Made by a program: the position numbers and the translations under genes
Shown: piece after piece, positions 1 to 64,000 of the stretch
Numbering within the stretch: the stretch's first letter is position 1
How the letters are laid out: every line of letters starts with the position of its first letter
NCBI GenBank assembly: GCA_019671135.1
Contig: JAHRHY010000016.1
Coordinates: forward strand, 372,001-436,000
Origin: Linnemannia hyalina
Taxonomy: Eukaryota; Mortierellomycota; Mortierellomycetes; Mortierellales; Mortierellaceae
Direction: 5' to 3'
DNA length: 64,000 nt
The notes under the pieces: generated by a model
What the model was told of the DNA's origin: nothing
Seen by the model: only the letters and a program-made list of their open reading frames with translations
The model's database searches: none

Positions 1-2662
1 GCCAGCGTCCGGCTCTGGAAGCTGAAGAAGAGCGATGGCGGTAGCCATAGTGGTACTCTGGCTTGCTACACTGCCGTTGACGTCGTCACTGACCTTCACC
101 TCATCGTCCTCGCTAATCGCCACCACGGCTTCCACCGTTGACTTGAGAGCTTGCATCAACTGAGATCGAACGGCATCCTTGTTCAAACATTGTCGCTTGT
201 TGCCTGCCAGTTTGTCATTGTTGCCAATGCACCGCTTCAAGTCCTTCAGCTCGGATGCTGTCCTATCATTCTGAGCTTGTAAAGTAGCTGCTAGAACATT
301 CATACCGGCGTGCAAACTCTGAAGTCCGGCTTGCTGGCTTTGCTGCAGGCTCCGGATTGCAGCATCTTGGACACCGAGCCTCGCGCCGACCCTGTCAAAC
401 TCCAGTTGGATGATGGGTGTGGCAGATGCGAGGGAATCCGTGAGAGGAGAGGGATTTCTCATGCTCTCGAGTAGGGTTTGCTGGAAATCTTGAAACGCAG
501 GTGTTTTGAAGACAGGGTGATCGAAAACAGGGTGCGCGGCGGCAGCACCACCCCCGGACAGGATGACAGCTGCATCCTGAAGGATAACCTTTCGCAGGTG
601 GGCGAGAAGGCTAAGATGGCGCTTTCTTGAAATGACCTCATTCGACAGAACGGTCTGCATATCCTTGTCCGTGTACACCTGCTTGACTTCCTTGCACTCG
701 CCCCGTCGCAGCTTCTCACGCAACTCCTCGCGTCCGTGGAAAACGTCGCAGTCACGCATAATGTTGTCAATCGTGAGCCTCCAGAACGTGTCGGAGCAAG
801 CATCCTCGATGAAAGGGAACAACTGCCTTTGGAGCTCAATGCTGGGGATCACAGTGTTCCGAGCCAACCAAAAGCGCTCTAGACGGTCGCGGTCAAATCC
901 AGCCAATCGAAGGGCCACTGAAGGCTCTACACCCTCGAGATAGTGAGTTGAGAGACGGTTCGATGCCCAGTTCCCGTGCTTAGCGATAGCCTCTACCGTA
1001 GATCCACACATATGCGCGAATCTGGAGCCGTGCTTGCGCCCAAGGTGAGTCACTGTGCCCTTGTCCAATATCCCGCTCTCATGAAGAGCCTCCACCTGCG
1101 CCTGGAACTGGGAGTTGTAAGTCATCGGTGCATCCATTGGTTTGTTTCCAGCTAACAGATGGTAGTCGGTCCATTTAGGGTTGGTGAGATCAGGCGCCCT
1201 TTTGTTTTTGCTCTTAGTACAGCAAAAAAAAGGAAGAGGTGGGGGGAAGAACGCATTATTAAATGAGTGTTGAAATATGAGTGACACGACGCGTCGGCCG
1301 CCGACATTTACCACATGCACGCCACTTACCGACCAAAGCTCAAGCAAATAAAAGGCTAGCGCGCCAACTGGACACACATCTACTTCTTTGTTCCGAACTG
1401 CAACTCCATACTGAATCTTGCCGTCCTTGTTCGTCTTGCCTTGCCTCATCATCAGCACAACTCCAAGCACGAATTGGCCTTCTCTGCAGCTGGCATCGTT
1501 CGTATTTTTGTTGCGGTTGGGCTCGACGTCGTGGGCGAAAAGATCCGGGAGTCGGATCTGGCGTGTGACCTCGCTGCGGAACATCATAAAAAAGCAAAGA
1601 CTTACATCCGCACGGTCGCGTAACCCTTTCAAGCGGCGCTTTCTCAAGCTGGCTGCGCCCTCCACATTGCGCATCCAGAATCGCTTCATTAGCTGCCGAA
1701 CAATCGAAGTTGGGTTCTGGGTGAAGTCGATAGAGCCAAAGTCGGTATCTGTCGACCTCTTCCTGGCGGACATCCTCACGCGGTAAACGTCGATCAGAGG
1801 TTGAAGGTACGTCTTCGGGGCCGGAACTGTGCCATAATCCATCGCTAAATTGTTCCTGTCTTCACACTGATGCTTATAGAGGTCGCCAATGGCAGCGAGG
1901 TGCAAGAGAATGGTTGCCGTCGAGTACCACCGCTCTTCACTGTTATCGTTGTTGCTGTTGTGGATGTCAACGTCTCGACTGGCGTCCCCCTCGCAGTCGT
2001 CATCGCTTTTGTCCTCCACATCGCCTCCATCGACATCATCATCAGAACACGGGTCATCCATATTTGCCCGCCGTTCGCCGGACTTGTCCTTGCTGTTGTT
2101 GCCCTTCCTGTCTCTTGGCAACGGTTTGATCCGTATAATACCTATAGCATTTATATTTTCGTTAGTTCTTATAATTTCAAACACCACCATAGCGTTTCGT
2201 CGTCGTCGTCGTATCGTATGACCGCTCACATTAGTTCCATTCTTCATATTCATACCGTTTTGAGGATCTTCCGTCTCGCAGGTCAGGCAAGCAAAGTAAC
2301 GGGTTACTTTGCCTTTCGTGACGTTGTAATCATCCTTATATCCAGAAACGTCGCACCATTCCTATACCAATGGATGGAGTGATTGAGTTAGTTAGTGCGT
2401 CGAGTCGGGGGCCATAGTTTATCTATGCTTGTGCAAAAATGGGGGTACATTTTACAATTTGCCATACCATGAACTTCTCCTGGTACCGATCATACTGGTC
2501 CCGCGTCGACTGGGCTTGCAAGGACTTGCGAGCTTCGGCCACAAGCTGGGAGCTTGCTAGCTCCTTCTGCTTATTACAGAGGTGATTTTGCTGTTCAACC
2601 CTATTGCGTTCGCGGTAGGTTTCCAGCTTAGATTTTGCTCTTGCCGGCTGGCTGCCTTGCAT
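1..2662 (-). CDS. Crypton-type tyrosine recombinase, C-terminus cut by window edge
   Basis: Catalyses DNA strand exchange in Crypton elements. No stop codon appears before the window edge, so this is a partial gene of at least about 813 residues. The model has three exons: 2468-2662, 1330-2361 and 1-1212. The first intron (GTATGG...TATAG, 2362-2467) is well supported. The second (GTAAGT...CTAAG, 1213-1329) is in frame either way. Exon 1 is a polar coiled coil. Exon 2 opens with an N-terminal DNA-binding-like block (EWCDVSGYKDDYN), then an acidic linker. Catalytic boxes are visible: Arg in FRSEVTRQIRLPDLF (about residue 327), Lys in RQGKTNKDGK (about 371), HLGR (about 463), the Trp of GNW, and Tyr in THYLEG (about 499). 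The start is the first ATG in the open frame. All tyrosine-recombinase residues I can check are present, so it may be active or domesticated. The element ends were not found. Confidence 0.75.
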
Positions 2663-2864
2663 GCTCGTCTGCTGCCGTTTGTTTCGTGCTATGGCTTTGC
2701 CTTTAACAGAAAAGCTGCACGACTTGTTTAACGCGAAACAATAAAACAATAGAACGAAATAGTAAGTATGGTGGTATGGTGGATGCCAATCAGGTACAGG
2801 ACATATCGCCCCAATTGTGCAAAGACCTTTTTAGCTTACCCGTGTCATTAATTAGTCGGGTATT

Positions 2865-2884
2865 GGGGGGGGGGGGGGGGGGGG
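2865..2884. repeat. 20-base G homopolymer
   Basis: Uninterrupted G run upstream of the Crypton gene. Similar C or G runs occur at 14.45, 24.56, 29.49, 53.63 and 63.61 kb. Run length is uncertain by its nature. Confidence 0.9.
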
Positions 2885-2899
2885 TTGTGTGTAATGTGT

Positions 2900-3024
2900 A
2901 TTGGGGTGTGGGCTTGTTTGAATCAGGCTAATGTGGCGATGTGAAGTGAGAAAGAGGGAAGATTGGGGTGTGGGCTTGTCTGAATGAGGCTAATGTGGCG
3001 ATGTGGAGTGGAGAAAGAGGGAAG
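2900..3024. repeat. 62-bp tandem duplication
   Basis: Two adjacent copies of a 62-63 bp unit beginning attggggtgtgggcttg, with a few substitutions. It lies in the gap between the Crypton gene and the F-box pseudogene. No function is evident. Confidence 0.85.
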
Positions 3025-3248
3025 AATGGAGTGACATGCATGCGTTCCATGTGGATGATTCCGCCAGAAAAAAAAAATTATGCAAGGCTGCCTATCGGTT
3101 TAAAACCGTGCCTATGCCGACGGGGATAAACCCATATGTGTCACGTGACTTTTATAAACCGACCTTATGTGGATAACCCCGCAATACCATCATGACAATG
3201 ATGCAGAGTTTAATCGCATTCGAGAGTATCTTCAATGTTGGTTGTTAT

Positions 3249-4783
3249 TTAGGGGCTGGGAGAGTTTTGGTTGTTGTAATGGTTTACATGATCATCTTTC
3301 TTCCACCACTCCTTGCTTGGATCAGTCAAGTATACGGGACTCTTGCCGTCGGGGGTTAACTTGACTGGGATGCTGAGGGTCCGGATGTTGGTGCATGCCC
3401 ATCCGTCCATGATAGCATCCTCCAGTGTCAGATAACATTTGCTCGAGTAAAACTATGAGAGCTCAAGAACTTCCAGCGTCTGACAGTTTGTGAGAACTGC
3501 CCTGAGGACCGCACTCGCTAACGTGCGGCAGCTCGTTAGCTCGATTCTCTGAAGTGTCTCCGAATGTCGGGTTCAAGCAGCCCTCAGCTTGTCAGGAGAG
3601 TGATCCAGATATGCAAACAGCTTAAAGGTCTACAGTTGCTGTCCGGGGATCGCATCCATCATGCTCATTATCGTCGCTCCGTTGTTGTCCACGAAGGGAT
3701 GCGGCATTACAGGCTAGCGATGTGAGGGCAGTGCTTACCAATCGTCTCTGCAACCTTCTCAGAGTCCACCAAGTCCCTGAGGGAAGGGACCATGAGATAC
3801 TCCAATGCGGACAATACTCCAAAACCCTGCAGAGAAGAGGCGCCTGATATCCTGTATACGATGACGGGATCTCGAGAGTCTTGAGGTGACGCAAAGGTTC
3901 CTTCCGCAGAACTAAAGACCCTTGTCCATAATCCCTGTCACTCTCCCATGGATCTAGCCGCAATATCCCCTTCCGGTCCTCCACGATCGGGAGCACATGA
4001 AGTTCCTCCAAGGAAACAGGGCAGCTGAAGAAGATCGCCTCAAGAGTTCAAGAGGGGATATCATTCGGCGCCAGACCATGCAGTTTTAAGGTCCTGAGAT
4101 GCTGCAGTCCAGAGATTGTCCGACAGAGGTCCCGCATTACCATCGACGAATTGATATCCAATGTCCAGAGATCCAAATGCAAAAGCGTCGAACTGTTAAG
4201 GCAGAGTAGCCAAAACGTTTGATGATGTTGAGGCTCGTAAAGATATCCCCATGGTAGGTCGACGTTGCTGCTACCATAGGAATCGGTGCCGATGAATGCC
4301 TTGCAAATGGTCAGCCGACGAAGTGGGGGCAGGGAGATGGCAGGCAGCGACTCTGAGATCTCCATTCCTTTATAGGCGGGATGTGTGAGGGCGTCCGTCG
4401 AAACGACGTCTTTCTCTGTATCCTTTAGTGCATCCGGTCCTGCTGACGACCTTGTCAGAGTCGTGTTGAGGTAGGCCAAGACGGCTTGGAAATAGGACCA
4501 GGAAAAATCGGCCTTCCAGTAGACAGCGCGGACGGCATCGATATTGTTGTATAGTGCCTGCAGCCTCGGGTGAGGCCAGGAGACTTGCCTGGATAGTGTT
4601 GGCCTGGTCAAAAAAGTCCTCTCCAAGAAGATGAATGGAATGCCACAGTAAGGATGTGCAGATGGAACACAGACGTCGGTTCGCGAGGCTGAGGTAGACG
4701 ATGTCCTGGCGGGAGAGGTGTGGTGGAGTGATGAGAGCGATCAGTTCTGGGAGGGTGAAGAATGATTCGCAGGCCGTAGTCAT
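3249..4783 (-). pseudogene. Broken F-box/LRR-type gene
   Basis: Relative of the intact F-box genes at 43.5 and 56.0 kb. It starts with MTTACESFFTLPELIALI, an F-box-like first 50 residues. It then shifts frame near 4556, continues as WKADFSWSYFQAVLAYLNTT, meets an in-frame TGA at 4046-4048 just before LEAIFFSCP, shifts again near 3800, and ends as LTDPSKEWWKKDDH. Each segment aligns in order with the intact paralogues, so this is one gene with several lesions. Its C-terminal part is missing. F-box proteins normally bring substrates to SCF ubiquitin ligases, but this copy cannot make a full protein. The final TAA is at 3249-3251. Confidence 0.8.
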
Positions 4784-5039
4784 CCTGTGGATGTTGGTGG
4801 ATGGGTGAGTCCTGATGCTGACAATGAAATTGAAGAGAGTAGAGGAGGATGTGCATTTCAGGAGCCCATGAAAATGAACAGGAAGAACGCAGCAAGAAAA
4901 GGGATGGAGGAGGAGCGGGTATTCAGATGTGTCTTCGGTGACGTATGCGCCCATTTTCCATTTTCCTCATGGTTCCAAAAAAAAAAAAAAAAAAAAAGCC
5001 AACTCATCCTCCAACAACATCGTACATGCAACAGCCACA

Positions 5040-6011
5040 ATGACCATCAGCATGTCGATCCTTCCATTGCAATCCCATCCTATTATCAGAATGGAATGCT
5101 TCTCCAACAGCAAAGCCAACCCACAACGCGCCGCCAAGCTCCTCGCTGAAAACGAAGAGAAATCGAACAATTGTAAGATGTTGGTTGGCTTATTCGAGTT
5201 CAATGACCAAGTGAACCAATGGAAGTACACTGGTGACACCTTCGAGCATGTGTGGACCGGTGATTGGTCAATATATGACCGTGATAGCCACTTTCTTTTC
5301 AACAGTGACGCCTCGGTTCTCTATGTGGCGACGCGCGACGACAACACGCTCTATGCCCTGGACGCCACCAATCACCTCAAAGTCATTGCCAAGGTTGACC
5401 TGCCCTTCCGTCCCAAGAGCCCCACCCTGGCCCTTACCCCCAAGAACTCTACTCTCTACATCACCAGTACTTTTCCCTGGGTCGTGAGCGTATACAACGC
5501 CAGCACTCTCCAGTTGTTGGGGACCGTCCCGAGTGGACGCCATGACTTCGACACGCTGGGTGATGAGGACATGGCCATAATAGCCAAGTTCTACAACCCC
5601 TCCACCTCAATTGCCCACCGCCGTATATACCTCGCCGCTGACAACCGTGACGCAGTAGTGATCGATACCCCCCAGCTGCATTGCGTCTCCCACACGCTGG
5701 TTTGCCGAATCTCATCATATGTGGATCTAGTCTACACCAGGGATGGCGGTGACAATCCCTGGCTTCTAGATTTGGAAACGCTGCGCACAGTGATGGTGGA
5801 CCTAGTCGAGGACGACTTCGTTGATTTCGAGTTCGCTGACGCTTCCAAGGTTGTATTCAGAAGCGGCAAGGGTGAAATATTCGAGGTGTTCCATGACCAG
5901 CTGAGGAAGTGCATGGATGCAGAGGGCCATCTGTCTGCGGATGCTCCTACCACCATTGCAGTAAATGCTGTTGAGATTTGGGACCTGTCCTCAACTTCCC
6001 TTTTTATTTAG
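5040..6011 (+). CDS. Predicted beta-propeller-like protein, unknown function
   Basis: Uninterrupted single-exon gene of 323 residues from the ATG at 5040. The frame is open further upstream but passes through an A-run and lacks a good start, so this ATG (MTISMSILPLQ) or the one beginning MECFSNS is preferred. The body is built of beta-rich blades with phrases such as SVLYVATRDDNTLYALD and STLYITSTFPWVVSVYN, the pattern of YVTN/WD-type propellers where each repeat reads as value, label and value. There is no signal peptide, membrane segment or catalytic motif. Calling it a propeller is my inference. No specific family was recognised. It sits head to head with the F-box pseudogene, about 250 bp away. 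Confidence 0.6.
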   Translation: MTISMSILPLQSHPIIRMECFSNSKANPQRAAKLLAENEEKSNNCKMLVGLFEFNDQVNQWKYTGDTFEHVWTGDWSIYDRDSHFLFNSDASVLYVATRDDNTLYALDATNHLKVIAKVDLPFRPKSPTLALTPKNSTLYITSTFPWVVSVYNASTLQLLGTVPSGRHDFDTLGDEDMAIIAKFYNPSTSIAHRRIYLAADNRDAVVIDTPQLHCVSHTLVCRISSYVDLVYTRDGGDNPWLLDLETLRTVMVDLVEDDFVDFEFADASKVVFRSGKGEIFEVFHDQLRKCMDAEGHLSADAPTTIAVNAVEIWDLSSTSLFI

Positions 6012-7990
6012 CGAAGAATCACGAAGAATACGTGAACAGGACGACAATAAATGAGTTAGGTCTATCTTTTTCTTTACACGTTCTCCCACTGGATTTCATA
6101 ATGCCCTGCCATTAGCACGGTAACTCTGGAAGCTTCCTCGCTCTTATGAATAAGACATGCAGACCATTACCGGCAATGACTTGGAGTACTTGTTAGAATA
6201 CACGAACTACTTCAGTACAATACAAGTGAACAAAACATCGACAATGCGACCTGGAATCTCTACTTAAGCAAGGAATGAAATAGCCGACATCGAAGGATCA
6301 TAAAGTAACGTCACTATGAACGATTGGCTGCCACAAGCCGGGTTTTCCGAGATTTGTCGTGTTTGTTTGTTTGTCACAAGAGCTATAGACAATCCATCCA
6401 ATTTGACCAATGCAGTGCCAGATGTGTTGTCGCATACACACCCAACAGATTAATTGGGCCTCACTTACGTAGTGGAAAAGTGGAGCCTGTAGGTTTTTGT
6501 TTACCGGGAGGGAAAATGGTGGGGTGGACGTTGGCCAACGTTTCCCTGAGAGGAAAATGGTAATAGAAAAGAAGGGGAAAAATGGGCTATGATGGCAGGA
6601 CATATTACGAGCGGCCAATCATATCATTACGACTAGGGAGCCTTCATTTTTTGCCACTTTCCATTATCCACGGTGGTGAGTGAGGAATGTTTTGCATTAC
6701 CAGTCTGTTGAAAACGTGTATTTAACAAAACTTGTATGATCATTGCACTCTCCTTTCCTTCAGCAGGTGTTACAACACCGTAGGCACAAACATGGACAAT
6801 TAAACTTTAAATACTGCAACAGCCCAATCCTACTCCGTATCTGCGACAAGGTCGCGTTCACACATTGCTTTGTTTGTTTGTTTGTTTGTCATATCCTTTT
6901 GACAAATGCAGTGCCACATGCACATTGCCTTACTATGTATGGTGTAGGCTACACTCGCCCCGGACGCAGAATGACTGTGAGCAAGACTTTTGTGTTTGTG
7001 AGCAAAATTTTCCGCCCAATAAAGGGCTGAAGCAGATTGTTTACTCGAGCAGGTTGAAAAATCGGACTCCTCCTCTCCCAAGATGGCCCTGGACTCTGGT
7101 GTCTTTCCATCATGGCACTCAAACGCCCTAAGTACGAACAACGACTATTAAACATTCAACTCTTATCATTTCGCCTTGTGTACCATTGTAAGTATGTAGT
7201 CAGCTCTTGAAAAGAATTGATCTTGCAAGTCAACAGCTATCATTTTTTGGCACAATCAATCATACAGATGGATGAACGGCTTCTGTTGCAATCCAATGTA
7301 AAAATGGCCATTAGCTCTTGGCGCAAATCATCCGCAAGTAAATATTTGACTCTGGGGCCGTTTGACCATGCAAGTCCTTCCTACTGAACACCTGCTTTGG
7401 TACATGTTTTGTTTGTCCTTTTGGGTTCAGTCCAATTCTTTCTCAGCATTGGTCTTTGTGTACTAAGGTCCAGGTCCTCTGCCAGATCCATGTTGACCGG
7501 TTAATTTTCGTTTAGTGATTGAAATATCGTCCTTCTCTCTTACAGTCAAATGCGTGTCGCTGTGGTGTATTGTTTTCGTATAGATATGGATAATGCGGCC
7601 GACAGTGAGAATTGACGATTTCGCGAAATGACGAAGTACGGTAAATTTTTTAATGCTTTTAACGACTCCTACTGTTTGTCGCTTTGAGGATAGTTTGCGT
7701 AGGTTTCAAGGCTCGGCGTTGAGGAGGATGTAGAAAGAGAACGTGGTGTGCCGGCATAAGAAAAACTCGGCAGAGACGGAAAGAAAAGAATAAATTACGA
7801 GAAAGAAGAAAGGCTACATTGGGATATAGAGGGCAGGACGGTATGAATTTGCTCTCAGGTCTAAAAACATGATTTTTTTTCTTTTCGATTGCTTCCACCA
7901 ATTCACTCTTCAAAGAACAGCGCATAAAAAAGAAAGCCGTTGCTTTTGCCGCGGGCATCGCCACGAAGCCTCAAAATACTGTCAAACAAA
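6012..7990. other. Gene-poor interval
   Basis: No convincing reading frame. It contains an antisense LSU rRNA fragment (6282-6340) and two related stretches with gtttgtttgtttgt runs at about 6358 and 6865, each followed by a similar aatgcagtgcca segment. This suggests a decayed repeat. Confidence 0.5.
6282..6340 (-). repeat. Antisense fragment of 25S/28S rRNA, domain V
   Basis: The + strand reads agccgacatcgaaggatca, then a taacgtcactatgaacg block, then ggctgccacaagccg. The reverse complement is the conserved peptidyl-transferase-centre region of fungal large-subunit rRNA. It is only about 60 bp and has a few changes from the rRNA, so it is a relic and not a gene. Confidence 0.75.
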
Positions 7991-7994
7991 ACTA

Positions 7995-8413
7995 CATGTA
8001 TATAAAGGCCATAGTCCCCCGAGTCATCAGATCCTCACCTCCTCGACATCGCAACCTTACCTTGATTAAGGTAAATACAGTCCCCCGCCCCCTTCACAAA
8101 CTCTCAATACCCGCCTATTCAGCATCCTCCACAAACACGTCTCTGCACCTACCTTAATACTTTTTTTCTACGATAGCATTCGTAACGCGTGCAGCAACCA
8201 CCGCAAAAGTCGCCACACACCCCTACAAGAACGTTTACGGAAGTGCCCACAAGAAGTCCCACACAACCTCCAAACAAACCATTTGATCTGACCAGACTCA
8301 TGTATGTCGTCTACATTATTGAACTTTTCGCGAATACTCATAATTGACCTATGTACACTCTCTGACACACGCTCACCTCTCACCCCTCTTCCCTCTCTTT
8401 GTTCATTGATAGC
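7995..8413 (+). promoter_or_regulatory. Shared promoter/leader module, locus A
   Basis: TATA box TATATAAAG at 7999-8007 inside catgtatataaag, followed by a CA-rich leader. The leader contains acggaagtgcccacaagaag and tctgaccagactcat, then a probable leader intron (GTATGT...GATAG) whose acceptor lies one base before the ATG at 8414. The same blocks occur upstream of the genes at 14.8 and 50.3 kb and partly at 28.4 kb. Confidence 0.65.
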
Positions 8414-8761
8414 ATGTTGCCAATCATGAAAGTAACACTTATATTGATCGCCTGCCTTGCGTTTATTCAGCTTGCACGGGCCGACGCGCCAGCCTGCGGA
8501 TCGTTTACGATGATTTGGAAGCCAAACGAGTCCAGAGATGTTTTAACCGATAATCTCTCTTGATACACCAAAAACAAATTTAATTGGATTGAGGGCACAA
8601 ATGAGGCGGACTCGTACACCATCAGATACCACTGCGGAAATGCTTCAAAGTCCGAGCCCGTCGATTACAATGGTTGCATTGTTGTCGGGCGTAACCAGAA
8701 GATTGTTGGAACTTGCGTTGTGAAGTATGGGACGCTCAGATGGAGCTGTATGCAAAAGTAG
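8414..8761 (+). pseudogene. Small secreted protein gene with an in-frame TGA
   Basis: The frame codes 115 residues interrupted once, by TGA at 8561-8563 (codon 50); otherwise it is open to TAG at 8759-8761. Residues 1-22 form a clear signal peptide (MKVTLILIACLAFIQLARA after an upstream MLPI). The mature part has cysteines spread on both sides of the stop (PACGSF, YHCGNAS, NGCIVV, GTCVVK, WSCMQK), so the downstream part was coding until recently. The stop may replace Trp, the codon one base away. It could also be a sequencing error or a read-through gene. Its function is unknown; it has a complete promoter/leader module. Confidence 0.6.
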
Positions 8762-9590
8762 AACGTAGTTAATACGCGTATATTGCCCCTCCAAAACTAT
8801 GAAGCTGGTCAGATTTATGTGGCTAGTATTTACATAGACTACTCCATTTTCCCCACCAAAAAAACCTGTTCGCATGTATGTAGTTAGTACTTGCACTGCC
8901 CCATAAAACATATTTGTTTAATAGCATTTTGTGTTTCTCAAAACAACAACAACCGACGAAAGGGACTGCTTCGCGATCGTAATAGTCGATAGTTATTATG
9001 TCCGCGGGGCGAGATTGTGTAACATTAAGTTTACTGCGAAATGGATAGGATAGCTAGGATTTGTTCGTGAACACGAACAGTTTGGAGCTCATTAAAAATA
9101 AATACTGATATCCCTCGATGTTCCTTTCTGCCTTTGGCTTTGTACTCCCGCGTCCTCGGATTTTCTTCTGTCGCGTAGCGTCCTCCGTTGTCTGTCGTCA
9201 CAGTATCATAAGTACGTCCTATTACCTGTATCGTAGGAGCGTCCTATTACTTCACCTTCTATCCACCACACCTCCACTACCACTACCACTACCACTATAT
9301 AAATAACCTCCCTACTTGTACAACAAAGGTCATCGCCTCTTGCCTCGTCCTCTTGTCCCTAATACTCTTGTCTTCCTCTTGTCCACTTCCTTGTTTCTCT
9401 CACTTTGTTCTCTGTTACTGTTGCATCCATCTTTTTTAGGATGCCGTCGAATCTCCCTTGTACCTACTCATTTTATATTTCTCCGTCTTTTTCGCGTTTG
9501 TTGCCCTTTCATACCTTTCTTGCTTTGTAACTTTTTCCTTTTTGGTCACTTGAATAAACCATAACCTCTGCTTTGGTATATAAATAGGGG
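8762..9590. other. Intergenic, no gene seen
   Basis: AT-rich, with a TATA-like sequence at about 9296 preceded by short ccacta repeats, and another (ggtatataaataggg) at about 9576. No downstream reading frame with coding character was found. Confidence 0.4.
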
Positions 9591-9594
9591 GATA

Positions 9595-9638
9595 GTAAAG
9601 CGACGTCACTATGAACGCTTGGCGCCACAAGCCATTCC
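9595..9638 (-). repeat. Antisense LSU rRNA domain V fragment
   Basis: Reads gtaaagcgacgtcactatga then acgcttggcgccacaagcc on the + strand, the complement of the same conserved rRNA block as at 6282. It lies between a TATA-like site and the RBR gene. Confidence 0.65.
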
Positions 9639-10176
9639 CTCGTGACCCATCATTATTACGTGAGAACACATAGTTGATATGCATGTGAATAGCAAAAGAG
9701 ACAGAGCAAGGTGCAAGAGGTGATATGGATGCTATTACTATAGAGAGCTGATTAATAGGTACTGGTTGCAGCGCGCATGTCAGCTTGAGACATAGGTAAT
9801 GGGCATTGTAAAACACTGACAATATGGTTTGTTAGTGAACTTGGAGCACTGACCGCTTGGTTTGGAGCGCTGAGACAAATCAATGGCCGCTTTTTTTGTA
9901 CTGTAATGATGGAGGCAAAGCACTGGCCACTTAGTTTGTCTATGTATCGAAATAGATAAGGTCATCATTGTGCTGTAATGACATCATAGTGCAAATCGAA
10001 TATAAAGAAGCAGTCGAAGAACACAAAATACTTCATTTTGCCATTGTATTCGAAACCTCTAGTAAGTGCCTCCTTATAATCATTCTATTATCTCCATTTT
10101 ATTCTTCACCAAGACTAAAGCTCTTTTTGCCCAAATTTAATTCCTGTTTACCCACAGTTCGAAACTCAATCAAACG

Positions 10177-11172
10177 ATGCAGATTTTCTTCCTAAACCTC
10201 AATGGGCGGTCTATTTGCGCACAGCTCGTCGACGCGTTTACTCTAAAGGATTTCCTCTATACCGCGGGCAAAGTTTTGGGGCACCGCAGTCGAGACGAGA
10301 CTCTAGGCTTTCAATACACAGTCTGCGGCAAACCTCTGAATGTGATGAACGAGGAGGAGTTTGATAGGCAGAAGCAGTATATTACAGAAGACTGCAGCAT
10401 TTTTACGCTGGGTCGTCTGCTGGGAGGATGGGCTCTTTCGGACACGCTTCAGGAGATAGCTGAGCAGCAACTTCAGGAGGAACTGGGAGAGGTGGCCACA
10501 TGCTCTGCCGAGTGTTCGATCTGCCTTGACACGTCAGTGGATTGTATTCGAGCATGCTGCATCTGGGTCTGCAGAGAGGATCTTGAGAGGTGGCTACGGG
10601 ACAAGATGTTCAAGGTGTCTTGCACAGTATGCTCTGAAGCAATTAAGCTCAAAGACATATTCAAGACACCTGAATATATTTCAACTCTCCAGGCTATGGA
10701 GGATGAAAAAGAGCTGTTGCGGAACATGGATTGCGGGCGCTGCCACGACTGTGGTGCGCTTATGCTTAACGAAACCATGTATGCACGTCAGACGTGTGTT
10801 CAGTGCTTCCGCGTATTCTGTTTCTTTTGCAACCGCAATTGGAATGCCGCAACAATGTCCGATCACCGGAATTCATGTGGCAAGGAGTGTCTCTATGAGA
10901 CCATGATCTCCTTTCGGCTCATACCCTTCCATTACAACGCGAACATGAAGATTCCGAGCGAGCGTACGTGTCCCCGGTGTTTCAATTTTGGTGCATATGA
11001 TGGCAAGTGCAAGTATCACACATGCACAGTATGCCAGCTGACTTTTTGTTTTCTGTGCCTCGAGAAGGAGAGCGAGTGCAAAAGAAAATATAAGTCCTCA
11101 TATGATAAAGTCTGCGTCCAAACTCCTGCCACTCAGGATTACAGCATGTTTCCACGGTTGATGGCATCGTAA
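10177..11172 (+). CDS. RBR-type E3 ubiquitin ligase with N-terminal ubiquitin-like domain
   Basis: Intronless, 331 residues. Residues 1-80 resemble ubiquitin (start MQIFFLNLNGRS). A RING1-like cluster begins at about C109 (CSAECSICLD ... CTVC). An in-between-RING block follows at about 188-245 (CGRCHDCGALM ... CFFCNRNW ... CGKEC). RING2 starts near 265 (CPRCFNF ... KCKYHTCTVCQLTFCFLC); the Cys of KCKYHTC is the expected thioester-forming residue. In this family, RING1 binds the E2 and ubiquitin passes through the RING2 Cys to the substrate. A TATA-like aatataaagaag lies about 170 bp upstream of the ATG. No neighbour suggests a target. The gene looks complete and functional. Confidence 0.85.
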   Translation: MQIFFLNLNGRSICAQLVDAFTLKDFLYTAGKVLGHRSRDETLGFQYTVCGKPLNVMNEEEFDRQKQYITEDCSIFTLGRLLGGWALSDTLQEIAEQQLQEELGEVATCSAECSICLDTSVDCIRACCIWVCREDLERWLRDKMFKVSCTVCSEAIKLKDIFKTPEYISTLQAMEDEKELLRNMDCGRCHDCGALMLNETMYARQTCVQCFRVFCFFCNRNWNAATMSDHRNSCGKECLYETMISFRLIPFHYNANMKIPSERTCPRCFNFGAYDGKCKYHTCTVCQLTFCFLCLEKESECKRKYKSSYDKVCVQTPATQDYSMFPRLMAS

Positions 11173-11585
11173 ACGTGATTCTCCAACGTCATGTCCGTTA
11201 AGCCGTACCCGCCATCGGTAGTAATTTCACCCAGATAGCAAACAATATATAAATACGTAACCAAAACAATAGTACTTCCTGGATTTAATGTGTATCATAT
11301 AATAATGAACCGTCCTTTGCCAAAAAAAAAAAAAATGAATGGAAACAACAAATAAAAGAGGACCTTAGGCGATCACCTGATCTCTATCTGCTTGCTCGAA
11401 AAGAGCGAGTTGGGTGAGACATCTAGAGTCCATGGCATTGTTATATTCGGCAATGCTAACCACTTCCGATCCCAACATCGCTCCATCAGCTTCATATGTT
11501 TGGTAACACCATAACCAACCCGACTCCAACCAACTTCCCCTGAATAACTTTGTCGTTCCACTGGATTTGAAGGCAAGGTAAAAAA
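11173..11585. other. Intergenic, 3' flank of the RBR gene
   Basis: Contains an AT-rich tail and a 13-base A run near 11320. No coding frame was recognised. Confidence 0.4.
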
Positions 11586-11589
11586 ATGG

Positions 11590-12110
11590 TTCAAAATATC
11601 ACCAACTATCCTCCACTGCCCAACGCCTGCGTGATATTGCCAACCCCAACCCATTAAATGTTGAAGTTATGGATGAGGAACACTTTCCTTCCGCTACTTC
11701 CAGGCCGAAACCCGCACCGTTCAAATTTCCCTATCATATCAAGGCTGCTATTTCTCACAACTAGTACTGCAACCTTGGGGAGGCCTTTCTTGTCCTGACC
11801 AATGCGCCTCAAGTGGTTTATGACTGGCTCGAAAAACTAGGGAGGGACGCGAAGGGCATTCGCAATAACGATAGCAACATATTTGATGACGAGGCAATCT
11901 TCGTGGATCTGTTCGAGATGTGGGGACTGACAGTGGACTGTATCAGCAAATAACATCGACAGGCATGCCTAGTTTGAGAAAACTCCCGATGGCGAGGACG
12001 ACGAGGATGCAGTGCAGGAGTCGACCCTCTCTCGCCTACCTACTCAACCCAAATGCAAAATAAAAAGAGCACTATTCCCAAAATGGAATCATATAGCCCT
12101 ATGACCTATT
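11590..12110 (+). pseudogene. Degraded gene, unknown family
   Basis: One frame reads LRDIANPNPLNVEVMDEE, then FPYHIKAAISHN, an in-frame TAG near 11761, then CNLGEAFLVLTNAPQVVYDW and FDDEAIFVDLFEMWGLTVD up to a TAA near 11951. A one-base shift then continues with an acidic stretch (DGEDDEDA) to about 12108. The composition is coding-like but no family was recognised. The left arm of the long inverted repeat begins 12 bp later. Confidence 0.5.
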
Positions 12111-12121
12111 GGTACGGCCTC

Positions 12122-12817
12122 TATCACCAGCACGGCAAAACAAAATGGAGCATGCCAAATGCTCACAAGAAAACCATTTCCGTTTTTGTTGATATGTATG
12201 CAGTGGGGGTGAGGGCTGAGGGATTTTTCCTTTTTTTTTTTTTTTTGCAGTACGGTCGACGCCGGGTGCTCAACTATTCTTGCCACTTTTCATGATGGAG
12301 GGCGCGGTACTGTAGAGTGGTGTGAGATGAGAGTTTGCGAATCGGCATATGTTCAGTCTGTTGAGAAAATTGAGCCTGGAAAGAAAGTTTGCAGTGCCAC
12401 AACAACCTGAATATCGGAGTTCATGATTTCGCTCTTAAACGTCACAACCTTATTTCAATTCAAACAACGGATGAACTTTCTCATAAACAAATGTGGCTTA
12501 AGTCCCCAGATCCTTGCATTAACGCGTTTTGACTTGGGTGGTTCTATTATTCATGATATAGGCCTTAAAATGGCTCGTCCTTCGATATCTGGTGTTACTC
12601 GATAATGGCTGAGGGCTTCTTAGCTACTACCCTTCACTCAATGGGAAATGGAGATGTGCGCAATATACCATTGCCCACTCAATGGTATGGGTCTGGGAGT
12701 CCGCGGAGTAAGTATGTATAGAAGAGACCGGAGTAAGAAATCCATTTCACTTTTGTGTCGCACAATGTGATTCGTTCGTGATAACAATCCGTTGCTGCAA
12801 TTCCTCTCGGATATTCA
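12122..12817 (+). repeat. Left arm of a 696-bp inverted repeat
   Basis: Matches the reverse complement of 12965-13660 almost base for base. I found only two mismatches, and even the 16-base T run is matched by a 16-base A run. The spacer is 147 bp. It contains no convincing gene; the short frames in it are mirrored in the other arm. It could be a foldback element, an inverted duplication or an assembly artefact. Confidence 0.9.
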
Positions 12818-12964
12818 CGAGTCCGCGCTGGCCAATATAGATGGCATTTGGATCGCAGGTGGCAGCGTAATGGGAAGGAGAAAAAGTCGGGAGCATTAAG
12901 GGCAGGGCTGTTGTTGTAGTTGTAGCCGATTGGCCCACTCTACTTCTTCTTCAACAACAGCCCA
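12818..12964. other. Spacer of the inverted repeat
   Basis: 147 bp of unique sequence between the two arms, with no recognisable feature. Confidence 0.7.
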
Positions 12965-13660
12965 TGAATATCCGAGAGGAATTGCAGCAACGGATTGTTA
13001 TCACGAACGAATCACATTGTGCGACACAAAAGTGAAATGGATTTCTTACTCCGGTCTCTTCTATACATACTTACTCCGCGGACTCCCAGACCCATACCAT
13101 TGAGTGGGCAATGGTATATTGCGCACATCTCCATTTCCCATTGAGTGAAGGGTAGTAGCTAAGAAGCCCTCAGCCATTATCGAGTAACACCAGATATCGA
13201 AGGACGAGCCATTTTAAGGCCTATATCATGAATAATAGAACCACCCAAGTCAAAACGCGTTAATGCAAGGATCTGGGGACTTAAGCCACATTTGTTTATG
13301 AGAAAGTTCATCCGTTGTTTGAATTGAAATAAGGTTGTGACGTTTAAGAGCGAAATCATGAACTCCGATATTCAGGTTGTTGTGGCACTGCAAACTTTCT
13401 TTCCAGGCTCAATTTTCTCAACAGACTGAACATATGCCGATTCGCAAACTCTCATCTCACACCACTCTACAGTACCGCGCCCTCCATCATGAAAAGTGGC
13501 AAGAATAGTTGAGCACCCGGCGTCGACCGTACTGCAAAAAAAAAAAAAAAAGGAAAAATCCCTCAGCCCTCACCCCCACTGCATACATATCAACAAAAAC
13601 GGAAATGGCTTTCTTGTGAGCATTTGGCATGCTCCATTTTGTTTTGCAGTGCTGGTGATA
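12965..13660 (-). repeat. Right arm of the 696-bp inverted repeat
   Basis: Mirror copy of 12122-12817. Immediately outside both arms the sequences diverge, which sets the boundaries at 12122 and 13660. Confidence 0.9.
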
Positions 13661-14054
13661 CAGTGGCTTGGTTGTCAACTATGAATTGTATTCAATACCT
13701 GTTTAGAGAAGATGTACCCGCAATTTCGGTTTTGATGGGTATGATTCCATTTCACGCAATCCTGTGAGCATAGACTCATTGAGTGGAGCCGTTTGACCCC
13801 ATTCTTGACTCCCTTGTGAGGTATAAAAGAGGAGGGATCAAAGCACCTTCGTCTCAATCATCTTCATCCAGCATCTTTACTTCACAGCAACCCTACAACC
13901 CTTCCACTTCTTCTCACAAAGGTACAGACCACCCCCTACTCCTCACATCATGATACCATTTGCGGTACACTTGCTTGTCGATGTATAAACATGAACTAAT
14001 CCTAATCATGTTTATATATTATATCTACAAAACCAACACTAGAACGTTACAAAA

Positions 14055-14600
14055 ATGGCCAAGTTCACCTTCCTCCTCGCTTCCGTTGTCGCCCTTGTTG
14101 GCGCAACTGTCACCAGCGCTGCAGCCGTCAAGGCCTCTGTTGGTGTTCCTACCGCCGTCAGCCCAATGTGCTACAAGCAAGACATGTGGTTGGACCCCAG
14201 CCAGTTGATTTACTGCGGTGACAACTGCACCGTTTGGAACAACTCTAACGGTCGTGAGCGCTATCTCCAGCCCGATGTTAGTGGAATGGTCGATAAGTGC
14301 CGTCTCTTCGCATGGAACAACAAGGGAAACGTCGGCGCTTTCCAGTTCGCCCGCTTCAAAGATAACAAGTCTCACTTCAGCTGCGTTAAGGGCCAGAAGG
14401 GAGAAATTCTTTGCAAGGAAACTAAATTAGTACCACTAAGAAGTCTAGCTCCCCCCCCCCCCCGCTACCTCTTCCTCCAGAAATGTCCGCATCAAACATA
14501 TCCTGCAGTTCTCATATTTAAGAATACAATAATACCACAGATGTTCACTCTATCTCCTGCCAACAGCCTCTCCTTGAATCGCAACAGCAATGTACCATGA
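14055..14600 (+). CDS. Small secreted protein
   Basis: The frame has 181 codons. Residues 1-24 are a strong signal peptide (MAKFTFLLASVVALVGATVT). The mature region has about six cysteines (PMCYKQDM, YCGDNC, DKCRLF, FSCVKG, ILCKET) up to residue about 125. After a C run at about 14452 the sequence looks non-coding, so the natural C-terminus may have been shortened or shifted. A TATA box (ggtataaaagagg) sits at about 13820. A probable leader intron runs from gtacag at about 13922 to acactag at about 14041. It is likely exported. Its function is unknown. Confidence 0.65.
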   Translation: MAKFTFLLASVVALVGATVTSAAAVKASVGVPTAVSPMCYKQDMWLDPSQLIYCGDNCTVWNNSNGRERYLQPDVSGMVDKCRLFAWNNKGNVGAFQFARFKDNKSHFSCVKGQKGEILCKETKLVPLRSLAPPPPRYLFLQKCPHQTYPAVLIFKNTIIPQMFTLSPANSLSLNRNSNVP

Positions 14601-14607
14601 TCTGGTC

Positions 14608-14799
14608 TCACTGTGAGTACCCTATAAAGAGAAGCGAAAGCTCCATAAAGAGGGAGTCAACGCAAGAACTGACGCTTATTAATCCACCTCCCAACCCGGA
14701 ATTTCTATGGCTAATAGCATCAAGGTCGGGGCCGCACAGGTTGTGGTGGAAATGGTGAGCGCGAACAAAGGACAAGGAAGTTAGAAAAATGGAAACCAT
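14608..14799 (-). CDS. Possible short secreted peptide
   Basis: 63 codons from the ATG at 14799: a short hydrophobic start (MVSIFLTSLSFVRA) followed by HHFHHNLCGPDLDAI. The tail does not look conserved and may be decayed. It is reported mainly because a full promoter/leader module ends just upstream. It could be the remnant of a longer secreted protein. Confidence 0.35.
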   Translation of the reverse strand: MVSIFLTSLSFVRAHHFHHNLCGPDLDAISHRNSGLGGGLISVSSCVDSLFMELSLLFIGYSQ

Positions 14800-15119
14800 A
14801 GTTGTTGTTTTGGTGATAAGGACTTGGCTTGCAGAGTTTAGGGATGAGGGTCTGGTCAAGGAGGTGCAGGCGTGTACGAGGAGTTGCACAGATCTTCCAG
14901 TGAGTGTTTCCGTTGGCTTTTTTGAATGGAGTTTGTGGTGCTTGTGCGGGATTCTGCGATGGAGAAGTGTGGCGGCTCTTGCGGTGGAGATAGTTTGTGG
15001 TTAGTGTGTTGGCCCTTACGATGTTGCTTGTGAGTGTTGTTGTTAATCTGAAGTCTTGGGCAGGATCAAGTATGCATCGGTGTAGGAGGACAGATAATTG
15101 CGCCTTCTTTATATACATG
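14800..15119 (-). promoter_or_regulatory. Shared promoter/leader module, locus C
   Basis: On the minus strand, catgtatataaagaagg (TATA complement at 15107-15115) leads into a CA-rich leader. It holds ccgcaagagccgccacac, acggaaacactcactggaag and ccttgaccagaccctc, parallel to locus B at 50.3 kb. The splice donor seen at the other loci appears lost here. Confidence 0.6.
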
Positions 15120-15940
15120 ATGAAGGTCATGAGATAAAACAAACAAATCAAGATGTAGTCACTAGGGCGGGGAGAGAAAACAAGCCAGGGAGACACTATT
15201 ACCAGTTGGGAATGGAATGAGAAAAAAAGAGTTGAGAGATCAAGGGCATGGAGAAGTTGAGGATACTAAGGAGTTCAAGTAATACCCGGGAAAAGAGAGA
15301 AGCGAAAAAAAACCAAGGACATACTGGAAGCAGAGTGATGGGCAAATTAAAGGCAGCATATAAAACCTAAAGGAAATAAAGGATACTACGATGATCTGAC
15401 AGGACTCGAAAGTATGTTTTTTGGTATGGTTTTGTTTTGAAAAAGAAAAGAGACGAAGAGTAATACTCTGCATAATTACAATGCCAGGAGACAAGTGGGA
15501 AGTGAGTTGTTGCATACAGAACAAGATAGGGAGAACGGGGGGTCTATTTATGCTAGGAATCGGTTGAACAGGAAGGGGCTAAGATGGGGCCAGGAACGTT
15601 GGACTGGGAACCAGAATGGGGAACGGCAAAATGGCAAACGAATGTCAGAGGCAAATGGGCAATAAGGAGAAAGTGCAATGAGGAAAAAGGACAACGACGG
15701 TTGACGGAGTGTTTCTACGCAAGTAGCTCTTTACGAGTACCGGCGTAGACCAAGGAGACAAAAGAATAGAAGTACAAGCGGAAGAGGTTCACCTAGGAGC
15801 TGACTCGTTCCGCTGGTAGCGGCGGAGGTCACATGACGAAAAACTTGTCAATCTTTCCCCTGATCTTTTTCTAGCAGTCCCTTGATCATTTCCCTTAGTG
15901 TTTGCGGATCTCCTTGGTCTTTAGCTTCTTGTGATTGCAC

Positions 15941-15973
15941 CATCCAATGCTTACAGAATTCTGCCTCAGAATA

Positions 15974-16005
<32 letters not shown>

Positions 16006-16049
16006 TAACGTCGCTATGATCGCTTGGCTACTACAAGCTAGTTATCCCT
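15941..16049 (-). repeat. Antisense LSU rRNA domain V fragment (longest copy)
   Basis: About 109 bp. The + strand reads ccatccaatgcttacagaat, then aataggaagagccgacatcg, then gcttggctactacaagctag, then ttatccct. This extends the match to large-subunit rRNA on both sides of the block seen at 6282. Several substitutions show it is not a working rRNA. Confidence 0.75.
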
Positions 16050-16543
16050 CAAGACTTTTTTCTCCAGCGCAGGTCCCAGATATCTCTTTCTTTTGAGATT
16101 TTACTTTCTCTCTCTCCCCTTGCACATCTTTCCCCCCGTCACTCCCTTCAATCATTTTCTTCCTATATATCACCTCCCCCGAATCTTTGTCCGTTTACCT
16201 TGCAGTCAACAGCAACAAGCACATTCTCTTGCTCTTTCCAACCCTTCCTTTTTTCCAATACCTTGCTTTTTCCCTCAATCCATTCAAGCTCCACCCGACC
16301 CCTCTGCATCCCCTTGAAATTTTTGGCGTCCACTTTCTCGACGTGCTCTTGATTTTTACGGCGTCCCTCCTTGCCTCAGCGTTCCTTGGATCCTCCATGT
16401 GTTCTTCTCTTTTCTATCGTCTAATATCATCTCCCATGAAATATAAAAGAATCTCGTCTTGTCCTTTGATTTTTTTCCACATCACCTCCCATCCACAAAC
16501 CAGGTATGTACCCCACTCCACCGGTCCTTTCATGTAATCCTCC

Positions 16544-17046
16544 ATGACCGAAGTTTCTGCCTTCTCAGCATGTTGCTGTGACAGTTATCACATTGCTGTC
16601 CAGTGCGTAGAGGCATGCTACTCAACTGAAGGGTATGCACTGTTTCTAGTGTATTCCTCCTCTCTCCTTCGCTTTTTGTTATTCACCTTCCCTACCCTTC
16701 TTCTCACTCTTGACTTTTTTCTGGACAAACAGAATAGTTGCCGTTTCGCTATAGTAAGACCGTTTCTAACACTAAGCTCACAGATGATGACTAGGATGCT
16801 TTCGCGATTGCTGTGTGCACGGGTTGCACAAACGCAGAGACCAGTGCCTGCTCAAACATCAAGCGTTGCCAATGGGGTTCTCAAGGGAATTACCTTTGCA
16901 AGAACCAACAAGGAACCTGCAGTCCTGAACAAGTGACATATTGCCAAAACTTCATATTAAATAAGGACGCTGGCAGTCTTGGAGGATGTGGCAGGGTAAA
17001 AAGAGGAGTAGTTTGTGAAGCAACTGGTGGAGATCTGTGTAATTGA
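16544..17046 (+). CDS. Putative cysteine-rich protein, multi-exon
   Basis: The C-terminal exon (about 16795-17046) reads CTGCTNAETSACSN, CQWGSQGNYLCKNQQ and GGCGRVKRGVVCEATGGDLC, a dense cysteine pattern typical of fungal secreted proteins. A tentative model joins 16544-16632 (CCCDSYHIAVQC...), a 16-bp micro-exon 16738-16753 and 16795-17046, with introns GTATGC...AATAG and GTAAGA...ACTAG. The tiny exon is suspicious. No good signal peptide is visible, so the 5' end is probably wrong or eroded. A TATA-like aatataaaag lies at about 16441. Function unknown. Confidence 0.45.
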
Positions 17047-17349
17047 ACTGTTTCCACTCCCTAACGTCCTAGACATATTTCTTCCTTTTTTTATTCATAT
17101 GAAGTGCTCCACACGAGTCATCATTCTTTTTCGAATTCAACCTTTTTGGAATGCTCACCCCCCATGGCCGCGATCAACCCCGCATCTTTGTCTAAGATTC
17201 TTGTGTCTTTTGTCATCGCCACTGCTCAAACCAGAACCATTCAAGAAATAACAACATCCAAAATTGCAAAGATGTTGAATGATCGATCATTTATGTTGTG
17301 AATCGGATTCTGTTTCTGTTTCTCCATCTGGCCCACCGTAGCTCATCAG

Positions 17350-17676
17350 TCAAAAAACCCCCCCCCTCTTGCGCCTTGGTATCCTCTCGTACAACACTTG
17401 TAGGTAGTCCAGAGGGATACCAGTCCAAATATCCTGTACGCGCTCCCAGAGCCTGTCCATATTTTCTGGCACCTGCTCGTACTGGGCGAGTCGATAATGT
17501 ATGTATCCCCAGACGTTTTTGATGATAATGAGGTCCGCAGGGTTGGCTGTCCACTCGAGAACAGTGAACTTTTGCTCAGCAAACCATTCCCACATCAAGC
17601 GAGATGTATGTACGCCGTTGCTAAGCGTTTAAGTTGGCCTGTGTTGTACTGATGGACGAGCACCTCCTTTGTCCTA
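17350..17676 (-). pseudogene. Tc1/mariner transposase remnant
   Basis: The segment FAEQKFTVLEWTANPADLII followed by KNVWGYIHYRL is the C-terminal end of the DDE/D domain of Tc1-like transposases. Upstream in the same orientation, KEVLVHQYNTGQLKRLA resembles the start of the N-terminal helix-turn-helix region. The whole middle is missing and the frame is disrupted, so this is an internally deleted dead copy. Confidence 0.6.
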
Positions 17677-18444
17677 GGAGGGATCTTGTTGGGCGAACTT
17701 ATTTTTGGAGGAATAACGCTCTCCTTGTCCTTGTTTCAGATGTTAATCGCAGACCCGACCGAGATCCCAAGTGAACTGATCACCGCTCCAATAGAATGAC
17801 CTCAAATCAGTTGTTGGGTAGCGTTGGTGACAGTCGCGAGTGGAATTAGTTCGCTTGTTTTATTATTGATTCGTTCTACTGGTGGCATTTTAACAGGTGG
17901 TGGGGGGAGTAATGGAAAGTATAGATGATGAAAGAGCAATGAGTGAATGAATATAGATAAAAGAACGAATGATCTCGATGATCCTGTTTTTCATTTATTT
18001 GAATAACCAACGTCAAGATGTTCAAAGCGCGTTTGCTCGTGATAGGTGCATCTAATGTCAACCTTGATGAAGGAGGTGAAAAATAGAAGTAGAATATAGG
18101 TGTCAGAGGGATGGGCATCTCTCGAGAAAGTCGAAATTACAAGAAAGAAGGAACATCTTCGTGGAGCATTTTATGACTACTGGCTGGGTCAACCAATTTA
18201 CTCTTGTGAAAAGAAAAGGAAAAAAAGACAGATTACCTGCGGTCTCTCTCAAAAGCTCCCATTCGTTGTCGTCATCAGAAGCGTTTTCCTAACGAATTAA
18301 ATAGATCGTGTGGTGGTGGTGGCAGGCGTAGCGGTGGAGGTCGGTCGAAAATGACGCTGTAGCCCGACTTGTTGATGGTGTTGGCCCAGGTTGAATCCGT
18401 CATCTCTCTCCATGCCTCCTGGAACTATAGAAGTCGGCCTCCTA

Positions 18445-18678
18445 CTAATCCGACTTCTCTCCGTCACCTCCCTGGTCTGATTGCTTCCTGCCTTGACCTC
18501 CACCAGACTTGTACCGAGGCTTTCTGTCAGGCTTGCCTCCGTCCGATTTGTAACCCGACTTGCCGCTATCGGATTTGTATCCTGACTTGTCCTTGGGTTG
18601 CGACCTGCCCGACTGTTGGTCCTTGGTTGTGTCGCCTGTTCCAGACTTGTCTTTGGTAGACTTGTCGCCAGGCTTCAT
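18445..18678 (-). CDS. Lys/Ser/Gly-rich low-complexity frame
   Basis: 77 codons starting MKPGDKSTKDKSG, with repeated KSGYKSD units. It may be an exon of a disordered protein, with upstream in-frame sequence SDDIQKYEPPKDKT. No domain is recognisable, and it could be a chance frame in repetitive DNA. Confidence 0.3.
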   Translation of the reverse strand: MKPGDKSTKDKSGTGDTTKDQQSGRSQPKDKSGYKSDSGKSGYKSDGGKPDRKPRYKSGGGQGRKQSDQGGDGEKSD

Positions 18679-18936
18679 GGTTTTGTCCTTTGGTGGTTCG
18701 TACTTTTGTATGTCATCCGAACCAGATCAGCAGCTGCCCTTCTGGCAGCCAGTGAAGATTTTAGCTTATTTTGAAGAGAGAGAAGTCAAGAGGAGTGAAG
18801 AATGGGGTTTATTAGGGTTCTGGTCTGGCTCTTCTAATATAGCCGAACCAACCTAGCTATTCGACTATCTGCTCTTATGAATAAAAAGGAGGAGTGGGGC
18901 ATCCACTCCTCCAGAGAATAACACCAGTGAAAGGGA

Positions 18937-19174
18937 TTACTCCTTGAAGTCGCCATGCTTGATGCAGGGTTCATCGAGGTAAAGGTTCTCTCGCATCTGA
19001 CTCTTCCTGGAAGCGTTGTGTGTTGTAGAGATGCGTACGGTGTTGAGGAAACTGGGCATTTTCTTGCCGAGATCCGATTGTTCATCTCTGTCTACGATGA
19101 CTTCAAAAGCGAAGGTGACAAAGAATCGAGTCGACTGAAGCAAATATCCTTGGATTAATACCAAATCGCGTTCG
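18937..19174 (-). CDS. Possible terminal exon, unknown protein
   Basis: An open frame with good coding character (YLLQSTRFFVTFAFEVIVDR ... KKMPSFLNTVRIS) ends at TAA near 18937. It appears to begin after a 3' splice site (cctgtaag). No matching upstream exon could be identified, so it may be a gene fragment. Confidence 0.35.
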
Positions 19175-19338
19175 TGTCGCTTGATTGTGCCTTACAGGCA
19201 CAACTCGGAGTGCTGCAAAGCCGGGGGAGGCTGGCAATCTATACCCTCCGTGTAGTGATAGTCGTTCTAGTTGAAAACGTCGTGGTTATTAGGTAGCTCC
19301 GAGTTGAAGAACCTGGGCTCGCCAGTGGCAGGGTAAAC

Positions 19339-19491
19339 ATGGAGAAGTTCCTGGAAAAGCTTGATGAGATTCGCCCGAGCCAACTTGAAGAATCAAGCAC
19401 CAATGCTTTAGAGTTAGTAGACATGAAGCCCTTTAGTGACGCTGAAACTTGTATTAGCGCACTGGCCATATCAAGGTACATGTCAAATTGA
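19339..19491 (+). CDS. Short coding-like frame or gene fragment
   Basis: 50 codons beginning MEKFLEKLDEIRPSQLEE, acidic and amphipathic. A possible donor (atatcaag|gtacat) sits near its end, so it may be a first exon. No partner was found. The hAT element lies about 360 bp downstream. Confidence 0.3.
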   Translation: MEKFLEKLDEIRPSQLEESSTNALELVDMKPFSDAETCISALAISRYMSN

Positions 19492-19848
19492 TTTACATTG
19501 CCCAATCCCTTTAAGCACTTTTCAAATTTTTACAGGAGCACGGGGTAAAGCGAGATAGATATCGGTTACTGGAAGATGAGCTCATTGTGGGGATAAAATG
19601 ACTGGGAGCTGAAAGGAGTGAAGAGGAGAAGAGGAATTGGAGAATGAACCTGGGAGGGCTTCGACTTTTGTAGCATTGGTGGAGCTGATGCCGAGCCTTG
19701 GGCGTGGTGATATTGTGGATCAAACCGCAGCATATGCGATAGAAAGAAGGAAAATCATCTTTCTATCGCGAGTGCTACACATAACGCAGCATATGCGATT
19801 GAAAGAAGGAAATGCCCCTTAAATAATAAAGATAAAGCATTACAAGTC

Positions 19849-20059
19849 CAGTGAACCACACCGCTCTACTTCAGGTGCAAAAATTGGCGTCTTCAGCCAC
19901 CTTCCGGTGTGGCCATTGGTGTGCTGAAGTGGTGGTCCACCGGACGAGAAATTAAATAAACGGTCACACACCTGTTCTCCTTCCAGTGTACACCTGTTCT
20001 CCTTCCGGTGTACACCTGTTCTTCTACCAGTGTACACCTGTTCTCTACCAGTGTACACT
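19849..20059 (+). repeat. hAT left terminal inverted repeat with internal subrepeats
   Basis: 211 bp. The inner half carries four roughly 22-bp units each containing the palindrome gtgtacac (for example ccagtgtacacctgttctcc). These are plausible transposase-binding subterminal repeats. Confidence 0.9.
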
Positions 20060-20539
20060 GGTTCTCTCCTATTATCTCCACTAGTAGACACCTATCCTCT
20101 ATCTGGCTCTCTGTTGTACACTGCTTGTGTTGCCACCCAGTATGCGTCGTAAAAACCATGCTACATTTGACCTGCGTCCACGCACATCAGCCTTCGCTTT
20201 GCCTTTCAACATCGCTCCCCAAACGGCAATGTCTTCCCTAAAAGTATTTCCTCACTGTTGTCACTTCTCTTGCTCATTATTTTTTTCCTGTCCTTGCTTC
20301 GTTTCCAACTCACTCAACTCACTCTCCCACCTTCTTCACCCGCTGGTAAGTCCTCAGTTTCATCCATACCCGCGACTGTATCAGCACATACACCAATACA
20401 GCAGGAGCAAATACGTGATTTACCCGTTATGATCTCTCCATAATATCAACGCGACACCCCTCATGTTTGCTTTCCTCTTACTCATATCACTTGGTCGCCA
20501 CCCGTTCGTTCGTCTAATATGCTTTATAAAAGAAGGGAT

Positions 20540-23500
20540 TTAATGCCAATAAAGATACCCAGGATTCAAGTAATGTGGAAATCTACAGAAGAATTTGTTG
20601 AAACTATGGTTGCGCATCAAGTTCCGGAAAGTTGTATGAAGCATCCTGCACCTATTGGTTCCTAGGATTCGTCCGGCACGACTAAACGATCGTTCCGATT
20701 CAGATGATGTAGCTGGGATTCCCAAGTAAGCGCGAGCCACGCGGATTAAATATGCTGCCTCGGGGTCTTCCTGCCGTTCGTTCCAGTAATCCAGAGGAAG
20801 ATCTGCAAATTCGGAAAAATCATTCTCCTCGGCCGCTATTTGCTCGCAGTAATCCTGCACGATCATTGCGGCATTCATCCTTCGCCTGACCAATGTTTGA
20901 ATGGGCCCGGAGTGGAATCTCTTCTGGCGGCTTGGAGTCGATACTTGGGAATCCTGACGGTTCTGGGCAGAGCGTTGGGCGTCCTCCTCCTGTAAGCGAA
21001 TGATTTCTGCGACGACCAAATATTTAGCCTTGCACAAATATGTCGATGGATCGCTTCTTCCATTCAACATTCGGAAGACCATATCTGTCACCTCGAAGGC
21101 CGGGGGGAGGCGTGCATCGGCGGGGAGCGGCGTATTCCACATGTCGAGCTTTCCATAAGCTGGGGCTAGGAATATGGCCACCAGCATGGAATCGGGGATA
21201 GTCTCATAGCTCCATGATTGTCGCAACTCTTTCTCCAGCTGTTGATGCATCTCTCGTGGTCCGTCGGTGACGAAAGTGTCGATAGCAGGAAGGATTCCTT
21301 CAATCCTGGGATAGACTTGTGGGATGGTCGGGTTCTCAAGTTGGCCTACCCAATGGGTGAAGTTGGCTGCTCCTTGGAGAAGTCGAATGAGCTCGTTGAG
21401 GATAGCGACCTCTTCTCCGGATGGAATGAGCTTTTTGAGCGTGAGGGCGTTGGCTCGTTGGTCGTTGTGGGCTGCAAGCATTCGTCGGTATGCTTTTTCG
21501 AAGGCCGGAGAAACCTTGACGACCCGGGCGATCATTACATACTTGGAGTTCCATCTAGTGTGGTTCATCGCAAGAAGTTTGTAGCTCTTGCCGAACAGGA
21601 CCTTCTGCTCCTCTGCCAGGATTGACATCGCATTCGGGTGGGTTCTAAAAAAAACGGACACTTCCGAACACTTGCTGATCAGGGCTGCAACCGTGGCTGA
21701 TGCTTCCCACGCTTTGCTGATACACAACTGCATTTTATGTGCAGCGCACGCGATCCAGGCCACGTTACTCGTCTCTTGCTGATAAAGAGACAGACACTTT
21801 TTCATATTCGCGCCTTGATCTGTTGTTGCGGCAATGACCTTGCCTTCCAAAGCCCAGGCTGCGAGAACTTCTTCTATATTCGAAAGAAAAGCGGAATACG
21901 TGTTAGGATCTGATAATATGATTCGTAGATTAGCCCAAACCGCCTCCTACCTTAATAAGACAACAATATCAAAAAAAGGAACCTTAAGCAGATACTCTCC
22001 CGTCTGACGCTCTCCTTCAATTAGCACCATGTCGAGGAGGATTGTTGCCGTCTGTAAGCTTGTGGTAATGTAGTGCATTGTGATCCCCAGATACTTGCGC
22101 TGGTCCGCGCTTGTCCAGCCGTCGAATGTAATAGCGCAACGGTCCAAGTCCCTGGCAAACAGTCCTCAAAGATGGAGATATTTGTCACGGGTGGTATTGG
22201 CGACTTTCTTCTTCATCGTCTGTGAGGCATGGACGTCGAATCCCCGCATGCTCACTGCCTTGATTTTCCGAAAATTAGGATTGTCGAACAAAGAGTAGTT
22301 CACCGCACCCTCGCTGAGGAGATTTAGCCAGCATGTTTCCACAGTTGCCTTATCTTCCAAAGTAGGGATCGGAATACCGGGTAAGGCGCTCTGAAATTTC
22401 GATTTCCTGGGTGTCCGCTTGGGGGTCGAAGGTGCTTGGTATTCTTGTTGCTCCTGGGACGCGTGAGGGTCGACTGGCAAGCGATCCAGGCAATTCTGGA
22501 GCCCCTGGAATAATCGGAAGGCCTCGTACACTGCTTTGTGGGTGCTATTCATATGACTTTCCCGGCCGATCATTCCAGCACCACCGGATAACTTGGTCTT
22601 GCAGGAGTCGTCGGTCATTATGGCACAGATGTATTTGCTCTTTTCTTCTCCCTCATCGAAGACTTTGACCGAACGGAAAAAATGAGAGAAGATGGCGTTA
22701 CCACGAGCCCGCGCACGGTTTGGAACATGTATCAAAGCCTTCATCTCCTCTGGAGCATGCTCGCTACAATCCTCAGGCGAAGGGAGCTCATACGGATGAC
22801 ATCTCTCCACCACCTGCAGCCATCGCTCCGAACACGCATATTGGGCGCGCAATTGGCGACGCTGCTCTCCACGAACTTGAGTTGGGTTCATATCATACAA
22901 CGGGGTCCCGGTCCTCATGTCCTCAATAATGGCGATTGAAGTGGCCCTGGAGTGAGATGTTTGAGACCTTGGAATACCCCTTGGAGCATCACGCGTCTCG
23001 GGGTCATCAGTACTCTCACGTCGAGATAATCCAGAAATCGATATCGAATCCGTGGTATCGGAGAGCGCTGAGGAAGCTTGGGAGCGGTAAGGGTGGTAAG
23101 CAACCCGTGAACGAGAGGGAGACGCTACGGGGTTGGCAGTTGTTTCGGGCATTGAGGCTATGCGAAGCAATGGAGGGGGCTCAAGAACAGCAGGAGGTTC
23201 CGCACGAACGACCGTAGACATCTCTCCCGGTTGTCCCCAAAAACGCGCTTCCGCACTAGGCTGCACGAATCGAATAAAGGGGCAGGGTCAGCAAGTAAAC
23301 TCGCACAACTTGGGACGGCACAAAATCAGATCCGATAATTTCAAACAACTTACTGAAAGGAGGGACTCAACTTCGCCCTCGTTACTGTTTTCGTCAACAG
23401 GTCCGTCAGTCATTTCGTCATCAGCGTTTCGGGCTCCAATGGCACTTCGCCTAAACTTCGAAGGAAAGTCTTCCTCGAACTCTTCTCCTTGTGGACTGTG

Positions 23501-23566
23501 AGAATAGGGATCTTCTTCCAAGTCATCGAATGTGGTATCCTCTAAGGGATCGTAGTTGTAATTCAT
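20540..23566 (-). pseudogene. hAT transposase, probably inactivated
   Basis: Starts at the ATG at 23566 (MNYNYDPLEDTTFDD). A clear intron (GTAAGT...TGCTGAC...GTGCAG, 23261-23353) joins it in phase to a 360-residue frame with a Ser-rich N-terminus and a degenerate BED-like region. In-frame TGA at 22166-22168 interrupts just before RDLDRCAITFDGWTSADQ, which holds the first catalytic Asp. A second intron near 21.9 kb precedes VIAATTDQGANM (second Asp). Then come HTRWNSKYVMI and the dimerisation end YLGIPATSSESERSFSRAG. I could not make the phases of the second intron agree. Apart from these lesions the DDE/hAT signatures are intact. Hence it is a recently disabled element despite identical TIRs. 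Confidence 0.75.
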
Positions 23567-23768
23567 TGCGGGCGATGATGGAAGGTTATAGGGTAGAGAT
23601 GTAGAGATGATGGAAAGGGATAGGGATGATGATGAATGTATTTCCTACAACATACTCTTTACTCCTTCCTTCTGTGTCAGAGCATGGTGTATCCAAGCCT
23701 CACCGACGGTGTGACGCATGCGAAGGTGGCAAAAAAAACGAGCAGTATCATGCACCAGTGTAAGAATA

Positions 23769-23979
23769 AGTGTACACTGGTAGAGAACAGGTGTACACTG
23801 GTAGAAGAACAGGTGTACACCGGAAGGAGAACAGGTGTACACTGGAAGGAGAACAGGTGTGTGACCGTTTATTTAATTTCTCGTCCGGTGGACCACCACT
23901 TCAGCACACCAATGGCCACACCGGAAGGTGGCTGAAGACGCCAATTTTTGCACCTGAAGTAGAGCGGTGTGGTTCACTG
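23769..23979 (-). repeat. hAT right terminal inverted repeat
   Basis: Reverse complement of 19849-20059 with no mismatch that I could find over 211 bp, including the four gtgtacac units. Confidence 0.9.
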
Positions 23980-24025
23980 AATTTACAACAATGCGACCTG
24001 AAGAAATTCTTAGAAACAAGGGTTG

Positions 24026-24070
24026 AAAGAGCAACATTGCCATGAACGCTTGGCTGCCACAAGTCAGTCA
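24026..24070 (-). repeat. Antisense LSU rRNA domain V fragment
   Basis: Reads agcaacattgccatgaacgc then ttggctgccacaagtcag on the + strand. It lies about 47 bp outside the hAT right end. The acaatgcgacctg just upstream also occurs upstream of the copy at 6282, which suggests the fragments belong to a larger dispersed repeat. Confidence 0.6.
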
Positions 24071-24346
24071 TTCCTGCTGCTGCTGTCGAATTTTCGTTAG
24101 GGTTAACGAAATGATTGGCTGATATTTACTTAAACGTCCGTTAAGTCTAACGCCGTTCGACTTGAAATGGGCCAATCGGTTGGCGTGAAAAGGAGCTTAA
24201 CATTTTCGTCGACACGACGAAATTGTTTAACGCCTCCCGTTAATGTTTAACACCATCCCACCCCTTCACTTGCTGACGCTACCTAGTTGTTGTTTTTTTT
24301 TTCCCACTTACTGTTCTGTTTTTGTCTCACTTCATCAAGTATCAAC

Positions 24347-26039
24347 ATGAACAACCGCAACACCACTCCTACCCCCCAACACCCACTCCATCAGCCTACC
24401 GAATCTTTGTCGCAACAAGCTCAGCCTCAAACACAACCCGTTCACTTACAACGAGTTATACACCCGCACCAAGTCAACAATACTCAACAGCAAATCAACT
24501 ATTCTCAACAGCAATTCAGCTAGGCTCATCAACAAACCCAAAATACCCATCAGCAACACCCCCCCCCCCCCCCCCCCCCGAACGTGTCCACGCTCATGCG
24601 GCAGTCGCGTCCTATGTCCATAATGTCATCTTCTGCTCCAGCCCATGCCTCTCCTTCCTCGTCTCCGCGCACAAGTCGAAGGCGACAGCTGTCGGACGTT
24701 CCTGCCGACGACAACAGCCAACAGATCATCAAACATTTGGCTACAACCCCAACGACATCAACAGCATTATTGACTTCGTCGACAAAAACATCGATCACAG
24801 TCTCCTCAACAACAATGACAGCAAGAAGAAAGAATGCAAAGGCAAAAGAGCTAAATGGGGGTTTCATGCCAACTCCTTCTGGCTCAAGGCGGGCATGAAC
24901 GAGTTTATTGACTGGTACAGCGACGAGGGGAACTATAGCAAGCTGCAGGTCATAGCCTCGTTGCATGGCCACAAGGAAACCGATGTCCACAATGAGCTGG
25001 TTACTACTCTTGGCCTGGGTACCAAGTGGAATACAGAGCAAGCCAAGAGTAATATATACAACACCGATACGGCGTTTCGCAAAGCCGCGGGACTTTGGCG
25101 AGTTGGACTGACAGGCAGAAACGACAAATCAGCCAAGGTCGAGCAGCTTCTGGTCTGTCCGTACTTCGATAAACTCAGCCGAGTCGTGCCCGAGAGTGCT
25201 GCGAAGAACCCTCCTCCCTTTCGAGAATCGGGCTGCCGAGGACAGGATACAATCCAGGACGACGATATTTATGTGGTCGGCGAGGACGGCGAGGAGGTTA
25301 ACGACACCCATTTCACCGTTATTGAGGACGAGTTGGAAGAGAACACTAGTGACCCAGAGGGACCTGCCGACAATGGCGAAGGATGTAATGTTACGCCTTT
25401 ACTTGGTTGTATTTACTGGACCCCGCACTGAATCTGTTTGTGTTTATTAATATTTGTTTTTCCTTTCCTCTATTTTTTTTGGTCTCCTGCATCCACTGCT
25501 TCTCCCCACTACAAAAATGGACATGCCAACAAACGGCGCAAGGGCGACTTTGCAGATTCGACAGTTGCAGGACTTGGCTACGCAATGCTGCAAATCTCGA
25601 ACCGACAAATCCAGTCGTCTGATCGGCTGCAGAGTAATATGAGGGCCAGGGAGGTGGCGCTCGAAAATCGAGAGAGGGCCGTCGCTGAGCGGGAGCAAGC
25701 ATTGCCCAAGCAGGAGCGGGAATTTTCTATCGGCATAATCAAGAAGTCGGACGAGGCCAGTGAACGCCGCATGCAGGAGCAGGAGAAGGAACTAGCCAAG
25801 TTCGACGCGTTGATTGAGAGTCGAGAGACCAGGTTTCAACGACGGCTTGTTGAAGAGCAGAAGGAACAAATAGGGCGATTGGGGCCAAGCAAAGGAAAAT
25901 CAAAGAAATGGAGGACGATATCAAGAACTTAGAAGAGAAGAAGGCTGCTTGGATGAAGGATCTGGAGGGTAGATTGAAGGACAACTCAGTGCTAAAGGAG
26001 ACCACCACCAAAGAAGTAACTAGACTTTACCCATGCTAA
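24347..26039 (+). pseudogene. PIF/Harbinger-type Myb/SANT-like protein, broken
   Basis: Begins MNNRNTTPTPQHPLHQ with a Gln/Pro-rich stretch and is interrupted by in-frame TAG at 24521-24523. It continues through a 21-base C run, shifts frame near 24745, then reads DINSIIDFVDKNIDHSLL and KRAKWGFHANSFWLKAGMNE up to about 25390. A probable intron (GAT|gtaatg...) leads to a coiled-coil region (REVALENRERAVAEREQALP) with another one-base shift near 25880, ending at TAA 26037-26039. It is the usual partner of a Harbinger transposase: a DNA-binding protein encoded convergently with the neighbouring transposase. The assignment rests on that context and on the tryptophan-rich block. Confidence 0.6.
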
Positions 26040-27428
26040 CTATTAAACAGCTGTATTGACCGTTTCTCTGCACTCCATTTCTTGGCAGGCGGTATCTATA
26101 ATTCAAGACATATCTATTCAATCCGTTCCTCCTTTTTTTCCCCTTCTCTCTCTCTTTGTCACCCAAGCCAGTTGCATCACCCTCCGCCACCAAGTCATCC
26201 TCATGCTGCTGTTGTGGTGGTGGTTGTGCGTGAGGGTTCGCCATATTCCATTTGGCCTCAGCGTCAGCTGTTTCCCCTCCATCTGGATGCTCGAGGCATA
26301 TATTGTGCAAAACAATGCACGCAACGATCCATTTGAGACCTTGGAGATCTCCCCTCTACTGTTGATCTTGACAGGAAGGCACTGTAGAGACTGCCACTTG
26401 AGCTTCAACCACCCAAAAGCGTGCTCGATCTTGACTCGCGCCGATCCATGAGAGCTGTTAAATCGACGCTCATACTGGGGGACGTCATTCCCTTTGAAGC
26501 GTGTGATAACGGTCTCGAGCAAGGAATAGCCTGCATCGCCAAGAAGATACTCATCCTCCGCAAAATATTCGGTACTGTGACAGTAGAAACTGGTGCCTTT
26601 GTACGCGGGAGAGTTGTTTAAAGAGCCACCTCGATGATCGCAAACAGCAGTACAGCCCATCGCGTAGACGCACTTGCGGGTGTTCCAAGAGATGGTGTCA
26701 TATGCCGGAGCTGACTCGAACGGGAAGAGGACACCGTCCACCACTCCTATGCAATTGGGGAAGTTTTTGGCATATTTGAAGCACGTCTTTATATCGCATT
26801 TTCTTTGGGGGAATCGTGACGGGTTGATAAAGTATTAGTAAATATATTGAAAGGTATTGAAGAATGAACAAGCTCGATACCGCCCAACCCTTACATACCA
26901 TTCATAATCGGGCCAGACAATAAACCGCTCCTCCATACTTTCGACCGCCTCAATGCATCGACGGGTAAACAAGTCGACTGACCCATGTCCAACACCCATC
27001 ATGAACGCAGTTTTGTACGATGAAATTCCCTTTGATCCCAGACGGTAGAGTGCCACAGTGAGCTGGACCCGGACTGGAGCTTGGGGACGCAGCGAGTTTG
27101 CGCGCTGAAAGACAGGGTGGTCCTGGATAAGATCCAAGAGAATCTAGAACTGAGTCGGCGTAATCCGCATAAATGCGACGGCGTTATACTCCGGCAGGAT
27201 CTCGTCCCTCGACGTTGCAGAAGAGGGCAGACGGGTACGAGAACGAAGGTAACGCCTGGCATGTAGCTCTTGGAGCCTGTCGAACCAGAAGGTTGGAATG
27301 GTCGGCGGAATAGTATGACCAGCCTCAAGGAGGGCCTTCCAGTGTTCAAGGGCCACGAAAAACATGGCCTCGACAGCGCTGATGACGCTCTGGCGCTCGG
27401 ATGGTTGGTGCTTTGAAACAGGGGGCAT
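26020..27428 (-). pseudogene. PIF/Harbinger (HARBI1-like) DDE transposase, broken
   Basis: Starts MPPVSKHQPSERQSVIS. In-frame TAG at 27144-27146 (PTQF*ILLDLIQDHPVFQ) interrupts a helix-turn-helix-like region. An intron lies near 26.80-26.90 kb (GTATGT donor, TACTAATAC branch). The DDE_4 core follows: first Asp in CIGVVDGVLFPFESAP, second in LLGDAGYSLLE, Glu in VKIEHAFGWLKLKWQ. A one-base shift near 26.35 kb precedes WIVACIVLHNICLE, the usual C-terminal motif. All catalytic residues survive, but the stop and the shift prevent a normal product. Terminal inverted repeats were not found by eye. Confidence 0.7.
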
Positions 27429-27880
27429 GGTATCGGTGGAAGTGAGGGAGAGAAGTGGAGTCAGACCAAAAAAACGCCATTTAAGCGAGACATAATTACT
27501 TTCCCTCCTTGGTAAGGTTCGCCCAATCGGTCGAGGTCGACGTTAATGTTCACGTCGCCAATTTTTGCGTGAAAATGGTTAGGCTGGCTGGTTGATAAGT
27601 GTTACGTACCAGATAATTCATAGCATGTTTCTATGGTTACGTGATAATATTGCACCTTCCAGCATTCTTTGATTCTTTGGCATCCTTTGAATTTGTCCCT
27701 CCCTTATGTTATCCCCTGATGATCTTTCCAGTACTTTGTTCTCTGTTTGTCTCTCAGTCTTTTTCCAGCATCCTTTTCTTTTCCCAGTGTCCTTTGATTT
27801 TCCCCACCCCTTGATTTTCCAACCCCTTGATCATTTGCCATCAGTAGGCATGCAGCACCAAACGGCACTTTCTTAGGAAA

Positions 27881-27941
27881 GTCGACATCAAAGGATCAAA
27901 AAGCAATGTCACAATGAACACTTGGATGCCACAAGCCAGCT
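27881..27941 (-). repeat. Antisense LSU rRNA domain V fragment
   Basis: Reads gtcgacatcaaaggatcaaa, then aagcaatgtcacaatgaaca, then cttggatgccacaagccagc on the + strand. It is about 500 bp upstream of the secreted-protein gene at 28448. Confidence 0.65.
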
Positions 27942-27959
27942 GTCTTTCTTCATCGTCTA

Positions 27960-28257
27960 CAAACCACTCAGCCTCCTTGAATTTTTGTGGCATTCCTCTC
28001 TTCGCAGCATCCCTTGATCTTCATAGTGCCTCTCCGTTTTCTTCCTTTTCTCTCTATCCCCTTGGTCTTTTAGTGCCCCCCTCTATTTTTTCTTCATCCC
28101 CTTGATTTTTTAGCATCTCTCATCTTGACAGTACTCTGTTGATCGTTCTCATTCCGGACCCAGATGCTAATGGTGTCTTTACGATTTATCTCTCTCCACG
28201 CCTATACAGTATGGCAACAGTTTGATGTGCTTCATTTCTCTAACGACCCTCTCATGT
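27960..28257 (+). repeat. Pyrimidine-rich degenerate repeats upstream of a promoter
   Basis: Imperfect units resembling cccttgatctttt...agcatc, extending back to about 27700. The same unit in the same orientation relative to the gene is tandemly repeated upstream of the aspartic protease (51.03-51.16 kb) and seen at about 15.85 and 16.3 kb. Confidence 0.5.
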
Positions 28258-28447
28258 ATATAAAGAGGGCATAATTACTTAGCGCCCTGTTCTGACGCGC
28301 ATCTGATCCTGTCCCAAGACCCACAACACACTCCCAAAACGCACAAGAACTATCACAAGAGCCATCGCAAGAACGGATTCAGCACGCCCACTCCTCTTCA
28401 AGAGCCGCCACAAGACTTTCAGTGCCCAGACATTTAATCTGCAGAAA
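28253..28447 (+). promoter_or_regulatory. Shared promoter/leader module, locus D
   Basis: TATATAAAG at 28257-28265 within catgtatataaagagg, followed by a leader with tgatcctgtcccaagac (shared with locus C) and a CA-rich run with cacaagagccatcgcaagaa. The ATG at 28448 follows. Confidence 0.6.
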
Positions 28448-28822
28448 ATGCGCCTCAGTCAGTTACCCGTGATTCTCTCGCTCTTGGTATCTTCTGCCCT
28501 GACCTTTACTGCAGTACATGGATACCCAGCTGCCGGGTCAGTCATGTCTGTTGCATCGATCACCATCATGGCGATGCCCATTTCTGTCCGGGCGGGTGAT
28601 AGAGTCACCTTCACTGGGCGGACCAAGGGGATGCCAATTGGCAGCAAACTCGTTCTCCAGCACAAGAAAGGCAGCAAGTGGACCACCCTTCAGGCAAGTA
28701 CAACCGTCAAGCAGGGCAGCAGCTACTCGCTTGACGCCAAACTCAACGACAAGGGCAAGCAAGAGCTGAGGATCACGCATGATGAAGTGACATCTCCAAC
28801 AGTCGCAGTTACTGTCCAGTGA
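28448..28822 (+). CDS. Small secreted protein with a predicted Ig-like beta-sandwich
   Basis: 124 residues, single exon. A signal peptide spans about 1-25 (MRLSQLPVILSLLVSSALTF). The mature part has no cysteines and alternates short beta strands: ISVRAGDRVTFTGRTKGMP, GSKLVLQHKKGSKWTTLQ, TVKQGSSYSLDAKLNDKG, ending SPTVAVTV. This resembles bacterial-style Ig/fibronectin-like cell-surface modules. Strong promoter module and complete frame, so probably expressed and exported. Its role is unknown. Confidence 0.75.
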   Translation: MRLSQLPVILSLLVSSALTFTAVHGYPAAGSVMSVASITIMAMPISVRAGDRVTFTGRTKGMPIGSKLVLQHKKGSKWTTLQASTTVKQGSSYSLDAKLNDKGKQELRITHDEVTSPTVAVTVQ

Positions 28823-29351
28823 TGGATTCCGCCGCCTTAGTACGCCGTCTGCAGCAGGAAAAGCACCACTCAATGTCAAACGAATGTGTTCTTTTTTCCC
28901 TCAATTGCCACCAATCGCCGCCATACAGCAACCTTACCTTTATTAGCCTATTAGCCAGAAATGGTTTCCGATCAGTTCATATCATCAAAATACACTTCCT
29001 TTTAATATTCCCAGCAAAGTTTTACTTTCCAACACCTCCCTGAAACCCATCTGTCCCTTACTCTGGTCCTCATGCATTATGTACTTCCCTTATCCTGTAT
29101 TACTCTGCCTCTCCTACCCCCGCACATTTTTTTTACCCTTGTCCTGTTTTCCCTTGTGCTCGCTCCTTTTTTTATCTTCCATGATTTCTGCGAGCCCCGT
29201 CCGGATTCAAGACGATAGAGCTCCTCCTCACGCCCAGACTTCTCACAAGATTGTTGTCATCGTTACTAAGAAAACTTATCCAAGTATTACGAAGCTATTT
29301 CAGTGATCATCTTGTAGCCACAACCTTCAATCATGTCAAGTGATGTCAATA

Positions 29352-29388
29352 TGTGGTGTGCGTGTGTGTGTGCATGTGTGTGTGTCGT
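29352..29388. repeat. TG microsatellite
   Basis: Imperfect (tg)n run in the gap after the secreted-protein gene. Confidence 0.8.
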
Positions 29389-29487
29389 TTAGATATGTGA
29401 AGTGTGTGTGATGATACCCAGGAGCCGCAGGGCGTGTACTATGGTGCCATACTGGCTTACTGCTGACTCCGCGATTTTTCTTTCAAT

Positions 29488-29510
29488 CCCCCCCCCCCCC
29501 CCCCCCCCCC
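29488..29510. repeat. 23-base C homopolymer
   Basis: Long C run followed by gggg. The length is uncertain. Confidence 0.85.
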
Positions 29511-29831
29511 GGGGAGAGGACGAGTGATGAAACTAGAGGGGTTCTGAGTACCCCGTTACTAGCTACATCACGTTCAAACCAATGACGCATGAACGTCTTC
29601 AATGACTGGAGCTTGCTAAAATGCGATAAATTAGCCTTCCTTCGAAGTTTTATTATTTATTTAAGGGTACTTTTTAAACTAGCTATTGTTTTTTGTTTCC
29701 TGGGGTGTTGCAAGGACAACTCTGTTGGTAGCGGTGCGATATGTACAGTGGGAGGCGGAGGTGTCGAATGTGTGCTTATTGAGAAAAGGCGCAGGTGTTT
29801 TTAATAATACAAGTAGTGACTTGCTGGGACT

Positions 29832-31960
29832 TCACGCCGTCTTCGGAAAGAAGGGTCGGCTGGTGGGTGACACGTTTGTGGGTCGGAGAAATTGATCATA
29901 CGGCAGCAAATCCTCCTCCTTGAGGCGTGGCGGTGTCCTGACGTACCGGTGTAAATCCAAGGCATCCAGAATACGCTATTGCCAAAGTGAAAGGAAAAGG
30001 AGTGTTATGTCTCTACCTCGCCACATAATCCTAGAGAAAGAGTTCATCATACCCATTTGAAGATGGTGTTTACCTTTAATGCTCTGAAAGCCTCGATACA
30101 CTGGATCATTCCTCTCATATCTTGAAGGTCTCGTGGAAGGTAGCAAATAGAGACCTGGCGCAGGATATACAATTCTGACAAAAATTTCCTGATGTACAGT
30201 GCCACCTTGCGACCTAAAATGATAACTCAACACAGAATACAGCAACATAAGTTATTAGTGGGTGTATACTGACAAGGGAGGGGAGCAATTGTAGCTGGTC
30301 CATCTTACCAAACACTTGAACAACGGGTACTACTCTGATAGATCGTCGAGCGCGGAGGTCGGATTCAATGCAATCCTCGCCAAAAGACGATGGATCCCAA
30401 AAGTCTTCCAAGTACTTGGACTGGCACTTGTTATATTTCGGGCCTTTGGCCTCCGGGTATGCAGCATTAAAGCCTTCCTTCATGACCGTGCCGTCCGCCT
30501 TCAGGGACTCCCCTCGACGCAGCTTGCTCGCTTCGGACGGGCAATTAGCCCAGATCACTTCGTACGGCGCTCGTCCTTCTGGAAACAGCTGCGTGAAAAT
30601 GGCATCTAGGACATCACGAGCAAAGCCATCCTCATTCTTGAACGCCCATGACATCGCTTCAACCGATAATTTGTTCGCGCTATGTCAACGACAGAGTCAA
30701 GCGAGTCAACAGCAATGTTAGTCGCTACTGTTATGGAACTAGTGGCACGGACAGCAGAATAATATTACTTACAGAGTCTGGAACAGAGGAACGATGCGCT
30801 CTTCGTCGTCGTCTTCTACCGCTCGGGATCGAATCTTGCCCGCGTCTGAAAGTTCCCGTCCAAGTTCGATACACAGGAGGACTTCACTAGGAGAAAGTCG
30901 AATCTTCAGGCCATTGATCGAGTTGCAAATAGATCGATGGGAATGGTCATTTATGCCAGGAAGGGCGGTGGCGGTGTGCCAGACATAGTTACCAGTACTA
31001 TTTCCAAACGCACAAGACAAAAAGTTAAGTCGCACAGTTCCGAAACAGGACAGGATAGAGGTACCGCGTTCTTTCTTTGACTTGTAGGAGTAGATGCACA
31101 TTGGAGATTTTAACCTTTTTCTTACCATTGTTGATAATCTCTTCTGTATTGGCCTGCAGCACCTTGAACGCTTTACCGACGTCAAAGCCTTCCAGCTGAG
31201 ATAGATCGGTAATGTCTTTGCTACATCGAAGATGAACGCTTCGATTTGAATGTGGGCATATCAACGTTTGAAACCCCCTATTAAATAATAGCGTTGAGCG
31301 AAATCAGCTTTGGTCCCTGTGCAAGCACTCAACATGGCACAGCCATGCTAGTCAGGCAACTTGAATTCAACGAAGGAAAACGTACCTTTATCAAGATCAC
31401 GCTCCAGAGTCGACTGCGCTTCGGACTCGCTCGTCATATCAGCTACCTGGGATTTCATCTGTCGATGAGTGAAGGTACGGAGATCTCGCCTGTACTGGCG
31501 CTATTTGCCAAAAATAAAAATAAATAAAAAAAAAGGTAAAATAGAAGCGGATTCTACATTGTAGCACTGTAGCTGAACTTGGAATGCGCCTGTAGGAAGG
31601 GCCAATGGAGCACCTACGTCTTGAATGGCATCTCGCCAGATTTCCATGCGTTCATTGGACGAAAACTTAGACATGCGGTTTCGAATGAACGTGCCCTTCT
31701 CGCCCAAACTCTTCAACAGATCCTGTGCCGCGCCAGTCCATAGATTGTCGAGTGCCTAACGTCAGATGTGTCGGCTAGGATGCCCCACCGCTTAGCCATC
31801 ACGTGTCTGACGTATGTAGGCAGGTAATCGTGCCCATCTCAGTTAATGTTCGTCGTGTGCGCTGGGTGGAATGACAGGAGCGAGGAGAGTCGAGTTTCGA
31901 GGACAGGCGATTTATTAACTTCGGTGATGTAATTCTCGCGCCAATTGAAGCTAGGTTGCT
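29832..31960 (-). pseudogene. Large multi-exon gene of unknown family, decayed at its 5' half
   Basis: Exons read by frame and splice sites: 31558-31755, 31386-31500, 31126-31277, 30773-30997, 30309-30679, 30074-30213 and 29832-29975 (stop TGA at 29832-29834). The last four junctions keep phase, with phrases such as NYVWHTATALPGINDHSHRS, FTQLFPEGRAPYEVIWANCP, YIRKFLSELYILRQVSICYL and RILDALDLHRYVRTPPRL. Upstream lesions: in-frame TGA near 31845 (TTNIN*DGHDYLPTYVRHVM), a one-base loss near 31755, and phase conflicts around the 31126-31277 exon. I do not recognise a domain. The length and regular exon structure suggest a real family, possibly transposon-borne. Confidence 0.5.
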
Positions 31961-31962
31961 AA

Positions 31963-31982
31963 AAAAAAAAAAAAAAAAAAAG
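31963..31982. repeat. 20-base A run (T run in gene sense)
   Basis: Followed in the minus sense by AG, so it could act as a polypyrimidine tract and acceptor for the exon at about 31.96 kb. It separates that gene from the Harbinger fragment. Confidence 0.7.
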
Positions 31983-32494
31983 AGTACAAGTGGAGAGATG
32001 CATTCATGTCAAACACATGATCAGCCATAAACTCCAGCTTCCGTCTCATCAGTCGAACGTGGTCGAAGACCATGATGTGGGCCCAGGTATCGAACATAAA
32101 GTTGATGGCTATGTTGAAGAATGGCTATGTTGAAGAATGTGTTCAAGTCTGATTTGTGTCGACCAAACATTTCCCTCTGATCGATGTACCGCTTGGGATA
32201 GGCCAGCCGATTGAGGACGACACACAGTGCTTCCAAACCAGGCATCTTCTTCTTCTGCGCAACAAAAGGAGGAAAATGGAGAGCGTCCATGATGAGCAGG
32301 ATGTGGTCGTATTCAAAGCGAAAAAGAATCCTGCACTCGTAGTTGCGTTGGGGAGGGTTGAAGATTGGACGAGGGCGCGCAAGAAAGCGGGCAAGAATCT
32401 GCTCTGGAGCGTTGTTGAGATCCAAGAGAACGTTCAGCATTTCCTCTTCCTCTGCCACCATTCCTTCAGCGAGGGCTAGGATGATATCGGCCAT
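31983..32494 (-). pseudogene. N-terminal fragment of a Harbinger-like transposase
   Basis: Reads MADIILALAEGMVAEEEEML, then RILFRFEYDHILLIMDALHF, then MPGLEALCVVLNRLAYPKRY, the N-terminal region that precedes the DDE domain in some fungal PIF/Harbinger proteins. A 16-bp tandem duplication (ggctatgttgaagaat twice, 32105-32136) shifts the frame. The expected continuation (TWAHIMVFDHVRLMRRKLEF) follows in the other frame. The catalytic domain is absent. Confidence 0.55.
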
Positions 32495-33105
32495 GTAGAC
32501 ACGAAAAAAGACACGAAAGAAAAGAGAAAGAATAAAAAAAAGCGCCTGTCCCAGCGATTAGTAGTGCGGGAGAGCCAGAATGGACCAATAGGAAGCTGTT
32601 ATTTCGAAAAATTGGGTTTAAAACCCTGTAAACCTTTTTTTTTTACGTGTATTGGCTGGACACCTATGCCAGGGTCTTGGTGTACGGTTGGGACACGTAG
32701 CGGCCCTTAAATACAAAATATTGCTCTTGTTACTCAGGGGGATTGATAGTCGGGGATAGTGATGGTAGCGTCCTAAAGAATCACACGAAACGATACACTG
32801 CAGCACGCCAGCGAAACTCTTGTCAATACTGCTCTCGTCCAAGAAGTGATGTGTAAAAGGACAAAGAGCAGATAAGAGGGCTCGGCGCACTACTAATACT
32901 ATGTCTACTAAAGAATATGACTGCTAACCTAAGGCATCGCCGCCACTGCCTAGCCACCACATCTTTTTGTAACAGTTACACTCACCGTCGCAGCCCTTAA
33001 ACACTCGATCCCCACTTAATCGAACACCTTCGTCCCACCCATCGTTATTCCCTCTTCTCAATTCTACGCATCGCCCCCACTCCCATCTCATTCGCACTAA
33101 CCAGC

Positions 33106-35870
33106 ATGGGACTGAAGGGGTTCTACCCTTGACTCCGCAAGAAGAGAGACTACCATCCCACGCTTCGTCACCCCATGCACCACCACCTGCCTGACGGCGC
33201 CACTATTCACGTGGACGTTCTGTCCTTCTTCAATAATATTCGCGGGATCAACATCAGGCATACAGATAACAAGACAAGGGCGCATGCCATCCTCTTTGAG
33301 CATCTTAAGAAATATGGCAACCCCTCGCGCATGGTGTTCTATGTCGACGGCGCCCCTGCTCTCGAGAAGAAGGAGACTCACCACGAGCGAAACGAGAAGC
33401 GAGTCAAGGCCCTCAAGACCGCCAAGGTCGCCGTCGAGACGCTCAGCAACCGCGTCAGTCAAGGCAAGCCGCCCACCAAGCAGATGTTCAAGAATGTCGA
33501 GAAGAGTCTCCGTGGAGGATTCAAGTAGTCCCTCCGAGATCGGGAGGACTTCATCAATTTTCTGCAGGGTCAACAGCTTGACGCGCGCCTGTGCAGAACC
33601 GAGGCCGACATTGACATCGCTGCAGAGTGCCAACCCAAGGACGTTGTTCTATCTCAAAACTCGGACTTCTTCGCTTACGATTCGGTCACGACGTTCTGGC
33701 GTCCTGTGGGCAAGCGGTACGAGGTCAAGGTCCTCGAATACAACAGGGAGGCGGTGCCGGCCCAGATAAAACTGTCGACCGCCAAGCTCACTGCCCTGGC
33801 ATGCGTCTCGAGTAATGACCAGAACAAGAATATCCCGTCGATGGGGATTGCCACCAACTACAGCATTATTAAGGATCTACTCGATGCAGGTAAGAGCAAA
33901 TGTCTTGCCAGCATGCCCATATCGCCTCTATTCCTTGTGGACATGGCCAGACTCATCATGACTCCTTTTTCTGAACCCCTTCTCTGTTAGACGTGCCGTC
34001 CCTGGTGAAGGAGTATCTCAAGAGTCCACGCGTGGTCTGCAGCTATCAAGAAGGCATCGACTTCACGGCCTCTATTCTCGTGTTCACTACAATGACTCAG
34101 GAGATTGCTGTTCCAGCGGGCGTATCCTCTGTTCTGTTGCCGTCATCACAGCCAGCGACGCCTTTGACGATCTTCCCTGCATCTTCCCTGTCCTACGAGC
34201 TGCTCTGTCAGCAGTACAAGTCGGTCAAGAACCAGTGTACCGGAGCCAAAGAACAGAAGAGCTAAGGGAATTTGGGCATCAAGAGGTAACAGATTAGGTG
34301 ATATGTGATTCTCTCACGTGACCTCTGATCTGACTTTCCCATCACTTGCAAAAAGTATATCATGTTGTTTGCCTATTATCACACTCTACGACATGCTCTA
34401 GCGACGCCAAACCCAATCGGCAGGGCAAGCACAGGGAGTTTAGACTGCACGGTGTGATCGACCCGCCAGCCTACCAGCCTGGAGTCTCACGACTGGTGCA
34501 TTAGCCACGATACTCGTTCAAGGCACGGCCGAAACCGCAGCAACATAAGCCACCGTATATCTGCAAGCAATACCAATGGAAGCCGTACATGGCGGAGTTG
34601 AGGAAGGCTGCAAAGAAGCGGCAGCGTGAGGCTCGGCGACTCAAAATGGGAAATGAGATAGCCAAGAAGCCGCCGCCCAAGATCGATGAGATGGACAACC
34701 AAGTGGTTGCTCGAGTCGACCACCAAGCAACTCTATCACCCAATCAAGATGATGTATCGCAACTGCTCGCTCGCCCTTGAGAAGAAAGTAATGTGAAGTT
34801 GTCAATCCGAGCTTTGTCACGGACGAAATGAGAAGTGAGCTACTTATCAAAACTTATTTCGAATCAATGTCTTTTTTTCCCGTTACAATATATCAACTCA
34901 CAAGCGGATGGCTAACCTGGCACGGCACTTCCCAAGATCTACCCTAAGCCGCCTGCCATCGAGAACTACCTGCCTCTGAACAAGGCCAACGGCGGATCGA
35001 GACGTATTGCGCCCCTCTCACCCCTGGCAGCTAGCTACGCTGACTTCTCTGAGCAGTATTTGATCTCACTGTTCTGGTCCTGGCTGACCCTCAAGGACAA
35101 GATCCGGAGTATGATGGTCGAGGATCGATACTTTCAGGATCCAGCCATAGTTCCTTCGCAGGTAGACGCTCTGGACTGGCTGGCCAAGACAATGTATGGC
35201 CGCCTCGTCACCGCTTTCCTATTGGATGTCGAACTCCCATCAGACAAGCACGGCAAGGAAAGACCCTGGGAACGCCTCGGATGTCTGCAAACCAAGGCGT
35301 TTGACTCCAAGGAGTGGCACGGCAAGAGGTATATTCTCCAGGGCTCGATCCGAACCAATGGCCGTTTGCTGCAGCTGCTGGGGTTCAAGCTGAAGGAGCT
35401 CCAGTCTGTCCGGTATCGCCGTGTTCCCGAGGACAAATTGCCCTACTCGCTCGTCACCACCATTAGTGACACCACCAGTTACCTGACCGAGGCTCGCAAT
35501 GTCTTCTCCACAGCTGCAGATGTGGAGAGCCAGTTGACTGCTAATCCGAGTCAGGTTGCGGTGCTGTCGCCCGATTTGGGTACCTCCTGCGTCGTCAGTG
35601 CCACCATCTCGCTCCCACCTGACCGGACCCCTGCAACATTGACGCAACCCCATGGTAAGGGGGGCGACGAGAAGTAGAAGAAGAAGTCAAGGCGAGTCAA
35701 GCGGAAGCCTAGGGATCGGAAGCAGCGGAGGGCTAGGCAGAAGTTACGCAAGCTGGCCAAGCAACCTCAGTCGACTCGGTACTTTGATCTGGTGGTCAAG
35801 TGTAAGGCCGTGTCGCGGCCAACCAGGACGATTTTCCTGAATGCTTGCCCAGTCCGAACACGACTATCCT
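33106..35870 (+). pseudogene. XPG/PIN-like nuclease joined to a TnpB/Fanzor-like RuvC region, decayed
   Basis: Starts MGLKGFYP, the FEN1/XPG-type start, with TGA at 33130-33132 where Trp is expected. The PIN/XPG part has acidic residues in HVDVLSFF, FYVDGAPALEK and TEADIDIA; the usual DSD is NSD in LSQNSDFFAYDS. TAG at 33526-33528 again sits at a likely Trp (GGFK*SLRDRED). An intron (about 33890-33990) keeps phase into VPSLVKEYLKSPRVV. A linker runs from 34400 to 34780 with another TAG at 34502-34504. From about 34935 the frame reads PPAIENYLPLNKANG, later YILQGSIRTNGRLLQLLGFK and SPDLGTSCVV (about 35567-35600). SIRT(D/N)G followed by a D-x-G motif is the TnpB/Fanzor layout around RuvC-I. The expected RuvC-II Glu, zinc finger and RuvC-III Asp are not found downstream, so it is truncated. 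The fusion call is inference from motif order. Confidence 0.55.
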
Positions 35871-36373
35871 TTCCATTCACCGGACTTTACCACTCACCTA
35901 GATATCCGACTCTGTCTTCTCCAGTTTACCAACCTTTCAAAAGATATGTGTCGTTTCAATATCTTTCTAATATATATTGTCTTATCTTGTTTCTTTTGCA
36001 GTGTTTAGCATATCCAACGTCCTGAATTGACCGCTGCCTCCCCTAGGTTGGCTTGTAAACAACGATGTATCATCGTCTACCACAGACGATATACAGCCGA
36101 ACATCAACCGATATTACAAAACGGACAAATTTTCCAACGTAAGCAGCAGCGCCTAACCGTCCCACAGATCGAACACTCAGCTCTGCTGATTACCAATTCA
36201 GCACTGATTTGTTCGCCGTGAGCGAAGATTGTGTCGGCTATGCATTGATTTCAAACCTTGACATGGCCACATTCAAATCGAATGGCGTATTTGAAATACA
36301 TCAGCCATCGAGGAAATAATAATGTATTCCATGGCGGATGTCCTTGACGGCGCATTTGGTTTCACGCCGTCAA

Positions 36374-37325
36374 ATGTCAAGGTTTGAAACCCCCAACGCA
36401 AATATTTACAATTTTCTAAACAGACTACTAACAACCGCACGGATTGGAGAGTACTCCGACATAGCCAGAGTGACAGGTGAGCTGTATTATAGAGGACGAG
36501 GATACATGAGGACTCTTCAAACAGATCCCTCTTTGTTTCATTGTTCCTTTTCACCTAATACTAATATTACCACATTGCTATTACAACCTGGTTAATATTC
36601 TCCAACAGGAAAGCCTGATCGCATTTGTTATATTCGATCCTCACAAGAGCTAAGGCTCCTCATTGAGATCAAGACTACTCAGGCCTTATCCTGCAACAGT
36701 CTGGTTACAAAGTACATGAAAGATATGGATCTTATCTCAAACGACCGTGCACCAACGAATCCCACATGGCACCAAGTCCACCAGATATTTGGCTACCTGT
36801 GTCACAATAGTCTGAGATATAGGATCCTCACAACATACGACGACACTTGGTTTATGAGGAGAGATGTGGGTACATTATGGATATCGCCTTCCATCCGCCA
36901 CGACAACACCGGTCCGACCTGGTTACATTGTTACAAGTATCTCATGGAGCTTACTGATCACGATTACGCCAGTTCGCCTCCTCCGCTGTCTCCCTCTCAA
37001 AGTCCTCCTCTGGAGAGCCCTCCTGGCGACGATAACAACGACGGCTCAAACGATGGCAGTTGCCACGAACGAAAGAAACACACCCGAAAGTAGGACCAAC
37101 AACACCCAGGAATCGTTACCAGAAGCAGGAACAAGATACAGCAGATCTTCCAACGGTTGCCAAGTGGATTTGAGCTTGCGGGAGTTTGAAATTCAGGAAC
37201 TTCTTGGAGAGTCGCACGGCAAGGAGAGCCAGTGACGTTAAAGATATGCGGCCCGCACAATAACCCTGAGTACGAGGACGAGATACTTTGGAAGTGGTAT
37301 AGGGTGGTACTGAATCTCATGAAGA
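36374..37325 (+). pseudogene. PD-(D/E)XK nuclease-like domain plus start of a protein kinase, truncated
   Basis: Exon 1 (36374-36476) begins MSRFETPNANIYNFLNRLL. Its donor GTGAGC joins in phase to exon 2 at 36609, giving RVTGKPDRICYIRS followed by LRLLIEIKTTQAL. The KPD and EIK pair, plus a downstream QIFGYLCHNSLRYRILTT, form a PD-(D/E)XK pattern. The frame stops at 37093 after a Pro/Ser-rich tail. In another frame FEIQELLGESHGKES and then VTLKICGPHNNPEYEDEIL look like the glycine loop and lysine strand of a kinase, ending at a T run near 37330. The kinase is absent beyond this point. Confidence 0.5.
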
Positions 37326-37470
37326 AATCAATTTTTTTTTTTTTTTTTTTTTGGGAGGAAGAGGCTCATGCTTATTATTTTTATTTTTTGATTGGATTCA
37401 GTGGTAAATTCTTTTGGTAGAAAAAAATAATGTAGGATTTCACACAGGAAAGGGTCGCCTGGCCGCTGCT

Positions 37471-37689
37471 TTAGTTGATGACGAGACCGCTTTTGCATCT
37501 GGCATTCTTGAGGTCACAGACAAGGAAAGTGCAGCAGCGTGGACGGTTGATATCAGGGATAACGCTGCAGCTCGATCCCAGTGGAAGGCAGGTTGCACGC
37601 TTCTGGTGAAGGACTTCAGTGGCATCGATGGCACCGGCCAGAAGAGCAACGCTCATGAGGGCGATGAGGAACAGCTTTTTGGAGAGCAT
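37471..37689 (-). CDS. Small secreted six-cysteine peptide, knottin-like spacing
   Basis: 72 residues. A signal peptide at about 1-21 (MLSKKLFLIALMSVALLAGA) is followed by a short Lys-Arg-ended propeptide-like stretch (EVLHQKR). The mature domain has C-x6-C-x10-CC-x4-C-x6-C (TCLPLGSSC ... PRCCTFLVC ... ARCK), the spacing of inhibitor-cystine-knot folds. A TATA box (gctataaaatgatg in gene sense) lies about 75 bp upstream. Such peptides can be protease inhibitors, antimicrobial or effector-like; nothing here decides which. Single exon and intact. Confidence 0.7.
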   Translation of the reverse strand: MLSKKLFLIALMSVALLAGAIDATEVLHQKRATCLPLGSSCSVIPDINRPRCCTFLVCDLKNARCKSGLVIN

Positions 37690-37899
37690 TTTGAAGTGCA
37701 GAGGTTTGGATTGTGAAAGAGAGTGTAGGGAAGAGGGAAATGATAGTGATTTGATGCATCATTTTATAGCAAATGAGTGCACCCCTTAAACACGTCGCAA
37801 AAACTTTTGCCTTTCCTCTGGATATCATCCGCAAGAATGTAACGAACTTCTTTGTTGCCTGGTATACATGACAGAATAACGGCCGAAGGGACAAACGGA

Positions 37900-39394
37900 A
37901 AAGGAACCGGTTGGGACTAAAAAGGAGGAAGAATGAGACAGTGGAGAGAGAATGTGGGCGTTACGCTCTCGCTTGCTGCATTGCATGCCTTTAGGACCCG
38001 CGAAATCCTCTTTTGTGAATGATGTGCAGTGCAGATACTTAATGGTACTCCCTCAGCGATCCCCTTTTGCTCCACTCTGACCCCGCTGTCATAACTTGGG
38101 ACGTACCTCGGTTGATGTAAAAATCGATCGATGGGCGCGTTTGTCCCGCCTTCCGATCCGTTTACCGAGGACAGGAAGAGTTCATTTCTTTGATGAGGGG
38201 CAGTGATTGTTGCGCTACATAAAACAGCAGTGGCAGAGTCTACTGGGAAGGTGAAGGGTATCTTTGATGGAAAGAATGCGAAGAATCCAATCTCTTATTC
38301 CATTAAGCTGTGAATAGCAGCGACAATTGTCGTGCAGAGCCAAGTTGTAGACCGGACTGCAACTGGTGGATGGCGCTCGAGAGAGTTTGGTATGTACGCC
38401 CTTGTACCATCAAATGCTTCCCTTGTACATTTTGTCGGAGAAATAAAATTGTGGAAAATGGATGCACTGGTCCCGGGAGTGTCTGGAACAAAGGCTATGG
38501 ATACAGGGTTCTTGTCCGTGTGGCGCTCCACCAACCATACATAAGGATGGGCGTTACCCAGACCTATCTTCTAATCCCTTTTCCGCTAACGCACGTCTTT
38601 TAGAGAGCCTCTAAGGGAAGAAGCAATTGTTGTTGATGGAGAGTCCTAAGATGAGTCCACTCTGTATCTACAACGCGCCCTCGTTATGAGCTACATTTTG
38701 TGGATAGCGTTGCCGAATGTAATGACGGCTAAAGCCTATTATTCAACAACGCCAGGGACTCTAGATGTCCCACCCGACCCGCCCTTTTCTAGCAAATAGA
38801 TAGAGATCAACAGATCACCTAGTCCCCTTTATTTTGTTTTCATTTTTCATTTTCAATTTTTTTTTTCGGAAGCCACGGTTAGTAATAAAAGAAAGATACA
38901 CAGATAGAGTCCCTGGCAAGGAAGAATAATAACTCAGAACCATTTTCGGGCAGAAATGAATTGAACTGAATAAAAATTATATACGAACTCTAATCAAACT
39001 CAGGCGTAAGTGGTGCGTCGTTGCACACATCCTACTGTACTCGCTGCAATCCCGTTTTACGTCTTATTAAAGTCCTAGATGCAACGCGTCATTCGTAGTA
39101 TCGAGGTTGCCCTATCCACTGCCGGCAATGCCTTCCGGCTGAAAAGCCGGCTGGCGATTGATGCATTGCAATATCGAGTACTAATAATCTAATAATGTTG
39201 CTGTGAACAGTACCGGTTCAGATGGACATCATCGAAACAGATAGGATACGGACATAAGGACAACGTACGCGCTGGTTAGAATTAACCATGGCCCACCAAT
39301 TCAATTGTTTGCCTAACTTTAATCCAAGCGCCTGAAGAAAAAAAGAAGCAGAGAGAGGGGATCATGTTCTTTTAAACGAATCTATAGAACTGTG
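37900..39394. other. Gene-poor interval
   Basis: No frame with coding character was found. An 80-codon minus frame at 38295-38534 exists but has no recognisable feature. Confidence 0.4.
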
Positions 39395-39449
39395 GGCTTA
39401 ATCTAGGCAGATCGTAGCAACGAGGCTACTCTACCGCTTACAATACTCC
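39395..39449 (-). repeat. Antisense fragment of the 3' end of 25S/28S rRNA
   Basis: The + strand reads ggcttaatctaggcagatcg, then tagcaacgaggctactctac, then cgcttacaatactcc, the complement of the conserved 3'-terminal segment of fungal large-subunit rRNA. It is a different part of the molecule from the other five fragments. Confidence 0.7.
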
Positions 39450-41848
39450 ATTCAATTAAAGTCGTGTTTAATGGATTTATCACTTCCGACATTCGGAATT
39501 ATCATTAGCAGGAACCTCACAAAGCCTTTCCGCTCTGCAAACATAACCCCATTGCGTTGGACAGGCAAGACCGAGGAAGGTGCATGTTGTTTTTGTGTTG
39601 TTTTATTTATGCGAAAGAAAGAGAGGAGTGTGCAAGAAAGAACAGAGAAGTGTAGAAGACAGGTAAGGAAATAAGATGCTGCAGACTGATAGACAACAGG
39701 GAGCAGAGGTGGAAATATATAAATTGAAAGTGAATATAAAGATCAATGTAGAGAATTATGGTGTTACTATAAACATAGAACGAACATAAGACTCGATCTC
39801 AATGGAGGATAGCAACAAAGCTTCTCAATACAAATATTGTATGATGTTGTTAGTACATGGGAGTGTGTGTCTATGTGTGTGTTAAATTCCCTATTATTCA
39901 ATTAGAGACGCGTTACCCTTGAGTGCTGACAGATAAGAAGCGACGCATTTGATTGAAACAAGGGGGACCTGCTTTAATCCTTTTGACACGAACAGTCATG
40001 GCAAACGCGTTTATGTCATTGTTCAATGATCAATGGTATGACGGCAAAGCACTGTACCTTTGACTAAAGATACCCTCTGTATTTTCTCACCTCCTTCTTT
40101 GCTCCCTCTTTCTGCTTTCTTTTTGCATTCTCTTACTTCTTTGTTTTTGCATTCTCTTTCTTCCTTCTCTCCTTTTTTTTCTTCATCTTCTCCTTTCTTA
40201 TCCTCTTTCCTCCTTCCTATCTTTCTCTCTATTCTTCACCCTCATCACACGGCCACTTCTCACCTCCCACGCCACCAATCACTACTGCTGCATACAATGC
40301 AGCTCAGTAAAGACAACACACATGCTCACATACTCTTTCCTTCTCTCTCCCACTCTCTCATAGTCGTCGGTCATAGTATTATCTACTACTACACTTCGCA
40401 GCTATGCCGCAAGACGACTCCATCACACATCTCATTTTTCCAACCGCACTATCCTCGAAGACGATAGCGATTAATAACTGAATGAAAATGAAAACAGTGG
40501 GAATAGAGAAAAGGAGTGTGTAAACATACATGTTCTTCATCGCCACTGACTTTTTTTTTTCGTTCCTTTGCGCCTTTCTTCTTCTCTTATGCAGATATGA
40601 GCCCAAAAGGATATCCCACTACTCTAACAGCATCATCGATACCATCATCGCTAGTCCTCTCCTTACCCCGACAACACCCTCTCTGTCGGTATGTCCCAGG
40701 TGTCCTTGGTGCAAATGCAGTGTAGGAATTAAATTCAAGCCACCAACCCCGCTTGCTCTTGACTGACGGCATCGACCTTTCCGTCTGGATTCTCTCTCTA
40801 TTCCCTCTCTCCTGCATCTTCAAGCGCTCTTGTGGCAGACAAAAAACAGAGAAAAAAGGAAAAAAGGAAAAAGGAAGTAAAGGAAAGGTCGTAGAGAGCA
40901 ACCTATGAAATGAATGAAAACAAAAACAAGGAATCGGAGATGGAGTTTATTTCATAAACAAGTCAACTGCAAAGATGCAATCCATTACCGTTTTTCTCCA
41001 TTGTTCACCGCTGCAGCATTACATGGCAAAAGTGATTCAAGACCGTGCGACTGTATTCTGGTTTTGGGTAATATTAATGCGAAAATAAGGGGAAAAAATG
41101 GACAACATCAATCATCATACACAGAATCCTCTTCTATTTGAATGAGTCGCGATTATCAGGAACACCGCGTGCTGTAGAGGTTCTTCTCTTTTCTTCTTTG
41201 TACCAATCGAGCTCTTACATCCATTGTGAACACCTGGCAGAGACAGGTGAGCGGACCGTAGAGTCCATGTGAACTCTACGGCTAGCACTAAAAACATGGA
41301 TTTACGCACATATTTGTTTCAATCCATCCTATCCTCCTCCTTCTCCTTCAACCTTATCGCCCCTATTTGTATCTTGCAAGGCAGACTTGACCATGTCCCT
41401 GTTTGCTCGTCCTTCTCTTTGTTTTTGTTGCAACTGCGTCCACCCGAGTCCATTCGTGCTGCGAGAGGGGTGAAAAAGAGTGGTTGTTATCTTTGAATAA
41501 AACCTTCAATGAGACAGATAGGGTGATCAACGATGGTGCCTGGGATCAAAATCAAGGCACAGGGCAGAGAACTAGTGCCTGGAAGGTGATCAACATTTAT
41601 TGAGGAGAAACAGGAGGGATAGAAAAAAAGGACGGATATAAAAAAGGAGACAAAAAAGGAGGTTAGGGGCGATAGCAGAGATGAGAAAAAAAGGTGGTAA
41701 AAAAAAAGAACGACGGGGTGAGGATGGATTGTCATGGTGAAATTAAGATCAAGGCAAAGAGCCTTGGGTCTGGAAAGGCATGCCCTTTTGTTGGTGAAAC
41801 GCCAGGGCACCCCTACATTTACCCGCAACAAAAAAAAACACTCATTCA
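39450..41848. other. Gene-poor interval with CT-rich stretches
   Basis: Includes a long CT-rich tract (40080-40240) whose open frames are compositional. No convincing gene on either strand. Confidence 0.4.
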
Positions 41849-42313
41849 TCAAGCCTCAATACAAATGACCTTGTGCGAGATCCAATCGGTAGTCTGACAC
41901 GCCTTTGAGCAATACCAAGCATTCCTGCACCTTGCACATCTCTTGTGCGCAGTCTCAGTCTCCAACATACGACACTCCGAATTGGCGCATTCCTTCACAC
42001 CCCCAGTCCCTTCACCCACACCGCCGTCATGGCTCTTGATCTTGTCCGGATCAATCCCATATCGTCTCATAAACGTAAACATCGTCTTCTCCGAGACCTT
42101 GTGCCCAAATCCTCCAATTCGGTACGTGTTGAGATCAAAGTAGTTCCCTCCGCCGTCCATCGAGACCTTCTCGGTAATACTGTCAACTTCAGAGGATTGA
42201 CCTGTCTGCCAGCGGAGGCGGTCGTCGTAGACGGTGAAGAAGTATCCGATGCATGCGTCATCATATCCCCAGGCAATGTGGATTGCTCCGAGGTTCTTTG
42301 TATGGCGGACCAT
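41849..42313 (-). CDS. MYND-type zinc finger protein
   Basis: 154 residues. The C-terminal MYND finger (about 110-152) has the expected cysteine series: KECANSECRML, HKRCARCRNAWYCSKACQ, then WISHKVIC. MYND fingers bind proline-rich partners and occur in transcriptional and methyltransferase proteins, but no SET domain is present. The N-terminal part (MVRHTKNLGAIHIAWGYDD) has no known domain. The frame is open and intact. A TATA box (gtataaatac) lies at about 42670 on the minus strand. A probable leader intron (42339-42493, GTATGT...CGTAG) ends shortly before the ATG. A nuclear regulatory role is likely from the family only. Confidence 0.8.
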   Translation of the reverse strand: MVRHTKNLGAIHIAWGYDDACIGYFFTVYDDRLRWQTGQSSEVDSITEKVSMDGGGNYFDLNTYRIGGFGHKVSEKTMFTFMRRYGIDPDKIKSHDGGVGEGTGGVKECANSECRMLETETAHKRCARCRNAWYCSKACQTTDWISHKVICIEA

Positions 42314-42664
42314 GGTGGAGGGGAGTGATGTTTGATTTCTACGAGGTGGGATTTTGGCAGATGATCGATCGAGTTAAGGTGCAAGTAAGTAATGAGTGCA
42401 AACGCTTGTGGATTGAAATCCCGGTTTAGCATGGAGTGGAGAGTTAGGGGCGCACTGTGAAAAATATGACGCGCTGGGTGATAGGCCACATACCTTGGTA
42501 ACGAGGGGCGACGAGGAAGTAACGCGACGAAAAAACAACAACGGATAGACAGGACCGGTGGTTGTGGTGTCGACAAGGGAAGATATGAAAAAAGCGAAAG
42601 AGGACGGAGAGAGAGAGAGCGAGAGAAATATGAATGGGTTGAGTGAAAAAATGCAAAGAGACGA

Positions 42665-42682
42665 GAGGGGTATTTATACGCC
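42665..42682 (-). promoter_or_regulatory. TATA box of the MYND gene
   Basis: Minus strand gcgtataaatacccctc, followed by a pyrimidine-rich leader and a leader intron. Confidence 0.5.
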
Positions 42683-43537
42683 CATCTATTGGACAATGGT
42701 GACTGAATAAGAAAGTGGCGAGTGGTGGCGAGTGAGTGCGCCATGGGCCCAATCCTCACAGTCATAGTTCCTCCCGTCTCTGTCGTAGCACCAAACAAGC
42801 AACCTCCATTCATGCCAAAAAAACAACAACCTTACTAGTTCCTCGTCTCTAGGAGCAAGGAGAAGATGTGTATTCATCATGCAAACCTTATTCGTTTTCT
42901 GTCCTTTCTGTGGTGAGAACACAAACACAGCAATCGCAAAACACAAAAATGTCTCGGATACCTCCTTGCCATGGTAGAACTTGCATCCACATGTGCCTAA
43001 AAAATAGAGAGGGCCAAGTGCACATGCATGGATAGAAACCAACCCGCGTTCCTGGGCAGATAAAACGAAAGGTAATCAAAAAGTGAAGAAAGGTAGTGGC
43101 GAATGGTTGAGCGCACGCATGGTTGGCAGTGATGGCAAAGATAGTGGTGATGATGTTGTGGCGGCGGTGGTGACCATGAGTACAAGGCATATTTTCATTT
43201 CTCAAACGCAAATATTCCGCCCCCTTTTTGTCTCGCTGACAGCCTCTCCTCTCTGATCGTGGAGAAAAAGTGGGGTGAAAACGACAGAGGTGCAAGTAAA
43301 CAAACTAACAAACTTGTTTGATTCTTGCGTGCAGTTACTACATTTGTGCCCACGTTGGCTGTGGCGTTTAGGCATAGAGAGTGTCGATCTTCCTGGTTTC
43401 ATAGGGCAAAGAAAAAAAGTGACGTGCGAGTAAACTAAAAGATGGTTGCCTTCGTTATCTTTCACACTTGTCAGTTTGCTTAAAATCCTACCTGTCCCTA
43501 CTTGTTGAAAACATATTTCGTTTATTCACAACGGCTT

Positions 43538-45397
43538 TCAAATATGACTGAGCCTTAGCCTAGGCCGCCTTGCCTTTAGAGTATGCAATAGCAAACTAAA
43601 CTTCTTCTCAAAAGTAGCCATCTCCAGACTCGGCAAATGGTTCACAAACCAATCCACCTCCTTCTCCCCAATCATCGTCAAATTATCAGTCTGTGTCCAT
43701 ACCACCGACCCTCTCAGCTCTTGTAGCCTCGTTAACCCAGCTAGTTTGCCCAAGTACCCAATCTTGCCTTTCTCTGCATCCTCCAACGCCAAGAGTCCAG
43801 GAAGACAAGTCTCAGTGGGCGAGAGAAAGTACTCCCGATGCGTGTTGTAGTTAGGCGGGGTGTCAATCTTCCCTACGGCGCGCAAGTCCAGGATCTCGAG
43901 GCGGGTCAAGGACCCTATCTGGGAATAGAACTTGCCGAGGTCCTCCCAATGGCGCCAATTCTCCTCTGTCCAAGTGGCCTTGGTCGGGTCCTCCATGTAA
44001 GATGGGTTCATTCCGCTCGACGTGATCCAGACATTCATCACCAGCTCTCGAATCCTTTTGCAGACCCACTCGGACTCGATCGCATTCGCAAAGATCAGAC
44101 ACACTCTCTCCGAGCCTGTTTTACACGTCACATTAAGGACCTCCAGCCCCTCACAAGTCGTCAACGCCGCCTGGATAACTGAGCTCAGGATGCGACTCGT
44201 ATGAGTGAACTCTATCCGCCGAAGGGTCATGGAGTGTCGAGTCCATGTCGTGATCATCGGTTCCGGATCCGGATCGTTGTACGAACTATAGCAAAGATTC
44301 TTCAGTTGTTGCTCAGGAAGCGTTTCAAGAACCATCATCACATGCTCGGCAAAGCAGCCCTCTGGGAAGGATAGGGCCGAGATCCGTGGACACAACTCAC
44401 TGATGGACGCAATGACAAATAGCATATCGTCGGTAAGTTGACCCAGCTTGGGTAACTCAAGGGACTCGAGAGCAGGACACTGTCCAAGCACGGTGCCGTA
44501 AACCTGAGCCAGGTCTTGAAGCGGCATCGCTGGGATATCAAGACTCTTGAGATGGAGCAGTGGCGTGCCGCGCAGGATAAGAGGTCCTTGATCATAATCC
44601 CAGTTGCCCACAACCGGATCGCGACTGAACCAAAACGTTTCTCTTGAAATCTGGTAGGCGATCTTAAGGTCGACCAGGGAAGCGGGGCAGCTGTAAAATA
44701 GAGACTCGAATGCATCACGAGTGAGCGAATGTACAGGCTGTATTTTCAACTTTAGCACTCGGAGACAAGAGAGCTGCGAGATGGTTCTGGAGATATCCCT
44801 AACCACCCGGACGCATATCAGGCTCAGTTGTGTGATACTCAGATGGGTTAAGGTTGCACCATTGAGTCTAACCAGCCACATGATTTGGTGGAGGTGGTTG
44901 TCAAGGCTGTAGCTCGGTACACCTAGCATCAGAGTGTCCGAGGGGTACATGGTCATGCAAGCCTTGAGCCGAGACAAACCAAGTAGAGGCGGGAGGGGAA
45001 CCAAGAACGAGAAAGGCGAGTACTCCAGATTGCCCCATTGCCTTTGAGCGAGGACGGTAGTCGATATGGCCTTGTGTTCGGATGGCAAAGGGAAGGTGGT
45101 GTTGAAGTAAACCCAGAGAGCACGGAAGTAGTACCACGAAAAGTTAGGTCTCCATGCAACGGCGCAGATAAGATGGGCGTGGGTTCCAATGGCGCGGAGT
45201 CCATGGGGCGAGACAAGGAGGCGAGAGAGAACGGTGCTGTCTTTGAGGTCGAGGGTGTGCCAGAGTAAGGGAGTACAGACAGCGTGGAAGGTGCGGTTGA
45301 TCCGTGCGAGCTGGATGAGGTCGTGCCGGGTGATGAGTGGGGTGAGACATGCGACCAGTTCGGGGATGGAGATGAAGGTGTTGTAGGCTGCGGTCAT
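43538..45397 (-). CDS. F-box/LRR-type protein, intact
   Basis: 619 residues in one open frame. The N-terminus (MTAAYNTFISIPELVACLTP ... LIQLARINRTFHAVCTPLLW) is an F-box-like helical motif. It is followed by leucine-rich strands and helices through the body (for example LSCLRVLKLKIQ, ALESLELPKLGQLTDDM, LTRLEILDLRA). F-box proteins link substrates to SCF ubiquitin ligases through Skp1, and the leucine-rich part would choose the substrate. No introns are apparent. It belongs to a local family with an intact copy at 56.0 kb and decayed ones at 3.2, 45.7, 47.6 and 52.3 kb. Which substrate it targets cannot be told. Confidence 0.8.
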   Translation of the reverse strand: MTAAYNTFISIPELVACLTPLITRHDLIQLARINRTFHAVCTPLLWHTLDLKDSTVLSRLLVSPHGLRAIGTHAHLICAVAWRPNFSWYYFRALWVYFNTTFPLPSEHKAISTTVLAQRQWGNLEYSPFSFLVPLPPLLGLSRLKACMTMYPSDTLMLGVPSYSLDNHLHQIMWLVRLNGATLTHLSITQLSLICVRVVRDISRTISQLSCLRVLKLKIQPVHSLTRDAFESLFYSCPASLVDLKIAYQISRETFWFSRDPVVGNWDYDQGPLILRGTPLLHLKSLDIPAMPLQDLAQVYGTVLGQCPALESLELPKLGQLTDDMLFVIASISELCPRISALSFPEGCFAEHVMMVLETLPEQQLKNLCYSSYNDPDPEPMITTWTRHSMTLRRIEFTHTSRILSSVIQAALTTCEGLEVLNVTCKTGSERVCLIFANAIESEWVCKRIRELVMNVWITSSGMNPSYMEDPTKATWTEENWRHWEDLGKFYSQIGSLTRLEILDLRAVGKIDTPPNYNTHREYFLSPTETCLPGLLALEDAEKGKIGYLGKLAGLTRLQELRGSVVWTQTDNLTMIGEKEVDWFVNHLPSLEMATFEKKFSLLLHTLKARRPRLRLSHI

Positions 45398-45689
45398 CGG
45401 GAGAGAAGAAAGGGTGGCATGGAATGGATGTGGAAAAGTGCAAGTAGAGTGGAAGGGAAGGAAGGGGCACCCTGCTTCGTCTTGTTATCCATCGTGGCAG
45501 GGCACGTGCACAGGTGCAATTGAAAGCAAGGGAGATCCACTCACTCATCGACAGACAGACAAGGTGAAGGAAACAGAACGAACGCGAAAAGTCTATGCAA
45601 TACATCTCACGACTTCTTTTTCAAAGTGAGCGGGGTGCGCGTCACCACGCGTTTCTGCCACCCAGACGTCGGCACAAGCTCGCTCATTT

Positions 45690-46360
45690 ATATGTGGACA
45701 GCGGGCATAACTCGTTGATTGGCGCAAAGACAAACATCATGTCGCCGGAGAGTTGTTCGGGGTGAGACGACTTAACGATATCAAAAGCAGCACAGTGTGT
45801 TCCTGGAATGATCGATACACCGGAGCCATGTCGTCGCAACTGGGTAAGGCGTAGGCAGATATGTCAAGGTAGCAGCGTCGAGTCGAACGCGCCGCATGGG
45901 CTTGGTGAAGGAGGAGGTCGCGGTGGTTGTATTGCAGAATGTTGACCGAAAAACCGTCCTCGGGAGTATTGGTCATGCATGCGTGGAGTGAAGCAGCGAC
46001 GACGGTGGAAGTATAGCAGCGAGGGCTAGCTGCTGCATATCACCCCAGTAAGGGCATCAGACGATGGTTAAAGAAGGTCTTTGTGCTGGTGTGGTGTTGA
46101 GATATGTCCAGGTGTAATATAAAGAAAAGGAGGACCTCCAACGCGATGTAGACAAGTGGTTGGAGTCGCTCGGGTAGGAGTCAAGGGACGAGCGAGATGT
46201 TATTGAGGTCGAGAGAGTGTTGGAGAGGATGGAGTTGCAGAATTCATGTGTTGAGCGACTGATTGCGTGTGGGAGAATGAGATTGGTTCAAGAGAGGTAC
46301 AGCGCGAGACAGGCAAGTAGCTCCGGAAGAATGCCTCTGATGCCTTGGTCATTGGGAACG
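45690..46360 (-). pseudogene. Decayed F-box/LRR relative
   Basis: Minus-strand DNA aligns in order with the 43.5-kb gene. The stretch at 45700-45760 matches its ISELCP region. The stretch at 45780-45960 matches the preceding LRR block. The stretch at 46080-46350 matches its N-terminal part. No continuous frame survives and pieces are missing. It lies directly upstream of the intact copy in the same orientation, so it probably arose by tandem duplication. Confidence 0.5.
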
Positions 46361-46369
46361 AAGGGATGA

Positions 46370-47550
46370 AGTATGAAGGGGTGCATCGTCGTGCGATATT
46401 TTGATAACTGTGACTGCGAATTAATCACGTGTTGCATATCGAACTTCAACTTTGCCTACGCGCCTTCAGGGAATAGCGGTGCCTAGGCTAGCAGAGCGAT
46501 ACTCGAGTGGGGCTGACCGAGCAGTCATCGGCGCCCTGCTGGGCCAAAGGCGCATGGGTATTACAGAAAGGAGAGGCAACATGGGCATCAAGGAGTTGGT
46601 GGAGGAGAACACCTAGATTTCTTGATTGCGCCCCACAAAGCAACAACGGTCGTCTAGAATCACACGCGTCGTCCCTGATCCGGTGAGGACGGGCTGTACA
46701 ATCCTCATGTGCGCTGTACGGTTTAGGGTACTTTACTGAGTGAGACAGACTATTTGCACATACGAGGAACACTTAGACAGCTCCACTTTTTTAATCGTAT
46801 ATAATTGATGTGTCGTCACGGACGGGCATCTTTACCTTTAAAAAAAACACACGCGCCCATCGAAAAAGGATCTGAGGGCAAGAAGAGGCACAGAGACACT
46901 AAGAAGGGCAGAGAGGTCACATCAATCTCAGCAATCGTAACAAAGGACACTAAGCACTCCCACTCGCATGTACGCTGATTGCCATCAACAAACAAAAAAG
47001 AGGCGCGCACCTCTTCGCCTCCTTGTTGATAACACACATCCGCCCCTGGACGAACAAAGACCTACACAGACAAACACAACACAGGCACACACAACACACA
47101 AAAATTGCTTTCTACAACAATAACCATTGTACAATTTAAACAATTGCGTCGTCATCTGTTAAAACTAATAAAAAATATCGCCTCCCTGGTATCTCTCCCA
47201 CCGGTCCTTCGACTACATATTGAATGGAAACAAATAAAAAAATAAAAGGAAGAACCAACTTGTGGAAGTAAGAGATTGACATCTCTTTCCTTCTATCTTC
47301 CTTTCCTCTTTTCATCAGAACACAATACAGAGCAAAGACTTCGACCACGTCCTCACCTTCAAAACCACCACAATTAACCCCACTTCCACCTCGATATCGG
47401 CGCGACTACAGCATAATCTGAGGACGAGAACAAGCACCGGAACAACCAAGATGACGTTAGCGACCAAGATAATCAAAATACTTGCTGCAACCAGAACGAC
47501 CAATTTGCCAGCAGCGACCAAGAAGACCGAGATGTAGGCAGGCATCATAG
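46370..47550. other. Intergenic, no gene seen
   Basis: Short frames only, none with coding character. Confidence 0.35.
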
Positions 47551-47554
47551 AGGT

Positions 47555-48652
47555 CAAGACGGCAGCAACACAAGTTCTCCCAACCTACGAGCTGGCATGG
47601 ATGGCAGCCCAGCACCTTGACCCCACTAGCATTGCCCGCCTATCCACGACTGGATGGTCCTTTACCAGTTTCTGAATCCCTTATTCTGGGCCAACCTCGA
47701 CCTTTATAATACCGACCAATCCAGGCAGCTTCTGCTATCTGTACCCGCGCAGCGAGCCCTGAACAGGAATCTCTCGAAAATCATATACATCAAGCTCGAT
47801 AACTCAACCCTCCTATATTTTGTTGCCAGCGTCTTATGCCATCCTTACAACACACCAGAAGAGCTACTGCCAGGACCACCTACATTATTCATAAAATCAC
47901 TTCATGGAAAAAAACTTACCTGAGCTCCTCGATCTCGTCCTGAGTGGCTTCCAGAATTGCCTTTGGCCAACCCTTGTCCATCACCCTCTAACCACTCGCT
48001 GGACTCGCTCGTCTGGATGACATGGGGCCTTATTCCGAGGATCGGCCTATTTTTTGAAAAGGGAGTCGTCTCCAGCTTTTACGGATATTGACAAGAGCAG
48101 GTCGCCAACAGGGTTCCCAAGATACCAGGACAATTGGAGTTGATTTAGATCTTGGGGCTTCATCCGACCTTGACCCATCTTTCTCGACAACTACATCATT
48201 TCATCCTAATAGGTTTTTATCCGAGCTGTGTCTCGTCTGACCCGTCTCCAAGGCGTCGACATATTTTTGAAACCGTGGGCGTTGATGTGGCCTGACATGG
48301 TTCAGGCCACATTTTATAACCTCCCCCCGACCCTCAAGTACCTCCTTCTCTGCTGCCTGGATGCCTCGAACCGTCACCATCCTCTTACATTTACACCTGG
48401 CTGTGAGGATTTTTCAGCTACCCATCCCACCGGAATCAGGAGCAGCACTGACCACCAGACGCGAAGGTCCGTTGACTTTTCTGAAGCTTTAGGTCGACCT
48501 GGAAATGGATCAGTATGTCTGGGTGCTCGACAGAATTGTAGCGTGGTGTCCAGCTTTCGAGGCCCTCACTCTGCTTCGCTGTCTAACGGCCGACTGTCAT
48601 TCGCTTGCCAAAACTGTCGTCCAGAATTGTTCTCGACTTCGAGAGTAGGATA
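47555..48652 (+). pseudogene. Decayed F-box/LRR gene of another subtype
   Basis: Begins around VLPTYELAWMAAQHLDPTSI, shifts frame near 47650 to YQFLNPLFWANLDLYN, and continues as LRR-like pieces (LPPTLKYLLLCCLDASN; VLDRIVAWCPAFEALTLL; LAKTVVQNCSRLRE) split over three frames until about 48650. It is more distant from the 43.5/56.0-kb subtype. Confidence 0.55.
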
Positions 48653-49314
48653 ACAGCGGCCTTGGTTCGCTTGCCATTGCCCAACGAGTTCCCTGCCCAT
48701 TCCTTGGAAACCATCCGCGGTCAGGATTATGAATAGGCCAAAATACAAGCGATAAAGAAGTATGTCCCATGCACCTGGAAGAGACGGAGAACGAGAGACC
48801 TTGTCCGCGCAAGAAAAGGAGAGACAAGGAAAGGGGAGGGGTAACAAAAATATCAACAGCGATAAAGTTCAGGTACAACAGACACCGATGAACTAGCTTG
48901 ATCAACAGCAGACCCAACGATTAGTGATCAATTATCAAAGTAAGGTTAAGTAGGTTCAGCGACCAGCAAACCGGTTCCAGTCGATCATTTAAGCACTGTT
49001 GGAGCTAGTTTTTTATTGCATTTGATTTTGTTGCTTTTCAATCCGTTCTCTAACTACTGCTATGCCGTGAATGATGGCGTCAACGCTCAAAACATTGAGG
49101 CAGAGGAGTTAGAAAGGAAACGGGTAAAATGGCACAGAAGGGGCAGAGAAAAAGAAGAGAAAGAAAAAGGAAACTGAAGATGACCTGAATGTAAGGTAAA
49201 GAAAGAACAGGGACGGCGAATATCAGAGGCGCTGTGAGAAGAGGACAAACACAGGACAAAGATAACTAGCGGACATTGCGTGCAATCGCCTGTATTTACA
49301 TAGTTTAAGATCAT

Positions 49315-50343
49315 CTATGCTAGTTGAGCAAAACCGATCCGGCTGTGTCCAATATCAAACGATGTGTATACGTTCTGCAAAAAGGACGTGCCGATTATAG
49401 CATAACTGACGCCAGTGTCACGCCCGATGATGCTTGAAACACAGTCGCTGCTGCCTTGCGACACTGCTCCTAGATCCAACGTCGCCTTGCTCATAGGGAA
49501 AGACCTGCCGCCGAAAGTGAACGATACTGATGGGAAGGAATCGCAAGGAAAAGTATAAAATCCGGGTCCTAATGTTGATGAGGCATCTGTCCCCCCCAAG
49601 ACTTTGTAAAATTGAGCCGCCTCATTCAGCGGAAGAACAGTCAGGGTCGTTCCCGTATCAATGATTGCGTCGATATTGGAGAAAATCGTCTGTCCTTTTC
49701 CCTCGATCTTCTCCACCATCACTTCCCAGAATCCCTGTTGAGTAAGACTTGTATACGTAAAGTCGCCGGTATACAGTGCGCTATTTGCGCCGCCCATGAA
49801 AAGCTCAGAGCCGGATGCAGCTAGTTTAAACGAGAACACCGGCTCATCCAGCTGGCCTTGGGATATCAATGATTGCATCACCGGGGAAGCACCAAATGTG
49901 CTGATGGACTCGAACGCCAAGCCCAGGATTCCATCGGCGAAGAACTGGTCATTCCCCAGACTCGACGGATATTCCGCCGCGACTCCCACGGTTTGGTGCG
50001 CGGCCACCAATCCACCAATGCTGACGGTATCGGTGAACTCTTCGCCGGATACTACTTCTCCCTCTTCGAAAGTGAGTTTGAAGGACTTTCCGAGATCGCT
50101 AGACGTCGACGAGATATTGGGATCGTACGCCGTGTGTCCGTTGCAGTTTTTACTACAGCCCTTGCCTGGAAGGAATAGGTCAGCGCTGCCTGTGTCGAAT
50201 GCGACAGTGAACGTGTTCCCCGGGCTGCCTACGGCTATGTTGCCATACCACAACACATTGTCGTGGTTCGTCAAAGGTATCACAACAGTGCCCGCATATG
50301 CAGCGTGTATGGCCACCGCAAGGATCAGCGAAAGGCGTTTCAT
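49315..50343 (-). CDS. Secreted pepsin-like aspartic protease (family A1)
   Basis: 342 residues, single coding exon. A signal peptide spans about 1-17 (MKRLSLILAVAIHAAYA). Two catalytic motifs are present: FDTGSADLF (Asp about 50) and IDTGTTLTV (Asp about 227). Also present are GILGLAFESIS after the flap region and a C-terminal GTSFLQNVYTSFDIGHSRIG. Cysteine pairs (GCSKNC; PCDSF with SDC) fit the two A1 disulfides. The usual propeptide of roughly 40-60 residues is missing: the mature-like strand NVLWYGNIAVGSPG starts right after the signal peptide. It hydrolyses peptide bonds at acid pH outside the cell. Its promoter is module locus B. Confidence 0.85.
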   Translation of the reverse strand: MKRLSLILAVAIHAAYAGTVVIPLTNHDNVLWYGNIAVGSPGNTFTVAFDTGSADLFLPGKGCSKNCNGHTAYDPNISSTSSDLGKSFKLTFEEGEVVSGEEFTDTVSIGGLVAAHQTVGVAAEYPSSLGNDQFFADGILGLAFESISTFGASPVMQSLISQGQLDEPVFSFKLAASGSELFMGGANSALYTGDFTYTSLTQQGFWEVMVEKIEGKGQTIFSNIDAIIDTGTTLTVLPLNEAAQFYKVLGGTDASSTLGPGFYTFPCDSFPSVSFTFGGRSFPMSKATLDLGAVSQGSSDCVSSIIGRDTGVSYAIIGTSFLQNVYTSFDIGHSRIGFAQLA

Positions 50344-50664
50344 GCTTGGTGAGGGAGGGCAGATTAATAAAATAGGTCAGGTCAGGTGTGAGAAAACACT
50401 GTATTACCCCTGGCGTATAAACGCAATAGTCCTGTCGAATAGCCTTACCAGAGTCTGGTCAAGAACATGGAGGTGTGTGCAGGGCTTCTTGTGAGCGTTT
50501 CCGTGAGCGTCCTTGACAATGGTTTGTGGCGCTCTGGCGAGGGAAATTGTTTGTGTGGCTCTTGCGACGGTATTTGTGATGATTCTTGCAGAAGTTGTGG
50601 CAATTGCTGACAGATGTGTGTTGGTTCATGATGCTGGGCAGATGCGACTTCTTTATATACATGA
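50344..50664 (-). promoter_or_regulatory. Shared promoter/leader module, locus B
   Basis: On the minus strand catgtatataaagaag (TATA complement 50651-50659) leads to a CA-rich leader with gtcgcaagagccacacaaac, acggaaacgctcacaagaag and cttgaccagactctg. A leader intron follows (GTAAGG...ACCAAG), with its acceptor one base before the ATG, as at locus A. Confidence 0.65.
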
Positions 50665-51033
50665 AGAGGTACGTAAAAAATAGAGAGAAGGCGAACTGTT
50701 GTCATTTGGGACAGGAGTGAGAGAGATTACGGCACATTGGAATTGAGGAGGGGCCAAAAAGATCGAGAGGACACAGTAAAAAAAAAAGAGGGATGCAAAA
50801 AAGATCAAAGGGGTGCCCAAAATCAAGAGCACGCTGAAAAAAAATCGCCTAAAAGATCAAGGGGGATGCTGAAAATAGGATATAGGAAACATTAGGGCAT
50901 ACCGAGACAAAGGATATCACCAGTGGACAATAGGGAAGGGACAGCACCAACGAGACAATACCAAAAGTACAACGTGAAGGGATAAAACTAAAGGAGTATA
51001 CTAACGTGCAACATCAAAACACAACATTAAAAG

Positions 51034-51158
51034 ATTCTGGAAAAAGGTCAGGGATGTTGGAAAAAGATCAAGGGATGCTGGAAAAAAATCAAGGGATGCT
51101 GGAAGAAGATCAAGGGATGCTGGAAAAAGATCAAGGGATGCTGGAAAAGGACAAAGGG
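51034..51158. repeat. 21-bp tandem repeat upstream of the protease gene
   Basis: About five to six units of ggatgctggaaaaagatcaa(g). In gene sense the unit contains tttttccagcatcccttgat. Looser copies continue from 50750 to 51370. The + strand frame reads a heptapeptide repeat (QGMLEKD), but this is probably a by-product. Confidence 0.85.
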
Positions 51159-51439
51159 AAGGCGGACAACGACCAAGGGACAAACAAGGAACAAAGGATT
51201 GGGAAAATCAATGGACAGCACAAAGGGATAGCAACTGAAAACTTCAAGGGATAACGCCAAGCGACAACATCAAGGGACAACAAGAAAGGGGGATCACCAA
51301 GGGATAACATCAATGGTCGGCATCAATGGACAGAAAAGGAGGAACAAAATTTCAAGGGGAAAGTGATCAAGGGGTGTCAGCATTATCACCTGATCGTAGA
51401 CACTTTGCTAGGACGTTTATCTGGGACGCGACATGAGCG

Positions 51440-52246
51440 CTCCGTCGGCTATTGCACCCATTCAAGGTTGGAAGAGAACACCAGGAGCAGTTACATCAAG
51501 GCTCGCCCAACCCTGAGACGAACCTTTCGGCCTGGTAGCGGAACGCACAAACGGGACCTTTACCAACAAGTCTGAGAACGGCGCCTTAGAACTAGCCAGC
51601 ACCCGCGCGTTTCGACAGGCGATGTTCTTCAAGTCCTACCGTCCTCAAGCCCCGGCGCCACAGCACCCACCCATGGTCGCGCCGCCCCCACCACTCACTG
51701 CCATCTTCTGAAAATCTTTCAGGAAGAACAAGATCCGCTCAATGCGCGCAATGTCTGGTGGCGGCTCCTGATCAACAAAATCCCCTCTTGCCTCCATTAT
51801 TCCTGATATGGTTGAACCCCTCTGCTGTGTCTGTGGAACGAATCCGGAGACAAGTCAGCACCTCCTATTTTAGCTGACCCAAGAAGCAGGAAGTATGGCG
51901 AGGCGCACTGTCGAGATATATGGGGGAACGAACCTAGACTGCGGATCAAATCTGCAGCCTCTTTTTTCCTGACCCAGATCCTGTCAAACCACGTCACGAC
52001 ATTCCCATCCTCATTTTGATCGGTACCATCCTTTCCTCCGTCTGGAGGTACCATCACACCTTTGTCCGCGAGGATCACCCCTTTGAACCTGGCATGGTCC
52101 TTGCCACGACGGATTTGGCCATTACCCAAGTTCGCGCTCAGTTTGCTGATAAGAAGCGCCAGAGCGAGCAGCGTGAGCCCCCACCTCAACCGGCATTCGA
52201 TGGCGCTACGAACGATCGACTTTTCCCGCACGTTTATCGTTAAAAG
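51440..52246 (+). pseudogene. 3' fragment of a LINE (non-LTR retrotransposon) reverse transcriptase ORF
   Basis: Pieces read NVWWRLLINKIPSC and PLCCVCGTNPETSQHLLF, the zinc-binding region (zf-RVT) that follows reverse transcriptase in fungal LINEs. A tail follows with SSVWRYHHTFVREDHPFEPG and ends at TAA near 52243. At least one frameshift and one stop are present. The polymerase domain is absent. Confidence 0.55.
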
Positions 52247-52783
52247 CTCTGTCATTCAACGCGTTATGACGACATGTGCAGCTCTGAAAATTTTCAGGGT
52301 TACCAGTCAGCGTCGATGGCGCATGCATGTATTGTCGATACACAATACTGTCGACTGGAGTGAGTGTGCACGGGGCCTCTTGAGTCTGAGAGCTACTCAA
52401 CGGAATCGGTCGCAAAATTTTATCAATTCCAACTATCTTCCTTACGACACATTTCCCCCCTTATTGCTGGCCATGGAGGATCCAAGGCAGGGGAAGATTG
52501 GACACCTGCCGAGGCTTTCTGGATTGATCAGTTTTCGGGAACTTTGAGGGTCGTTCCTGTGGACTCTGCCGGGGGTGGAGACGGGGATGGGTAGGACAGA
52601 AGTGGACTGGTTTAGAGACCACTTTCCCTCGCTGAAGGCGGCGACGTTTGCTTTTAGGAACGAAAAGGGTCTGATTGTAGAGTGTCGTATCTGCTGCTTA
52701 TTCCGAGACTTGCAGAGAGAACGACCTATACTCAAGACCATTCACGCAGTTCTTCTCAATACTGAAGAAGATGAGAGCTGGTG
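52247..52783 (+). pseudogene. C-terminal fragment of an F-box/LRR gene
   Basis: Reads SSVIQRVMTTCAALKIFRVT, then a degraded middle, then LLAMEDPRQGKIGHLPRLSG, then TEVDWFRDHFPSLKAATFAF. These align with residues about 400 to the end of the intact F-box proteins. The 5' two thirds are missing and replaced by the LINE fragment. Confidence 0.65.
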
Positions 52784-52799
52784 AGAGTGCCATGGTGGC

Positions 52800-53670
52800 A
52801 ACGCGAGATAGTAATAAATTCTTTGTTTTATTTTGCCTTATTCGATGCGCATCCTTTTGTTTGGTGTCGTTCTTTATCTGGTTCAGCATCAATCATATTC
52901 GCTCTACAACAGAAATGAAATGGACATGGAGGAACCTTTGACAATAGCAAAATAAAACGTGACATAGATAGATTAACCGGCAATCAAAGTACAGTGCTCA
53001 CATCCTGGATGAATCGTGTCCGCCGACAACAGCAACCACAACAGAAACAATGAATAAAACGTAAACAGCTCAATTCAATGGAAACGATGTGAAAGGTGTA
53101 AACGATAAGCATGTCGGAAAGACTGACAGGGTATTTTATTTCAGTTTGTTTGTTTGTAAATGGTTGACTAGGAGTAGATGAAACGTTTCCAAGGGGGATC
53201 TTTGTGCTTTTGTTTCCACAATTGTTATATTTCCTTCTTCTTTACTTTTGCTTGCCGCATGAGTCAACCAAAAACAACAATGTCCTTTGTCCAGGTGGCA
53301 CGGTTGCAAAACTTAAAATTACAATCCATATTTCGAAGAGACCACGGCCGTCATAGACATGCAAACAAAGTCCTTTGTTGTGGTAACACATCTCCCTCCG
53401 GAACAATAAAAAAGTTTGTCCTTTATTCTCTGTATTAAGTTGAATTGCTTCCTCTTTTTCATTCCATTTCCCTGATGTCTTTCCAGTCGACCTTCAAGAG
53501 GTTTCGTCAAGGTATCAAGTCTTTTGAGATAGAAGCATAAATAAGACTCTATTCTCTCGAGTTTCTTTTCACCCAACAAACCCCCATCACAATTCCATAC
53601 ACCCACATACATCCAAGCCATCCCCCCCCCCCCCCCCCCCCACACACACACACGCCACAAACGCCTAACC
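52800..53670. other. Intergenic, 5' flank of the gene at 53.7 kb
   Basis: Contains a C run and a short CA repeat (53625-53654) immediately upstream of the next start codon. No gene seen. Confidence 0.5.
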
Positions 53671-53676
53671 TTCAAT

Positions 53677-54771
53677 ATGGGTTTCCATCTACCGACGGAA
53701 TGGATGACTGTGGAGATACACGAAATATCCCGTATTTATGATAGCCATGGTGTCACCGACGTTACTGCGATCTTTCCATGGGACGGAGAGGACGTTACCC
53801 TCAAGCAACATCCATCAAGTGGGGATAGGGCCATCAAAACGCGCATGGCGTCCTTCAAGATCGGTGACCGAATCCAAGTCAAAGGCATGATGAACGTTTC
53901 TCACTTCATTGACCCGCAGGCAAGGCGTGCCTTTCATCCTACTCTGATCGTCGATCAGATTAAAGACGACGAGGATGTGGATGAGCGAGCAAACGAGTCC
54001 AGTCCCGACTCTCCCGTCCCTGAAGAGGACATCAGACGCAGAAGCAGCTCAGGCAAGCGTAGTCGCACATCGACTTCCAGGACCAATCGTCGACGATTTC
54101 GCAAAGACAGGGTCTTTGCTCCTCATGATCTTGACCGCAGCAGTTGCCGCCGAGAGGATGTCCATCGTGATTGCGGTCATGCGAAAGAGCATGGGTCTAA
54201 CGGGGATCAAGTCCAGGATACGAGACAGAGTAAGTACAACAGAAAATAAGTGTTGTATAGCGAGGTACAAAGGAAGCAAAAAAAGAGAGCAATTGATGTG
54301 AGAAGACAAATAAGGAGGGGAATACAAAAAAACCCCCAAAAACTAACAAACTTGTTCTCCTTTTTGTTTCCAATAGTGTGGACAGGGTTTCCCTCTGTGG
54401 CACCCATTGATTATGAGGAGAAAGATCAGCGTCACCCTCACGACAACACCTCGGACGTCGGAACGGCAGGAGCTGTGCCACCTACCCACGATCCGTCGGT
54501 CGTTCTGGATCAAGCTGACCAACAAGCGAATAGTCTTAGTTTCGATGATGGCAACGGTCAGCCTGGGCCTCCGTTCAACGATGGGCCCTTGATCTACGAC
54601 GATATCAATTGGGACAAGTGGTATACTCATGTATGCAGCGATGGTACAAGTCGTCTTATCCTAATTAGGGCTGAGATCGTCGTGCTGAATGGTATTGATA
54701 CACTTTGTCTGTATCAGACGGTCAAAGGGCCCTTTGGCACGGGAACGGTTGTTAGGGAGGCGGTTATGTAG
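53677..54771 (+). CDS. Two-exon gene, unknown function
   Basis: Exon 53677-54229 and exon 54377-54771 join in phase (CAG A|GTAAGT ... CAATAG|TG) to give 315 residues. Residues 1-95 (MTVEIHEISRIYDSHGVTD ... KIGDRIQVKGMMNVSHF) look like a compact beta-barrel, possibly an OB fold. Then comes an acidic and Arg/Ser-rich linker (about 100-150), a Pro/Asp-rich disordered stretch, and a C-terminal strand-rich end (RLILIRAEIVVLNGIDTLCL). No catalytic motif, signal peptide or membrane segment is visible. The domain guess is weak, but the gene model is good. Confidence 0.65.
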
Positions 54772-54779
54772 ACGGAGGG

Positions 54780-55990
54780 AGAAAGAGCCAGAGAGAAGAG
54801 GAAGAGGAAGAGGAAGAGGAATAAATTGCGTGGATGACAACAGAAAAAAAAAGAAAGGGACAGTGTTTGCTGCTCTTCAGAGGATGTTCGTTCTCTTTTG
54901 ACCCATCCAAGACAGGAGGAAACGAGTGTATGTGAAGTGGGAACCGTCTGGGCGTGTTCGCTTGTCTGTTCGTCTTCTTAGTCCTCTCCTTTCTTTTTTG
55001 CATTTTACTCATCGCCAGTACACTTGCCTTAATGATTGTCCTTCCTGAAAAGCCTTTTCCATTTTTATGTTCCCATATTGAAGACCGGAGATAGAGAGAA
55101 ACAGTGGGAATGAAGGGAGGCGAAAGGCGGGGACTACGCCTTTGGAACTGAACAAGGATGGACTGACTGAGCGAGCAACGAAAAAGTCGACGTTTTCACA
55201 CCTTTCCTTACTCTTTTCTTCTCTTCTCTTCTTTTCTTCTCTTTTTTTTGCATTTCTTTTTTTTCGGTTTTTCATTTTTTTTCTTCCTTCATCACCATTT
55301 CCACAAGCCGAAGAACACAGGAACACATGCAGGACACCTAAAACAAATATCATCAACAACAACACCTACCTTCTCTCATCTTCACATCCGGCATGGACAC
55401 AGAAAGGAAGGGCACCTGTCCTCAACCGCCCTGGCGGCAACACTTCCCCAACCCCCCCAACCCCCACAACCCCCACGCCCCGAACCTCCGCCGGTGGAGG
55501 CGGAGACTGCCAGCCCCGGTCCACTTTTTAACCCCGTCCTCCTACCCGGTTAAACAACAAGTACTCCTACCAGAATATTCACGGCCAACCTGTCTCTCAT
55601 CCACAGTATTACCGACAACAGTGTTGCCAACGCTATGCTGCTCCTGCGCTTCAACCCCTACCTTCGAGGAGGATGAGGGCCATCAAATCGCCCAACTAGC
55701 CCTTTGCTCTTACCATTCGTGTCGCGTCCAGCTTTAATGAGCTCACTTCTAATACCCTGTACTTACTCGTCAAGCGCCAATACGTCTTTCCTCCAGTACG
55801 GTGCCCAGCTCCCAGAGCCCAGGAGGAAGAGGAGTATCGACGCTTTGACTGTTCACCAAAGAAGTAACGCGTCAGTGCAAGCACCATCACCTTGACGCGT
55901 CGTTATTATTTATTAGCGAATTCGATCACGTGCGAAATGAACATCATATCACCTATGATTTTCCCACCCATTTTTTGTTCTCTCTTTCTC
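54780..55990. other. Intergenic, low-complexity rich
   Basis: A-rich and CT-rich tracts. A Pro/Tyr/Gln-rich frame at about 55550-55735 (YQNIHGQPVSHPQYYRQQ) could be an exon but has no supported start. Confidence 0.35.
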
Positions 55991-56027
55991 TCTTCCCTTT
56001 CATAACTTCATGCTCACCAACCCAACT

Positions 56028-57872
56028 ATGGACTCCGCATGCAGCACATTCTTCGGCATCCCCGAACTGGTTGCCTCTCTCGCCAAAATCCTCTCAACAC
56101 AGGATCTAATTCAACTCTCCCGGACTAACCGCGCCATCAATACTGTCTGCTCTCCGCTCACATGGCAATCCGTCAACCTCGAATCATTACGAGATTCCAT
56201 CAAACTTCTCAACTCTCCTGAAGCACTGCAGGCCTTTGGCAACAACATCACCTCGGTACGTTCCATCACCCTGCGACCAAAGTTTTCGTGGTATTACCTT
56301 TACACCCTCTGGGCCTATCTCAACATCACTGCCTGGCCACCCCACCGAGCCATTTCGATCGACGCCCTCGCTCACAAGGATTGGGGTGGTATGCTCTATG
56401 CTCCCTGTCTAAAGATTCGGCGCCTGCCACCATTGCTCCGTCTGAGTCGATTTGAGGCGTCGTTGCACAGTTATCCTGCGGATAAGATGGTGCCTGATCT
56501 TCCAGCGTTTGATTCCTACAAGCACGTCCATCACCTCCTGTGGCTCGTACGACTCAACAGCGGCACTTTGACCCATGTGGCATTCACGAGCCTGAGTCTC
56601 GAGTCGCATGGATCGGTCCGGGATGTATGCAGAACAATATCCCAGCTTCACCACCTCCAGACCCTACGATTGAGCTGTTCGATCTCACACAAGGCGTATG
56701 AGGCCATCTTCTTCAGTTGTCCGAGCTCCTTGGTCGAACTCACCTTGGCGTACAGTGTTGACAGTCCAGGGTCCGCTACGGTTTCCATTCCGGCTGCAGG
56801 AGATTGGGATTTCGACCAAGGTCCTCTCGTTCTTCGCGACACCCCCCTCCATCACCTCGTGTACCTTGCCCTTCCCGGAATGGCGGCTTCTGACATGGCT
56901 CCCTTCATCCACACCATCCTTGGCCACTCTCCTGCCCTTAAAACCCTGAAGTTCCCTTTTTTCGACTATCTCAGCATATCGTCCATCACCAAGGGGATCG
57001 CTGAGCTCTGTCCACGTCTCACGCACTTGTCATTCCCACAGGGCGGTCGAGATCTTCAAATTACGAACGTTCTCGAGGGCTTTCCGGTGCAGCAGCTGCA
57101 AAGTCTATATTGTTCGTCTCTCATGGAACCTGTCTGGACGTCGCTGGTCGCTACCTGGAAAAGACATTCGACTACCCTTCGGAGGATCGAATTTACAAAC
57201 ACGTCGCATTTTTCGGGTTTGATCATTAAAGGAGCGCTGACGACTTGTGAGGCCTTGGAGACGTTTAGGGTGACGGGAAATGCAGGTGTCGTGTCCTTGT
57301 CGCTTGACAATGCAGTCGAGTCCGAATGGGTCTGTAAAAGGATCAAAGTTTTGGACATTGTTGTTCTGATCTATGCGCATAAAACGAGCCCAAAGTTCAC
57401 GACCGACCCAAGCAAGGAGACATGGACCAAAGACGACCATCGAAATTGGGAGGTTCTCGGGAAGTTTTATTCTCGGATCGGATCCCTGACGGAGTTACAG
57501 GAGTTGAATCTCCAAACTGTGTCAAGTACCTACAAACCAGCACCATCCTCAGAGACAGCGTTTCCTGGACTATTCGCTCTGGAGGATGCGGACAGTGGGC
57601 AGATTGGACACTTGTCAAAGCTTACGGGGCTGACCAAACTGCGAGTACTTCGAGGATCTGTTCGCTGGACGATTCCGGAGGTGATGGAGAGAATCGGCAA
57701 GCGTGAGGTGGATTGGGTTGTTGACCACTTGCCTGCTCTCAGGGTGGCGACGTTTGTTCTCCAGAACAAGAACGGGATGATTGGAGCGCGCCCTATCCGT
57801 CATCTTCTTCGAATCTTGGAGAAGAAGCGACCCGAGCTCAAGTTCTGCCATGCCGTTGCTAAAAAGAAATAA
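56028..57872 (+). CDS. F-box/LRR-type protein, intact
   Basis: 614 residues from the ATG at 56028 (MDSACSTFFGIPELVASLAK). That start was chosen over the ATG at 56010 because it matches the start of the paralogue at 43.5 kb. The F-box-like motif covers about 1-45 (DLIQLSRTNRAINTVCSPLTW). Leucine-rich segments follow (LHHLQTLRLSCSI, SPALKTLKFPFFDYLSI, LTKLRVLRGSVRW). It is a single exon with no lesions. It shares the FSWYYLYTLWAYLN, TDPSKETWTKDDHRNWE and KFYSRIGSLTEL blocks with the other copies, so it is the best reference for reading the decayed ones. Likely a substrate adaptor of an SCF ubiquitin ligase. Confidence 0.8.
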   Translation: MDSACSTFFGIPELVASLAKILSTQDLIQLSRTNRAINTVCSPLTWQSVNLESLRDSIKLLNSPEALQAFGNNITSVRSITLRPKFSWYYLYTLWAYLNITAWPPHRAISIDALAHKDWGGMLYAPCLKIRRLPPLLRLSRFEASLHSYPADKMVPDLPAFDSYKHVHHLLWLVRLNSGTLTHVAFTSLSLESHGSVRDVCRTISQLHHLQTLRLSCSISHKAYEAIFFSCPSSLVELTLAYSVDSPGSATVSIPAAGDWDFDQGPLVLRDTPLHHLVYLALPGMAASDMAPFIHTILGHSPALKTLKFPFFDYLSISSITKGIAELCPRLTHLSFPQGGRDLQITNVLEGFPVQQLQSLYCSSLMEPVWTSLVATWKRHSTTLRRIEFTNTSHFSGLIIKGALTTCEALETFRVTGNAGVVSLSLDNAVESEWVCKRIKVLDIVVLIYAHKTSPKFTTDPSKETWTKDDHRNWEVLGKFYSRIGSLTELQELNLQTVSSTYKPAPSSETAFPGLFALEDADSGQIGHLSKLTGLTKLRVLRGSVRWTIPEVMERIGKREVDWVVDHLPALRVATFVLQNKNGMIGARPIRHLLRILEKKRPELKFCHAVAKKK

Positions 57873-57879
57873 CGAGTGT

Positions 57880-58800
57880 TTGTCTTGTCTGCGGATCAAA
57901 TTAATGAATGACTCTACAGCTATCGAGAGGAAGTTGTATGAGACAGTCATCATTTGGAACGTTTATTGTCAACACAATTTGGTCGAGCAGCATACTGGGC
58001 TATGTGACGGGGTGTGTGTAGGACATTTTTGTGTGCGCCGTTTTCCATTTTGCTCGTCTTTCACTTTCTCCTCCCTGTCTCTCTTTACACTTCTCTCTCC
58101 AAAAAAATCTCGATTTTTAATAAAGAAAATAAGTTTAAAGAGAAGTATTAAATAATGGGATGGGAAGGAAAAAAATAATTTCAAGCTCCCCGTTGACGGA
58201 ACAGCGTTAATGGGAGAAGGAAGAGGGAAACCCCTCCCCCCCCCCGCTTTCATCAACCATCATTGACAACAACGGTGCGCATGTGCGACGTCTGCTCAAG
58301 CACCGATTTCCGTGATCACTGTAATCTTTTACTCTGTTCGATGAAGACCCTATGAAAAAAAAATATCACAACACAAGCGCTCTTACGGCCCTCCAAACTG
58401 AAGAAACCAAATCGATAGCCAGCGGATAAAGAGTCTATAGACGACAAACAATAATGTGCATGTACGGCTCCTCTGTTTATTTTCCTTGTAAAAGGACTCA
58501 TTTGGAAATCATTTGTTCTCTAGCATAGAAAAACATGCGTCTAAGTAAAACACCCTTTTTTTTTTTTTTTCTTTTTTTTTTTGTCAGTCGTGCTTCTTTA
58601 CTGTTCCTCGCTCTATCACCATGTTTCTTCATTCTACCTCCTGTTTCTTCATCCTTCCACCATGTCTCCTCACCCTACAATCTTATTTCTTTTTTTTTTC
58701 TCTCTTCGTTTCCTTTACCATTAGTTATGTATTTATTCGTTCGCGCAACACACGCAAAAAAAAAAAAAAAAAAAAAAAAAGCGTAGAACAAGAGTGAAAG
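57880..58800. other. Intergenic between convergent genes
   Basis: T-rich and A-rich tracts, including 24 A at about 58756. No gene seen. Confidence 0.4.
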
Positions 58801-58804
58801 GAGA

Positions 58805-60322
58805 TCAAACAGGGTTCCGAGTATATCTCCCAGGTTGTCCAGGAATCTCCCCATCTTCAATATAAACCCTCAGATTCCTGTAATCCTCGCAACAAGACAT
58901 CAAATAATGCAACATCCGATGCCCGGACACATGCAGCCTCAAATCCAATCCCACCAAACCCGGAATCTTCAACCCAATAGCATCACTTAACGACACCGCG
59001 AACGCGAGCCTGATCGGGAGCTGGAATCGTTCAAACATGACACCGATATCCCGAGCGTTGGGGGACAAACACCGAATCCGGTGTAGGAAGGTGGACTGAC
59101 CTTTGAGGGGACCTGATGATACTTCTGCAGAGACGCTGCTGTTGCCAAGGCGGGTGATGATCATTCGGGTCCCCGCGCGGTATTGTGGGATGTCTTTGAT
59201 GAGGATAACGGGGTTGCCGACGCGGAGGGTGATTTCGTGCTGGGGCACCCCCTGTGGATTCAGCCAGTGGGCGGTCACCATATCCTGCATTTCGTAGTCT
59301 CTCGTGTAGAGGGGCTGCGATATAGCGATGTAGGTCTTTTCGTGGTAACCGACAGCTTGGCCTCTCCCTCCTGCTCCTTGTCCTCTACCTCCTCCGTATG
59401 TGACCACTGAACGACCATCCTGAGCCTGCGTGGTGGAGAATTGCTTCTGTATCTCGATCGCCTTTTCATTAAACGTCCTGGCATCATCGTCCCTCTCCGT
59501 TAAGATCACATTTGACATCATGGTTTCCGATTTGGCAGGCGCCGACTGGAGGTCAGGGAAGATCTCCAGGAGAAACTGGAGTTGGACTTGACTAAAGCTC
59601 AGATGTGTTCCAGGTTGAGACAGCCGTGGAGCGAAGAGGAATTGGTCAGGGATGCGGATGAGGTCCCGGTAGCTGGTTAGGTGGTATGCTTCTGTGCGGG
59701 TGTAGGTGCGTTCTTTTCCAGTTTTGATCCGTTCCAGGAAGGCGACAAAGGATTGCTGCGTGGTGATTTGGCCGTCTGGGCCGTCTGGTGGCATGGATGC
59801 TCCTGCTCCCGGGGTCGTTCTTATCATCGTGGCGGGTGTACTGACAGTGGCAGGGGGTCGTGTTGTTGTGCCGGTAGTAGTTGTAGGTCGAGTCGCTGTC
59901 CTGACAGTGGTGGGTGCAGAAGTAGTTTTGGCAGAAGTAGCGGTAGTGTTGTTCAAAGCGTCAAGAATTGCTCGTGATAGTGTCAGGGCATCAATATCTC
60001 CAAACCCCTCCTCGGCGACAGAGTCAACATCGAAATCGTCCAACTCTTCTTGTGTGAGCTGTAGATCTCCGAAATCGTCATCCTCCAGATCCTCCTTTGA
60101 GAGTTCTAGTCCTTCAAAGTCGTCATCGACGTTGTTTGACTGTTGCCGCGGTGGGTATGTAGGTACGTGTGCGCGGGAGGTGCTGTTGTTGTAGCCTTTT
60201 GAGTTATTGTTGTGATTTGGCGCTTCAGGTCTGTTGTATGGTGTGGGATGTGTATGGTTCGCTTGGCCGGGCACATTATTTGACCTAGAATGAACCACAG
60301 GTACAGAGAGGATTTTAGTCAT
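58805..60322 (-). CDS. PIF1-type helicase C-terminal domain protein without ATPase core
   Basis: 505 residues, one exon. Residues 1-250 are disordered: Asn-rich, then acidic (DDDFEGLELSKEDLEDDDFG), then Thr-rich. From about 275 the order follows the last third of PIF1 helicases. ILTERDDDARTFNEKAIEI matches the site preceding domain 2B. HEITLRVGNPVILIKDIPQY and GTRMIITRLGNSSVSAEV match the 2B/SH3-like part. FERFQLPIRLAFAVSLSDAIG matches the helicase motif V/VI region, where the usual K-S-Q-G is replaced. LRVYIEDG ends the domain. No Walker A or B is present anywhere. It cannot hydrolyse ATP, so it may be a DNA-binding remnant, a domesticated piece, or a regulator. It has an adjacent paralogue. 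Confidence 0.65.
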   Translation of the reverse strand: MTKILSVPVVHSRSNNVPGQANHTHPTPYNRPEAPNHNNNSKGYNNSTSRAHVPTYPPRQQSNNVDDDFEGLELSKEDLEDDDFGDLQLTQEELDDFDVDSVAEEGFGDIDALTLSRAILDALNNTTATSAKTTSAPTTVRTATRPTTTTGTTTRPPATVSTPATMIRTTPGAGASMPPDGPDGQITTQQSFVAFLERIKTGKERTYTRTEAYHLTSYRDLIRIPDQFLFAPRLSQPGTHLSFSQVQLQFLLEIFPDLQSAPAKSETMMSNVILTERDDDARTFNEKAIEIQKQFSTTQAQDGRSVVTYGGGRGQGAGGRGQAVGYHEKTYIAISQPLYTRDYEMQDMVTAHWLNPQGVPQHEITLRVGNPVILIKDIPQYRAGTRMIITRLGNSSVSAEVSSGPLKGQSTFLHRIRCLSPNARDIGVMFERFQLPIRLAFAVSLSDAIGLKIPGLVGLDLRLHVSGHRMLHYLMSCCEDYRNLRVYIEDGEIPGQPGRYTRNPV

Positions 60323-60651
60323 AGGGTTTCTCTAGCCGTGTTCTTCGCGTTTGACCAATTATTTATCTCCGCTAAAAGCAAAAGAGCGATAAGAAACGGT
60401 GATGTGTGTGTGGTCTTACGAATGGTGAGATCCGCGTGGTTTCGAGGCTGATGCGAGATGACTGGGAGCTTTTGGCATTAGCAAGGTTGATGAATGAGAA
60501 GGAGAAGAATAGGCAAGGGAACAGGAATTATCAGCAGGAGAGTTTTCGATGTCTGTTAAGGGGTTTGCTCAACGTATTCACACTTTCACAGGAGCCAAAC
60601 ATGGGCCACATGATCATCAAATGCTGGGTTGTTGATGTTGTTTATTTTTTA

Positions 60652-61953
60652 TTACGGGTATACTGCGGCCTTGGGGTTATAAACTTTCAACTTGCTAGGA
60701 TCCCGACACCGGGACAAGGCCGAGTGGAGTTGACCAGGGGATTCCATGTCGTACTTCAGGTCCAGTCCGAGCCCCTCAAACATCACTCCCTCGGGCAGAT
60801 CATTCACAGTCAACGCAAACGCATGCTTGACAGGGAACTGTCGTCGTGTGTACGTGATAAGGGGCTCCACACGAGTAGATTCTTTGTACTCTTGGCGTCG
60901 AATCTGGATCTCCCTTCCTCCTCTCTCACCTCCGTGACCTCCTACAGCTACTACCTCGCTCGCAGTGATAACATCTTCCTCCAGCTTCTTGACAATCAGC
61001 CTTGTGCCCGCACAAACCCCACCGACCTTATCGAGCAGCATGATTGGAAGCCCAACCTTGAGCCTCAGAATATGCTGAGGATGTCTTGACCCGGCATACG
61101 GAGGCACCTTCAAAAAGTTGTAGTATAATACAGGGTCACATCCCTTGGGAGGAGTGTCCTTGTCCTTGATAGCATCTTTGTAAGTTTTAGAGTCCGACGT
61201 CGAGGGCAGTTTGTTGTATCCGTTAATATTGTAATTATTCGCCACGGTGTCAAATTTGGTCAGGATCATGTGGATCCCATACATGCTCGAGTCTGGATAG
61301 CATTGGTCGAAAAATTGGACTTCGTAGCGCGTGGCTGCGTGCGGGCGGAAGAGGTATTCTTCCGGGATTTGGATAGGCTCTGTGCCTTGTCGGTGGCGGT
61401 TGAGAAAGTCGAGAAAAGGGGTTGGGGTGGTACTGTTGCTGCTGCTGTGTTTGTTTGCCGGGGGCGGGAGAGACGAAGGGACGTCGAGATTGCTGTTGCC
61501 AGATTTGTTTGCTGGGGGTGAGTAAGACGAAGGAAGATCGTAGAGAGAGGGGCGAGCAATTCCACGGGTGATTTCGAACCCCGGCTTGCCACTATGTAGG
61601 TGAAGGTGGTCGAGAAGTTGAGTGATAGTCTCTGTCGACGATAATGGCGAGGACGAGGTTGAGGATGAAGGCGACGAAGGCGAGGAAGGCGAGGAAGGCG
61701 AGAAAGGTGAGGATGGCGAGAAAGGTGAGGATGGCGGGGAAGGCGAGGAAGGCGGGGAAGGCGATCCAAAGATGAGGCCACTGTTGATGCTACGAATCTG
61801 AAAGGGAAGAGGGTATCGAGTGGGACGGCGGAGGAGCAGATTGTTGCTGGTATGGCGCCCTGAGGACAGCTTAAGAACTTTGCCGGTCTTGCGGAGTGGG
61901 GGGGGCAGGCGAGGGATAACGATGCCATTTTTTTTGTTATGAAAGACTGTCAT
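60652..61953 (-). CDS. Second PIF1 C-terminal-only protein
   Basis: 433 residues, one exon, 330 bp upstream of the previous gene in the same orientation. Residues 1-215 are Ser/Pro-rich, including a tandem SPSSPFSPSS tract. The C-terminal half repeats the order seen next door: MILTKFDTVANNYNINGYNK, then LRLKVGLPIMLLDKVGGVCA and TRLIVKKLEEDVITASEV, then RRQFPVKHAFALTVNDLPEG, where PIF1 would have N-K-S-Q-G. It ends LHSALSRCRDPSKLKVY, which keeps the helicase motif VI arginine region. Walker A and B are absent. The protein is more similar to true PIF1 at its C-terminus than its neighbour is. The gene is intact. Confidence 0.65.
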   Translation of the reverse strand: MTVFHNKKNGIVIPRLPPPLRKTGKVLKLSSGRHTSNNLLLRRPTRYPLPFQIRSINSGLIFGSPSPPSSPSPPSSPFSPSSPFSPSSPSSPSSPSSSTSSSPLSSTETITQLLDHLHLHSGKPGFEITRGIARPSLYDLPSSYSPPANKSGNSNLDVPSSLPPPANKHSSSNSTTPTPFLDFLNRHRQGTEPIQIPEEYLFRPHAATRYEVQFFDQCYPDSSMYGIHMILTKFDTVANNYNINGYNKLPSTSDSKTYKDAIKDKDTPPKGCDPVLYYNFLKVPPYAGSRHPQHILRLKVGLPIMLLDKVGGVCAGTRLIVKKLEEDVITASEVVAVGGHGGERGGREIQIRRQEYKESTRVEPLITYTRRQFPVKHAFALTVNDLPEGVMFEGLGLDLKYDMESPGQLHSALSRCRDPSKLKVYNPKAAVYP

Positions 61954-62084
61954 GGTTGAGAGGTCAGGAAGGTATGTGATGGGAAGGTATGTGATTGCGG
62001 TGGCAGATCTGCGTGGATGGAAGAGGTTGGAAGGAAGTGGGGAAAGGTCGAAAGAAAGGATCTGAAAAAAAGTGAAGACAGGGG

Positions 62085-62352
62085 AAAGAGGGGTGCAATT
62101 TATGGTGTTCGATGCTGTTGGTGCTGTGCAGGTGGTTGGTTATAATTTAAGGGGAAGGGGCAAAATGGCGAAGGAAGAGGGGACCATGGCGAAGGAAGAG
62201 GGGACCATGGTGAGCATGGAAGAGGATGTAAAAAAATGGGGAAAGGGAAAACGAAAGGATGAGAAGAAACGTGAACACAAGGAGAGAGTGCAATGTATGG
62301 CGTTCGGTGCCGTGCTGGCGGATGGTAGCCCGTTAAGGAGAAGGGGCAAAAT
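62085..62352. repeat. Imperfect tandem duplication of about 190 bp
   Basis: The blocks at about 62090-62170 and 62285-62350 share aggggcaaaatggcga and the gtgcaat(t/g)tatgg(t/c)gttcg segment. A short gcgaaggaagaggggaccat unit is itself repeated twice between them. Confidence 0.6.
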
Positions 62353-62552
62353 GGCGAGGGTTTAAGAAAGGGGTACGCCGCAATTTGCTAATCCGATGTT
62401 GACACGAGGGCTTCGGGTCTCTATCAATGTGCTATACTTCGCCATGGTACAAGAGTACATGTACAAGAGGAGAGAGAACAACGAGAGCAGGGAGTACAAC
62501 CAACAAACACACCAACAGAAAATTCAATTGATGGCGTCTAGAGAAATTGGGG

Positions 62553-62949
62553 CTACGGGACAATGGGCGCATAATTTACGTCACCGAAGCGACGAAACTT
62601 GTCCTTCATCCACGCCATCACATCCCGCTCCGTCTTTTCCTACCCTTCAATCGTTCGCTTTTGTACCCCTCTACCGAGCTCTCCATCCCTCTCATAATCT
62701 TACCCAAAAATCCTTGATTGAGCTTGCAGCCTTAGAGGGCCGGGCCGACCTTTCGAGTACGTATAGTCGAGGAAGAGCCTCAAGGCAAAAGGAGTCGTGC
62801 TTTGTATAGCTGGCTGGACCACGCGTTTCTGTTTCCAGATGTGTATTGGGCAGGTTTTGTGCTTGCTGGATTCCAAAGCTGAATCCAAACGGCCGGTGCC
62901 TTGTTAACTCGAGGAAATGCCCCTGTCTGGACCTCTGGTCGGGGAACAC
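62553..62949 (-). CDS. Possible two-exon 3' gene fragment
   Basis: An upstream frame ending ASSIKDFW joins in phase, through a 64-bp intron (GTAAGA...GGGTAG, 62640-62703), to EKTERDVMAWMKDKFRRFGD ending PIVP and TAG at 62553-62555. The last exon has convincing composition. The 5' part is uncertain and no family was recognised. Confidence 0.35.
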
Positions 62950-63136
62950 TAGTTTACATATCTCTTATCTTAGAGACTAAAAAAGGCTGGCGTCTACAAA
63001 GCGTATTACTCTCTCTAAAGCCGTACTCTTTCCTTTGCTCAATGGATGGCTTTGTTCATGGCACTCAACATCTGTTGCCTTATTAGTTCGAAAGAGTCTT
63101 TTTTAACCCTGCCTTCGTTGTTCACTGGCTAGGATC

Positions 63137-63845
63137 ATGAAATCTCCCAAAGCGCACCGAGAATGGGTAGAGAATACTTGTGATGACACCATCATGAAGC
63201 TCAGTATCAAATTCATGTATGCAAACCCACAGAGGGCGCGCAACGATTTTACTTCCGCCATCCGTCAATTCCAAGCTTAAAGAGAGTACAAAGAGAACGG
63301 TCCTCGAGAACTTGAAAATATGAGAAGAACACAACAGGCGCTGGCTATAAAGAAAGGAAATTCGGTCGTGGGGACAAGTTTGGTCCACGCGGCAGCAAGC
63401 GAGCTTCCTAATATCATCCAGAACAAGGCAAGTTGTGTACTGTTAATGAGTTTAGCTCTTATAATGCTATACTATTTTCTTGTGCTATTAGAACGATTTG
63501 CCTGATTTGCTCGCAGAAGATGATACGTCGAACCCGTCGACGTGGACCTTGTCATCAACGTCTACCGGAAAGCGAACCACTGCTCAAACGCCACAGACAT
63601 CATACAAGAAAGGGGGGGGGGGGGGGTGGAATTAACATGGCCATGGACGAGTATGTCGGCGTCGAGGAGGGTCGGGAAGCAACGAGCACGATGACTCAAG
63701 CGATGAGGCTGTTTTAGAAGGATTGATAGTTACCATAAGTACGGGAGCTGGCAATAAGGACGAAAGAACAGTTGTGTTTGATGCTGTTGTGGAAAATGTA
63801 GCTTTTGTATCAACACTATCTCAGACACCTATGTCTGACGCCTAG
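63137..63845 (+). pseudogene. Broken gene, unknown family
   Basis: Starts MKSPKAHREWVENTCDDTIM. TAA at 63278-63280 interrupts an otherwise open frame that continues REYKENGPRELENMRRTQQA to LPNIIQNK. An apparent intron follows, then DLLAEDDTSNPSTWT, a 15-base G run that breaks the frame, and a last segment EHDDSSDEAVLEGLIV ... FVSTLSQTPMSDA ending at TAG 63843-63845. No domain recognised. Confidence 0.45.
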
Positions 63846-63852
63846 ATATCGT

Positions 63853-63870
63853 GTAGGTATATAAGTAGCT
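63853..63870 (+). promoter_or_regulatory. TATA box of a gene beyond the window
   Basis: gtaggtatataagtagctg, followed by about 130 bp of AT-rich leader-like DNA to the window edge. Confidence 0.35.
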
Positions 63871-64000
63871 GTAATATAGTAATAACAAGCAGCATCCAAC
63901 TTTGCCTATTACTATTGCATTTTTATTACCCTTGCGGTAACCGTACAAGTGACCAGGCTTGGACGACACACAAATCCCCTCACTATCTCACAATATAGCT

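What the first reader, a model, noticed from the sequence alone, without database searches (positions are those of the whole stretch)
33106..35870. XPG/PIN nuclease fused to a TnpB/Fanzor-like RuvC segment
Seen: an N-terminal FEN1/XPG-like block (MGLKGFYP, HVDVL, VDGAP, TEADID, NSDFF) continues through a linker to a region with GSIRTNG and then SPDLGTSCVV. In TnpB and the eukaryotic Fanzor proteins, an S-x-x-TDG strand precedes RuvC-I with its catalytic Asp. I know of no described fusion of a flap-endonuclease-like PIN domain with an RNA-guided-nuclease-like RuvC core. This copy is dead (stops at 33130, 33526 and 34502; missing C-terminus), but intact relatives elsewhere could be a new family of mobile or domesticated nucleases.
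Basis: partly seen in the sequence, partly recalled or inferred. Interest (0 to 1): 0.75.

Follow-up and report, generated by a model that had tools for sequence, protein, structure and literature searches.

The report
Flap-nuclease–Fanzor fusion in fungal transposons
The window holds a dead copy of a fungal mobile gene whose intact relatives join a DNA-repair-type flap nuclease to a Fanzor (a eukaryotic cousin of CRISPR-Cas12), suggesting an RNA-guided enzyme that carries two different DNA-cutting domains.

The parts
33106..33889 (+). Exon 1 remnant: FEN1/XPG-type nuclease (PIN) domain, with in-frame stops at 33130 and 33526
   Evidence: tblastn of intact relative E 4.6e-41; own-genome relatives; motif positions
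33890..33990 (+). Intron 1 (GT...AG), at the position of intron 1 in the intact paralogue L031
   Evidence: splice letters; L031 model identical to P0001
33991..34285 (+). Exon 2 remnant: C-terminal part of the nuclease domain, in-frame stop at 34263
   Evidence: tblastn of P0028 to 33990-34256
34400..34697 (+). Linker exon remnant, stop at 34502; about 0.65 kb missing at 34697 relative to L040
   Evidence: (34499-34588 matches P0015)
34916..35674 (+). Open frame with REC/WED-like part and RuvC-I strand (SPDLGTSCVV, Asp kept)
35675..35837 (+). Degraded end of the RuvC exon, stop at 35675; homology to L040 ends at 35837, last exon and 3' end absent

Best explanation
The window copy is a dead member of a Mortierellaceae gene family that fuses an N-terminal FEN1/EXO1/XPG-type structure-specific nuclease to a complete Fanzor1-like RuvC nuclease, carried as the only recognised gene of transposons with terminal inverted repeats. 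Shown here: the fusion, both folds, conservation of both catalytic sets, the two-nuclease spacing across the genome, purifying selection, and two clean insertions. Inferred: a structured RNA from the element's 3' end is bound by the Fanzor half, the flanking sequence beyond the end serves as guide, RuvC opens and cuts matching DNA (for example the vacated site), and the FEN1-like domain trims the resulting 5' flap or displaced strand, helping the element to be kept or copied by repair. I put the identity and architecture at about 0.9, RNA-guided DNA binding or cutting by the Fanzor half at about 0.7, catalytic activity of the FEN1-like half at about 0.7, and the particular flap-trimming role at about 0.35.
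Against: No RNA, guide or cleavage was tested. The RuvC-I motif is DPG in only 5 of 125 rows, whereas published Fanzors are near exclusively DPG (passage). Ealt is K or G in 5 of 29, and the second PIN Asp pair varies (D185 19 of 25). Target duplications were found in 2 of 16 loci only. RNAalifold on the sequence alignment found no covarying pair; in the arm-swap test the own left arm was best in only 2 of 12 families; 7 of 12 hairpins show no strand bias beyond about 1.5 sd. No transposase was identified in or beside the elements. dN/dS reaches 0.87-1.03 for some pairs.
Confidence: 0.8

Rival explanations
1. Two separate neighbouring genes of one element, a PIN nuclease and a Fanzor, merged by gene prediction.
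For: Some database entries carry only one half (for example P0021 with the nuclease half, P0019 with the Fanzor half), and no transcript data were seen.
Against: All junctions of L031 are in phase and the model equals the deposited protein. The EXO1-like fold (model residues 38-349) is encoded by exon 1 plus exon 2. The conserved NRYRTV block of exon 3 lies upstream of the first Met of that open frame. Independent predictions in several genera give the fusion. A PIN hit lies in a 1398-aa open frame at C23:1074399 with a TNB hit 3.1 kb downstream.
Confidence: 0.07
2. The Fanzor half is nuclease-dead and works as an RNA-guided DNA binder that merely positions the FEN1-like nuclease.
For: The canonical RuvC-II position is Gly or Ala (120 of 122 lettered rows); Ealt is replaced in 5 of 29 rows.
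Against: RuvC-I Asp 121 of 122, Ealt 24 of 29 and RuvC-III Asp 29 of 29 are what active Fanzors use (passage).
Confidence: 0.15
3. The 3' hairpin is only the folded-back terminal inverted repeat of a DNA transposon, recognised by a transposase, and there is no omega-RNA.
For: The motif is the right terminal repeat (L031, L032 and L042 carry a matching left end) and 73 of the 100 listed motif sites have no TNB hit within 1.5 kb, as MITE-like copies would. L039, L041b and L047 fold at least as significantly in antisense.
Against: On average the sense strand is stabler than the antisense beyond composition (mean difference -8.1 against -4.5, sd 0.8; 0 of 300 shuffle sets; 12 families). Native arms pair better than swapped ones (18 of 20000 permutations). 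Published Fanzors have omega-RNA at this end and many gene-less ghost loci (passages).
Confidence: 0.3
4. A domesticated host gene family with a cellular role, not a mobile element.
For: Intron-rich, diverged, purifying selection.
Against: Insertion boundaries with TSDs, near-identical dispersed copies, many broken copies including the window's.
Confidence: 0.08

Closest known systems
Fanzor1 (SpuFz1, GtFz1, PpFz1)
   Same: Fold of the C-terminal two thirds, displaced RuvC-II Glu, C4 zinc finger, RD motif, residence in inverted-repeat transposons with extra gene-less ends (passages)
   Different: Fused FEN1/XPG-type nuclease at the N-terminus; RuvC-I mostly DLG, DGG or DAG, not DPG
Transposase-less Fanzor1 elements of Mucoromycota with MuDR-like repeats (ROr-4, PBl-3, MCi-4; section 12 read)
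   Same: Inverted-repeat element with no recognised transposase, 8-9 bp target duplication
   Different: No nuclease fusion reported in the section read; whether the repeats here are MuDR-type was not resolved
RAD2/XPG, FEN1 and EXO1 nucleases
   Same: Fold and acidic active-site positions of the N-terminal domain
   Different: Here part of a mobile, Fanzor-bearing protein
PpFz1 with its RuvC-insertion (FRI) domain that binds cyclophilin (passages)
   Same: A fungal Fanzor1 that has acquired an accessory domain
   Different: Accessory part there is a binding domain inside RuvC; here a second nuclease in front of REC

Membership tests
TnpB/Fanzor superfamily (Fanzor1) | REC plus RuvC plus TNB fold | tested here: met
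TnpB/Fanzor superfamily (Fanzor1) | D-X(125,275)-[TS][TS]-xx-C4 zinc finger-X(5,50)-RD (passage) | tested here: met
   P0001 D969, T1215 S1216, C1219/C1222/C1236/C1239, R1245 D1246
Fanzor (Ealt group) | RuvC-II Glu six residues before the zinc finger (passage) | tested here: met
   24 of 29 lettered rows of A1; 49 of 61 in A6, which holds many fragments
Fanzor (canonical) | DPG at RuvC-I, near exclusive in Fanzors (passage) | tested here: not met
   DLG 64, DGG 25, DAG 21, DPG 5 of 125 rows; so filed as a Fanzor1-like variant, not a canonical Fanzor
Fanzor | omega-RNA from the right end with the guide beyond it | tested here: inconclusive
   Conserved 3' hairpin with partial strand bias; no RNA data
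Fanzor | RNA-guided DNA cleavage | not testable with these tools
   needs biochemistry
RAD2/XPG/FEN1 family | PIN-type nuclease fold with I region | tested here: met
RAD2/XPG/FEN1 family | Seven active-site acidic residues (their identity recalled from human FEN1, matched by motif) | tested here: met
   D36 12/15, D81 19/20, E166 22/23, D168 23/23, D185 19/25, D187 23/25, D235 27/29 lettered rows of 40
RAD2/XPG/FEN1 family | Structure-specific 5' nuclease activity | not testable with these tools
   needs biochemistry
MuDR/MULE transposons | MULE transposase in or with the element | tested here: inconclusive
   Genome searches for PF10551 and PF04434 did not complete (and later retries); one Mortierella hygrophila protein next to a copy has a sub-threshold SWIM match, E 0.037

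The most novel reading that the evidence does not exclude
A two-nuclease RNA-guided enzyme: the Fanzor half, guided by RNA from the transposon's right end, opens and cuts DNA, and the fused FEN1/XPG-type half acts on the flap, bubble or nick so created. This would be a natural Cas12-family protein with a built-in structure-specific nuclease, spread by transposons through Mortierellaceae.
Probability: 0.45. Interest if true: 0.92.

Novelty: new variant of a known kind. Interest (0 to 1): 0.78.

Why it matters
Known Fanzors, TnpBs and Cas12s cut with RuvC alone. A recurring, selected fusion with a flap nuclease would show that evolution has paired RNA-guided targeting with end processing, which bears directly on how Fanzors keep or copy their transposons and offers a natural template for editors that control DNA ends. 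Several intact proteins are already deposited as hypothetical proteins, so the idea can be tested at once.

Tried and rejected
Mis-merged genes, domestication and pure transposon-end palindrome are kept as rivals above. A MULE origin was considered: one neighbouring protein has a sub-threshold SWIM match (E 0.037), and a local search of 20 fetched loci and the window found no second SWIM motif; the genome-wide Pfam searches did not complete, so the superfamily stays open. RNAalifold on the MAFFT alignment of 18 three-prime ends gave six pairs and no double change, so I used single folds, arm swaps and strand comparison instead; the pairs counted come from those folds and lean towards pairing. 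The PDB profile searches with A2 and A6 reached TnpB-like L79 (a Fanzor2), TranC and Cas12phi but not SpuFz1 by sequence; the Fanzor1 link rests on fold. I could not read the DNA of the three groups with nearly constant spacing, so their near-identity is inferred from equal scores, frames and spacing.

What was left out of counts: one search used 91 of 91 TNB rows (one below cut-off), 72 of 77 PIN rows (five secondary fragments dropped) plus 10 of 89 rows, and 100 of 127 motif sites (only 100 are listed). One search folded 16 of 18 ends and swapped 12 family representatives; one search used 11 (L041a, which does not fold, dropped); one search used 12 plus one window site. One search lists 120 of 171 hits. 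A6 used 125 of the proteins found, chosen for coverage.

Full report
Observation. The copy is dead: stops at 33130, 33526, 34263, 34502 and further on, about 0.65 kb missing at 34697 relative to its nearest paralogue, and no last exon.

Intact relatives. A search of the host genome gave 69 matches to the Fanzor part and 77 to the PIN part. In L031 I found a five-exon model of 1335 aa; the protein search returned the same sequence as KI688_002751 of Linnemannia hyalina, 100% identical, which also identifies the host. All 40 homologues are named and come from genera of Mortierellaceae (genera checked). The profile searches with each half (120 of 171 hits listed; 103) add further genera of that family and unnamed metagenome proteins. 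The search needs shared five-residue words, so wider occurrence is not excluded.

One protein. Exon phases, the fold running across exons 1 and 2, conserved coding sequence upstream of the first Met of exon 3 and independent predictions in several genera argue for a true fusion. In the genome 63 of 91 TNB hits have a PIN hit upstream on the same strand, 57 of the 63 at 3.0-3.42 kb; on the opposite strand within 6 kb there are 2, and downstream 3. The distances between PIN and RuvC parts of 17 proteins correlate (r 0.55, 1 of 5000 permutations; 0.79 without P0014). Median dN/dS is 0.21 (PIN, 9 pairs), 0.33 (REC-RuvC-I, 16), 0.205 (RuvC-II, 18) and 0.155 (TNB, 20); pairs are not independent and a few approach 1.

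Mobility. L031 and L042 share 4.8 kb at 97.8% in different surroundings. L032 begins and ends with inverted repeats (GGGTGCAGGACAATGG... and its partner) flanked by ATTTGCAT on both sides (nine bases match), and L042 is flanked by AGGCATCC; the other 14 of 16 loci gave no clean duplication. By spacing, three groups of about 11, 9 and 8 copies are nearly uniform, with equal scores and frames, so recent amplification is likely; I could not read their DNA.

The 3' end. A motif with a UUCG loop and GTGACGT...GCGCCCATTGTCC lies at the element's end. It occurs in 17 of 20 fetched loci and at 127 places in the genome against 0 for the reversed pattern. Of the 100 listed places 27 follow a TNB hit within 1.5 kb and 73 do not, much like the gene-less ghost loci reported for SpuFz1 (passages of PMC10432273). 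It folds into a hairpin (mean z -3.0 over 16 sequences). Native arms pair better than swapped arms (18 of 20000 permutations), though the own arm was best in only 2 of 12 families. The sense strand is stabler than the antisense beyond composition on average (0 of 300 shuffle sets), a signal carried by about half of the 12 families. RNAalifold on the sequence alignment found nothing. I read this as probable, unproven omega-RNA.

Literature. I saw passages of PMC10711439, PMC10432273, PMC3627910 and PMC11423790 and one section of PMC3627910. Searches for Fanzor with Mortierella, TnpB with Mortierell and Fanzor with fungi and XPG returned no paper; the looser searches were seen as listings only and no listed title names such a fusion. 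The library lacks most subscription papers; one relevant paper was not held.

Judgement. The fusion is a new variant of Fanzor1-like proteins; the guide RNA and both cutting activities remain to be shown.

Noticed in passing
window 62556-62589: A copy of the 3'-terminal motif (4 mismatches to the consensus, orientation minus) without a recognisable PIN-Fanzor gene in the window: a ghost-like end.
   Followed up: partly
window 31919-31952: A degenerate copy of the 3'-terminal motif (9 mismatches, orientation plus) about 1.2 kb upstream of the dead gene.
   Followed up: no
window 33106-35837 against L040: The two halves differ in divergence from the nearest paralogue (dS 0.07 in the PIN part, 0.23 in the REC-RuvC part), which suggests recombination or gene conversion between copies.
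   Followed up: partly
G000 C1:239131-240600: Two 3'-end motifs in inverted orientation 1.47 kb apart, possibly a short non-autonomous element with both ends alike.
   Followed up: no
L042 5' and 3' flanks: The element's target site (AGGCATCC) looks like the end motif of another copy, so it seems to have inserted into a relative's end.
   Followed up: partly
protein P0038 (KI688_006789): A predicted protein with a TNB domain followed by a Crinkler N-terminal domain and an NTPase-like stretch; it may be a merged gene model.
   Followed up: no
A6 column of P0019 E600 (P0001 E1144): A further Glu in the long helix before the RuvC-II strand is nearly invariant (121 of 123); its role is unknown.
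   Followed up: no
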